Shown: positions 1 through 36,426 of the stretch, piece by piece
How the letters are laid out: the number at the start of each line of letters is the position of its first letter
Numbering within the stretch: the first letter of the stretch is position 1
Origin: a virus
Length of the DNA: 36,426 nt
Virus record (IMG/VR): IMGVR_UViG_3300034094_000020
Span: 1 to 36,426 of that record
Direction: 5' to 3' (one strand)
The notes under the pieces: model-generated
The model's database searches: none
Seen by the model: the letters and a program-made list of their open reading frames with translations, nothing else
Told to the model about the DNA's origin: nothing
Program-made: the position numbers and the translations under genes

Positions 1-222
1 TGCGACGGCCAGGTAACGCTTCTTGCCACGGCAGTCCACCTCAAGGCGGCTGATGGTCATGGTCGTGGACACCGTCTGGCCGGCGTAGGCCGCCGGCTTC
101 ATGTCGCCCGTAAACCCGGTCACGTTCTCGGTGACGGCGTTCGACGCATCGCCCTGCTTGAGCGTCAGCGTCTGGGCCACGCTCGAGGTGCTCGCCACCG
201 GGCCGTAGATCACGTCGATGCT
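1..222. repeat. Imperfect terminal repeat, left copy (partner 36208-36426)
   Basis: The first 222 bases match the last 219 bases of the window. By eye they differ at one synonymous site (position 112, A against G) and in one block at about 131-150, where six codons are replaced and one codon is lost. The rest is identical. The repeat lies inside a coding region, and the genes on either side make sense only if the two ends are joined. It is therefore best read as the overlap of a circular or terminally redundant genome, with an allelic difference between the copies. A tandem gene duplication is less likely. Confidence 0.85.
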
Positions 223-330
223 GGCGTAATCGTAGCCGAGGGTGTCGAGGGTCAAGGTGTTGGTCTGGGACGAGGTAAAGACCGCGTTCTTGCCGCTGAC
301 GACGCTCTTGGTCGCTGCTACAGAAATCAT
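1..330 (-). CDS. Probable head decoration or minor virion protein, N-terminal part (runs off the left end)
   Basis: The gene starts at the ATG at 328-330, preceded by a GAGGAGAA ribosome site, and reads off the left edge after 110 codons. It lies directly downstream of the major capsid gene, the usual place for a decoration or stabilising protein. The product is soluble, rich in Ser/Thr/Val and shows no enzymatic motif. Joined to the piece at 36097-36426 through the repeat it would make a protein of about 145 residues. The segment DASNAVTEN here is DTSSPTEN in the other copy. I do not recognise the family; the decoration role is inferred from position and size. Confidence 0.6.
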   Translation of the reverse strand, partial: MISVAATKSVVSGKNAVFTSSQTNTLTLDTLGYDYASIDVIYGPVASTSSVAQTLTLKQGDASNAVTENVTGFTGDMKPAAYAGQTVSTTMTISRLEVDCRGKKRYLAVA

Positions 331-359
331 GTCAGAGATTCTCCTCGAGGGTCAGAGGG

Positions 360-1682
360 TCAAGAGTTCGCCGAGTGCGTACGGAGGGCAACCACCGGGC
401 CAACCTCGGTCGTCGATCCCAGGCTGTGGAAGTTCGCGGTGGCCCGCACGACGCCCGAGACGAGCGTCTGGTCGAGCTCCACAAACCGCTCCTGGCTCAC
501 CCGCAGCTGGTAGCCCTGGCGAAGACCAAGGGCACCGGCCATGGCGAGGTCGCCGAAGAGCACCTTCACCTTGGACACGTCCGTGCCGAGCACGGCGTTC
601 ATCGGGTGAACGAGCACCACCGGGTAGCCCATGAACGTCAGGCCGAAGCCCTGAGCGACGCTCACGCTGCCACCTTGGGCCAAGTCCAGCCGCTGCATCG
701 AGGCGTGGTAGCCAGCCGGCGAGATGTACCACCGAGCACCGGGCAGGGCGTAGCGGGGAAGCTTCGCCATGGCCGCAAGGAAGTCTTCCTTGTCGAGCGT
801 CTCAAACGCGCCGTTGTTGGTGGCAGCCGTGACGAGCGAGGCCGAGTAGGCCGCGTCGGTCAGCTTGACCGTCACGCCGTAGTGGCCGCCGTAGGTCGAG
901 GTGCCGTCACCGATGAAGACCGCTTCGTCCAGGGCCTTGGCAATGGCGAGCGAGTGCTCGGTGGCGATAAGGTCCGCAACGCCCACGCCGTCGGCGAAGA
1001 GCTCGTTGCTGACCTTGGTCGCCACGCCGAACTTCTGCGCCACGAGCTGCACCTGCGTGCCGGTCATGTCGCTGTACGCAAACTCGGCGTTCTCGCCCAT
1101 CCACGCGCCCGACACGCCGCTGATCCGCTTCGGGATCGACAGCACGTCCGAAGACATGTTGAAGTTCTGCAGGGCCGTCGGAGCCACGCCATAGGTTTCT
1201 ACGTTGCGGATGATAGTGTCAGCGAGAACCTCGGGCACGGCAAAACCGCCGGCCGAGTTGACGCCACCGACCATCGTGCGGGCCTCGACTCCGTGGTCAT
1301 GGCACCACCGCTTCGCATCGGCGTCGCCCGCGTAGGTGGCCTGGAGCCACTTGCCGACGCGGTAGGCGTCCTCGTGCGAGCGGAACGCCTTCAGCGTCCG
1401 ACCGTCACGCACCGCCTCGATCCGGGCCTTCGGCTGCTCGGCACGCACCTCGGGGGCCGGGCTGCAACGCTCGGCCACACTGCGGAGGTTGGCAACCGAC
1501 TCGGCGACCTTCGCCTCAAAGTCGATGGACGCCGAGAGCGACTTGGCCTTGTCGGTCAGCCCCGAAAGCTCGAGGTTGCGGGCGTCGATGTCGGACTTGT
1601 TGTCGGAGTCGAGCGCGGTCAGCGCCTCGATGCGGGTCGCAACCTCGGCGGCCTCGTTGCGGAGCGTGCTAAGGCGGTCCAT
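360..1682 (-). CDS. HK97-fold major capsid protein
   Basis: 440 residues, typical for an HK97-type capsid protein made with an N-terminal scaffold (delta) domain. Residues 1 to about 115 are charged and coiled-coil-like (it opens MDRLSTLRNEAAEVATRIEA). The capsid fold begins near GGFAVPEVLADTIIRNV, followed by the family-typical WMGENAEF and KALDEAVFIGDG segments. The delta domain would be removed by the protease encoded at 1894-2550. The start has a GGAGAAA site nine bases upstream. The order portal, protease, (Com-like), capsid is the classical HK97 head order. Confidence 0.95.
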   Translation of the reverse strand: MDRLSTLRNEAAEVATRIEALTALDSDNKSDIDARNLELSGLTDKAKSLSASIDFEAKVAESVANLRSVAERCSPAPEVRAEQPKARIEAVRDGRTLKAFRSHEDAYRVGKWLQATYAGDADAKRWCHDHGVEARTMVGGVNSAGGFAVPEVLADTIIRNVETYGVAPTALQNFNMSSDVLSIPKRISGVSGAWMGENAEFAYSDMTGTQVQLVAQKFGVATKVSNELFADGVGVADLIATEHSLAIAKALDEAVFIGDGTSTYGGHYGVTVKLTDAAYSASLVTAATNNGAFETLDKEDFLAAMAKLPRYALPGARWYISPAGYHASMQRLDLAQGGSVSVAQGFGLTFMGYPVVLVHPMNAVLGTDVSKVKVLFGDLAMAGALGLRQGYQLRVSQERFVELDQTLVSGVVRATANFHSLGSTTEVGPVVALRTHSANS

Positions 1683-1727
1683 GCGTGATTTCTCCAGGGC
1701 GTGATTGCCGTGGAGTTCACAATCGCA

Positions 1728-1901
1728 TTACGACCGCGGAGCCTTGCAGTAGCGGATTTCAGAATGTGTTGTTTTGACAAACGCCACAGCGCGAGCGCCG
1801 CACCGTGGGCAGCGTAGATACCGCTGCCGCTCGTCGCCGCACGCGCGGCTCGATCGTGTCCGCAGCTGTTCGCCGCATTGACAGCGTGGTCGGTCAGACA
1901 T
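1728..1901 (-). CDS. Small Com-like zinc-ribbon protein
   Basis: 57 residues between the prohead protease and the capsid gene, overlapping the protease 3' end by eight bases. Two cysteine knuckles are visible, CQCGEQL near the N-terminus and LRCPRCGARA in the middle, and the C-terminus contains THSEIRYC. This layout resembles the Com zinc-finger proteins of Mu-like phages, whose Mu member binds the mom mRNA and activates its translation; the Mu protein also ends in a THS...RY segment as I remember it. A nucleic-acid-binding role follows from the fold. The actual target here is unknown. Confidence 0.7.
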   Translation of the reverse strand: MSDRPRCQCGEQLRTRSSRACGDERQRYLRCPRCGARAVAFVKTTHSEIRYCKAPRS

Positions 1902-2550
1902 GCTTGGTTCGCAGGATGGCAGCCCAGGCGGCGGCGACGCCCCGCAGGGCCGAACGCGAACAGTCCACCTGGGCTGCCGGCTCCTGCGTCTGCTCGGCCA
2001 GCCACGCCTCGTATGAACGCATGGCGACGGCAACGCTCGTGCTGCTGTAGGCCGGCGTGACCACGGGCCCCATCTCGTAAAGGCCAGACGCCTCAACCAC
2101 CTCGCGGATTGCCCGGCCGTTCTCGTCGGTGGTAAACCGCTCACCGCCGCGCGGCGCGACTGTGAACGCGAAGCTGCTGCCCCTCAAATTTTTCGATCTC
2201 ACTAAGGCAAGGACATCACGCCCTGCTTGCGTGTCTGGGGGTTCCACGGTGTAGCTGATGCCACGATCGTCTGCGGTGATCTCGAGCGTGCCTGCCGACT
2301 CGCGGCCCAGTAGCCAATTGGAATCGTGATTGAAGTACGACACGATCTCTTGCTTGCCACGCTGGCGGCTCAAAATCTTGTCGAATGCCCCCGGCAAAAT
2401 TCGCTCGCGGAAACCGCCGAGATCCACGGAGAGCCGGTTGTACGGGATTGCCAGTCCACGAATCGCCTCGCGGCCGTTGGCCCGCGTCTCGACGACGAGC
2501 TCGGCTTCCGGCACTTCTTCCACCAGCAGCGAGCGGCGTTCAATCTCCAT
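1894..2550 (-). CDS. HK97-family prohead maturation protease (peptidase U35)
   Basis: 218 residues. Family marks in order: IRGLAIPYNRLS near the N-terminus, then FNHDSNWLLGRESAGTLE holding the catalytic His region, GSSFAFTV with the serine region, and VTPAYSSTSVAVA. The enzyme cleaves the capsid delta domain inside the procapsid and then digests itself. Its start overlaps the portal 3' end by 11 bases, which suggests coupled translation. The C-terminal tail beyond about residue 180 is not conserved in this family and may be removed on maturation. Confidence 0.93.
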   Translation of the reverse strand: MEIERRSLLVEEVPEAELVVETRANGREAIRGLAIPYNRLSVDLGGFRERILPGAFDKILSRQRGKQEIVSYFNHDSNWLLGRESAGTLEITADDRGISYTVEPPDTQAGRDVLALVRSKNLRGSSFAFTVAPRGGERFTTDENGRAIREVVEASGLYEMGPVVTPAYSSTSVAVAMRSYEAWLAEQTQEPAAQVDCSRSALRGVAAAWAAILRTKHV

Positions 2551-3838
2551 CGGTCACGTCCTCCTGTTCGGCTTCAACCTCGACCACGGGCTCGGCCACC
2601 GGCTCAGCAACCGGCTCGGGGGCCGGCTCCGGCTGCGGCTCTTCGTCGCCGGCAGCCACCTTTTCAAGCGTGGTCATGTTCAGCTGGATGAAGTGCTGGT
2701 CGCCTTCGGGCCCGAGCGGGTTCATGTTCTCGAGCTCTCGGATTTCGTTGACGCTCATCCACCCGTTTTGCAGGGCCGACACGTAATAGGCCGACCGGCT
2801 CGCGTGGTCGCCACGCAGAAGCCCGGCCACGCTGTGCTCGGCGAAGTACGTCTCGTCTTCGCCCTCCGCGAGCAGGTCGCGGGTGATGGCGGCCTCCCAC
2901 CGCTTGAGATGCGGCAAGAGGCAGTGCTGCACGAACTCGGTTCCCTGCACCTCGATGTTGCTGTAGGTCGAGCGGGTGAGGTCTTGAATCATGTGCGGCG
3001 GCACGCGAAACGCCCGGCAGATCTCGATGACTTGGTATTGCCGTGTCTCAAGGAACTGCGCCGCCTCGTTGGAGCCAGAGAGCTCGTGAGCCTTGACGCC
3101 GGCCGGCAGGACCGCCGTGCGGTGCGCCCGATCCGGGCCACGGTGCATCCGCTCCCACGACTCGCGGAGACGCTCGGCCGCTTCGATGGGCACCGGGTTG
3201 TCGCTCTCGAGCACGATGCCCGGCCGGGCACCGTTGCCGAAGTACGTCGCCCCGTGGGCCTCGAGGGCCTGGGCCAAGCCGATGGCGTTGGCGAACAGGC
3301 GGTAACTCGGGATGGGATGGATGCCGTCGTCCGTCGTGAACCGCAGGGCGAAAATCTGCTCCTGGCGGTACACCGTCTGCCGGCCGTCGGGCTCGCGGTA
3401 GATGTACCGGAGCCGGCCGTTCTCCAGCCGCTCGACTTCCATGCGGCTCGGGTGCAGCGGCCACAACTCGCTCACGGGCCCGCGAACACCCGCGCGGATC
3501 TCGGCGTAGCTCGCCCCGTAGTGCAGATAGAGCCCCGTCATCCAATCGCGGAACTCTTGCGCCGTCTGCCACGGGTTCGGCTGCATGTGCAGGATGCGGT
3601 ACAGCGGATGCTCGGGCACCTTCCGCTTGCCGCCATTCGGCTGCCGCTCAAAGAGGTGGAGCGGAAGACTCGACACGCTGTCGGAGATCACCCGGATGCA
3701 CGCCGTGTAGGCCGAGCACGCCATCGACGTGTCGGCCGTAACCCGGATGCCCGACGCCGTGCGGCCACCGCCTACGTTGCCCCAGTCGATGCCACGCAAC
3801 TCGTGCAGGCGAAAGTCCGTGGTGGCCTCGGTGGTCAT
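2540..3838 (-). CDS. Portal protein (HK97/SPP1-like phage portal)
   Basis: 432 residues. Recognisable segments are CSAYTACIRVISDSVSSLPLH, LYLHYGASYAEI, the middle LSGSNEAAQFLETRQYQ, and FRVPPHMIQDLTRSTYSNIE, a signature stretch of HK97-type portals. Twelve copies would form the portal ring through which the terminase drives DNA. The last 35 residues are an acidic Pro/Glu/Val repeat tail with EPVAEPVAEPV, probably disordered. The start ATG overlaps the TerL stop (ATGA at 3835-3838). Confidence 0.94.
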   Translation of the reverse strand: MTTEATTDFRLHELRGIDWGNVGGGRTASGIRVTADTSMACSAYTACIRVISDSVSSLPLHLFERQPNGGKRKVPEHPLYRILHMQPNPWQTAQEFRDWMTGLYLHYGASYAEIRAGVRGPVSELWPLHPSRMEVERLENGRLRYIYREPDGRQTVYRQEQIFALRFTTDDGIHPIPSYRLFANAIGLAQALEAHGATYFGNGARPGIVLESDNPVPIEAAERLRESWERMHRGPDRAHRTAVLPAGVKAHELSGSNEAAQFLETRQYQVIEICRAFRVPPHMIQDLTRSTYSNIEVQGTEFVQHCLLPHLKRWEAAITRDLLAEGEDETYFAEHSVAGLLRGDHASRSAYYVSALQNGWMSVNEIRELENMNPLGPEGDQHFIQLNMTTLEKVAAGDEEPQPEPAPEPVAEPVAEPVVEVEAEQEDVTDGD

Positions 3839-5439
3839 AGCGAGATGATGTCCCAGGATTGTTCGGGCGGCTTCGCGGTCGCCGTGGCGTGCAGCCCCAA
3901 GGCCATCACGAGCGACACGATGCCGTCGATGCGTTCGGTGCTCTTGGCCTTGCTCGGCTTGATGTTGCCTTGGTGATCGCTCTGCACTGCCACGTTGGCC
4001 GCCATCCACGCAAGCACGGGGTGGCCGGCGTGGCGAATCCGCTCCGACAGCACGTAATTTTCAAGGGCGCGACTTGGGCTCGACATAGAGCCGTAGCCCT
4101 GCCCGAATCCTGTCACATCTACCCCGTCGCCTTGCAGTTGCGTGGCCAGCTGCGTGGCGTTCCAGCGGTCGATCCCCACCTGCCGAATGTTGAACTTCTG
4201 CGACAGTTCGACGATGTCGCGCCGGATCACGTCGTAATCGGTGACGTTGCCATCGGTGGCCCGGATAAAGCCGTCGCGTATCCACCCGATGTAGTCCACT
4301 TTGTCGCGGAGCGTCCGCTCTGCAGCGTTGGCTTGCGGCACCCAGAAATACGGCAGCACGTCGAAGGTGCCGTCGTCGGCCTGGCTCACCATGACGAACG
4401 CTGAAAGGTCAAACGTGCTCGCCAAGTCCAGGCCGGCGTACCACTCCCGCTTTTCGAGCTCGTCCCGCAGCGGGCCGCCGCACTTGGCCCAGTTGTCAGG
4501 CGAGAGCCACCGCACGTCTTGTGTCGTCCAGACGTTGAGCCTGTACCGCAGGAACGCATTTAGCTTGGAAGGCGACTGGTCGGCCTCGCGGGCGTCAGCT
4601 GCGAAGGAGTCCAGCGTGATCGTCTGGCCCAGCGACGGGTTGGCCTTGTGCCAGGTCGCCTCGGCCTTCCAGTCGTCCTCGGGCGACGCGGCGTAGATGC
4701 ACCCAAAAAATGCCGGGTCCACGCCCGTGGGATCGGCAATACATCGCTCGGCATACGCATGCTGTTCCCAGCAAATCGATTTGCGGTCGTAGCCGGCCGT
4801 GGTGATCGACAAGAGCAGCGGCTGCCGGCGAGCCGCACCGCCGTACCGCAGGGCGTCCCACAGCCGCCGGTCCCGCTGGGCGTGCAGTTCGTCAAAGAGC
4901 AAAGCGTGGATATTGAGCCCCTCGGCCCGGAACGCATCGGCCGACAGCACGCGATAGAACGAGTTGCTTTTCTTGTGAACGATGGTCTTCCGCGAGTCGA
5001 TCACCTCGAGGTGACGAGACAAGGCCGGCGAAGCCCGCACCATCGACGCCGCCTCGCGGTAGATAATGCCTGCCTGCTCGCGGTCGCACGCCGCACCGTA
5101 GACCTCGGCACCGGGCTCCGAGTCGAACGCCGTCATGTAGAGGGCAATGCCAGCAAGCGTGGTGCTCTTGCCCTGCTTCTTCGGCAGCTCGATGTAGCCC
5201 ACCCGATGCTGCCGCGTGCCGTCTGGGTTCAGCCGGCCGAAGAGCTCACGCAAGACGTGGTGCTGCCACGGCAGGAGCGTGAACGGCTTGCCGGCGTTCT
5301 GCCCCTTGCTGTGCCGCAGGATCTTCTCGAAGAAATGAACGACACGCTCGTACTTGGCCTGGCCTTCGGCCGTGAGCTCAAGCGCCGTGGAGCTTGAAGA
5401 AGTCTTCGACTTCGTCGCTCGGCTTTTCTTCCTTGCCAC
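3835..5439 (-). CDS. terL: Terminase large subunit (TerL)
   Basis: About 534 residues, packaging ATPase plus nuclease. Walker A is LPKKQGKST (residues 85-93) and Walker B is ALLFDELHA (179-187). The nuclease domain contains GLDLAS, GIDRWNA and RIDGIVSLVMAL, which supply the acidic metal-binding residues. The family is the HK97-type Terminase_1. There is no ATG at the 5' end: I chose the GTG at 5437-5439 (weak AGGG site upstream); TTG one codon earlier is possible. It overlaps terS by about 60 bases. Confidence 0.93.
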   Translation of the reverse strand: MARKKSRATKSKTSSSSTALELTAEGQAKYERVVHFFEKILRHSKGQNAGKPFTLLPWQHHVLRELFGRLNPDGTRQHRVGYIELPKKQGKSTTLAGIALYMTAFDSEPGAEVYGAACDREQAGIIYREAASMVRASPALSRHLEVIDSRKTIVHKKSNSFYRVLSADAFRAEGLNIHALLFDELHAQRDRRLWDALRYGGAARRQPLLLSITTAGYDRKSICWEQHAYAERCIADPTGVDPAFFGCIYAASPEDDWKAEATWHKANPSLGQTITLDSFAADAREADQSPSKLNAFLRYRLNVWTTQDVRWLSPDNWAKCGGPLRDELEKREWYAGLDLASTFDLSAFVMVSQADDGTFDVLPYFWVPQANAAERTLRDKVDYIGWIRDGFIRATDGNVTDYDVIRRDIVELSQKFNIRQVGIDRWNATQLATQLQGDGVDVTGFGQGYGSMSSPSRALENYVLSERIRHAGHPVLAWMAANVAVQSDHQGNIKPSKAKSTERIDGIVSLVMALGLHATATAKPPEQSWDIISL

Positions 5440-5848
5440 CAAGTCGCACCCTGCTGCTAGGAGTCAGGCCAAACTCGCCCATTAGCGACGCCTGGAGCGC
5501 CACTAAACTGCGATATAGCGGCCCGGCCGGGTTCGGTTTCACGCCACCTAAGTCTGTTCGCATCACCGGGCCCGACGCTCGGAGCTCGAGCAAACACGCC
5601 TGCGTCGCAGCGTACACCTCGCACAAAGTCGCCAAGGCTTCGCCGTCGGCAGTCGTGAGCGTCCCGAGGCCGGTCAGAATCGGCACGAGCTCGGTCCACT
5701 TCTCCACGGCAGACGGTTCCAGCATCAGACGCTTGGGCATCGGCGGCACGCCGACCGGGGCCGGCAGGTCGGGCCGGATCTTGCGCTTGCCGCGATTGCC
5801 GGCGAGCCGCTTGGCCGCCTCGGGGATTGGCTTACGTCCTCGCGGCAT
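5378..5848 (-). CDS. terS: Terminase small subunit (P27/Terminase_4 family)
   Basis: 156 residues beginning MPRGRKPIPEAAKRLAGNRG, the usual basic opening of P27-like small terminases, followed by the helical core VEKWTELVPILTGLGTLTTA and LCEVYAATQA. It binds the packaging site and loads TerL. The ATG at 5846-5848 has a GAGGTGAGCG ribosome site; the same sequence precedes the papain-like peptidase gene at 10383. The arrangement HNH, terS, terL, portal is typical of cos-type phages. Confidence 0.9.
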   Translation of the reverse strand: MPRGRKPIPEAAKRLAGNRGKRKIRPDLPAPVGVPPMPKRLMLEPSAVEKWTELVPILTGLGTLTTADGEALATLCEVYAATQACLLELRASGPVMRTDLGGVKPNPAGPLYRSLVALQASLMGEFGLTPSSRVRLGGKEEKPSDEVEDFFKLHGA

Positions 5849-5952
5849 CGCTCACCTCAAAAACTTCGCGGAATTTTGCGGCCGCGCACGCGGAAGGAAA
5901 CCGTGGGGTTTGGTTCGGCGCAGGTCGGTATGATCGGAAGGGCGAGGGGGCA
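5849..5952. other. Intergenic region upstream of terS, candidate cos region
   Basis: About 104 bases without a gene between the homing-type HNH gene and terS. It contains the GC palindrome CCGCGCACGCGG near 5882-5893 beside an A/T-rich patch (GGAATTTTGCGG, near 5870). In HNH-encoding HK97-like phages the cohesive-end site lies next to terS, so this is the most likely place for cos. That assignment rests on gene order and is not proven by any sequence motif. Confidence 0.35.
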
Positions 5953-6696
5953 TCAAGTAAACGATAGCCTTAACTGCCCACGCGAAGCCGCACCTTTCTT
6001 TGTGTTGCACTCAAAGCAAGCCAGTTGAACGTTGCACGGCTCATGGTTGCCGCCGTCCTTTAATGACCGGATGTGATCCAGCGTAGGAGAACGTGGGTGG
6101 GGTTTCCCATTCTGCTTGTTGACCATAAACGTCTTTCTGCATTTGCGATTGCATATTTGACATCGCCAGCCGTCTCTTTCGTATACGGCCCTGACAGGGA
6201 TAGACACATACGACACGCCGGCACGACGCGCACGTTGCCTATGATTACGGCCGTACTTCTTTTTTCCTCTTTGATTGGCTTCCTTCCTTAGCTTTGTCTT
6301 GCAGGCATCGCACCTGCACCTACTGAACGACGTACTGCCAGGAACGTCTGTGCCACACTGTTCGCACTGGCGAACTCCCCTCCATGCTTTTACGCAGTCG
6401 TAAGAGCAAAACCTTGATGCACCGTGATTCACTTCATTGCCACATGTCTCGCATGACGGCCTAGCTTTTCGAAGTCGTGCCTTGCGTGGCCTTGGGCGTT
6501 TAGCATCCCACTCAAGGGCCCAATCGGCCAACGCGGCAGATAGGTCGTGGCACCTTCCCCTGAACTGCTGAGTGCCGGCACGCACTGCATTGAAGTAGCA
6601 CGGTTTGCAACAATACTTTTTTGAGTCCTTGCCGCCGCCTGGCCGCTTGATGGCCTTGCCGCACCATTGGCAGAACCTTGGCTTCCACGCTGACAT
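5953..6696 (-). CDS. Multi-zinc-finger HNH endonuclease, probable free-standing homing endonuclease
   Basis: 247 residues. The N-terminal part has several CxxC knuckles (CQWCGKA, YCCKPC, CETCGNE, CEQCGTD, CDACKTK). The C-terminal HNH nuclease has VYERDGWRCQICNRKC, then PTLDHIRSLKDGG and NVQLACFECNTKKG. The ATG at 6694-6696 has a strong AGGAGGT site. Its base composition is clearly lower in GC (about 50 percent by eye) than flanking terS and terL. It sits between the packaging HNH gene and terS, where it is superfluous for packaging. Both points suggest an invading mobile gene. A role in packaging cannot be excluded. Confidence 0.85.
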   Translation of the reverse strand: MSAWKPRFCQWCGKAIKRPGGGKDSKKYCCKPCYFNAVRAGTQQFRGRCHDLSAALADWALEWDAKRPRPRKARLRKARPSCETCGNEVNHGASRFCSYDCVKAWRGVRQCEQCGTDVPGSTSFSRCRCDACKTKLRKEANQRGKKKYGRNHRQRARRAGVSYVSIPVRAVYERDGWRCQICNRKCRKTFMVNKQNGKPHPRSPTLDHIRSLKDGGNHEPCNVQLACFECNTKKGAASRGQLRLSFT

Positions 6697-6735
6697 CGCC
6701 ACACCTCCTGTGTGACGTTCAGCCTGCGTGCGTTG

Positions 6736-7044
6736 TCAAACTTTCTGGCCTTGCTCCCGCCTCGTCTTCCTCGCATGGCAACGCACGCACAGCGTCTGCC
6801 CATTGCCCACGTCGTATCGCTCGCCGCCTTTGCTGATTGCCACGACGTGATCGGCGTGGTTGGCCTGGTCAATGCGTCCGCAGTCCACGCACGCGAACGC
6901 ATCCCGTGTGAGCACTGCCTGCCTCCACGCTCGGTGTCGCTTGTCGCAGTACCCACGGGCTGCCGCGTTTGGTCGTCCCGACTCATCTCGTCGTGGTGCG
7001 GTTCGCAGACGCGGCGGCCTATGGGACGGGATGCGTTGCGGCAC
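6736..7044 (-). CDS. HNH endonuclease, likely packaging-associated
   Basis: 102 residues. HNH core: FACVDCG, then ANHADHVVAISKGG with the catalytic His, then VGNGQTLCVRCHARKT. Small HNH proteins of this size next to terminase genes (HK97 gp74 type) stimulate cos cleavage by TerL. The frame has no ATG; the start is the GTG at 7042-7044, close behind the stop of the preceding gene. The composition matches the phage backbone, unlike the larger HNH gene that now separates it from terS. Confidence 0.85.
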   Translation of the reverse strand: MPQRIPSHRPPRLRTAPRRDESGRPNAAARGYCDKRHRAWRQAVLTRDAFACVDCGRIDQANHADHVVAISKGGERYDVGNGQTLCVRCHARKTRREQGQKV

Positions 7045-7052
7045 AGGGGGCC

Positions 7053-7409
7053 TTATGTCTTCAGCGACACCACGCCCACGGTGCCCGTGCTGTTGGTCGC
7101 ACCGCTGACGATCCGCAGGTAGGACAGTGCGAACGCCGCATCGGGTAGCGAGTAGATGCGTCCGACGGTGCTCGAGGGGGCCAGCGTGATGTTGGCAGCA
7201 GATCCGTCGGCGTTGTACAGCTGGCGGTAGGGGCCATCGACGGCGGTGCTGCCAAACATTTGAAGCGTGGCCGCATTGGTGCTCATGGTGCCAAACGACA
7301 CCACGCCGCCTGCCATGTCGTTGAGCCGGATGGTCTGGCTGTTGGAGGTAGCCGTGTGCAGCGTGATCGACACGTCACGCTGGAACCGCTTGATGACGAC
7401 ATGGGACAT
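7053..7409 (-). CDS. Small probable virion or tail-associated protein
   Basis: 118 residues, rich in Thr, Ser, Asn and Gly with alternating hydrophobic residues (ITLHTATSNSQTIRL, SYLRIVSGATNSTGTVGV). This is the look of a beta-rich phage structural protein. No domain is recognised. The ATG at 7407-7409 has AGGAG about eleven bases upstream. It follows the LamG-like and hypothetical proteins of the same strand, so it probably belongs to the adhesion or tail-tip group. Confidence 0.6.
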   Translation of the reverse strand: MSHVVIKRFQRDVSITLHTATSNSQTIRLNDMAGGVVSFGTMSTNAATLQMFGSTAVDGPYRQLYNADGSAANITLAPSSTVGRIYSLPDAAFALSYLRIVSGATNSTGTVGVVSLKT

Positions 7410-7524
7410 GGGTGGGTATTGCTCCTGTGGCTCGGGTTACGCCCGGATCGTGGCCATGCCGTGCAGCCTACGCCGAACGGGGCGTTGCCTTGCAGGGGCC
7501 GTACCTTGTGGGTGTAGCACGGTT
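7410..7524. other. Short intergenic region
   Basis: About 115 bases between two minus-strand genes. Apart from a small CGGGTTACGCCCGG inverted repeat around 7434-7447 I see nothing: no convincing promoter, no T-rich terminator and no reading frame longer than six codons with a start. Confidence 0.4.
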
Positions 7525-7800
7525 TCAGGATTCCGGCCAATTGGCCTTGTAGTCGGCCTCGCTGATCTCAGCCACTGCACCGCCTGCGATCAACTGCGGC
7601 AGCAGCGCGTCAGCCGGCGGCCACTCGCACCACTCATCCGACACCGCAACCATCGGGCGGCCCGCACTGTCACGCAGGGCAATTGCGACCGGCGCAATAC
7701 ACGTTGCCGTGCCTTTGTCGTTAGGCAGCCCCCACGCGGAATCCAGCGCGGCCCTGGCCTGCTCGTACACGGCATCGGTGGCGGCGCGGAAGTATCTCAT
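7525..7800 (-). CDS. Conserved-looking hypothetical protein
   Basis: 91 residues starting MRYFRAATDAVYEQARAALD; the ATG at 7798-7800 overlaps the stop of the LamG-like gene (ATGA). The middle repeats a phrase of small polar and hydrophobic residues (CIAPVAIALRDSAGRPMVAVSDEWCEW). No transmembrane segment or catalytic motif is visible. Coupling to the receptor-type protein upstream suggests a chaperone or accessory tail component; this is inference from position only. Confidence 0.65.
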   Translation of the reverse strand: MRYFRAATDAVYEQARAALDSAWGLPNDKGTATCIAPVAIALRDSAGRPMVAVSDEWCEWPPADALLPQLIAGGAVAEISEADYKANWPES

Positions 7801-8543
7801 GTGAGCGACAGCCCCCACTTGGCATTGAAGTAGCGAAACAGCGAGCCTCGCTCAGTGGCAGAAATCGCTCGGTTATAAAAGATCACTTCGCCTATCAAGC
7901 CGTTAAAAAACACGGCCGGCGAAGATGCCGTGCGTGCGCCAAGCGTCACGTTCTGCGCCTCAACGGCGGCCGAGCCGACGTTTGCGGTTCCGCTGGTGTT
8001 TGCGATTCTCCACTCCATCGAACTTCCGTTCCAGCTCAAAGCGAACATCAGACGAGTATTTTCTGGAAAAGTGCCGGCGGCTTGGTTTTGTGCTGTTCCG
8101 CGAATGGTTGTAGACAGCGATCCAGAGAGCGGAATAATTTGAAGCGTCCTCAGTGCGCCCGTGGCACTCGACTTCGCAAGCAGCGTGGTAGAGCCAGTAA
8201 TGCTGTTGCAAATAATAAACAGCGAGTATGCGTTTGCAGCCTCGGCCAGCAGATTGTTGCCGCCGATAGTCCCTGAGCCGAGGTCCATCCAATCGTTAGA
8301 GCCATCGAACGACAGGGCGGGCTTTGAGTTGATCCCGGTGGAGTTGAGTGCTGGCTGGCTGGCCCCAGAGGTCTGCGTGAACGCTTGACCTAGGCCGCTC
8401 TTGTCCCGCCACTCCGTCACGCCAGTGTCCAGCGTGTAGGTGCTTGAGTCCGTGGCGTCCCACCAGCCGCCCAGGTTGGCGAGCCGTCGCGGGTTAAAGC
8501 CGCCCGACGCAATCGGACGAAGCAATCTAGGCGACATTGGCAT
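7797..8543 (-). CDS. LamG/concanavalin-like jelly-roll protein, probable receptor-binding tail component
   Basis: 248 residues. After a short basic leader, GGWWDATDSSTYTLDTGVTEWRDKSG and PALSFDGSNDWMDLG begin a jelly-roll; the segment FNGLIGEVIFYNRAISATER is the characteristic end of LamG-like domains in phage adhesins. Carbohydrate binding at the cell surface is the family role. The start is at 8541-8543, or two codons later at 8537; the ribosome site is weak. It lies after the lysis-like genes and before the packaging genes. Confidence 0.8.
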   Translation of the reverse strand: MPMSPRLLRPIASGGFNPRRLANLGGWWDATDSSTYTLDTGVTEWRDKSGLGQAFTQTSGASQPALNSTGINSKPALSFDGSNDWMDLGSGTIGGNNLLAEAANAYSLFIICNSITGSTTLLAKSSATGALRTLQIIPLSGSLSTTIRGTAQNQAAGTFPENTRLMFALSWNGSSMEWRIANTSGTANVGSAAVEAQNVTLGARTASSPAVFFNGLIGEVIFYNRAISATERGSLFRYFNAKWGLSLT

Positions 8544-8577
8544 GGTTCAAACCGTCCGTACAGTTGGTGATGTGGCG

Positions 8578-8817
8578 TCACTCGGCTGGTGCGGCCTTTG
8601 GATGCTGCAACGCATACAAGAGCTTCGTCTGTTCGGTGATCGCGGTGGCAAGCTCTCGTTGCGTCTCGCGGACTTCTTTGAGCGTCAACCGATGCTCCTC
8701 GAGCAACGGCAGCAGCAAATCCTGCCGAATGAAAAACGCCAACGCCAACGCTACCAAGGTAGGGAAGCCCCAGCGCTCCAGAATGCTGAACAGCGTCTCC
8801 TTCGTCTCGGCCGTCAT
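8578..8817 (-). CDS. Small membrane protein with one TM helix and a coiled-coil tail (holin- or spanin-like candidate)
   Basis: 79 residues. After a short amphipathic N-terminus, GFPTLVALALAFFI forms a single membrane helix. The rest (LLEEHRLTLKEVRETQRELA) is a charged helix likely to form a coiled coil. This architecture occurs in phage hemolysin-XhlA-like and class III holin-like proteins. The ATGA overlap with the upstream gene (8814-8817) ties it to the cassette that includes the papain-like peptidase. Function is inferred. Confidence 0.65.
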   Translation of the reverse strand: MTAETKETLFSILERWGFPTLVALALAFFIRQDLLLPLLEEHRLTLKEVRETQRELATAITEQTKLLYALQHPKAAPAE

Positions 8818-9173
8818 CGCGTGAGCTCCTGCTTCCAGACGGCCATCAGTACGCGATTGCTACGGCGATCCAACCACCACTTGACAATCAACTGTACGAT
8901 CGCCGACGCCACGCCTTGCAGCACGAACACCCACCACACGCCGTACTCCTGGGCGTCCTCGCCGCTGGCGACTTGGTGGGCACGCTTGACGTTCTGCAGG
9001 ATCACGCCGGCCACAACCTGCCGCTCGTTGTCGTTCTCGGCGTGCTTGAGGAACTCGCCGGCCCAGTTCTCGACGGCCAACTGCACGAGGTCGTCGCACG
9101 CGGCACGGCCCACGAGGAACTTGCGCACGCCCAGGCGACGCCACACGTAGGTCTGAAGGTCGCGGATCGTCAC
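8814..9173 (-). CDS. Unknown protein with one C-terminal membrane helix
   Basis: 119 residues from a GTG start at 9171-9173 that overlaps the lipoprotein stop (GTGA). The first two thirds are soluble and helical (CDDLVQLAVENWAGEFLKHA). A strongly hydrophobic segment follows (WWVFVLQGVASAIVQLIV), flanked by basic residues (KWWLDRRSNR). No known domain is seen. In this position, between a lipoprotein and a holin-like protein, it could be an inner-membrane spanin or a holin partner. Confidence 0.65.
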   Translation of the reverse strand: MTIRDLQTYVWRRLGVRKFLVGRAACDDLVQLAVENWAGEFLKHAENDNERQVVAGVILQNVKRAHQVASGEDAQEYGVWWVFVLQGVASAIVQLIVKWWLDRRSNRVLMAVWKQELTR

Positions 9174-9460
9174 GGCTTGCAGCCCTCGACGCAGACGCTC
9201 TTCGGCACCTTCCCGGTGCCACCGCACGCGCCACATGAAACGACGACGCGGCCATCCGTGGGCAGCTTGCCCGTGCCGCTGCACGGTTCGCACTTGTCTC
9301 CCGGCTTCGGCCCCGGTGCAGGCGGGGGGGCCACTTCAGCACGCAACGCCATCACGGCCCGTGCCGTCTCGACTGCGAGGTCGGCCGAGATTGTCGGATC
9401 GTCGGGCAGCGTCGCCACGCAGCCAGCCATCACGACAACGAACACGAGTAGGAACCTCAC
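9170..9460 (-). CDS. Lipoprotein with a DnaJ-type CxxCxGxG zinc motif
   Basis: 96 residues. MRFLLVFVVVMAGC is a lipoprotein signal peptide with the lipobox MAGC. The mature part has a proline-rich stretch (APPPAPGPKPG) and then two CxxCxGxG motifs, CEPCSGTG and CGACGGTG, as in the cysteine-rich zinc domain of DnaJ. The start is GTG at 9458-9460, overlapping the peptidase stop. A short proline-rich lipoprotein beside a lysis enzyme recalls an outer-membrane spanin (Rz1 type). The zinc motif is not part of that family, so the role stays open. Confidence 0.75.
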   Translation of the reverse strand: MRFLLVFVVVMAGCVATLPDDPTISADLAVETARAVMALRAEVAPPPAPGPKPGDKCEPCSGTGKLPTDGRVVVSCGACGGTGKVPKSVCVEGCKP

Positions 9461-10383
9461 AGCACGTCTCCAGTCCAGTCAGGCAGTTGCGTGGGCTGGA
9501 AGCCCGAGTAGCCCGCGTAGACGTAGGAATCACGACCCGAGAGCATATTCGTGCACACGTCGGCGTCGATCCAAAACGAGCAGTTCCTCACGACGACGGG
9601 CATCGTCTCCGGGTAATGCTTGCCGACGGTGTTGCTATCACCCCATGAGTTAAAGCAAAGCAGGCCCGGACGCTTGCCCCATCTACAAGCTGCCAGGGTC
9701 ATACAATGCCACCAAACGCCGCCCGGCCGGCAGAAGCCATCCTCGTCGCGGGCCATGCTGAAGCCCTGGCCCGAACACACGACGACCGGATACCCGTTCT
9801 GGATCGCTGCGGCGGCTTCCTCAAACGTCGTGGCAAGCGTCGTCTCGCTGCACCGCCGCAGTTTCGCGTACGGCTCGAGCTCGTCGGGCACGCCCATGCG
9901 TCCCCAAGTGCGGTCCCTCTGCTGCTTGTCCGTCTCGGGGATCACCGTGCCGCCGTAGTCGATGCCGTAGTGCAGGGCACCGAAGTCGCGCACGCTCTTG
10001 GCCGCGTGGAAGCCCGTCGATCCGTCGCCGCCGTTGTTGACACGCTGCCCGCGAGCCTCGACACGGGAAAACCCGTACAGCGAAGCCTCCACCGTGCGGC
10101 CTCGCACCACCTCGGGCTCTTTGCGGTACACGACGTCGCACGCTGCCACGAAGTCCACCGCGAGAGACGCGCCCCAGCCGACGCACGAGCCGACGTTTCC
10201 CTGCGAGCCTCGCCGCCAGTTGGGCAGCACATTGAGCAGGGCGGGATACAGCATCACCTCGCGGCGATCGTCAGCCCGGAAGCCGGGAGCCGCTGACGCC
10301 AGCGTCGGGTGCGGCAGCGTCGCCACAAATGCCGCCGAACCCTCCGGGTCGGGCAAGTACCCAAAGGCGTGAGGATCGGCCAT
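9457..10383 (-). CDS. Papain-like cysteine peptidase (C1 type), candidate lysis enzyme
   Basis: 308 residues. The papain catalytic set is visible: Q61 and C67 in QGNVGSCVGWG (the same six-residue spacing as papain Q19/C25), H226 in WWHCMTL and N245 in FNSWGD. There is no signal peptide, so export would need a holin or the enzyme would be carried in the virion. It sits directly after a membrane protein and before a lipoprotein and two TM proteins, where an endolysin is expected; no glycan-cleaving enzyme is found in the window. The start ATG has GAGGTGAGCG upstream. Confidence 0.85.
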   Translation of the reverse strand: MADPHAFGYLPDPEGSAAFVATLPHPTLASAAPGFRADDRREVMLYPALLNVLPNWRRGSQGNVGSCVGWGASLAVDFVAACDVVYRKEPEVVRGRTVEASLYGFSRVEARGQRVNNGGDGSTGFHAAKSVRDFGALHYGIDYGGTVIPETDKQQRDRTWGRMGVPDELEPYAKLRRCSETTLATTFEEAAAAIQNGYPVVVCSGQGFSMARDEDGFCRPGGVWWHCMTLAACRWGKRPGLLCFNSWGDSNTVGKHYPETMPVVVRNCSFWIDADVCTNMLSGRDSYVYAGYSGFQPTQLPDWTGDVL

Positions 10384-10386
10384 CGC

Positions 10387-10992
10387 TCACCTCGTGCTGG
10401 CCCAGGCGATCGCTCGTGCCACCTCGGCGTAGCGGCTCCGCACGTCGGGCGTAACGGGCACGGCATCGAGGCCGAGTGCAGACCGCATGGCCGCCTCGAC
10501 GGCCTCCCTGAGCCCTGCCACGCTGCCAGGAGGCACGCCGCCGATGCGACGCCATGCGATGTCGAGGGCCGTCGTCGTCAGCACACGCAGCGAGGGTGTA
10601 TCAGTCAGCACCGCCACACTCGTCGCGCCCTCGGCCTCGACAACGAGAGCCGCCTTGCTCCAGGTCGCAGCCCACAACGCCCGCTTGTCAGCCGGCAGGC
10701 CCGCGAGGGCCGCACGAACGGGCTCGACGAGCCGCTGGGCCTCTGGTGACGGCGTCGGCACCGTGATGCTCGGGGCGACCGCCGGCACGGCGAGCGACGG
10801 CATCGGGATCTGGCCCCACGCCGCAGCGATCAAGAGGCCGGCTGCGGCGACTCGCCCGAGGATGGAGGCATGGCTGCGGGCGGCTTCGGTGGCCGTAGTG
10901 AGCCAGCCCAGGATGCTGTCCCGGTACGGGGCGGCCAGCAGAGCAACCGCCGCCACCACGGCGGCAGAGCGAATGAGGACTTCATCGTTCAT
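10387..10992 (-). CDS. Membrane protein upstream of the peptidase, holin candidate
   Basis: 201 residues. Two hydrophobic helices lie near the N-terminus, AAVVAAVALLAAP and VAAAGLLIAAAWG, with a short polar hairpin between them. A proline-rich linker (SLAVPAVAPSITVPTPSP) leads to a soluble helical domain of about 120 residues. The ATG at 10990-10992 shares one base with the stop of the gene before it. Two N-terminal helices immediately upstream of a signal-less peptidase fit a holin or an anchoring protein, but the large soluble tail is unusual for a holin. Confidence 0.65.
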   Translation of the reverse strand: MNDEVLIRSAAVVAAVALLAAPYRDSILGWLTTATEAARSHASILGRVAAAGLLIAAAWGQIPMPSLAVPAVAPSITVPTPSPEAQRLVEPVRAALAGLPADKRALWAATWSKAALVVEAEGATSVAVLTDTPSLRVLTTTALDIAWRRIGGVPPGSVAGLREAVEAAMRSALGLDAVPVTPDVRSRYAEVARAIAWASTR

Positions 10993-11291
10993 CACGCAAC
11001 GCCCGCTTGTAGAAGGCAGAACCGCACAAGGGCTTCGCCTTCCTTGGTCTTTGCCACGTCCGCCAGGAGCCGCACGAGTTGGTCGTCCGTCGTGGCGTCG
11101 GTCTTACTTGCAAGCCACTCGCACGCCTCGCCAACGATGAGCGATTTCTGGTAGGGATCGACCGTGTTCACAAACCGCTGGCCGTACGCCAGAAGCGGCG
11201 ACCACGTCTGCAGGAGTTTGATCGCCTGCCAGATGTTGAGCGTGTTGCCGTACTGCTGGGCCTCGGCCGCCGTCATCTCAAACTGGGGCAT
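10992..11291 (-). CDS. Hypothetical helical protein
   Basis: 99 residues with a strong ribosome site (AGGAGGA) before the ATG at 11289-11291. The sequence is helical (AEAQQYGNTLNIWQAIKLLQ; DDQLVRLLADVAKT) without membrane segments or catalytic motifs. It is translationally linked to the holin-like gene downstream. I do not recognise the family. Confidence 0.65.
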   Translation of the reverse strand: MPQFEMTAAEAQQYGNTLNIWQAIKLLQTWSPLLAYGQRFVNTVDPYQKSLIVGEACEWLASKTDATTDDQLVRLLADVAKTKEGEALVRFCLLQAGVA

Positions 11292-11302
11292 TGCGTGTCC
11301 TC

Positions 11303-11554
11303 CTAGTCAGATTGTGGCGGTTCGCCGTCGTCCCCTTGCAGCGATGGATTTACGGAATCGTTCACGTGCTCCCAGATCCAGTCGTAAAGTTCTTTGGCCT
11401 CCTCCCGCACTTCGCCCAACTCCATGCGGTACGGCTGCCGCCACGATTCTTCGTGATCCTTGAGAACCTTGCCGTCGCCGCTGGTCATGTAGGCGTACGT
11501 GTAGAGACGCCCGAACTCGATCACGATGCGTCGCTCGACATAGTCGCTGTCCAT
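11303..11554 (-). CDS. Small acidic hypothetical protein
   Basis: 83 residues; the ATG at 11552-11554 overlaps the TGA of the preceding gene by one base (TGATG). The composition is rich in Asp/Glu and aromatic residues (RLYTYAYMTSGDGKVL; EEAKELYDWIWEHV). No domain is recognised. Because translation is coupled in series with neighbours of unknown role, nothing can be said about its function. Confidence 0.6.
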   Translation of the reverse strand: MDSDYVERRIVIEFGRLYTYAYMTSGDGKVLKDHEESWRQPYRMELGEVREEAKELYDWIWEHVNDSVNPSLQGDDGEPPQSD

Positions 11555-11913
11555 CACCAGGGCTCCCCGTCGATTTCGTTGACGATGTCTCGCGCCTCGT
11601 CGGGGATTTCGACGTGCATCGTCGTGACGCTTCGCACCTTGGTCACGAGCCGCTCGTTGGCGGTTCGTTCGTCCCACTGGGCTTGGATCTTGAGGCAGGC
11701 CATGCGGATCTCGGTCGTCGTCGGGTCACGCTGACGCACCGGCTTGGCGCGCAGCCGGCGATCGTGACGCCGGGGCAGCGTCCACACTTCGGCCAGGCGG
11801 ATGACTTGGTCCCGCGTGATCGTCCAGCGTTCGCACAACGCCCGCATGGGCATGTGCGTGGCCCAGTCGGCCTTAAACGCCGCCACACTAATCGTTGCTG
11901 TGTTGCCCCGCAT
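11554..11913 (-). CDS. Predicted HTH DNA-binding protein
   Basis: 119 residues from the ATG at 11911-11913, which has GGAGG eight bases upstream. Residues 12-45 (WATHMPMRALCERWTITRDQ then VIRLAEVWTLPRR) read as a helix-turn-helix followed by a basic arm; the C-terminal part is acidic. It overlaps the end of the glycosyltransferase-like gene by 26 bases. It could be a regulator of the late genes that follow; that is inference. Confidence 0.6.
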   Translation of the reverse strand: MRGNTATISVAAFKADWATHMPMRALCERWTITRDQVIRLAEVWTLPRRHDRRLRAKPVRQRDPTTTEIRMACLKIQAQWDERTANERLVTKVRSVTTMHVEIPDEARDIVNEIDGEPW

Positions 11914-12796
11914 CGGCGGCCTCCGGCAGCCAGTGCATGATGCAGCGTTGCGACGGATTGATCGCCAGCGTGCGGCCCGTGGCCTTGGCAATGCTGTCGT
12001 GGAACGGCACGTGCTCGCAGTCGCTGCCGTCGTACGTGCCGGCGAGATAGTCAGCCGTGCGGTAGATAGCCAACCCGCCAAACGCCGAGCACACCGGCAC
12101 CGGCGGCGATCCCACGGGGGGCAGCCAGGTGTATTTCCAGTTGCCCTGGTTAGCCAGGAAGTCATCGAACGTCGAATTGAGCCGCAATGCCCAGCAGTCG
12201 TAGTGCGCCCAAGTCGGGCCGTCGCCCCAGTTGTGCTGAAACAGCGACACGCTAGCCATGCCGTAGGCGCTCGGCATGAGCAACAGCCACGCCAGTCCCG
12301 TGAGTGCCCCGTCGTGCGTCCAGCCGCCCCACGAGTCCCAGTCAATCGCCACGACGTAGTCGGCGTCGGCCGCGTTCTCTCGCACCCAGGTCTGGCACGC
12401 CGTGCGGTGGGCAGCCATGGCGACGGTGCGACGGCCGGCAAACTCGGCACCGAACTGCTTATGACCGAGACGCTGACTCGTGAACGTGGCGTGCGGGTTG
12501 TCGTTGCAGAAGTCCAAAAGCAGCTGGTCCGTCTCGTCCTCGTTGTCGTTCGTCTCGATGTGCAGCCACCATTGCTGCGCCGCTTCGGCAAGCCGGGCGA
12601 ACCGCACGAGGTTGCCGTACAGCTGGGGAGCACAGTTGCGGGCCAGGCCCACAAAGGCGACGCGGCTCCGGGCCAACTCGGCCAGCCCTTGCGTGACGCA
12701 TTGGTCAAACGCCGGGCGAAACGCCGGCATCGGCTTGAGCAACAATTCCGGCATGGACTTGCTCGCCCACCCGGACGCTTCGGGCGTCACGACCAT
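11888..12796 (-). CDS. Glycosyltransferase-like protein (GT-A type)
   Basis: About 302 residues from the ATG at 12794-12796 (AGAGGT upstream; a GTG four codons earlier is possible). The opening SRVAFVGLARNCAPQLYGNL, the nucleotide-sugar-site-like ADYVVAIDWDSWGGW and the later CSAFGGLAIYR with HVPFHDSI resemble mannosyltransferase-type enzymes of the GT-A superfamily. It is adjacent to a clear GT2 enzyme. Targets may be virion proteins or host surface glycans. The superfamily call is moderately sure; the specificity is unknown. Confidence 0.7.
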   Translation of the reverse strand: MVVTPEASGWASKSMPELLLKPMPAFRPAFDQCVTQGLAELARSRVAFVGLARNCAPQLYGNLVRFARLAEAAQQWWLHIETNDNEDETDQLLLDFCNDNPHATFTSQRLGHKQFGAEFAGRRTVAMAAHRTACQTWVRENAADADYVVAIDWDSWGGWTHDGALTGLAWLLLMPSAYGMASVSLFQHNWGDGPTWAHYDCWALRLNSTFDDFLANQGNWKYTWLPPVGSPPVPVCSAFGGLAIYRTADYLAGTYDGSDCEHVPFHDSIAKATGRTLAINPSQRCIMHWLPEAADAGQHSND

Positions 12797-13545
12797 TGGA
12801 CGTGGCACCTCTTGTGGCCGAGGGCCCTAGCCGTCGCATCAGGCAGGCCCACCCTGTACATAAACTCCCGGCAGGCAGCGCCCCATCGCTTGATGTCGTC
12901 GGGCTTTCGCACGTTGTCCCGACCGTAGCTTGAATCCGTCATCGTGTACGCAGCACCCACCATGGGCAGCAGGACGCACCCGAACATGCAGGCGGCCGTG
13001 GCGTAGCCGATCGAGTCCATGTGCGGCCCGAGCTCGTGCCAGCCGTGACGCCAGAGCCATTCGGCCACGTCACGCCGCAGGCTCGAGCCGATGCCCGTCT
13101 CGGTGGCGTTTCGGTCGCTTCTCATGCGAGCGTTCATTTCCTCTGGCGTGAGCGTGATGGTCGTCTTTACGTCCTGCGACACAGGCAGCAAAAAGTTGCC
13201 GGCCTCGTCTACCACGTCGTAATCGCTGAACACCACGCCGGCGTCGGCGTGCTCTCGGACGGCGTCTACGAATCCCGGACGCAGAACGTCGTCGGCTCCC
13301 ATGCCGATGATGTGCTCGCATCTCGACGCCTCGTACACCACACGCATCGCAGCCAGATGGCAGCGGCTTTTCATCGGCCAGCGCCAAACGTGGATATGCA
13401 ATGGCACCCGAGCAAGCACCGCGCCAGTTTCGTCTGTGCTGGCGTCGTCAATAACGTGAATTTCGTCAGCCCCGGCAGCGGACTCAATCGCCCGCCCCAG
13501 CGTAGGGGCCATGTTGCGGCTGGGAATGACGACGGCCACGCTCAT
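12787..13545 (-). CDS. Family 2 glycosyltransferase
   Basis: 252 residues starting MSVAVVIPSRNMAPTLGRAI, the standard N-terminus of GT2 enzymes, followed by EIHVIDDASTDETGAVL and the metal-site region HIIGMGADDVLRPGF with VVFSDYDVVDE. It would transfer a sugar from a nucleotide donor; no membrane helix is present, so it acts in the cytoplasm. The ATG at 13543-13545 has GAGGG upstream; an ATG seven codons earlier overlaps the homing endonuclease gene. It forms a pair with the next gene. Confidence 0.88.
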   Translation of the reverse strand: MSVAVVIPSRNMAPTLGRAIESAAGADEIHVIDDASTDETGAVLARVPLHIHVWRWPMKSRCHLAAMRVVYEASRCEHIIGMGADDVLRPGFVDAVREHADAGVVFSDYDVVDEAGNFLLPVSQDVKTTITLTPEEMNARMRSDRNATETGIGSSLRRDVAEWLWRHGWHELGPHMDSIGYATAACMFGCVLLPMVGAAYTMTDSSYGRDNVRKPDDIKRWGAACREFMYRVGLPDATARALGHKRCHVQWS

Positions 13546-13558
13546 AACACCCTCACCG

Positions 13559-14515
13559 TCACTCATGTTCCCAGTTTGGAATCACGGACGACACTTGCCT
13601 CGCGATCGACCGATAACTTGCTTGGTCAATAACCACCAACTTTTGGGCGGGATAGAACTTTGCGAAACGCTTTAGCTTTCCACGACTGGCTGAGTCCATC
13701 CAACCTTTGACTTCGTGAAAAGCGACGGTGCCGTCTGTCTCGAAGACCTTAAAATCTGGCTTGTATGTGTATGGGCCGCGACTAACACCCTCAAACCGAA
13801 ACGTCAGCGGCTCGTACTCCCAGGCAGCTATATCTCCGCGTGCCTCAAGCCATTTGAGGTAGCGTGCATAGTTGGCTTCCCATCGACTTCGGACAAATAT
13901 GCCGAGGTCTTCGCGCACGCCGCGTCGGCATCTGCTGTAGACATTACGACCTTTGTTTATCGCTTGAACTGGAGATGCGGTTCCGTATCGCTCGAGGTTT
14001 GTGGCGATGGTTTTCTTGCGGCGAATCTCTAGCAGCATCGGACGACTTCGCACGTGCTCCCAATGCTCCGCAGACATCTTGCCGAGCTTTTTTCTTGTCT
14101 CTGGCGAGTGCTTCAGGCCGAGCGCACCACGCGGATGGCCGTGCTCGGCAAGGTGCCGCTTTTGTCGCTCGGACATAATCTTTCGCGACTCGTCGAGGGC
14201 GACAGGCCGTGCCATTTTTGTTAGACCCAGTGTGCGAGCCTTGCGGCACACATTCCCCTTTTCGCGCCCGAGTTCCTTTGCAAGAACGTCGAGCCTGAGT
14301 GTGTCTTTCGCGTGGCCGCCTGGCCTGACATACCAAGCGATCAGCTTGGCTATCTCGGCATCCGTCCAGCGGTCGTCGCGCTTAATCCAGCCGTTGTCGC
14401 TGCAAGCATTTCTGACCGCATGATGGCTCGCGCCAATCATGTCGGCGATCTGCTTGTGCGTGTGAGTCAGGTAATGGTCCCTGACTATTTCCAACTGCTT
14501 TTTCGTAATTGGCAT
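13559..14515 (-). CDS. Composite homing endonuclease: HTH + NUMOD3-like + PD-(D/E)XK nuclease
   Basis: 318 residues. Residues 1-100 hold two HTH-like segments (KQIADMIGASHHAVRNACSD; LAKELGREKGNVCRKARTL). Residues 113-155 contain NUMOD3-like DNA-binding sequence (LGLKHSPETRKKLGKMSAEHW). Residues 205-290 are a PD-(D/E)XK nuclease with RWEANYARYL, YKPDF (D254) and HEVKG (E268, K270). The gene is visibly lower in GC than its neighbours and overlaps the 3' end of the protease gene by 31 bases. It is most likely a free-standing homing endonuclease inserted between the protease and glycosyltransferase genes. Confidence 0.85.
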   Translation of the reverse strand: MPITKKQLEIVRDHYLTHTHKQIADMIGASHHAVRNACSDNGWIKRDDRWTDAEIAKLIAWYVRPGGHAKDTLRLDVLAKELGREKGNVCRKARTLGLTKMARPVALDESRKIMSERQKRHLAEHGHPRGALGLKHSPETRKKLGKMSAEHWEHVRSRPMLLEIRRKKTIATNLERYGTASPVQAINKGRNVYSRCRRGVREDLGIFVRSRWEANYARYLKWLEARGDIAAWEYEPLTFRFEGVSRGPYTYKPDFKVFETDGTVAFHEVKGWMDSASRGKLKRFAKFYPAQKLVVIDQASYRSIARQVSSVIPNWEHE

Positions 14516-15279
14516 GCCACGACGCTACAAGGCACGTCAAACTCTTCGCCCATCACGTCGTGGAACCAATCGTGGTACAGCGACACCCGCGTGTGGGCCG
14601 ATTCCTCGCCTACCCGTGAGCGTGTCCTCGTGCCGTCCACGTCCTTCATCGTGAAACTGTTGATGCCGGCCAGGCGTCCAGCCACGAACAGCGGGCCACC
14701 GGAGTCACCCGGCGCGATGCAGTACGGCAGCGGCGATCCACCACGCATGGCCGGCAGCACGATGCAGCCGCGCTCAAATCGCACGATCCGCCCAGTGCCT
14801 GCCCGCAAGGCCCCGTCGCCGTGCGTGTGGCCCGTTGAGAGCCGGCCGGTGAGTCCGTAGCCGGCGACGCTGACGACGGCTCCTATGGCCTCCTGGCCGC
14901 TTGAGAGAGGCGGATACCACGCAAGGCCGAATGACCGGTCCACCCGCACGAGGGCCAAGTCGTGCCAGCCGTAGTTGCCGTCGGTGTACTCGCGGTGCGG
15001 GAAGATCCGCTCGATTCGCCGGATGCCCGTGGACGCATGCACGAGGCCGTGGGCGTAGTCCTCGACGACGTGGGCCGCCGTCAATGCCCAATGGTCTGCG
15101 ATCAGCACGCAGCTGCCGGCTGGCGTCGTCCCGTCGGGCAGCACGCCGATGATGCGGGCGGTGTATGGCGCGAAGCCGCGAGCGTAGGCGAGGTAGCGGG
15201 CGTCGGGGATGGCGTCGTCGGTCGTGCCCGCAAAGGCCGACGACGCCCAGCACAGGATGAAAAGCCCCAGTGCCCGCAT
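14485..15279 (-). CDS. Secreted trypsin-like serine protease (S1 family)
   Basis: 264 residues. MRALGLFILCWASSAFA is a Sec signal peptide with a likely AFA/G cleavage site. The catalytic triad is complete: H70 in ALTAAHV, D107 in HDLALVRV and S193 in APGDSGGP. The product should therefore be active in the periplasm or outside the cell. The last 25 residues lie beyond the usual end of the fold and overlap the homing endonuclease start, so the tail may have been rewritten by that insertion. A near-perfect hairpin abuts the start codon. Confidence 0.9.
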   Translation of the reverse strand: MRALGLFILCWASSAFAGTTDDAIPDARYLAYARGFAPYTARIIGVLPDGTTPAGSCVLIADHWALTAAHVVEDYAHGLVHASTGIRRIERIFPHREYTDGNYGWHDLALVRVDRSFGLAWYPPLSSGQEAIGAVVSVAGYGLTGRLSTGHTHGDGALRAGTGRIVRFERGCIVLPAMRGGSPLPYCIAPGDSGGPLFVAGRLAGINSFTMKDVDGTRTRSRVGEESAHTRVSLYHDWFHDVMGEEFDVPCSVVACQLRKSSWK

Positions 15280-15282
15280 GCG

Positions 15283-15309
15283 CCCACTTTCCCACAGTGG
15301 GATAGTGGG
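15283..15309 (-). promoter_or_regulatory. 27-bp near-perfect palindrome abutting the protease start
   Basis: The arms CCCACTTTCCCAC and GTGGGATAGTGGG are complementary over 13 positions with one mismatch and a single central base. On the minus-strand transcript the 3' arm contains the only purine-rich ribosome-site candidate (GGGAAAG), three bases from the ATG. A folded mRNA would hide the start; alternatively it is an operator for a dimeric regulator. Confidence 0.6.
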
Positions 15310-15447
15310 CTTGCAGCGGGTGTGGCCGCGTTATCGTGCCGCGTAATCGCGGCTCGCATCGTCGTGCGGCCGAGCGGTGCAAATCGGCGGGGCGTTATCC
15401 GGCGGCAGGGCGATTAGCCGGGGCCGTTGAATCAGTGGTTCTCTCCA
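15310..15447. other. Intergenic region between methyltransferase and protease
   Basis: About 140 GC-rich bases without a supported gene. A small hairpin (AGTGG at 15435, CCACT at 15446) covers the methyltransferase stop and has no T-run. The octamer GATAACGC (minus strand) occurs twice, near 15335 and 15400. I cannot point to a convincing promoter, although the start of the middle/late operon would be expected here. Confidence 0.4.
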
Positions 15448-16272
15448 CTACGCCACGTCCATCGGCAACGCCTGTTGTGCCAGCCGTTTCCGGCTGATCT
15501 CGACGTACTCCGGGTTCACCTCGATCCCGATGAACCGACGCCCCGTCTCGCGGGCCATCTTCGCCGTAGTTCCGCTGCCGCTGAACGGGTCAAGCACCAC
15601 GTCGCCGGGGTTGCTCCACGAAAGGATATGGTCGCGGGCCAGCTCATCCGGAAACGGGGCCGGGTGACCATTCACGCCAATGCTTGCCATAGGCCACACG
15701 TTTCTCCTTCGTCTGGTGTTTCCGACGACGATCCTTTTCGTAGCTGCGTGACGAAAAGAGTCGTCCTCCTTTCGATGCCCCCTGCTACTTGCGATCTTTC
15801 CACCATGCACGGACGGCTCTCTTAGTTCGTTGAAAGCCCTCGGCGGGTATCCCTTCGAGAGAATGAACATGTATTCCCAGGAAGGTTGATACCTTGGGTG
15901 TTGCTCCTGCGGCGTCGGCTTCGTTTTCTGCCATATCATGGTGTCGTGAAGCCCGAGCCCGACCTCCTGAAAATGGAGGGCTTGCCGCATCGATGATCCG
16001 GTTTCGCTACCACGGATCGTCGCGTCGTTCACGTTCCATACGATCACCCCGCCCGGCTTGAGCAGCCGTTTCAGATTCCACGCCACACCGTAGAAGTCCC
16101 ACGAGTGGCCGCCGTAGGTGCGGAGGTCATCGTAAGGTGGCGAAGTCACAACGAGGTCAATCGACTCGCTCGGCATCTGGCGCATCACCTCGCAGTTGTC
16201 CCCGCAAATGATCTGATCCAGCGGGAGAGAACCAAGCGATGCAACGGACGGCCCTGCTACGTCATGCGTCAT
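15448..16272 (-). CDS. DNA methyltransferase (N4-cytosine/N6-adenine, beta-type order)
   Basis: 274 residues from the ATG at 16270-16272 (GGAAG upstream). The catalytic motif IV is TSPPY (residues 43-47), followed by VIVWNVNDATI, and the SAM-binding motif I is DPFSGSGTT near residue 229 with GIEVNPEYVEIS. Catalytic motif before SAM motif is the beta-class order. SPPY favours N4-cytosine, though N6-adenine is possible. No restriction enzyme is adjacent, so it is an orphan enzyme. It probably protects phage DNA from host restriction or marks regulatory sites. Confidence 0.9.
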   Translation of the reverse strand: MTHDVAGPSVASLGSLPLDQIICGDNCEVMRQMPSESIDLVVTSPPYDDLRTYGGHSWDFYGVAWNLKRLLKPGGVIVWNVNDATIRGSETGSSMRQALHFQEVGLGLHDTMIWQKTKPTPQEQHPRYQPSWEYMFILSKGYPPRAFNELREPSVHGGKIASSRGHRKEDDSFRHAATKRIVVGNTRRRRNVWPMASIGVNGHPAPFPDELARDHILSWSNPGDVVLDPFSGSGTTAKMARETGRRFIGIEVNPEYVEISRKRLAQQALPMDVA

Positions 16273-16310
16273 AGTGAGTCTTCCGGGGGCCGCCGTTGAT
16301 CTTCCGTGTT

Positions 16311-16457
16311 CTATACCCTCGCCGCCATATACAGCCCGACGTTCGCCGCAGCGTACCCAGCGTAAGCAATCGCCAGCCCTGTCTTCCCATGCCACGCCAG
16401 GTCGCCGGCCACCCAGACGTAGATCACGCCGGTCAGTGCGATTAGCCACGGGCTCAT
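16311..16457 (-). CDS. 48-residue membrane peptide
   Basis: The ATG at 16455-16457 overlaps the stop of the HTH gene (ATGA). The product begins MSPWLIALTGVIYVWVAGDL and continues to a second hydrophobic stretch, LAIAYAGYAAANVGLYMA, so two short membrane helices are likely. It has no known family. It is the fifth in a chain of coupled genes with the clamp and HTH genes, so it is probably translated early in infection. Confidence 0.65.
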   Translation of the reverse strand: MSPWLIALTGVIYVWVAGDLAWHGKTGLAIAYAGYAAANVGLYMAARV

Positions 16458-16747
16458 ACGTCACGCCGCCTGCACCCGCCGACAATCCCGAGCTCACGAA
16501 TTCGCCCCTGCACCCACGGTGACAGGTCGAGCGAATCGTCGGCCTCGGGCTCACCCCAATCGTCTGGCCGTCCACCGTCGTCGTCCTGCACTGCGACAAC
16601 GTCACGCTTCGGCAGATGATGCCTGCTCGCCAGGGTCGTCAGCTTCCGGTACGTCACGCCCAACTCACGCGCCACCTCCATCCGTGTCAGCGATGGATTC
16701 GCCCACAGCCGGAAGAGGTCCGCCACCGGTACGCTTGCTCGTTGCAT
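16454..16747 (-). CDS. HTH DNA-binding protein, candidate transcription regulator
   Basis: 97 residues. Residues 7-45 contain a helix-turn-helix (ADLFRLWANPSLTRMEVARE then LGVTYRKLTTLASRHHLP), similar in layout to sigma region 4 or GcrA-like HTH segments. An acidic middle (DDDGGRPDDWGEPEADD) is followed by a basic end. The ATG at 16745-16747 lies five bases below the dnaN stop with GGAG upstream. As the last regulator of the early run it is a reasonable candidate for switching on the late genes; that is inference. Confidence 0.7.
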   Translation of the reverse strand: MQRASVPVADLFRLWANPSLTRMEVARELGVTYRKLTTLASRHHLPKRDVVAVQDDDGGRPDDWGEPEADDSLDLSPWVQGRIRELGIVGGCRRRDV

Positions 16748-16751
16748 GGCG

Positions 16752-17849
16752 TCACTCCGCAGCCAGGGGCATGATGACGCCGACATACGGCCCGCACTTG
16801 AGCAGCACCCGACTCTGCGGGTCCGTGGCGTACACGTTCACCTGCGGCTCCTCGTCGCCGGGAATGTGAGCGAGGAACTGCGACACGAACCGGGGATCGA
16901 GCTTGGTGCCGCTCGTGGAGCCGGCCGCCACGATGTCGCACTGAACCCGGCTTTCGCCGTACTCGCTCGAGCGTCCCGAAATCACGACGGCGTTGGCAGT
17001 CCACGCCAAGTCCACGCCCTTCGACTGCTCGCTCGTGACGATGGCCGCCGACTGCACCGCAGCCAGCAGGTCGGCCACCTCGCACACCGTGGGCTCGCCG
17101 GCCACCTCGCCCACCACGTCGCGCCACCGGGGAAACTTCCCGTCCAAGAGTTTCGCCGTCACCGTCGCACCGTCCAGCGTGAACCGCACGTCGCTCTTGT
17201 TGGCCTCGACTTGCACGCTGCCTTCGCCGTGGGCCAGCGTCGCCGCCACGAGCACGGCCCGAGCCGGCACGATGGTCTGGCTGTCGTCCACCGCCTGGTC
17301 CGTCTCCGTCTCCACGCACGAGAGCCTGCGGCCGTCCGTCGCCACCCAGGTCGGATTGCCCTTCGTCACGTCGATCAGCACGCCACCCAAGGCGAACCGG
17401 CTCGACTCGGTGTCGCAGGCGTATGCCGTCGCATGCACGGCACGCCGGAACTGATCCGCCGGCAGCCGGCACACTGCCCTGAGCTCGCCGGTCGTGTCGG
17501 CCGGGAACTCGGCCACGTCCTCCGTGGGCAGCGTCCACGAGCCACGGCCGCACTTGACGACGATGCTCGAGCCCTTCGGCGTCAGCGTCACCTCGTCGCC
17601 CTGGGCGGCCTTGAGGATGGCAGAGAGCTTCAGCGCCGGCAGCAGCACGGCGTCGCCGTGGTAGTCGATCTCCCGGTCGATCCGCACCTCGAGGTCCGTC
17701 GCCGAGAGAAGCCCGTCACCGAGCCGCACGTTCTGCAGCACCGGGCGTGGCGACTTCGTCGGAACCGCACGGAGCACGTCAGCCAGAGCCGTTCGCAGCG
17801 TCGCCGCGTCCAGCGTGATACCCGCCGCCTTGGTCTTGGTCGCAGTCAT
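16752..17849 (-). CDS. dnaN: DNA polymerase III beta subunit-like sliding clamp
   Basis: 365 residues, the normal length of a bacterial beta clamp with three repeated domains. Family marks are GLLSATDLEVRI in domain I, FALGGVLIDV with VATDGRRLSCVE at the start of domain II, KFPRWRDVV, SEYGESRV, LDPRFVSQFL in domain III, and the C-terminal YVGVIMPL. It would encircle DNA and tether the polymerase. A DNA polymerase is not encoded in the window, so it must recruit host Pol III or other clamp-binding enzymes. RBS AAAGGA before the ATG at 17847. Confidence 0.93.
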   Translation of the reverse strand: MTATKTKAAGITLDAATLRTALADVLRAVPTKSPRPVLQNVRLGDGLLSATDLEVRIDREIDYHGDAVLLPALKLSAILKAAQGDEVTLTPKGSSIVVKCGRGSWTLPTEDVAEFPADTTGELRAVCRLPADQFRRAVHATAYACDTESSRFALGGVLIDVTKGNPTWVATDGRRLSCVETETDQAVDDSQTIVPARAVLVAATLAHGEGSVQVEANKSDVRFTLDGATVTAKLLDGKFPRWRDVVGEVAGEPTVCEVADLLAAVQSAAIVTSEQSKGVDLAWTANAVVISGRSSEYGESRVQCDIVAAGSTSGTKLDPRFVSQFLAHIPGDEEPQVNVYATDPQSRVLLKCGPYVGVIMPLAAE

Positions 17850-17850
17850 G

Positions 17851-17958
17851 TCACGAGTCCTTTCGTTTGAGAGCTATCCCTGTAAACACACCGACACAGA
17901 ACGTGATGGCGAGCAGAATCTCGCCGGTCGCAATCCACACGAGGTCGTGAATCGTCAT
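17851..17958 (-). CDS. 35-residue single-helix membrane peptide
   Basis: The ATG at 17956-17958 overlaps the stop of the preceding gene (ATGA), and the TGA lies one base before the dnaN start codon. The product begins MTIHDLVWIATGEILLAITF, continues CVGVFTGIALKRKDS, and thus has one membrane helix with a basic C-terminus (positive-inside end). The tight packing between neighbours supports it as a real gene. No function known. Confidence 0.65.
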   Translation of the reverse strand: MTIHDLVWIATGEILLAITFCVGVFTGIALKRKDS

Positions 17959-18188
17959 GTCGCACCCCCGTTGTTCGCACCAATCGCCACGATGTACGCC
18001 TTGAGCTGCTCGTTCTCGGCCTCGAGCAGCTCGGCCCGGTGAGCACACCGCGTCGCACGACGCATGAGCCGGCGAATGTGGTTGTGGGCGTGCTCCAGGG
18101 CGAACCTGGCACCGTCGTTGATGTCGTCGTCCCACGAGTGGGCCTCGCACAGATCGGCCACGGTGGATGAGGGGAGGGGGCGGTTCAT
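17955..18188 (-). CDS. Small coiled-coil protein of unknown function
   Basis: 77 residues; the start overlaps the stop of the LexA-like gene and the end overlaps the next peptide, both as ATGA. It opens MNRPLPSSTVADLCEAHSW. Residues 30-65 form a helix with a coiled-coil pattern (FALEHAHNHIRRLMRRATRC; AELLEAENEQLKAYIVAI). No enzymatic motif. It may be a partner of the LexA-like domain beside it. Confidence 0.65.
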   Translation of the reverse strand: MNRPLPSSTVADLCEAHSWDDDINDGARFALEHAHNHIRRLMRRATRCAHRAELLEAENEQLKAYIVAIGANNGGAT

Positions 18189-18430
18189 TTGGCCACCTCC
18201 TCGAGCACGCGGATCGTGCGCGCCTTGCCGTCGTGCCACTCGATCCAACCCTTGTTTCGCAACGGAACAAGGTGGCAAATCGCACCGTTCGGCGAGTCGA
18301 ATTTGAACGCCAGGCACAACTCGCGCACCGTCGGGCTGAACCCGTGCTCGGCGATGTAGGCCGAGAGCCAACGCAGGATTTCGCGCTGGCGTTCGGTGAG
18401 CGGCTTGCGGTCGGTGGTGGTGGTGGTCAT
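18185..18430 (-). CDS. Stand-alone LexA-type winged-helix DNA-binding domain
   Basis: 81 residues matching the LexA N-terminal domain from end to end: LTERQREILRWLSAYIAEHG, FSPTVRELCLAF as first part of the HTH, then LVPLRNKGWIEWHDGKARTI as the wing. The C-terminal self-cleaving protease and dimerisation domain is absent, and no such sequence follows in any frame before the next gene. It could bind host SOS operators or phage operators without being inactivated by RecA. Six threonine or related residues precede the domain (MTTTTTD). Confidence 0.85.
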   Translation of the reverse strand: MTTTTTDRKPLTERQREILRWLSAYIAEHGFSPTVRELCLAFKFDSPNGAICHLVPLRNKGWIEWHDGKARTIRVLEEVAK

Positions 18431-18903
18431 GCTGCGTCTCCAATGCGTCCGCCATTAGCTAGGCCCAGTCGCCTCTGCAAATACCGAACAAGTCCGTAGG
18501 CAGTAGCCATTTCGATCTTTAGTTCGGCAGCCTTGTCGGCAATCAAGTCAACGATCGACTGGTAATCGTCGTGCGTCGCCTGGTCCACGACTGCAGTCAG
18601 TTCCGCACGCATGCGAGCGTTCTGGTCTGCGTCAATCCTGACGATCTGTCGCGGCTGTTCTGATGCTGATTGGCGAGACACCAGTTTCCGAACACGATGC
18701 AGCGAGCGGTATTCGTCCAAAAGCCATTTCAGATGCACAAACGGCGTGTCGTGATTTCTCTTGGCGTTGCGGATCGCGTCCCACAAGATGTCTTGATCCA
18801 GCGGCGACAAGTCTTGCCGAACAAGCGTTGCCTCTTCGGCCGTCCAAGCGTGCGTGGGCCAAAGCTGGTTCATGGCCTCTCGGTTTTCGTCCCACGTTCT
18901 CAC
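18427..18903 (-). CDS. Unknown early protein, possible replication accessory factor
   Basis: 158 residues from a GTG at 18901-18903 with AGGAGGG upstream, overlapping the stop of the DUF1376 gene (GTGA). The N-terminal third (LSPLDQDILWDAIRNAKRNH) and the C-terminal third (YQSIVDLIADKAAELKIEMA) are helical. No Walker motif is present, so it is not a DnaC-type ATPase. Position after a replication initiator is where phages place helicase loaders; this is only a positional hint. Confidence 0.65.
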   Translation of the reverse strand: MRTWDENREAMNQLWPTHAWTAEEATLVRQDLSPLDQDILWDAIRNAKRNHDTPFVHLKWLLDEYRSLHRVRKLVSRQSASEQPRQIVRIDADQNARMRAELTAVVDQATHDDYQSIVDLIADKAAELKIEMATAYGLVRYLQRRLGLANGGRIGDAA

Positions 18904-19712
18904 AGGTTCCCTCCTGCCGTCTGGCGTCCACGTCCTTGGGAATGCCCTTTGGGGTCGGCGAACTCGCCTGCCCTAATCCTGTCCACGAAGTCAAAGAAAC
19001 GAGTCACCGGCAGCGGCCGGTTGAAGTACTGGCGGCTCGGTAGCCGGGCCAGCGCCTCGCGTGCTCGCTGCAGCCACCCAGGCGTCGCCGCAAGGTCCGC
19101 CCAGCCATCGGGGGCAGTCAGGTGATGCCAAGGCTCAGCCCGCTCGGTGACGTTCCAGACCGCTGCGAACCGCTGCCACTCGTCCGATGCCCAGCCTGGC
19201 TGGCAAAAGTCGTCCGGCTCGGCTGGCGTGTGTGTGTGTGTAATTTCTTCTTTAGAAGAAGTTGGTGTTGGTGTTGGTGTTGGATGGTTGGTTTTTGCTC
19301 CACGGTTGCCCTGCGTATGCTCTGCGTTTGCTCCACGATTGCTCCACGATTGCTCCACGTTTGCTCGTGCGGCGATGGCTGCCGCCTTTGCCGCCGCTGC
19401 CCGTTTTGCCGCTTCTACCCGCTTTTCCTTGAGTTCCACGCAACGGCCACGGTGCTTCTCAAGCCTTGGATTCCGACGCAGGCCGTCCACATCGACGGGG
19501 AACTTGTCCGCCAGCATTGGCCAGGCCGACGTGACGCCGGGCGACAGCCGCTCGATCTGATCGAGCTCGGCCGGGATGCCGCCACGGTCCCAGGCCACCA
19601 TCAGCAGCGTCAGGTAGTGGCCACGTTCCTCGGCGGTCCAACCGAACGTGCTCGTCAGGAAGTCCCTGACGTACAGCGGCATGTACACGTCAACTCGCAG
19701 CTCGTCGCTCAT
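18900..19712 (-). CDS. DUF1376 (YdaU-like) replication initiation protein
   Basis: 270 residues. Residues 8-50 (YMPLYVRDFLTSTFGWTAEE, then RGHYLTLLMVAWDRGGIP) are the hallmark of DUF1376 proteins found at phage and prophage replication loci. The middle (residues 85-160) is an Ala/Lys/Arg-rich helix and a repetitive linker encoded by the iteron array, then a Pro/Thr/His run. The C-terminal part (SDEWQRFAAVWNVTERAE; LARLPSRQYFNRPLPVTRFF) looks like a second folded domain. Origin sequence inside the initiator gene recalls lambda O. The ATG at 19710-19712 has GGAAAGGAA upstream. Confidence 0.85.
   Translation of the reverse strand: MSDELRVDVYMPLYVRDFLTSTFGWTAEERGHYLTLLMVAWDRGGIPAELDQIERLSPGVTSAWPMLADKFPVDVDGLRRNPRLEKHRGRCVELKEKRVEAAKRAAAAKAAAIAARANVEQSWSNRGANAEHTQGNRGAKTNHPTPTPTPTSSKEEITHTHTPAEPDDFCQPGWASDEWQRFAAVWNVTERAEPWHHLTAPDGWADLAATPGWLQRAREALARLPSRQYFNRPLPVTRFFDFVDRIRAGEFADPKGHSQGRGRQTAGGNL
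19232..19371. repeat. Candidate replication origin: seven 11-bp iterons plus an A/T-rich palindrome
   Basis: Seven directly repeated 11-mers follow each other without spacing from 19295 to 19371. Units 1, 4, 5 and 6 are TTGCTCCACG plus G, A, A or T; units 2, 3 and 7 are degenerate (TTGCCCTGCGT, ATGCTCTGCGT, TTGCTCGTGCG). Beside them lie a GT run, the palindrome TTCTTCTTTAGAAGAA (19245-19260) and four or so GGTGTT repeats, an easily melted-looking stretch. All of it lies within the coding sequence of the DUF1376 initiator, as the lambda origin lies within O. Confidence 0.75.
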
Positions 19713-19763
19713 ATCGGATTCCTTTCCATTCCGCCCCGCCGCGTCGAAGCGGCGCAAATGCCG

Positions 19764-20711
19764 CTACGAACGCGACCGCAGCAAGCGTCGTCGCCGCCTT
19801 TTGTCTGTGCCGAGCTTCTTCATAACGTCGCGTTCGCTCTTGGCCCTCTCTGCATCGAGCGTGTCTCGTTCGCTTGGTGTTATCTCGGCACTGAAACTTC
19901 CGTGCGTCAGCGACTGATCGCCTCGCATGTGCTCCCGAACAAACGTCTCCACGTCTGGGTCATTTCGCATTTGCCGCCAGTGCTGATCTACCCAGTGCAG
20001 AAGAGCGGCCCTGCGGCTTTTTCCTGGTGGAACATCTCGAAGCTTCCAGAACTCCTTGACGCCAGTTGCGTCCGTGAGGAGCGTCAGCGAAGGGCAGATC
20101 GCGTCAAACCGCGTCCGCACCAGCCAATAAGACCTGAGCGATTGGGCTAGGCCGCACATGAACGGTGCTAGAAAAGAAAGGCCCTTTTGCCTGAAGACAA
20201 TGTCGCTTTCAGAGCTAATGCACCGCATCTCGCCGTGGATAAACTCAAGCAAGAAGGCCGGGTTGAAAAGCCTGTTGACAACGAATTTCCCGTGGTGCTT
20301 TTTTTTGACGGGGAACTTTACGAATGTTCCAAACCTGTCAATTTCTGAGTAATAGCACCGGACAAATCCGTCGGACTTGTCAGTGAACGACTTCTTTGTG
20401 GCGAGCCCTTCCAGCTTGAGTAGTGGCATCAGCTCAGTCATGCGGAGCGACATTGCAGACCAGTGGACGTTCTCAACGGTACTGAGCCCAAGGTGCTCTC
20501 CAGAGAAAAACACAGCCTTGGCAGTCCACGCCGGAGGCATCAACGCGAGCTCGCTCGGAGTCAAGCACGACACCGTTTCGTTTCGCGAACCCAGCAATGA
20601 CTCAATCGGTATGGCACCGTCCATGGCCTCTTGGGTCGGTATGTTCGCGCAGCCCAAATACACGAACATGTTCTCAAGCGTTTCAATCGTTAGCTGTGCT
20701 TTGCTTTGCAT
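19764..20711 (-). CDS. Unknown 315-residue protein of lower GC content
   Basis: The ATG at 20709-20711 has GAAAGGA upstream. The protein has no signal peptide or clear membrane helix. It contains a hydrophobic core segment (LSFLAPFMCGLAQSLRSYWL), lysine-rich stretches (KFPVKKKHHGKFVV), and ends in a strongly basic tail (KRRRRRLLRS). I recognise no domain. The GC content falls to about 45 percent in places, below the genes on both sides, which suggests recent acquisition. Candidates are a replication factor or a defence or anti-defence cargo gene; nothing in the sequence decides. Confidence 0.75.
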   Translation of the reverse strand: MQSKAQLTIETLENMFVYLGCANIPTQEAMDGAIPIESLLGSRNETVSCLTPSELALMPPAWTAKAVFFSGEHLGLSTVENVHWSAMSLRMTELMPLLKLEGLATKKSFTDKSDGFVRCYYSEIDRFGTFVKFPVKKKHHGKFVVNRLFNPAFLLEFIHGEMRCISSESDIVFRQKGLSFLAPFMCGLAQSLRSYWLVRTRFDAICPSLTLLTDATGVKEFWKLRDVPPGKSRRAALLHWVDQHWRQMRNDPDVETFVREHMRGDQSLTHGSFSAEITPSERDTLDAERAKSERDVMKKLGTDKRRRRRLLRSRS

Positions 20712-20749
20712 GGCTTTGCGTCCTTTCACTGGTCAAGCCAGGCCGCACG

Positions 20750-21064
20750 TCAACGCGACGCCGCCGTTGCTTGCCACACCCGTTCCGGTCGCCCACTCGC
20801 TGACGGCCTGGTCGTCCCCGTCGTCTCCACTCTCCCGGCGCTTGCAAGCCCGTGCATGCGGCGCGCGACCTGTTGCTCGCTCAAGCCGCAGCGGCTGGCA
20901 ATCTCGTCCTTGGTCCCCGGCCCAGCCGCCAGCGCCTCGAGGATTCGCCGCTCGTGGTCGCCCAGGAACTCGCGTGCCGCGTCGCCCGCGATCTGCGACG
21001 TGACGGGATCGGTGCGGCGGAAGAGCGGGAGGTGCTCAACGCTTGCGGAAAAGTAGTCGCTCAT
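20750..21064 (-). CDS. Winged-helix DNA-binding protein
   Basis: 104 residues. FRRTDPVTSQIAGDAAREFL is followed by a winged helix: HERRILEALAAGPGTKDEIA, then SRCGLSEQQVARRMHGLASAG and a wing of basic residues. Similar short proteins occur in the early regions of many phages, usually as regulators. The start ATG (21062-21064) overlaps the stop of the next HTH gene (ATGA), so the two are translated together. Confidence 0.8.
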   Translation of the reverse strand: MSDYFSASVEHLPLFRRTDPVTSQIAGDAAREFLGDHERRILEALAAGPGTKDEIASRCGLSEQQVARRMHGLASAGRVETTGTTRPSASGRPERVWQATAASR

Positions 21065-21219
21065 GCCACGGCCTCCTGTGGCTGCAGGTACTTGCCCTTG
21101 GCGATCTGGCAGACGACTTGGTTTGAGATCCCGAGTCGCAGCGCCACCGTTTTCTGCATCAGTCCTTGAGCGAGCAGCTGCTTGACGCGGTCAACGTCCA
21201 CTCGTTGTCGTGCTGGCAT
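21061..21219 (-). CDS. 52-residue HTH protein
   Basis: The ATG at 21217-21219 is preceded by a near-ideal ribosome site (GGAGGTGAACG). The product begins MPARQRVDVDRVKQLLAQGL and then MQKTVALRLGISNQVVCQIA, a resolvase/CENP-B-like helix-turn-helix, followed by KGKYLQPQEAVA. Nothing else fits in so short a protein, so it is a DNA-binding peptide, perhaps a small repressor or anti-repressor. Confidence 0.75.
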   Translation of the reverse strand: MPARQRVDVDRVKQLLAQGLMQKTVALRLGISNQVVCQIAKGKYLQPQEAVA

Positions 21220-21246
21220 CGTTCACCTCCGTGTGGATTTGCCCGG

Positions 21247-21402
21247 TTACGCCGGGCGCGACCGCTTCACCCGTGGAGTGACTCGGGCAGCGGCTGCGGT
21301 GGATTTGCGCCTCTCCCGCTGGGCGACCGCTCCCGTAATCCGGGTTTGCCCCTGCGGCTGGGGCTTTCGCTTCATGCTCTGCCATGTGTCGTGCCAGGCC
21401 AT
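21247..21402 (-). CDS. 51-residue highly basic peptide
   Basis: The ATG at 21400-21402 lies three bases below the preceding stop, with GGGAG eight bases upstream. The product starts MAWHDTWQSMKRKPQPQGQT and contains AQRERRKSTAAAARVTPRVK; about a third of its second half is Arg or Lys. It may bind nucleic acid. A longer frame from a GTG at 21415 overlaps this one in another phase; I prefer the ATG version because of its ribosome site. Confidence 0.5.
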   Translation of the reverse strand: MAWHDTWQSMKRKPQPQGQTRITGAVAQRERRKSTAAAARVTPRVKRSRPA

Positions 21403-21405
21403 CGG

Positions 21406-21633
21406 TCACTCCCACTTACTGCGACGCAGATACTGCGGTTGTGGCTGCGGCGGGTTGGCGATCTCGGGTGGCACATGCGTCTCAAGGAACGCGATGCGTT
21501 GCTCTAGCCGATCGCACTGACGCTTGAGCAGGATGCTCTGGCGCAAGGCATCGCCGCACTTCACCGCCAACTCTTCCGGCACCCGGTACCAGTCCCGCAG
21601 CTGCATCTCTAGGGCGTGTGCGTCTAGGCTCAT
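21406..21633 (-). CDS. Small coiled-coil protein downstream of RecT
   Basis: 75 residues; the ATG at 21631-21633 overlaps the RecT stop (ATGA). It has a helical middle (CGDALRQSILLKRQCDRLEQ, then RIAFLETHV) and a Pro/Gln end (PPQPQPQYLRRSKWE). It could be a partner of the annealing protein; no family is recognised. Confidence 0.65.
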   Translation of the reverse strand: MSLDAHALEMQLRDWYRVPEELAVKCGDALRQSILLKRQCDRLEQRIAFLETHVPPEIANPPQPQPQYLRRSKWE

Positions 21634-22502
21634 GCCCGCACCTCGTGCTCGGCAGCCTCGTGCGTAAACTCCTGGCCTCGGTCCTCTGGCTCCGCCGACA
21701 GAATGTCGAGCTTGCCGTTGATGAGGTTGAACAACTCGTCAGCCTGGGCCGGCGTGTAGAAGCCGGCCCGCAGTCGCGTCTCGACGATGCCCTGCATCCG
21801 CTCTAGTTGCCCGGCCGTCGCCGTCTGCACGTGGTGCCGTGCCTTTCGCATGTCCTCAGCGGTGGCCTTGTCGCTTGGCGTGGCAACGACCGGCTCCGGC
21901 GACGGGAACTTCGGCCGCACCACCACCGGCTCGCTGACGGGCTCGGGCGGCGCGACGGCCGTCGGGTAGTCCTGGGCTTCCTCGGCGGTCACCAGGCCTT
22001 TGAGCACGTCAGGGAAGGCGTCACGCAGGGCGAAGCCCCGGGCCCGCAGCTGCAGCATCCGTCGTGGGTACTGCGTCCAGGGGCCGCTCTTGCCCCACAG
22101 GCCGGCTTTCTTGGCGTCGGTCACCGTGAACCGTGCGACCGTGGGCGTCTCGTAGCCACGCCGCTTGGCGGTGCACGTAGCCACCATCGACTCGCCGTCG
22201 CCCTCAATGGACTCCCGGACGTACTCGCAGACCGGGCTGGCCATGGCGACAGCCAAGGCAGCATCGCCCCAGATAGCAGGCCGCCCGTTAATGCAGGCGA
22301 TGTTCTGCAGCGACTGCATCGGGCTCAGGCCGATCTCGCTGCCATGCTGAATAGCCAGCAGGCAAGACTCGGGCTTGCCCTTGAAGTCCTTGGGGGCGAA
22401 GTCGCTTTTCGCCACCATCGTGGCGAACCGGAAGGCATCGTCGAACGAGGCGAGGGCCAGCCCCCTCGCGGGCGTCGTGTTTGTGGAAATCTCCGTCGTC
22501 AT
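21630..22502 (-). CDS. recT: RecT-family single-strand annealing protein
   Basis: 290 residues from the ATG at 22500-22502 (GAAAGGA upstream). RecT marks: ALASFDDAFRFATMVAKSDF, CLLAIQHGSEIGLSPMQSLQ, IACINGRPAIWGDAALAVAM, then the TVTDAKKAGLWGKSGPWTQY and RRMLQLRARGFALRDAFPDV segments typical of the phage group of RecT. It pairs complementary single strands in phage recombination. The exonuclease partner usually encoded beside RecT is not visible here. The C-terminal 90 residues are a Pro/Val linker plus a small helical region. Confidence 0.9.
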   Translation of the reverse strand: MTTEISTNTTPARGLALASFDDAFRFATMVAKSDFAPKDFKGKPESCLLAIQHGSEIGLSPMQSLQNIACINGRPAIWGDAALAVAMASPVCEYVRESIEGDGESMVATCTAKRRGYETPTVARFTVTDAKKAGLWGKSGPWTQYPRRMLQLRARGFALRDAFPDVLKGLVTAEEAQDYPTAVAPPEPVSEPVVVRPKFPSPEPVVATPSDKATAEDMRKARHHVQTATAGQLERMQGIVETRLRAGFYTPAQADELFNLINGKLDILSAEPEDRGQEFTHEAAEHEVRA

Positions 22503-22629
22503 GGTCGCGTCCTTTCTGCGAATGAAATCCCGCCTGGCGTCCTGCTCGGCGGGTGGTAGTCCCTTCCGTGGTCCCCGGCTCCATGCCGGCTCCTTCCGCA
22601 CCGTCGTCTCCAACGCCGGGCGGTCCTGT

Positions 22630-22854
22630 TCAGTTCGTCGGCGTCACCTCGTCCACCGTGTAGCCCAGGTGCTCGCCGTTCACGTCCACCGTCACGAGGT
22701 CGCCCCGCGTCTCGAGCACCGTTGCCCGGACGATGTCGGCGTAGAACGGCCGCTCCACGAGCACCGTGTCGCCCGGCGAGGGGCGGTAGTCGCTGCGGTA
22801 GATCTCACGCATGCCACGAACGGCGGCGGCGTATTCGCGGGAATGGGGGTCCAT
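22630..22854 (-). CDS. Small protein with SH3-like beta pattern, unknown
   Basis: 74 residues from the ATG at 22852-22854 with AAAGGA upstream. The second half alternates hydrophobic residues (PSPGDTVLVERPFYADIVRA; TVLETRGDLVTVDVNGEHLG), as expected of a small beta-barrel. Early phage operons often carry such proteins; no function can be assigned. Confidence 0.65.
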   Translation of the reverse strand: MDPHSREYAAAVRGMREIYRSDYRPSPGDTVLVERPFYADIVRATVLETRGDLVTVDVNGEHLGYTVDEVTPTN

Positions 22855-22992
22855 GTCAATTCCTTTCGTGTTGGGTTGCGGGAATGTACGCATGGCCACC
22901 GTCTTGGCAAGGGGCCATGCCAACAAAATGAGGGGAGTCGAACTCTTGTACACCAGTGGGCCAACCGTGCCTAGCGTCGTCGTTAAAACGGG
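22855..22992. other. Structured leader between the first two early genes
   Basis: 138 bases without a gene. There is an inverted repeat CATGGCC (22891-22897) / GGCCATG (22913-22919) and the short palindrome GAGTCGAACTC (22935-22945). On the minus strand the latter reads GAGTTCGACTC, like a tRNA T-loop, but the rest of a cloverleaf cannot be built. An antiterminator site, a small RNA or a remnant att core are possible. Confidence 0.4.
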
Positions 22993-23064
22993 TCAACCAG
23001 CTTGGCCAGCGGCAACGATCCGCAGCACCAAGACCAGCAGCTCAATCCAAAACTCGATGTTCAT
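22993..23064 (-). CDS. 23-residue membrane peptide, first gene of the early transcript
   Basis: The ATG at 23062-23064 has a strong GGAGG site seven bases upstream and follows the early promoter by about 22 bases. The product MNIEFWIELLVLVLRIVAAG ends with QAG and is a single hydrophobic helix. Its promoter-proximal place and good ribosome site argue that it is translated. Role unknown. Confidence 0.6.
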   Translation of the reverse strand: MNIEFWIELLVLVLRIVAAGQAG

Positions 23065-23092
23065 GACAAGTCCTCCGTGACTGTCGGGCGAT

Positions 23093-23122
23093 GGTTCTAT
23101 CGGCAGCGTTAGAACCTGTCAA
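23093..23122 (-). promoter_or_regulatory. Leftward early promoter with overlapping operator
   Basis: On the minus strand TTGACA (23122-23117, perfect -35) is followed after 17 bases by TAGAAC (23099-23094, four of six -10 matches). The inverted repeat GGTTCTA (23093-23099) / TAGAACC (23110-23116) fills the -10 and the spacer exactly. A repressor bound there would block RNA polymerase, as at lambda PL or PR. CCTGTCAACAGG (23115-23126) is a second small palindrome over the -35. Confidence 0.65.
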
Positions 23123-23154
23123 CAGGAGATTTTTGAGCTGCCGGCAAAGTTGGC

Positions 23155-23391
23155 TCAGTTGGCCTTGAACCCGCCTCGGGGACGGCCGGTGGCCCGCTTG
23201 GCCTTGGCCCGCTTTCGGATCTCGGCCTCATCAAAGACCCGGGCCGTGGGGGCTGCCAGCCACGACTGCACGCCGCCCTTGCCGGGCTCGAGCAGGGCCA
23301 GCTGACGCATCCGGCCCATGCTGACGCCCAGGATCCTGGCCGCCTCGGCGGTCGAAATCAGCTTCTTGCCTTCAGGAAGTGCCACAACCAT
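23155..23391 (-). CDS. HTH protein, xis-like or small repressor
   Basis: 78 residues. KKLISTAEAARILGVSMGRM then RQLALLEP is a MerR/excisionase-type winged HTH; the C-terminus is basic (EAEIRKRAKAKRATGRPRGG). It is encoded divergently from the integrase with 169 bases between them. Either excisionase or lysogeny repressor would fit; the short length and lack of a dimerisation domain favour excisionase. Its transcript probably starts at or next to the ATG (leaderless). Confidence 0.75.
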   Translation of the reverse strand: MVVALPEGKKLISTAEAARILGVSMGRMRQLALLEPGKGGVQSWLAAPTARVFDEAEIRKRAKAKRATGRPRGGFKAN

Positions 23392-23397
23392 GCCCCA

Positions 23398-23425
23398 ATA
23401 CTAACGCCAGAGATAGAAGAGTCAA
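23398..23425 (-). promoter_or_regulatory. Candidate promoter giving a leaderless transcript of the xis-like gene
   Basis: On the minus strand TTGACT (23425-23420) and TAGTAT (23403-23398) are separated by 16 bases. The ATG of the HTH gene lies only six bases beyond the -10, so transcription would begin at about the start codon, and no ribosome site precedes it. Lambda cI transcribed from PRM behaves this way. Confidence 0.5.
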
Positions 23426-23435
23426 ACTGCCCAAC

Positions 23436-23480
23436 TTGCCCCGGCAAGCCGACCCGCCATAGGATCGACTGCCGGGGCAA
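23436..23480. repeat. Perfect 11-bp inverted repeat in the int/xis spacer
   Basis: TTGCCCCGGCA (23436-23446) and TGCCGGGGCAA (23470-23480) are perfect reverse complements separated by 23 bases. They lie between the divergent integrase and HTH genes, upstream of both promoters. Likely roles are a binding site for a regulator or for Int/Xis; without a T-run a terminator is less likely. Confidence 0.65.
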
Positions 23481-23514
23481 TGTTCGAGTGGAGGCGGCTC
23501 CCCTCGTAGAGTTG

Positions 23515-23520
23515 TATACT
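23515..23520 (+). promoter_or_regulatory. Weak candidate -10 element for the integrase
   Basis: TATACT at about 23515-23520 lies some 40 bases before the integrase ATG, inside GTATACTTGTGTAC. No good -35 is found 16-18 bases upstream, so if this is a promoter it may need an activator or be repressed. Confidence 0.35.
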
Positions 23521-23560
23521 TGTGTACAGTCGCACACGAGAAAGGGAGGCAGTGGATACC

Positions 23561-24505
23561 ATGACGTTGGCAGAGTTGTTTGAGCGGTACGCGGACCTAC
23601 GGAACTTGGATGCCAAGACGATCGCCCTGTACGGGATGCTCCTAGAACGCCTACGTGCGTTCCTGGGACACGAGCCGACGGTGGACGACCTAGATGACCT
23701 CGTCATCAGTCGCTACCTCAGGCATCGTGCTACGCACACACGCAAGGGCAAGACAATCCGGCCGGCGACAGTCCAGAAGGACAAGGTGATGCTGGCCGCC
23801 GCCTGGAACCTGGCGGCCCGGAAACGCTGGGCCAAGGACTTTCCCGAACTGCCCCGCATCAAGGTCGCCAAGTCGATACCGACGGGCCGGGCGTACACAG
23901 CGGCAGACGTCGCCCAGCTGGTGCGTCGGGCGAAGCGCCGGCAGGGCAGGACTGGCGGCCACCCGTCGGCCTGGTGGTGGTCCACGCTCATCTACATGGC
24001 GTACTGCACGGGCGAGAGGGCGTCAGCCCTGCTGTCGCTCCGTTGGGGCGAGCTCGACCTCGAGCGGCGTCGGGTGCGTTTCCTGGGACACACGAGGAAG
24101 GGAAGCACCCACGACATCGAACGAGACTACACGGCCGACCTGGCCGCGATGCTTGCCGCCCGGCGTGGTCGCCCAGAGGATCTAGTCTGGCCGTGGGACC
24201 GCTGCAAAGGATCGCTATGGACAAGTCTCAAGCTGCTCTGCCGGCTGGCCGGCGTCCAGTACCGGGGCTTCCACGGGCTGCGTCGTACGCGAGCGTCATA
24301 CGCTGCCCTGGCCGGCGGAACGGCGGCAGCGACCCAGGTGCTTGATCACAGCGACCCCAAAATGCAAGAAAGATATGTCGATAGCCTGATTTGCCCGACG
24401 GAGCAGGCCAGCGTGGACGTGATGCCGCCGCTCGACCTGACCGAACCACCGACAAAGCCAGCCGATCCGCCCAAGGAATCGTCAGGCGACCGCCCGGCAG
24501 CTTAA
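23561..24505 (+). CDS. int: Tyrosine-type integrase
   Basis: 314 residues and the only plus-strand gene. An N-terminal SAM-like core-binding domain (LAELFERYADLRNLDAKTIA; ATVQKDKVMLAAAWNLAARK) precedes the catalytic domain. The catalytic residues are R153 (TGERASALLSL), K180 (GHTRKGS), H238 and R241 (HGLRRTRASY), H263 (LDHSD) and Y272 (ERYVD). It would recombine attP with a host attB. The ATG at 23561 is chosen because AAAGGGAGG lies 11 bases upstream; in-frame GTG codons before it are badly spaced. Confidence 0.93.
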   Translation: MTLAELFERYADLRNLDAKTIALYGMLLERLRAFLGHEPTVDDLDDLVISRYLRHRATHTRKGKTIRPATVQKDKVMLAAAWNLAARKRWAKDFPELPRIKVAKSIPTGRAYTAADVAQLVRRAKRRQGRTGGHPSAWWWSTLIYMAYCTGERASALLSLRWGELDLERRRVRFLGHTRKGSTHDIERDYTADLAAMLAARRGRPEDLVWPWDRCKGSLWTSLKLLCRLAGVQYRGFHGLRRTRASYAALAGGTAAATQVLDHSDPKMQERYVDSLICPTEQASVDVMPPLDLTEPPTKPADPPKESSGDRPAA

Positions 24506-24603
24506 CTGCGTAGCGTCGCGGGAACTAGGTAGGAAACTAGGTAGGATCGCTCCGGGCACGGCGAGGAAACGCAGCAGGGGAAAGGGAGAAACCCTGCCGC
24601 GCC
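24506..24603. other. Convergent intergenic region after int, candidate attP region
   Basis: The region holds a perfect tandem of the 12-mer AACTAGGTAGGA (24523-24534 and 24535-24546). A GCAGGG/CCCTGC hairpin (24574-24579 with 24592-24597, 12-base loop) follows. Converging genes need a terminator, but neither side of the hairpin has a T-run. Direct repeats beside the int 3' end may be integrase arm sites; attP is often located here. Confidence 0.45.
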
Positions 24604-25053
24604 TCAACTCGCCGGCCCGGCTCGACGGCACTCTTGGTGGCAAGCCGCATACCCGCAGATATCTATGGCAGCGTCGTCGGTCGCTTGGCCCGTGCCCAGC
24701 TGCCTGGCGATCTTGTCGAGCACCATAACGAGCGCCCAGTCGGCAGCCGTGAACGAGGTGCCGAATGCAGCGTTGACTAGTGAGGCCGTGCGGCCGAAGT
24801 GCTCGGTGGGCGGCCCGTACTTTCCGTGCCGATCTCGCACGGCCGCAATAGCCTCGTGCAGCGTACGCTCGGCTGGTGTTGAATCATTGAACGCCGTCGG
24901 CTCCCATTGGGCGTACGTCTCGCCCGGCTCGGGGTCGCCCTGGTCGAGCTTGTACCCAACCATCTTCGGATCGTCGGCCGGCGTGGCGTCCAGCCTTGAT
25001 CGCACTGCGGATCGCAGTACGTCGTTGGCTTGTTGCAGCGTGGTCGTCGTCAT
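24604..25053 (-). CDS. DUF6378-domain protein
   Basis: 149 residues. The C-terminal half (VRDRHGKYGPPTEHFGRTAS; ADWALVMVLDKIARQLGTGQ; DDAAIDICGYAACHQEC) is the DUF6378 pattern common in phage genomes, an all-alpha domain whose arrangement of acidic residues recalls MazG-type nucleotide pyrophosphohydrolases. A role in nucleotide metabolism is inference. The N-terminal part is variable and acidic. The ATG at 25051-25053; it is the last gene of the structural-side transcript and converges on int. Confidence 0.75.
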   Translation of the reverse strand: MTTTTLQQANDVLRSAVRSRLDATPADDPKMVGYKLDQGDPEPGETYAQWEPTAFNDSTPAERTLHEAIAAVRDRHGKYGPPTEHFGRTASLVNAAFGTSFTAADWALVMVLDKIARQLGTGQATDDAAIDICGYAACHQECRRAGPAS

Positions 25054-25098
25054 GGTGTCGCTTTCTGGAAAGTGGAAAGCCGCAGCATGGCGGCAGCG

Positions 25099-26106
25099 TC
25101 AAGCAGATCGCACGGTACCGTCACCCATCACCCGATAGTTGTGGACATCGAACGCTCCACGCTCGTGAACCGTCGCTACGGCGAATCCCCAGTTCCAGCG
25201 ATTGATGACGGAGTATTCCGGTCGCAAGTCGCACAGGCATCCCGTGGACCAACACGCCGTTTCGTGGTGCCACATGTCGCTCTCGGCGTGGTTGCTCGTG
25301 CGGTGCGAGTGACCGACCAGCACCGTGGAGAGCGTTCGCAGGAACGCACCGCGAGCGACGTTGACCGGCGCGGCCATGCCCTTTGGCAACTCGTGACCGT
25401 GCAGCACGGGCAACTTGCCGAGCATCACGGGCCGCTGATCGTCCACCAGCTGCACGCCGTGCTTGTCGAGGTCCAGCCACGCACACAACGACATGCGGCG
25501 ATCGTCGCTGATTTCGGCGGCGTGCTGCCACAGCCAATGCTTCCAACGATCCTCGTGGTTGCCGACCTTGTAGACGATCGGGATGCGAGGAAACTCTTGC
25601 CGCAGGTAGGCGATGAAGTCCCGCACCGCCTCAAGCTCAGCTTTGAAGTCACGTTGCTTTGGGTCTTTCATGTAGCGACTGATGGCGTAGAAGTCTGCGA
25701 TGTCGCCGTTGAGCAAAAGCCCAGCCAATTGCTGCCGCTTCAGAAATCCGATTGCCGCAGCCACGGCGATCTCGGAGTGATACGGAACGTGAACGTCGGA
25801 GATGATGCCGACAGGCCCGAGCACCTTGAAGACGTGCGGCGTCCAATCCGATGCCGCACTCTTTGGCATGGCGTACAGATGCCCGTTCTTTCGGGCTTGG
25901 CGCACTGCCACGGGTTTCATTGTTTGCGCGTCTTTGGTTCCGTTGCGGCCAAACTGCCGCATGATTCGCTTCCTTGCCTGCTCGAGCGTGATCGCGTTGT
26001 TGGATTCCTTGACCAACCGCCTAGCGAGCGTGCGAGTGTGGGCATTGGGGTGCGTGCGGCACAGCTTTCTGGCCATGTCTGTGATGGCGTCGCCCTCATA
26101 CTTCAT
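25099..26106 (-). CDS. Calcineurin-like metallophosphoesterase
   Basis: 335 residues. After about 90 residues of a helical, basic N-terminal region (possibly an HTH: LARRLVKESNNAITLEQARK) the phosphoesterase domain shows ISDVHVPYH (D104, H106), LLNGDIADF (D135 region), KVGNHEDRW (GNHE 182-185), LHGHE (236-238) and LVGHSHRTS (265-268), the full metal-binding set. It is a two-metal hydrolase acting on nucleic acid or nucleotides. It starts 11 bases inside the zinc-peptidase-like gene. Confidence 0.88.
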   Translation of the reverse strand: MKYEGDAITDMARKLCRTHPNAHTRTLARRLVKESNNAITLEQARKRIMRQFGRNGTKDAQTMKPVAVRQARKNGHLYAMPKSAASDWTPHVFKVLGPVGIISDVHVPYHSEIAVAAAIGFLKRQQLAGLLLNGDIADFYAISRYMKDPKQRDFKAELEAVRDFIAYLRQEFPRIPIVYKVGNHEDRWKHWLWQHAAEISDDRRMSLCAWLDLDKHGVQLVDDQRPVMLGKLPVLHGHELPKGMAAPVNVARGAFLRTLSTVLVGHSHRTSNHAESDMWHHETACWSTGCLCDLRPEYSVINRWNWGFAVATVHERGAFDVHNYRVMGDGTVRSA

Positions 26107-26383
26107 CCGGCACCTCGCGGTATCCATGCGACCACAGAACCTTTGCCACGTCCTTCCCCGCCTGCTCAATCACTTCCTCGGACGCCTGGGGAAAGATTGC
26201 GTGCAGCAACTCGTGGATCAGCACCGTCAGCCTGTGCTTGCCCCTCATCCCGTCGTGCAGGACGATGCGGGGATGCTTGGCCTTCTGCGTGTACGTGATC
26301 CCGTACGCCTGGCCCGTGAGCTCAGTCCAGCGAATGAGCCACCGCTCGTCGCCGTTCAGCGTGTAGACGTGATCGCGCGGCAC
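26096..26383 (-). CDS. Small HExxH zincin-like protein
   Basis: 95 residues from a GTG at 26381-26383 with GAAAGGGAAG upstream. The motif VLIHELLHAIFP is a zinc-peptidase HExxH; glutamates nine and ten residues after the second histidine (ASEEVIEQ) could supply the third ligand. The protein is much shorter than known peptidases, so it may be a minimal SprT-like zincin or only a metal-binding relic. It is coupled to the phosphoesterase gene. Confidence 0.7.
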   Translation of the reverse strand: MPRDHVYTLNGDERWLIRWTELTGQAYGITYTQKAKHPRIVLHDGMRGKHRLTVLIHELLHAIFPQASEEVIEQAGKDVAKVLWSHGYREVPDEV

Positions 26384-26418
26384 GGGCTTCCCTTTCGCCC
26401 GTTATGGTGGACAACGTG

Positions 26419-26820
26419 TCAAGTCGAGGCCGGGCCCCACTTGCCCACTGGGCAGGATTCTCCGGCCCACGACAGCTTCGAGATGTACTGCTTTTCACGA
26501 ACGATGGGGCAGCCACACTTTCGGCATGCCTTGCCGTCGAAGTGCTCGCACGCCTGGCAGATAGCGAACCGTTCTGCGACTTGCTCTTCAGTGGCTCGGG
26601 GCATCCCTGCGGCTAAATGCTTGGCGGCCGACGTGGCGAAGTTTCGGGCCTTGGCGGCAATTGAGATTCCCGGCTTTGCGGTGCGAGGATATGCCGGGTG
26701 TGTCTCGTCCACCGTGATCCGGTCGCCGTCCTGGCTGACGATGCACGGGCGCACTTCGTCGAGGGTGTAACCACGCTCGCGGCAGCGGGCGGCGAGGTGC
26801 TTCACTTGGCAGGAAATCAT
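26419..26820 (-). CDS. Zinc-ribbon protein of the tail-distal region
   Basis: 133 residues. The N-terminal half opens MISCQVKHLAARCRERGYTL. The C-terminal half holds FAICQACEHFDGKACRKCGC and later AGESCPVGKWG, a zinc ribbon seen in many phage hypothetical proteins next to tail genes. The start overlaps the stop of the Cys-rich gene (ATGA). Its function is not established; metal-assisted folding is clear from the cysteine spacing. Confidence 0.75.
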   Translation of the reverse strand: MISCQVKHLAARCRERGYTLDEVRPCIVSQDGDRITVDETHPAYPRTAKPGISIAAKARNFATSAAKHLAAGMPRATEEQVAERFAICQACEHFDGKACRKCGCPIVREKQYISKLSWAGESCPVGKWGPAST

Positions 26821-27386
26821 GGCAGGGGATTGCAGTTCTCTGGAACCTCATCGCACACAACAGCTTGGCAATCTTGCCCCGGATTAAAAGTGCCGCACTT
26901 TTGCGAGCAAAGCTCTTCACTGTCACCGTTGGAGCACAAAATAGTCGGAGGATCAGTTTCTACGCACGCCAGGATTACGCCGTCTTGCCAAGCACCATCC
27001 CCTGCGTTGCCGCCAAACTCATTGTTGGATGGATCATAAATGACATCTCCGTCGCGTGATCCGCAGCAACGCCCGCCAACGATTCCGCCTTGAACCTCAA
27101 AAGCATTGTTATCTGCATTAAATACAACCACAGCATCTTCAGAGACAACACAGCAATAGCCGCCGTTAGTCAAAGCAGCCGCAGTTGCAGCAATTGCTGC
27201 GTTCTGCGCATCTTTAATAGCGTTTGCCGTCTCTTCGTCGTTGCCTCCTCCCGATTGAAATTCAAACTGAGCGAGTTCACAGTAGCAACACGCCCCAATT
27301 GCGTCGCTACAGCAGCACTCCTGTCCGGTCCCCAATGAACCGTCGCGCAACACAAGCTTCCCGTCTTGTGAAGTCAGCGATGTCAT
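26817..27386 (-). CDS. Cysteine-rich protein (17 Cys), probable virion surface protein
   Basis: 189 residues opening MTSLTSQDGKLVLRDGSLGT. The cysteines are clustered as CCC, CCYC, CC, CC and later single residues, mostly beside Gly, Asn and Asp (RCCGSRDGDVIYDPSNNEFG). No signal peptide is present, and a tail location follows from the operon: it is coupled to distal tail genes on both sides (ATGA at 27383-27386). Disulfide or metal cross-links would give a rigid exposed structure. GC content is about 50 percent, lower than average. Confidence 0.7.
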   Translation of the reverse strand: MTSLTSQDGKLVLRDGSLGTGQECCCSDAIGACCYCELAQFEFQSGGGNDEETANAIKDAQNAAIAATAAALTNGGYCCVVSEDAVVVFNADNNAFEVQGGIVGGRCCGSRDGDVIYDPSNNEFGGNAGDGAWQDGVILACVETDPPTILCSNGDSEELCSQKCGTFNPGQDCQAVVCDEVPENCNPLP

Positions 27387-28138
27387 GACGCCGTCGCCGT
27401 GGCGCACGTTGTGATAGAAATTGAAACGGTTTCCGCCGTGCTTTGATGAAACACCCACGCCTTGACGCGGTCGAATCGCAGGGCGTTTGATGTGATCGTT
27501 GCGTCTTGCATTACGTCAACGCCCACCATGTTGATAGAAGTGCTCGAAATCGTGTTGTTGCACCATGCACTGATCTGCCGGCGAGACATGACGAGCTTCG
27601 GCGTTGCACTTGTCGTGTCTACGGTCACGCCGTCTACGATGTCCACCGTGCCGGGGCTGAAGGTGACGACGTTTGTGGACGCCGTCGCAAGCACGATGGC
27701 GGGTATCGTATGGAATTGCAGCTCGCAAGCTGAATTTGTAACGGATGTGAATACTTGGGCTGCATCAAGCTTTGGCGTTACGAGAAACCACGCCGTGCCT
27801 TCTTTGCCAATGCAGCAATCGCGCTCGCCATAATCAGTAAAACCCAGCGGCCAAAACAGATTGTCTACCGATGCCGTGTTTGGCGTCGTCGTCTGGTACT
27901 TAAACGTGACAGTCTTTGAGTCACCGATTTGCCACGATCCGGTGAACGTGCCAATGCGAAATACAACAGGCGACTTGCCGCCGCCCGTCATCCTTGGCGT
28001 GAACGTCAGCCCCTCGGCCCCACGATCGCCGGCCTCGACGATCCGAACCACCTTGGCGATACGGTCAGCCGCCGGCCGCGTGAACGTGACACGCTCCGTT
28101 CGTGCGGCCTTGCCGTCTGGGCGTTTGGCTCCGGCCAC
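27383..28138 (-). CDS. Distal tail or baseplate-like protein
   Basis: 251 residues from a GTG at 28136-28138 with AGGA eight bases upstream, three bases after the preceding stop. It starts with a helical segment (VTFTRPAADRIAKVVRIVEA) and continues as a Thr/Val/Asn-rich beta protein (GSWQIGDSKTVTFKYQTTTP; NVVTFSPGTVDIVDGVTVDT). It has the style of a tail-tip or fibre protein. The family is not recognised; the position behind the tape measure supports the tail assignment. Confidence 0.65.
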   Translation of the reverse strand: MAGAKRPDGKAARTERVTFTRPAADRIAKVVRIVEAGDRGAEGLTFTPRMTGGGKSPVVFRIGTFTGSWQIGDSKTVTFKYQTTTPNTASVDNLFWPLGFTDYGERDCCIGKEGTAWFLVTPKLDAAQVFTSVTNSACELQFHTIPAIVLATASTNVVTFSPGTVDIVDGVTVDTTSATPKLVMSRRQISAWCNNTISSTSINMVGVDVMQDATITSNALRFDRVKAWVFHQSTAETVSISITTCATATAS

Positions 28139-28140
28139 GG

Positions 28141-28509
28141 TCAATCCTCGTAGACGGTCAGCACCAGGCGGGTATTCGCCACGGCGGCCTTGGCTGCGTA
28201 GTCGCCAGCTGCGAGCCGCAGCACGGCAGCCTCGCCGGCCTTGAGCCGCACCGTCTCGTAGAGCGCCGTGCCGTCGAGCCTGCCGAACGACACGGTGTGC
28301 GTCGTCGTCGTGGCCAACGACCTGGCGAAGCACACGCCGAGCGAGCCCAGTGTGGCGGTCGAGACTTGCGTCGTGGCCGTGCCGAGGTTCAGCGTCACGC
28401 TCAGGACGCCAGCGGTAGCCATGTCGGCGGTGACGCCAGAGGCGGCGAAGGATTGCGACAGGGCACCCTTGGTGACTTGGCCGTTGATGGTGTAGTTGAT
28501 GTCGGGCAT
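28141..28509 (-). CDS. Small tail protein
   Basis: 122 residues starting MPDINYTINGQVTKGALSQS. Alternating Thr/Val/Ala pattern (TATTQVSTATLGSLGVCFAR; LKAGEAAVLRLAAGDYAAKA) suggests a beta-sandwich. No catalytic motif. It lies between the larger distal tail protein and the baseplate-like gene and is probably part of the tail tip. Confidence 0.65.
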   Translation of the reverse strand: MPDINYTINGQVTKGALSQSFAASGVTADMATAGVLSVTLNLGTATTQVSTATLGSLGVCFARSLATTTTHTVSFGRLDGTALYETVRLKAGEAAVLRLAAGDYAAKAAVANTRLVLTVYED

Positions 28510-28519
28510 TGCCTAGTCC

Positions 28520-29407
28520 TTATACGGGCGGAACGCCGAAGTACGGCGCGAAATTGATTTCGGGAAAAACTCTGCGGACCAAAATGTCTGGCACGCCCTG
28601 GGCGCTGCCAGGAGGAAATTTCTGCGTGCCGTCTTCGTTCAACGCTTGAGGAGTAGACGCAGCCACGTCTGCGTCGCCTGCCTCCTTGCCTTTCACAAGG
28701 CATTCCACTTTGTCGGTGCCGTCTAGGCAGTTAAAGCCGACATGCGGCAGCAGCAAGTTCCAGCCGCTAGCCCTGTAGACGAGCTCCGTCGTGCCGCTCC
28801 AGTACCCAATCTCAATGCCGTTCACGACTTCGTATTGCTTGCTAGCAGAGATGCCGGCGCACTGCCACGTGTGTTTCGGTCCCCACAAGTAGCTGGACGC
28901 ATTGATGCCGTTTGTCACGGCTGCCGCTACGTCTGCTGGGAACGCAGCACGGTTCCAAGCAATCGTGGCACGCACCTCGGCCTCGAGCGTGGTGAGGCCC
29001 TCGAAGAAATCGTGAGCCGCGTTGACCAGGGGCCGCAGGGTGCCATTGCCGTTGCCGTGGTAGTACGTCAGCGCCGGCACCTGGGCACCGCCGGTCGAGA
29101 AGCTCCACACGTCTGGGCGTGCCAGCGGGTTCGGATCTAGTTCTGCACTGCCAACTGCCGGCAACTCGTACGAGAACGTGGCCTCGACGTGAAAGCGATC
29201 CGGCTCGCTGAACGAACCATTGAGGCATCGCAGGTACGGGTATTCCGGGTGATTGCTGCCGTGAAAGATGCCGATGGCGTCGAGCACCTGCTGCGTAGGC
29301 GTGGCTCCGTCCACGGTGGCTACGAACTTGCGCTCAGCTGTTGGTGCCTCGCCGAAGCGATGCGTGAATGTTCGCGGGATGACTTCGCGGAATGAGGTGA
29401 CTGCCAC
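28520..29407 (-). CDS. Tail tip or baseplate-like structural protein
   Basis: 295 residues from a GTG at 29405-29407, two bases after the tape-measure stop. It begins VTSFREVIPRTFTHRFGEAP and has mixed beta content (FHVEATFSYELPAVGSAELD; YEVVNGIEIGYWSGTTELVY). Directly after the tape measure is the usual slot for the distal tail protein (Dit-like). No specific domain is certain. Confidence 0.7.
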   Translation of the reverse strand: MAVTSFREVIPRTFTHRFGEAPTAERKFVATVDGATPTQQVLDAIGIFHGSNHPEYPYLRCLNGSFSEPDRFHVEATFSYELPAVGSAELDPNPLARPDVWSFSTGGAQVPALTYYHGNGNGTLRPLVNAAHDFFEGLTTLEAEVRATIAWNRAAFPADVAAAVTNGINASSYLWGPKHTWQCAGISASKQYEVVNGIEIGYWSGTTELVYRASGWNLLLPHVGFNCLDGTDKVECLVKGKEAGDADVAASTPQALNEDGTQKFPPGSAQGVPDILVRRVFPEINFAPYFGVPPV

Positions 29408-29409
29408 GG

Positions 29410-31608
29410 CTACGCCCCCAAGATGTCTACGGGGTTCGCGCCAATGGCAATGAGAGCCCGGCGAATTTCTTCAAGCTTCGCCAGCTGCTCTCGCTGTTGA
29501 GCAATCGCAGGATCTTCGCGGCCCGTGGCCAGCCCGAGGAACTGGGCGATGCCTTGCTGCGAGCGAATGTCGCTCACCTCCAGGGCACGGTTTGCAGGGC
29601 GTCGCAGCTCGGCGTCGATGTTGCGGCGGATCTCGATTCCTTCCGCAGCCAGATTCCGCAACGCTTCGCGAGCCTCGCCGCCGTCAATCAGTTTTTCGTT
29701 GAACGCTTGCCGCACCGCCTTGAACTGGTCGGCCACAGACGCGGCCGGCTTAAGGATTTTTTGATCGACGCCGAGCTCTTGCAACCTCTGGTCGCGGGCC
29801 TGCTGCTGCACGGTTTGGCGAGCCGCCTGGGCCAGCCGCAATCGCTCTTCTGCGGCCAGGATTCCGGCGATGTCGAACTGCCGTTCGGCCTGTGCCAACG
29901 CCGCTCTGGCGTTCCGTTCTTCATCGAGGATCGCCAGCCGGTCGTTGTCGGCCTTGAGTCGGGCTTGCTCAGCGCCGCTCAGTCCTTGCGTGGACAGCTC
30001 GGCCACGCGCTTGCGCGTCTCTTCTGCCAACTTGCTTGCCGCATCTGCCGCTGCCTTAGCGGCATCGGCGTCACGCTTGCGAGCAGATGTCAGCCCGCCA
30101 ATGGTGTCCACGAGCGACCGGGCGGTGCGGTCTACCTGCTGCAAGTTCTGATAAAAATCAATTGCGTCAGGCGACAGTCCCTCAGCAACTGTTTTGAGTT
30201 GGTTGAATTGATCCAGAATCTTGGTGGGCACTTGATCGAGGCCGCCGAGATCCTTGGCCAACGCCACGATGGCACTGCGAGCCTCGCTGAGCGAGCCCTC
30301 GGCGAACTCTCGGATACTGATGTTGGCAGGGACGTTCAGCGACTTTTTGACTTGTTCGCCTAGGTTGAAGGCGGCAACGCCCGCGCCTTCAGTGTCGGCG
30401 GCGAACTGCTGCATGGCCTTGCTGGCGTCCTTGACGCCAGCCTGCACAACGACGCTGCTGGTGTCAGCTGCAACAGACCATTCGACTAGCTTGCCGGCCG
30501 CCAGGCCCAGCACGACCACCAATGCACCAAGGCCCGTCGATGCCAGCGTTGCGCGGATGGCGACGCCGAGACTCGCCGTGGCTGCCGCAGCGGTGCCGGC
30601 GGAAGTGGCGTATGCAATCGCCGCTCGTGCGGACGCGACAAAAACCGTCGCCAGATTTGTCAGCGCCGTGCCGATAGCCTGCCGGTTGATGAACGCGAGC
30701 GCAGCGCCAATCGACGGCAGCAGGTTGGAAGCCAGCGGCAAGGCGGCCCGAGCCACTGCCGACAGAGTGACCGCAAGGTCCGACAACAAACTCTCAACGT
30801 TACGTGCTGCCGCTGTCACATCGATTTGCTGCACGAACCGCACAAACTCTTGAGCACCTTTTGTCAATGCCGGATTTAGTTCAGCAATAACCAGTCCTGC
30901 AAGCTCGCTCAGGGATTGCGACGCCAGTCCAAAGGCATCGTTGACTTCCTCGACCTTGCTGGCGTCGGTGTCGTTAAGCGTCCTTGCGAATCCGCCGAAG
31001 AATTCCTGCGCCCGTTGCAAGTTGTCCGGCAACTCGCGGAACGTCGGCAGGAGCTCGGCACCCGCTCCCCCGAAGATGGCAACCGCCGCAGCTGCACGCT
31101 GGGCCGGGTTTTGAATGGCCGTGATCGCAGAGGCAATAGACGAGAACTGCTGCACGCTCGTCTGCGTGGCCAAGTCCTGCACGCTCAGGCCCAGCCCAGC
31201 GAGAGCGGCGCGAGCTTCCTTGCTGCCAGCGCCGGCCCGCGCGATCGTCACCTGGGCCCGCGTGAACGCTTTGGCCAGAGCCTCGCTCGAGGCACCAGAC
31301 AGATCGGCGGCGACCTGCAGGTTTCGCAGATCTTGAAACGACACGCCCAGGCTTCGCGACAACTTGACCGTGGCGTCGATGCTATTTGCCGCACCGCTCG
31401 TAAACGCCGAAAAGGTGTTGGCGATCGACGAGATGCCGCTGATAAACGCCCGAGAAATCTCAATCGTCTTGAGCGTCGAAACGTCACGCGCCGTTTGCTT
31501 CGCCGCATACCCGAGCTTCTGCAGCTCGACCACGCCGGCGTTGATGCCCTGGGCCATGCCCGTGGCAGACGCCGACAACTGAAACGCTATGCCAAGTCTC
31601 GATGCCAT
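29410..31608 (-). CDS. Tail tape measure protein
   Basis: 732 residues, the largest product. It opens MASRLGIAFQLSASATGMAQ and has long helical stretches with coiled-coil character (residues 1-200 and 480-640) around a hydrophobic, Ala-rich middle with several membrane-like helices (LPLASNLLPSIGAALAFI; TGLGALVVVLGLAAGKLVEW). Using the usual 1.5 angstrom per residue the tail would be about 110 nm, a siphovirus tail without sheath genes. It ejects ahead of DNA into the host. Confidence 0.92.
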   Translation of the reverse strand: MASRLGIAFQLSASATGMAQGINAGVVELQKLGYAAKQTARDVSTLKTIEISRAFISGISSIANTFSAFTSGAANSIDATVKLSRSLGVSFQDLRNLQVAADLSGASSEALAKAFTRAQVTIARAGAGSKEARAALAGLGLSVQDLATQTSVQQFSSIASAITAIQNPAQRAAAAVAIFGGAGAELLPTFRELPDNLQRAQEFFGGFARTLNDTDASKVEEVNDAFGLASQSLSELAGLVIAELNPALTKGAQEFVRFVQQIDVTAAARNVESLLSDLAVTLSAVARAALPLASNLLPSIGAALAFINRQAIGTALTNLATVFVASARAAIAYATSAGTAAAATASLGVAIRATLASTGLGALVVVLGLAAGKLVEWSVAADTSSVVVQAGVKDASKAMQQFAADTEGAGVAAFNLGEQVKKSLNVPANISIREFAEGSLSEARSAIVALAKDLGGLDQVPTKILDQFNQLKTVAEGLSPDAIDFYQNLQQVDRTARSLVDTIGGLTSARKRDADAAKAAADAASKLAEETRKRVAELSTQGLSGAEQARLKADNDRLAILDEERNARAALAQAERQFDIAGILAAEERLRLAQAARQTVQQQARDQRLQELGVDQKILKPAASVADQFKAVRQAFNEKLIDGGEAREALRNLAAEGIEIRRNIDAELRRPANRALEVSDIRSQQGIAQFLGLATGREDPAIAQQREQLAKLEEIRRALIAIGANPVDILGA

Positions 31609-31611
31609 CGG

Positions 31612-31917
31612 TCATTTCTGGGCCAGGTCGGCCGCCATTCGTTTGAGTGTTTCTGCGATCTGCGTCGGGTGCTGCGGTGCGTTGCCTTCCACGGGAATAA
31701 AGTCGGCCGGCTCTGGTGGCTTCTTGCAGTGCGGTGCCAAGGCCGCCCACGCCAGCCACCCCGTTTGCGTCCAAGGATTGTCGAGCGGTCGAAACCAGCG
31801 GCTGTAGGCAATCCATTGCGAGAACTCGCGGGAGTCCATCGCGTCAATTTCCGCCACCGTTTTCTTGAGGTGCGAGGCCAGGTCGAACTTAAACCGCAAG
31901 CTCGGCCTGGCGTTCAT
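31612..31917 (-). CDS. Second tail assembly chaperone ORF (gpT-like), possibly expressed by frameshift
   Basis: 101 residues if started at the ATG at 31915-31917, which overlaps the previous stop (ATGA). It contains MDSREFSQWIAYSRW and a short C-terminal helix, the pattern of phage tail assembly protein T. In lambda-like phages this ORF is read as a C-terminal extension of the first chaperone by a -1 frameshift. Here the -1 frame is open back across the overlap, through GCGGGGGAATGA at about 31914-31925. Both routes are possible. Confidence 0.7.
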   Translation of the reverse strand: MNARPSLRFKFDLASHLKKTVAEIDAMDSREFSQWIAYSRWFRPLDNPWTQTGWLAWAALAPHCKKPPEPADFIPVEGNAPQHPTQIAETLKRMAADLAQK

Positions 31918-32267
31918 TCCCCCGCTAGCTTCGTGATCTCCTCCTCGGTCAGTGCGTTGTGCTTGAGCGCCGCTTTCCACAGCCCGTGCATCTCGTCCAC
32001 GCTGCGACGCTTGAGGGCCTCAACTCCCTCGGTGCCGGGAAACAGCAGCACGCCATGTTCGTCGCAGATGCAGCGAGCCAGAAGCTCCGAGCGAAAGTCG
32101 GGGATGACAGGCACAGATTGCGACTGCGCGTCGAGCAGCTTTACTTCGTAGCTGTCACGATCGCCGACCGTCATCAGCCGGATGCACACTTCGCCACCAA
32201 ACGCAGGCACGCGAATAATCTTGGCGTCGTGTGCGGAATCAATTTGGTCCCTGGTCAGCACTGGCAT
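31914..32267 (-). CDS. Tail assembly chaperone (gpG-like)
   Basis: 117 residues starting MPVLTRDQIDSAHDAKIIRV. It has the small mixed fold of phage tail assembly chaperones (CIRLMTVGDRDSYEVKLLDA; CDEHGVLLFPGTEGVEALKR) and ends LTEEEITKLAGE. Its position between the tail-tube genes and the tape measure is diagnostic. The last codons contain a run of five G where a -1 slip would join it to the next ORF. Confidence 0.8.
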   Translation of the reverse strand: MPVLTRDQIDSAHDAKIIRVPAFGGEVCIRLMTVGDRDSYEVKLLDAQSQSVPVIPDFRSELLARCICDEHGVLLFPGTEGVEALKRRSVDEMHGLWKAALKHNALTEEEITKLAGE

Positions 32268-32271
32268 GGAA

Positions 32272-32589
32272 TCAATCCTCGAAGATGTCGAACTCCACGG
32301 CGGTGCGAGTCACGCCGTTCACTTCGGCAGACGCACCTACAGATTTCAATAATGCCTTTATTGTCAAGCCAACGCCGCCGCCCGTGATGGTGAGCGTGTT
32401 GCGTTGGCCGATGTTGGCAATCGTCGGCGTCGCGCCTAGCGCGACCATCGACACGCTGCCGTGCGAGAAGTTGAACAGCCCCGCACCGCGCAGGACGTTC
32501 TCGCCGCCGTACGTCCACGAAAGATCTACGACCTCGGTAAACGCAACTGAGCCCCAGGTCGCGGCTATCCCAGTCGAGTACGTGGCCAC
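32272..32589 (-). CDS. Tail tube-like protein 2
   Basis: 105 residues from a GTG at 32587-32589 with GGAGG upstream. It is beta-rich (EVVDLSWTYGGENVLRGAGL; VSMVALGATPTIANIGQRNT) and ends VTRTAVEFDIFED. The ending and the LTITGG phrase are shared with the next protein (VIRGSAEFQLA), suggesting related folds. It lies just before the chaperone genes, as major tail proteins do. It may be the second subunit or a minor tail tube component. Confidence 0.7.
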   Translation of the reverse strand: MATYSTGIAATWGSVAFTEVVDLSWTYGGENVLRGAGLFNFSHGSVSMVALGATPTIANIGQRNTLTITGGGVGLTIKALLKSVGASAEVNGVTRTAVEFDIFED

Positions 32590-32604
32590 GGAAACCTCCG
32601 TGGC

Positions 32605-32982
32605 TCAAGCCAACTGGAACTCAGCCGAGCCCCGGATCACGTCGTTGACGGACAGCGTCACCGCCGAGCTGTTGCAGGTCGCGGTGCCAGACACGGAAAT
32701 GCCGCCCGTGATCGTCAGCGTGCCGCTGGCGTTTTGAGCGATGGCGTTCGTGCCAATGTACTCAATGCTTACGGTCTTGCCCGTGTCGCCGCCCTGCGTT
32801 CCAACCAGCGGACGCGCAAGACTTTTGACGCTCTCGCCGGTCGTCTGGCCGAGGTGCGAAATGTCGATGTTGTCCGCGCCGCCGCCAGTCGCTCCGAGCG
32901 TGTATGTGATGCTGGTGACAGTAAAGGTCGTGCCACCGAAAGCGAACGTCGTGCCGGAACTACCATGCGGCGTCGTGGCCAT
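32605..32982 (-). CDS. Tail tube-like protein 1 (probable major tail protein)
   Basis: 125 residues, ATG at 32980-32982 with AGGAGA upstream. It begins MATTPHGSSGTTFAFGGTTF and contains NIDISHLGQTTGESVKSLAR, like the D-loop region of siphovirus tail tube proteins, then LTITGGISVSGTATCNSSAV. Its place after the tail terminator gene fits the major tail protein. The pair with the next, related protein is unusual. Confidence 0.8.
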   Translation of the reverse strand: MATTPHGSSGTTFAFGGTTFTVTSITYTLGATGGGADNIDISHLGQTTGESVKSLARPLVGTQGGDTGKTVSIEYIGTNAIAQNASGTLTITGGISVSGTATCNSSAVTLSVNDVIRGSAEFQLA

Positions 32983-32985
32983 GTA

Positions 32986-33396
32986 TCAACTCTCCTGCCA
33001 GCGGATGTCGTAGGATTGCGTGATCTGATACGCCGGCGGCATTTCGGCCCCGCCGAGTGAAACAAAGTCGTCGCTCTCGTTTTCTAGCGACACTTGATCC
33101 ACTACCGTATTGTCCGCCGTCCCGCCGTACCCATCCAGAACCTTCCGCATGGCGTCGGCCACCGAACGAGCCTGGTCGTAGGTGGTTCCGAAGACGTTGT
33201 ATTCCAGCGTCACCCGAGGCACGCCCATGGGGTTGCCGAGCGTCTGCTCCCGTTGGATGCCCGTGCGACGCCAGGTCACGAACGGCAGCGAGGCGGAAGC
33301 CGGGGCCAGCACGGGGTAGATCCGGGTGCCCACGAGCGACGTGACGGCAGTGGTGCCAACGAGGGCGGTGCGGAGAACCGCTTCCGGGGATTTCAT
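32986..33396 (-). CDS. Tail terminator protein (DUF3168-like)
   Basis: 136 residues. MKSPEAVLRTALVGTTAVTS, then LVGTRIYPVLAPASASLPFV with TWRRTGIQREQTL, is the DUF3168/gpU-like pattern of tail terminators, which cap the tail tube and join the head. The ATG at 33394-33396 overlaps the stop of the previous gene (ATGA). Confidence 0.88.
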   Translation of the reverse strand: MKSPEAVLRTALVGTTAVTSLVGTRIYPVLAPASASLPFVTWRRTGIQREQTLGNPMGVPRVTLEYNVFGTTYDQARSVADAMRKVLDGYGGTADNTVVDQVSLENESDDFVSLGGAEMPPAYQITQSYDIRWQES

Positions 33397-34181
33397 AGGC
33401 CGAAGTCTCCGTATTTCTTCTGCGTCGCCCGGATGGCCGCCTGCAGCGACTTCCGTATCTCAATGTCGAGGATGCTCTGCATTTGGCCCTGCGTGGCCTG
33501 GAAAGCCCGCGTCAGTGGCCGGCGCGCCGGGCTGCCACGGACTTGGCCGGTGGCGATGAAGTCCACCGGGTAGCGACGTTGCCCAGGCCGGAAGAACGGG
33601 CCTCGCGTCTTGAACGACGACAGCACGCCGCTACGGTTGTCGGAAACCTTCTGTCGGTATTCCAGTCTTGTGCGAATTCGGCCGCCCAAAATCACGCGAC
33701 CGCGCCGAATAGTTTTAGTTTTAAAGCCCGGCGTCCTGGCCTTCGTGCCGTACTCCACGAGGTGCGAGTGATAGGCCCTGTTGGGGCCCTTGAGTACCGT
33801 GCCGCCAACGAAGGCTGGCGTGGCACCCTTCTGGCTCTTGCTGTTGACCGGACGCCGGAAGCCCACGACCACGACGCCAATGGGCAGGTTGGCACGGTTG
33901 TTCGTGTATTTGCGTTTGGCTCTGGTGACGCTGGCCAGCAGGTTGCCAGTTACCTCGCCAAGCGCGGCCACGTTTCGCCGCAGAGCCTCTTGGCCGGGCT
34001 TTGCCGCACGCTCCAGGGCCCGCAGCTGAAACTTGGTGCTGATCTCTCGTGGCAGTTTCTTGAGCTCGGCCACGATGTCAGCCAGCGGCTCAACCGCGAA
34101 CAGGGCCTTGGCTTTCTTGCCACGCCCCAGCGCCAACTTGATGAGCGGCCTGTCGGTGCCGCCGGCAAACACGTTCGCCAT
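33393..34181 (-). CDS. HK97 gp10-like tail completion protein, enlarged
   Basis: 262 residues from the ATG at 34179-34181, sharing one base with the preceding stop (TAATG). It has the helix VAELKKLPREISTKFQLRAL, then LERAAKPGQEALRRNV of gp10-like proteins and a C-terminal region PARRPLTRAFQATQGQM. A basic insert (LPIGVVVVGFRRPVNSKSQK to RRGRVILGGRIRTRLEYRQK) makes it about twice as long as HK97 gp10. It helps join head and tail. Confidence 0.82.
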   Translation of the reverse strand: MANVFAGGTDRPLIKLALGRGKKAKALFAVEPLADIVAELKKLPREISTKFQLRALERAAKPGQEALRRNVAALGEVTGNLLASVTRAKRKYTNNRANLPIGVVVVGFRRPVNSKSQKGATPAFVGGTVLKGPNRAYHSHLVEYGTKARTPGFKTKTIRRGRVILGGRIRTRLEYRQKVSDNRSGVLSSFKTRGPFFRPGQRRYPVDFIATGQVRGSPARRPLTRAFQATQGQMQSILDIEIRKSLQAAIRATQKKYGDFGL

Positions 34182-34501
34182 TAGGGCACCGTTTCCTGGC
34201 AGATAATCTCGTGCTCGCTGCGGTTGCCTCGCTCGAGGAGGCTCACGATGTCCAGCGTGCGGTTGCGCCACGACAGCCGCATGTTCTGCGTCAGGCCCGG
34301 CAGGTAGCGAAGCCGCACACGGTGGGTCACGGCGATCTCCTGCTGGCCCAGGCCCAGCGACTCGCGGGCCGTCACGCCCTCCACGCTCGCCCACACGGCC
34401 GACGAGTTGCTCCACGTCAGGACTTGCTCGCCGAGCGAATTGGTGGCACCGCTGGCGATCTGCACCGTCACTCGCTCGCGGAGCTTGCCAGCGTCAATCA
34501 T
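34181..34501 (-). CDS. Head-tail adaptor (phage head-tail joining protein)
   Basis: 106 residues starting MIDAGKLRERVTVQIASGAT, followed by VWASVEGVTARESLGLGQQE, HRVRLRYLPGLTQNMRLSWR and LDIVSL: the complete pattern of the SPP1 gp16/HK97 gp7-type stopper family. It closes the portal channel after packaging. The ATG at 34499-34501 overlaps the preceding stop (ATGA). Confidence 0.92.
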   Translation of the reverse strand: MIDAGKLRERVTVQIASGATNSLGEQVLTWSNSSAVWASVEGVTARESLGLGQQEIAVTHRVRLRYLPGLTQNMRLSWRNRTLDIVSLLERGNRSEHEIICQETVP

Positions 34502-35091
34502 CGGTAGGAGCCCCACCGCTGGGAGTCGAGCAGGGCCTTGACGCCGTAGGGCACCTCGCCCACGCCCTGGCCCGTCGCCATTCGACGCTCGTAGAGCTCG
34601 GCCACCAGCATCAAGATGGCGTGCCGGATCGCCACGGGAACGCTCGAGCCGCTTGCCCCGTAGCCCGCCCACCACGTCACGGTGACGGCGTTGTAGTCGT
34701 CCAAGTTCGCCGGCCAGGTGCCGGCCCGCAGCTGCCGCACCACGCCGGGCGTGCTGTTGCGGTCCACCCGGTAGTTCGCCTCGGGCAGCGTCGTGGTGGA
34801 GTCGTCGCCCAGCGTGTACGTGACCACCACAGCGGTCGTTGTGCCGGCCGTAGCCATCGGCGGGCGTGGTAGCTCGATCTCGTACGGGAAGGCGTCCAGA
34901 CGCATCGTGAGACGCTGGTGGACGATTGTCCGGTCAAGATACTCCTCCACCCACTCACGGGCAGCCGTAATCAGCGTGCCGATGTAGGTGTCGTCCGTGC
35001 TCGTGTCCACGCGGCAGTGCGCCTTCGCCTCGGCAAGCGTCACGGGTTCGGCGACCGGGGCAGTGGCGACAGAGAGGCTGCGATACTTCAC
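34498..35091 (-). CDS. Head-tail connector (gp6-like adaptor)
   Basis: 197 residues from a GTG at 35089-35091. VTLAEAKAHCRVDTSTDDTY, IGTLITAAREWVEEYLDR and the C-terminal IRHAILMLVAELYERR are the helices of HK97 gp6-like ring adaptors. The middle beta part (PPMATAGTTTAVVVTYTLGD; LDDYNAVTVTWWAGYG) is typical of the longer members. It binds beneath the portal. It overlaps the stop of the small gene before it by four bases (GTGA). Confidence 0.92.
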   Translation of the reverse strand: MKYRSLSVATAPVAEPVTLAEAKAHCRVDTSTDDTYIGTLITAAREWVEEYLDRTIVHQRLTMRLDAFPYEIELPRPPMATAGTTTAVVVTYTLGDDSTTTLPEANYRVDRNSTPGVVRQLRAGTWPANLDDYNAVTVTWWAGYGASGSSVPVAIRHAILMLVAELYERRMATGQGVGEVPYGVKALLDSQRWGSYR

Positions 35092-35285
35092 GGCTTACGC
35101 TTTCGCTTCAAGGTGGCGTCGGCCCGCTCGACCACCGGCTCTAGGGCCGCCGTCTCGATTTCCTGCTGCGTCTCTTCGATAGCCAAGCCGCGTCTGATCC
35201 AGTCGTTCGCCATGCCATCGGGCACGTCGGGCAGCACCTGGCCACGTCGGTAGACGCGGTAGCTTTGGGTCATTCTTATTTTCAT
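35088..35285 (-). CDS. Small head protein, unknown
   Basis: 65 residues if read from the ATG at 35283-35285 (ATGA overlap with the preceding gene); the ATG at 35271-35273 is an alternative with GAGGA about 12 bases upstream. The sequence MTQSYRVYRRGQVLPDVPDG, then MANDWIRRGLAIEE is the kind found between capsid and connector genes in many phages (FI-like place). The C-terminus is basic. No function proven. Confidence 0.65.
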   Translation of the reverse strand: MKIRMTQSYRVYRRGQVLPDVPDGMANDWIRRGLAIEETQQEIETAALEPVVERADATLKRKRKP

Positions 35286-36022
35286 TCCTCGGGCACACTC
35301 CATGCAGTTTCGGGGCGTTTCAGCGTGTTGCAGAAGTCCGTCGAATACTGGTAGACGGGCGCGGCAAACTTCCGTCCCGGCCAGGTAATCATGTATTCCC
35401 CGTGGCCCAAGACGACGCGGGGCGTGACGAAGACGCGGTTGCCGCCGCCCTCGCGGAAGTTTTTCCAGAAGTAGATGTCGGCATCGAGCCGGCCGTCGTT
35501 CCACCCCCCGTCAGGGCCCGGCTTGGAATGAAACCAAGGCTTCGGCGTTCGCTTGAGGGCGGCCGTCGAGATCACGGTGCAGCCGAAGTGAATCGTGTCC
35601 ACCTCCTGCACGGGCTGGGCAAACCAGTCCATTGGCAGCGTCGTTTCGCCGTTCTTCGGCGGATTGTTGAGCGTGCCTTTGAGCGTCATCATCGGCCGCC
35701 CGTCTTCGCGTTTGCACTGCAGCCCGGTAAGGGCGTCGCACTGAAACGTCATTGCCAAGGCGAAGAGATGTTCAAGGTCTTCCTTGGTAAAAAATGAATC
35801 GTAATCGACGGCCAACAAATACTCACACTTGTCAATAAACTGTTCAAAGACACGTTCTTGGCATTGATCCCAAAATGCGCCAGACACTTTCGTGGGCCGG
35901 ATGCCCAGCGGCATGAGGGCTTGCGCCCAGGTGAAAAAGTTGTCGTTGAACCCCAGCCGAGGCATGGAGAAAACTGCCTCGACCCGGATGTCAACCTTCG
36001 ACCCGCCAACGGTGACTTGCAT
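35282..36022 (-). CDS. Glycosyltransferase-like protein inside the head module
   Basis: 246 residues from the ATG at 36020-36022 with TGAGGA upstream. The segment YLLAVDYDSFFTKEDLEHLF carries a DxD metal motif (DYD), preceded by FFTWAQALMPLGIRP. Later LDADIYFWKNFREGG and VVLGHGEYMITW complete a GT-A-like pattern. Position between capsid-decoration and connector genes suggests that a virion protein is its substrate. Family assignment is moderately sure; specificity unknown. Confidence 0.7.
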   Translation of the reverse strand: MQVTVGGSKVDIRVEAVFSMPRLGFNDNFFTWAQALMPLGIRPTKVSGAFWDQCQERVFEQFIDKCEYLLAVDYDSFFTKEDLEHLFALAMTFQCDALTGLQCKREDGRPMMTLKGTLNNPPKNGETTLPMDWFAQPVQEVDTIHFGCTVISTAALKRTPKPWFHSKPGPDGGWNDGRLDADIYFWKNFREGGGNRVFVTPRVVLGHGEYMITWPGRKFAAPVYQYSTDFCNTLKRPETAWSVPEE

Positions 36023-36032
36023 GGACGATCCT

Positions 36033-36072
36033 CAAAAGAGAACGGGCGGCCCACTCATCGTGAGCCGCCCGT
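36033..36072 (-). terminator. Rho-independent terminator after the decoration gene
   Basis: ACGGGCGGC (36042-36050) and GCCGCCCGT (36064-36072) are perfect 9-bp complements with a 13-base loop. On the minus strand the hairpin is followed by TTCTCTTTT. It lies between the decoration gene and the glycosyltransferase-like gene, so it would separate or attenuate expression of the abundant capsid proteins from the rest. Confidence 0.8.
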
Positions 36073-36096
36073 CTAGAATCGTCACTGTGTCAAGCG

Positions 36097-36426
36097 TCAG
36101 CCGGCCGTGTTGACCGACACGCCCTTTGTGGCGGCGTTGTACGGGGCCTCTTCAGCCCGCGACAGCCGAGCCGAAATCACGATCACCGCGTCGGTGTTTG
36201 GCGACGTTGCGACGGCCAGGTAACGCTTCTTGCCACGGCAGTCCACCTCAAGGCGGCTGATGGTCATGGTCGTGGACACCGTCTGGCCGGCGTAGGCCGC
36301 CGGCTTCATGTCGCCCGTGAACCCGGTCACGTTCTCGGTCGGCGAGCTCGTGTCGCCCTGCTTGAGCGTCAGCGTCTGGGCCACGCTCGAGGTGCTCGCC
36401 ACCGGGCCGTAGATCACGTCGATGCT
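36097..36426 (-). CDS. Probable head decoration protein, C-terminal part (runs off the right end)
   Basis: 109 residues are in frame from the right edge to the stop at 36097. The sequence continues the N-terminal part seen at 1-330: the shared region SIDVIYGPVASTSSVAQTLT, then DMKPAAYAGQTVSTTMTISR and LEVDCRGKKRYLAVA. It then ends TSPNTDAVIVISARLSRAEE and VNTAG. Joined through the repeat it gives one protein of about 145 residues. The variable segment reads DTSSPTEN here. The only alternative is a second tandem paralogue. Confidence 0.65.
   Translation of the reverse strand, partial: SIDVIYGPVASTSSVAQTLTLKQGDTSSPTENVTGFTGDMKPAAYAGQTVSTTMTISRLEVDCRGKKRYLAVATSPNTDAVIVISARLSRAEEAPYNAATKGVSVNTAG
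36208..36426. repeat. Imperfect terminal repeat, right copy
   Basis: Partner of 1-222. It is three bases shorter because one codon is missing in the variable block at about 36338-36354; otherwise one synonymous difference separates the copies. See the left copy for interpretation. Confidence 0.85.

Follow-up and report, generated by a model that had tools for sequence, protein, structure and literature searches.

What would a phage gain by exporting a serine protease from the cell it infects? The question is raised by a gene in a 36,426-base virus record (IMG/VR IMGVR_UViG_3300034094_000020), analysed here over its whole length and referred to as the window. An initial annotation had read positions 14485–15279 as a secreted, trypsin-like phage protease. 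That open reading frame is real and exact; it lies on the minus strand, which the annotation had not given, starts with an ATG at 15279, encodes 264 amino acids and has coding-type GC by codon position (GC3 0.82, GC2 0.54). Pfam Trypsin (PF00089) matches the product at E = 1.2e-15, with 58.4 bits against a cut-off of 20.6, placing it in the S1 family; Trypsin_2 matches at E = 2.6e-11, and the Peptidase_S78 profile of prohead proteases does not match. The catalytic triad is complete (H70, D107, S193), with the His and Ser codons confirmed on the DNA, and the N-terminus, by reading of the sequence, is hydrophobic and ends in AFA followed by glycine. The S1 fold, full triad, export signal and phage setting proposed at the outset are thus upheld by the reading frame, Pfam, a structural model and N-terminal hydropathy, and the product is, judged from its sequence, almost certainly an exported S1A protease (Table 1).

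Table 1. Positions in the window of the protease gene, its predicted functional sites and its neighbouring elements
Feature	Positions	Strand	Basis
Holliday-junction resolvase-like protein, next gene	13559..14515	-	phrog_190, E 3.6e-32; overlaps protease stop by 31 nt
Secreted S1A-fold serine protease gene	14485..15279	-	ORF and translation; Pfam Trypsin 1.2e-15; AlphaFold2 model
Catalytic Ser193 codon (Ser195), in GDSGGP	14701..14703	-	DNA codon check; family alignment
Catalytic Asp107 codon (Asp102)	14959..14961	-	Family alignment
Catalytic His70 codon (His57)	15070..15072	-	DNA codon check; family alignment
Gly18, predicted mature N-terminus, equivalent to chymotrypsin residue 16	15226..15228	-	VIA-align rows; spacing to Asp26
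Predicted signal peptide, residues 1-17 (MRALGLFILCWASSAFA)	15229..15279	-	Sequence; hydropathy; signal peptidase I residues
Conserved 5' non-coding element, CTGCAAG at -37 plus inverted repeat, ending at the start codon	15280..15316	-	14 upstream regions aligned, 7 invariant columns
Sliding clamp (DNA polymerase III beta), upstream border of the cargo slot	16752..17849	-	Pfam 3.6e-19; slot comparison

One end of the window carries TerL, portal, S78 prohead protease and HK97-type capsid genes, the other a tape measure, and a tyrosine integrase lies at 23561–24505. Its peptidase complement differs from the two clear enzymes and possible third counted in the initial annotation. The supposed papain-like protein at 9457–10383 (minus) matches no Pfam family above cut-off, no PDB sequence at E below 0.3 and nothing among GenBank phages; it forms a family of its own in six related loci. 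The HExxH protein at 26096–26383 (minus) gives SprT-like and M78 matches that fall below every Pfam cut-off. The clear second peptidase is instead one that the annotation did not name, the S78 prohead protease at 1894–2550 (minus; E 3.3e-35). Elsewhere, positions 9170–9460 (minus) encode a lipoprotein-like product whose CxxCxGxG pattern is that of a DnaJ-type zinc finger (below cut-off in Pfam: DnaJ_CXXCXGXG, E 0.024). The two ends of the window (1–330 and 36097–36417, minus) encode portions of similar proteins, both with VIYGPVASTSSVAQTLTLKQGD; in a circularly permuted genome these would be tandem paralogues. No tRNA gene and no Rfam match were found in the window.

The structure of the protease was predicted with AlphaFold2 from a 38-row alignment (mean pLDDT 89.6). 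Searched with Foldseek and aligned with VIA-align, the model matched collagenase (1hyl_A; Z 25.7, rmsd 2.0 Å, 202 aligned residues) and cathepsin G (7h6g_B; Z 25.9, rmsd 2.1, 201 aligned). A second model, of the large-phage family member L107 (pLDDT 84.8), matched S1A chains at Z about 21.5, and both predictions adopt the two-barrel chymotrypsin fold characteristic of S1A. In the window model, residue 18 is the first aligned residue in 50 of 50 VIA-align rows, untrimmed rows agreeing, and in 45 of these its partner is chain residue 16; the remaining five chains are numbered differently. In the L107 model, the first mature residue, 27, leads 35 of 50 rows, residue 28 leads 13, and residues 26 and 25 lead one each. 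About three rows of the L107 comparison are trypsinogens, as might be expected because this model retains its signal peptide.

Among 127 distinct mature viral proteins, the triad is without exception wherever the letter is present (H 127/127, D 126/126, S 125/125), and Asp194 is kept in 122 of 125, the other three reading GCSGGP. These three come from L005, L006 and a third contig, where GCSGGP replaces GDSGGP and sets Cys194 beside the catalytic serine. An N-terminal alignment of 129 distinct viral proteins, 128 of them with the relevant columns, places Gly (118) or Ala (10) at position 16, Thr at position 17 in all 128, and exactly eight residues between position 16 and an invariant Asp26, again in 128 of 128. 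The residues before position 16 (A, S, G, C or V at −1; A, V, S, L, I, G, C or T at −3) satisfy the signal peptidase I rule in every one of the 128.

In S1A enzymes, as passages of PMC3793935 describe, residue 16 is released when a propeptide is cut off; it then inserts into a pocket, where it pairs with Asp194. The phage proteins do not generate an Ile or Val at 16 from a propeptide; they carry Gly or Ala there, directly after the signal peptide. From the models and the conservation together, we infer that the signal peptide stands in for the zymogen propeptide. Once signal peptidase has cut, Gly18-Thr19 would be free to insert into the residue-16 pocket and to form a pair with Asp192 (Asp194), so that the enzyme would be switched on while leaving the cytoplasm. 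It is probable, on this modelling, that signal peptidase both exports and activates the phage protease. If this step is true, the protease would be harmless in the cytoplasm and active outside, with no propeptide needed.

Three features sit uneasily with such activation. Gly or Ala at position 16, in place of Ile or Val, is expected from enzymology to insert more weakly into the pocket. In the L005 and L006 lineages (2 of 38 representatives), Cys194 means that the salt bridge would be lost, which argues against the activation model. The L107 model, which still carries the signal peptide, matches trypsinogens too. The N-terminus may not activate at all, with activity independent of the residues ahead of Gly18 and the eight-residue spacing no more than a folding constraint; the poor fit of Gly16 to Ile16 favours this, as does SplD, an S1B protease described in passages of PMC3793935 as active despite extra N-terminal residues. 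Yet Gly/Ala-Thr and the signal peptidase rule hold at the exact site in 128 of 128 proteins, and both models put the mature N-terminus at residue 16; we consider a non-activating N-terminus fairly unlikely. Cellular relatives bear on activation by signal peptidase as well. With start types assigned by pattern and the remainder classed as "other", Ala directly precedes residue 16 in 14 of 16 cellular IVxRD-type relatives, while all 15 cellular [IV]xGG/NG-type proteases have intervening residues between the signal region and residue 16. Given the Ala before residue 16 and the fixed spacing, the phage family and its cellular cousins both seem to be activated by signal peptidase.

The initial annotation called a protease of this kind rare in phages, which holds for GenBank but not for uncultured viruses. 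None of 50,697 GenBank phage records matches the window protease at E ≤ 1e-5, and two distant family members find no match there even at E 0.1; on IMG/VR contigs, by contrast, such proteases are common. Three profile-guided IMG/VR scans returned 109, 460 and 138 relatives in overlapping sets, and from the best 80 of each, at least 139 distinct loci were verified, the window included. All 139 match a family profile built from 38 representatives, and each of those 38 matches Pfam Trypsin. A simple hydropathy test finds a hydrophobic N-terminus in all 82 members to which it was applied. Relatives on three further virus contigs are 82, 82 and 58% identical to the window protease. The serine motif splits the family into GDSGGP proteins on small contigs, the window's set (50 of 82), and GDSGGG proteins on large contigs (30 of 82); contigs with the protease reach 381,443 and 458,813 bases. 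Two proteases, of L008 and L075, end at contig edges before the serine.

Cellular relatives are distant. They comprise 51 loci in 84,980 species genomes, retrieved with search patterns that favour the window's subfamily, and all are at most 34% identical. Against the family profile, which was made from the 38 viral members, no complete viral member falls below 252 bits and none of the 50 cellular loci compared exceeds 114. None of 298 Gemmatimonadota genomes encodes a protein in the viral score range, the best reaching 128 bits. Plasmids supplied matches in 5 of 72,556 records, at 25–30% identity, the top one being in fact chromosomal. As to the monophyly of the viral proteins, a tree of the proteases gave two viral clusters (17 and 55 rows) with deep branches weakly supported in a quick search; it is disturbed by long-branch and truncated cellular rows.

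These comparisons bear on the reading that the gene is cellular contamination or a decaying passenger. Nothing speaks for it beyond the absence from GenBank phages. Against it, the protease is flanked by phage genes in the window and its relatives, the cellular and viral profile scores stand apart, and dN/dS is well below 1: 0.087–0.465 in 15 of 16 pairs, the sixteenth being identical, and 0.22 between the window protease and its nearest distinct relative, L002. We therefore hold contamination or decay to be very improbable. The initial annotation was to be abandoned if the gene proved absent from all close relatives and also showed signs of decay. It is absent from many of them; where present it is intact and under purifying selection.

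The S1 fold and family are already known, and S1-fold phage proteins are on record (phrog_9683 and several BFVD entries). What is apparently undescribed is the phage-specific protease lineage, its size and its putative Gly-Thr signal-peptide activation: in the parts of the literature searched, mostly open-access, we found no description of a comparable phage protease family or of signal-peptide activation with Gly-Thr. A large phage family with a clear enzyme fold and an export signal has apparently been overlooked, it appears because its members are found in uncultured phages only.

If the fold is that of trypsin, the specificity is not, and only the former sense of "trypsin-like" stands. Trypsin specificity depends on Asp189, which occurs in none of the 125 proteins with a letter at that position. 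Among 127 proteins, position 189 is L (46), M (36), C (33), G (4), I (4), A (1) or V (1), with two gaps, and position 216 is V, L, T, Q or I. The S1 pocket is thus predicted from sequence to be shallow and non-polar, closer to that of elastase than of trypsin.

We then considered the place of the gene in the genome. The window has a DNA methylase gene ahead of the protease and, after it, a resolvase-like gene, in a position that RusA occupies in most small-genome relatives. In the small-contig set, the next gene lies on the same strand in 43 of 44 loci and, in 41 of 44, overlaps the protease or starts no more than 10 nt away; this count leaves out six of the 50 loci, in which the protease was uncalled, and the starts and overlaps are approximate, as genes in relatives come from a simple in-house caller. 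Within four genes of the protease, the small-contig set has RusA in 30 of 50 loci and the clamp in 16 of 50, and the large-contig set has a helicase in 17 of 30. Lysis-type reading frames are not among these neighbours. A 48-residue membrane protein is encoded upstream of the protease in the window (16311–16457, minus) and lies within four genes of it in 21 of 50 small-set loci. In L093 (3899–4249) and related large-contig loci (13), a thioredoxin-fold protein whose hydrophobic N-terminus suggests export is encoded at most 10 genes from the protease.

A comparison that started from the clamp gene rather than the protease covered 50 related loci, 25 of them with at least 4.5 kb downstream. The protease is present in 4 of these 25 and absent from 21, and most protease-less loci keep clamp and RusA with other genes, or little, between them. 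In nine clamp loci, one of which also has the protease, the slot holds a gene for a small secreted cysteine-rich protein, usually just before RusA. This protein is about 100 residues long and belongs to no Pfam family above cut-off (L314:9737–10042, L307:3042–3344, L336:11647–11949 and six further loci). Given this variable presence between clamp and RusA, the protease looks like a moron-type cargo gene; we are confident that it is optional cargo between the sliding clamp and the Holliday-junction resolvase.

The gene also brings its own upstream element. It lies at the same position in the window and its relatives (L060, L061, L007, L088 and others) and is common to loci whose proteases are only 45–57% identical. 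The inverted repeat differs on both arms between the window and L061. The element may be an operator, a promoter or an RNA hairpin. An in-frame stop within the element of L060–L062 indicates that it is non-coding there. The RNA fold z-score in the window is −2.0, calculated for the entire 168-nt gap upstream of the protease. No sigma-70 promoter was found at the protease gene, and its terminator-like sites, two against 2.4 expected, are both on the opposite strand. By eye, CTGCAAG, a candidate for a shared late promoter, also stands before capsid, holin-like and other genes, with several copies within coding sequence.

What, then, is the protease for? The initial annotation offered three roles: stripping surface proteins to aid release, blocking superinfection by destroying receptors, and lysogenic conversion. 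Export and early-type neighbours suit an enzyme acting on the envelope of a living infected cell. Our guess is that the protease is made well before lysis and, after export, would cut a few host envelope or surface proteins; that its substrate lies in the envelope or surface of the infected cell we find somewhat probable. The most likely purpose would be to exclude competing phages by modifying or removing receptors, although superinfection exclusion in particular is a leading guess that we hold only tentatively. Taken as a whole, the account of an exported S1A protease that signal peptidase activates, carried as cargo by a temperate siphovirus and cutting envelope or surface proteins against competing phages, is plausible but falls a little short of an even chance. 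The protease offers a candidate mechanism by which phages might remodel the host envelope ahead of lysis.

A role in release would have the protease weaken, at a late stage of infection, an envelope rich in protein (S-layer, lipoproteins, outer-membrane proteins). An exported protease would reach the envelope, and its own conserved element before the start codon could allow late expression. The gene, however, sits with clamp, resolvase and helicase rather than with the holin-like and lipoprotein reading frames at 8578–9460, and 21 of 25 near-relative loci lack it while keeping the surrounding genes. Its position and optional presence argue against an essential lysis role, and this part of the annotation is weakened: the gene lies outside the lysis genes and is dispensable in near relatives. 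We rate a helper function in release as unlikely. About equally unlikely is an anti-defence or anti-competitor gene, whose protease would attack a defence or stress protein of the host or of a prophage within the periplasm. Optional cargo slots are the usual site of such genes, and some family members match defence-system proteases weakly in PADLOC; those matches (E 1e-6 to 2e-4) are due to the common fold, and the window protein has none.

Less likely again is nutrient scavenging, in which a lysogen or infected cell would secrete the protease to digest outside protein. The predicted pocket suits small or aliphatic side chains, and the fold is of a generic digestive type with best matches to elastase. 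In a Gram-negative host, however, scavenging would require passage across the outer membrane, and no secretion partner was seen; nor does long-lived lysogeny account for the very large contigs that carry the gene. These contigs, of about 200–459 kb, are hardly all temperate, which argues against a purely lysogenic role. Returning to receptor removal, a broader version is conceivable, though improbable: phages from about 36 kb and temperate up to 459 kb would share proteases activated by signal peptidase at the inner membrane, shaving the host surface against competitors, and the slot before the resolvase, holding protease or cysteine-rich protein, would be a cassette site for exported effectors.

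The host was sought through TerL. The best matches to the window TerL were prophage-like loci of Acidobacteriota, at 47–51% identity (4 of 247 genomes, E ≤ 1e-100), followed by gut-phage records (47–48%), Gemmatimonadota (41%; 1 of 249 genomes) and Pseudomonadota (37–43%; 3 of 398). Seven Acidobacteriota stretches around TerL matches share packaging genes, an HNH reading frame and a weak methylase match with the window, and the family protease is absent from all seven; we therefore claim no host. A planctomycete host is a lead that we presume from the secreted cysteine-rich neighbour and proteinaceous walls.

How does the family compare with known proteases? With the chymotrypsin-type S1A enzymes (elastase, chymase, cathepsin G, granzymes), it has in common the fold over residues 18–249 (Z about 25), the triad, and GDSGGP with Asp194. 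It differs in having Gly/Ala-Thr where S1A has Ile-Val at 16–17 and in lacking a propeptide between signal peptide and residue 16, and identity to S1A chains is 20–27% in the alignment rows listed. Staphylococcal SplB, of S1B, offers a parallel for activation: passages of PMC3793935 state that removal of its signal peptide likewise gives the active N-terminus and that activity needs exact N-terminal processing. Glu1 marks the Spl proteases and, in SplB, is held on the surface by hydrogen bonds (described in the same passages); the phage family instead has Gly or Ala after the signal peptide, with the window's Gly modelled at the S1A residue-16 site. HtrA/DegP periplasmic proteases are also exported, S1-fold and found in some phages, as in an entry for Rhizobium phage AF3, but the window protein has no PDZ match (Pfam, E 0.001) and scores 14.2 bits on TIGR02037 against a cut-off of 416. 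Among phage proteins, phrog_9683, whose function is the label "protease" alone, is a distant match to window residues 47–214 (E 4e-7, only 30.8 bits). The best cellular profile scores belong to the IVxRDxxDxxY-type S1 proteins of Stenotrophomonas, Lysobacter, Rhodanobacter, Alteromonas and Gemmatimonadota. These have the same eight-residue spacing from residue 16 to Asp26 as the phage family; they differ in carrying Ile/Val-Val at 16–17 and in scoring at most 114 bits against the phage profile, and 15 of 17 fall in a separate clade with support of 99.

Follow-up and report, generated by a model that had tools for sequence, protein, structure and literature searches.

The question raised by this locus is whether a phage gene for a putative replication initiator could carry the replication origin within its own coding sequence. 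The sequence derives from the IMG/VR virus record IMGVR_UViG_3300034094_000020, positions 1 to 36,426, and "the window" refers here to that whole stretch of 36,426 nucleotides. The window encodes a terminase, an integrase, RecT, a beta-clamp, a LexA-type HTH protein and a DNA methylase, with nearly all genes on one strand and a genome GC content of 60-65%. The left end holds capsid and terminase genes, the right end connector and tail genes, all on the same strand, and this gene order suggests that the record represents a circularly permuted phage genome. An end repeat was sought in the record and none was found, and IMG/VR classes the record as linear. Directly past the integrase gene, at 24523-24546, there is a 12-bp perfect tandem duplication, AACTAGGTAGGA, possibly an attachment or regulatory site.

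The genes of interest are the following:

18900-19712, minus strand: DUF1376 gene, putative O-like origin-binding initiator
18427-18903, minus strand: gene for an all-helical protein of 158 aa; it overlaps the DUF1376 gene at the latter's end

The putative initiator function was assigned from Pfam (PF07120), PHROGs, AlphaFold2 and the synteny with named phages, in which such genes hold the position of the O gene. The protein reached 32.3 bits in Pfam, above the curated cut-off of 30.1 bits, and 32.9 bits in the genome search, and PHROGs place it with "primosomal protein" families. Translation likely starts at the ATG at 19712 and not at the TTG at 19757, which would give the longest ORF. The protein consists of an N-domain (residues about 5-100), a disordered linker (about 125-172) and a C-domain (about 174-250); in the AlphaFold2 model both domains are ordered, and pLDDT falls below 50 at residues 125-172. 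Sequence and fold searches of the PDB gave no significant match for this protein, and MotA and the DnaD N-domain, weak matches with E values of 3-7, were set aside as fold relatives. At 18900-18915, GGAGGGAACCTGTGA encodes the conserved C-terminal GGNL of DUF1376 and also resembles the RBS of the overlapping downstream gene. The 158-aa product of that gene is a conserved partner of the C-domain type found in the window and a candidate helicase-loader analogue. Family searches gave no match for it and the fold search no significant one, lambda P being set aside as a fold relative at E = 3, and no recognisable helicase loader was found in the window.

The linker-coding part of the DUF1376 gene holds a tandem array revealed by repeat analysis:

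19290-19366, minus strand: seven tandem 11-bp iterons with the consensus GAGCAAACGTG on the gene strand, present in 4-10 copies in relatives

On the minus (gene) strand, the contiguous units read GAGCAAACGTG, GAGCAATCGTG (twice), GAGCAAACGCA, GAGCATACGCA, GGGCAACCGTG and GAGCAAAAACC; exact CGTGGAGCAA is found in four of them, and the other three are degenerate. The top TRF score of the window belongs to 19294-19366, with a period of 11 and 6.6 copies. The seven contiguous 11-bp repeats described in the initial annotation were borne out by the period-11 self-match of the array, which amounts to 50 of 66 positions, in comparison with a maximum of 41 in 100 dinucleotide shuffles over all periods from 7 to 30. 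Their location in the linker-coding part of a DUF1376 gene was likewise confirmed by Pfam and by the disorder in AlphaFold2, the protein segment encoded by the array lying beside and inside the disordered linker. As in origins of the lambda O type, the iterons (19290-19366) are therefore positioned between the parts coding for the N- and the C-domain (AlphaFold2-disordered residues 125-172).

Next to the array, further elements are present:

19261-19283, minus strand: (ACCAAC)n hexamer run, A/C-only and strand-asymmetric, between the iterons and the hairpin
19245-19260, minus strand: inverted repeat or hairpin TTCTTC-TAAA-GAAGAA, compensated in relatives
19228-19260, no strand assigned: A/T-rich stretch with an (AC/GT)n run, candidate unwinding element, with 30 bp at 30% GC

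The GT/GGTGTT runs noted earlier correspond to a GTTGGT hexamer run at 19261-19283 and a GT run at about 19228-19241. What had been named a perfect palindrome is an inverted repeat located at 19245-19260, TTCTTC-TTTA-GAAGAA, its arms separated by a loop of 4 nt. The 30-bp segment starting at 19231, with its 30% GC, belongs to the lowest 0.01% of such segments. An A/T-rich tract beside the iterons is thus present as in lambda O-type origins, with the hexamer run intervening between the tract and the array.

A scan of viral contigs retrieved 15 near relatives of the gene, 13 of which are complete and 54-88% identical, and an alignment-based scan, reaching down to 30% identity, contributed a further 80 viral and 4 genome loci, Planctomycetia and Phycisphaerales MAGs among them. 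At the position of the hexamer run, relatives carry runs of CCAACN, CACCTT or CCATCT, and past the hexamer run 40 of 42 near-clade loci have an inverted repeat whose arms measure at least 6. The arms vary in a compensated manner, as TTCTTC/GAAGAA, TTCTCC/GGAGAA, TTCTTCCC/GGGAAGAA, GTCTTCTGC/GCAGAAGAC, AAGAAGAAC/GTTCTTCTT and AGAAGAACAC/GTGTTCTTCT. Of the 104 positions in 13 unique arm pairs, 97 are paired, in comparison with a mean of 55.9 and a maximum of 87 when right arms were re-dealt in 5000 shuffles; as the set was preselected for inverted repeats, this number represents variety with compensation and not an unbiased rate. Two or more Watson-Crick types occur at each of the pairs 2-8; the closing C-G is invariant.

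Loops on the template strand are mostly GNA (GAA, GTA, GGA, GCA) or GNNA (GTTA, GCTA, GTCA, GCCA), a class known for the extra-stable mini-hairpins that it forms in DNA (PMC4686876), the exceptions being TCTA and TTTA, the latter found in the window. A reading of the hairpin as an RNA UNCG tetraloop was rejected, as it suits the triloop set only, while the rule of GNA/GNNA loops in template-strand DNA suits most of them. Leu-Arg codon constraint may explain part of the triloops; in one locus (L096) the same loop is read in another frame (Thr-Ser). Only near-clade genes have a strong hairpin, and it is not general among distant DUF1376 genes. In three of the latter, from Rhizobium, Microcystis and Komagataeibacter phages (L136, L143 and L017), a common TCACTTCGTTC loop motif with differing stems is found after the array region. 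In addition, one clade has a second hairpin, CAACCGGC-TGC-GCCGGTTG, ~25 bp past the first one (nt 458-476 of the L040 DUF1376 gene, and relatives such as L048 at nt 470), with the compensated variant ACAACAGGC-TGC-GCCTGTTGT.

In regard to the gene neighbourhood, named phages show the order cro-cII-DUF1376 followed by a DnaC or P loader or by DnaB, and Pseudomonas phages the order regulator-DUF1376-loader, with a DnaC-like or P-like loader. DUF1376 adjoins a DnaB-type helicase in a Leptolyngbya phage and, from sequence reading, in a Phenylobacterium contig. Where named phages have a DnaC-like, P-like or DnaB gene, the window has only the 158-aa helical protein. The DUF1376 gene of E. coli K-12 is ydaU, which belongs to the Rac prophage and is situated in the lambda-O position, followed by ydaV, which encodes a putative ATP-binding protein; in a related phage the gene at the ydaV position is annotated as DnaC-like. 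The ydaU linker region contains TGTTCAAACA at L100:5512 and 5545, inverted at 5568, together with degenerate copies, and this array is marginal (p = 0.06) in synonymous-codon shuffles, which preserve the protein and the codon usage. Annotated O proteins of Gifsy-1 and of further phages combine the YdaU C-domain with other N-domains. The O protein of 673R7 has this C-domain in common (86.7%), while its N-domain and its linker repeats are not those of YdaU. Rac-SA53 hardly differs from K-12 ydaU up to the end of the array and continues just past it with another C-domain. These E. coli chimeras (ydaU, Rac-SA53 and 673R7 O) thus indicate that the array and the DUF1376 N-domain travel together. Rac carries an active origin, oriJ (PMC3945230), and its exact coordinates were not found in the literature searched.

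The link with primosomal-type synteny and with the N-domain of a protein in the O position, the location of the array in mid-gene and not at a promoter in every case found, and the compensated hairpin and A/T-rich stretch alongside it all speak against an operator, that is, an array bound by the DUF1376 protein or another regulator for transcription control or autoregulation, with the replication origin located elsewhere. A repressor that binds cooperatively could well use tandem sites one helical turn apart, and initiators are generally known to autoregulate often, but considering all of the above we regard an operator as quite unlikely.

A second alternative concerns the protein: a low-complexity linker could have been expanded by replication slippage, with no function at the DNA level. 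The disorder of the linker in AlphaFold2, the variable copy number and a recent 33-bp triplication in L003 are in accordance with such an origin of the repeats. However, since 11 is not a codon multiple, the array units encode three different peptides. The 11-bp array with the core (G/C)AGCAAACG is present in all 13 complete near relatives, in about 4 to 10 copies, and the core AGCAAACG is kept despite the varying copy number, also next to an exchanged C-domain, as seen on comparing the window with the L040/L054 clade. For the window gene and its 13 near relatives, 14 genes in all, only 0-1 of 1000 synonymous shuffles per gene reached the observed period-11 score; as the period is lost on such shuffling, it is the DNA and not the protein that is conserved, and the protein-repeat explanation is ruled out for near relatives. 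Position and helical spacing also recur in unrelated linkers with different units, and protein-level repeats as the general explanation are very improbable.

This recurrence was followed in a family set of 69 non-redundant DUF1376 genes from planctomycete-type phages, named phages and alphaproteobacterial genomes. With simple repeats masked, 53 of the 69 genes reach a self-match of at least 21 of 30, and of the 191 non-redundant control ORFs, which come from the same loci, 18 do so, counts that overstate independence even after redundancy filtering because the loci are related. The best period is 11, 12, 22-24 or 33-36 bp in 50 of the 53 self-similar genes, whose arrays mostly start at gene nt 316-403; strong periods of control ORFs are nearly all codon multiples. 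The unit varies by clade, being AGCAAACG, GATGGCATATGC, GAGCAATGCGAACGCATATGCCC, AAGCACTACTCA or others. Synonymous shuffles of the linker region gave p <= 0.05 in 43 of the 69 genes and in 10 of 29 distant ones, with a combined p of about 1e-9 for the latter. This period test was used instead of a whole-gene test for the 8-mer with the maximum copy number, which has low power on short arrays. No clear array was present at the threshold used in 16 of the 69 genes. In Acinetobacter, Vibrio and Methylophilaceae phages (L138, L140 and L142), the strongest self-match comes from 7- or 8-bp repeats of the TAACCA type and not from 11/12-bp ones. The expectation that equivalent repeats would be found in DUF1376 genes of relatives therefore agrees with the same position and spacing in multiples of 11/12 bp in 50 of 69 genes and with the DNA-level conservation in near relatives, and the opposite outcome named in the initial annotation, a conserved protein linker devoid of DNA repeats, was not the one found.

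Another cis-acting site, such as a partition site, a packaging site or a recombination enhancer located in the DUF1376 gene by chance, is extremely unlikely. Iteron-like arrays are generally known to act also as centromeres or packaging sites, but from neither role would one expect the array to be linked with an initiator-like N-domain or with a downstream helicase loader gene.

We consider it highly probable that the array, the hexamer run, the hairpin and the A/T-rich stretch constitute a theta-replication origin within the linker-coding DNA of its own DUF1376 initiator gene, an explanation that builds on the observed anatomy, DNA-level conservation, compensated hairpin, synteny and movement of iterons with the N-domain. 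Iterons one helical turn apart all face the same side of the DNA. According to the mechanism we propose, the DUF1376 N-domain would bind the iterons and wrap the DNA, and the A/T-rich, strand-asymmetric stretch beside them would melt. The C-domain would recruit the helicase-loading machinery, which in other phages could be DnaC-like or lambda P-like loaders or DnaB, and in the window perhaps the 158-aa protein. The exposed template strand could fold into the stable hairpin, possibly serving as a loading or priming signal.

One prediction, that the cumulative GC skew should turn at the array, did not hold: the skew passes 19.3 kb without turning, and among six relatives no turn recurs consistently. 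Detrended cumulative and fourfold-site variants were run in seven genomes, and the detrended minima lie 1.6-3.6 kb from the site in four of them and elsewhere in three; with nearly all genes on one strand, the skew test is a weak one. The initial reading of an iteron-type origin embedded in the initiator gene is accordingly supported by the array architecture and the conservation in relatives, and not by the skew.

An origin within an initiator gene is a kind of organization already known from lambda O and from gene 38 of the Bacillus phage SPP1. In lambda and Stx phages, ori-lambda likewise presents iterons and an AT-rich tract in the middle of the initiator gene O, followed by a loader gene (PMC7466680). 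However, lambda iterons are 19-bp imperfect inverted repeats, whereas DUF1376 genes have 11-12-bp units and a separate compensated hairpin. Homology of the DUF1376 N-domain to the N-terminal domain of lambda O was not found, as Pfam (DUF1376 only) and PHROGs gave no lambda-O match and the PDB fold search no significant one; being unrelated by sequence in this domain, the window protein is not filed in the O family. By analogy, it probably works like lambda O, and the proposal of the same logic in a different protein family agrees with the synteny, the natural exchange of domains seen in phages of E. coli and Salmonella and the lack of a lambda-O domain match. Gene 38 of SPP1, with oriL, has the same kind of arrangement as the window gene (PMC6316719), but SPP1 also has a second origin, oriR, and no relation between gp38 and DUF1376 was found. 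A further parallel, in domain and position, is YdaU of Rac, with DUF1376 in the O position before the DnaC-like ydaV and a TGTTCAAACA-type array with 33- and 11/12-bp spacing; its iteron sequence and C-domain differ from those of the window, and oriJ within ydaU is a prediction.

Extending this to the family, we lean towards the view that DUF1376 is a widespread family of origin-binding domains, in phages of Planctomycetes, Proteobacteria and probably Cyanobacteria, in which portable modules of the N-domain and its own iterons swap C-domains. Planctomycete-type origins would add the template-strand GNA/GNNA hairpin as a loading or priming signal, and oriJ would lie inside ydaU, with the array at about NC_000913.3:1421509-1421590. 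The DUF1376 initiator family, the iteron type and the hairpin appear undescribed in the literature searched, where publications mentioning DUF1376, judged by their titles and one passage, describe no origin. DUF1376, found in many phages and prophages including Rac of E. coli K-12, thereby gains a testable function, and origins of phages carrying it could be predicted from sequence alone to within about 100 bp. In many lineages, coding DNA would at the same time be a structured cis element, and the natural initiator chimeras would present a binding domain that moves together with its own binding sites.
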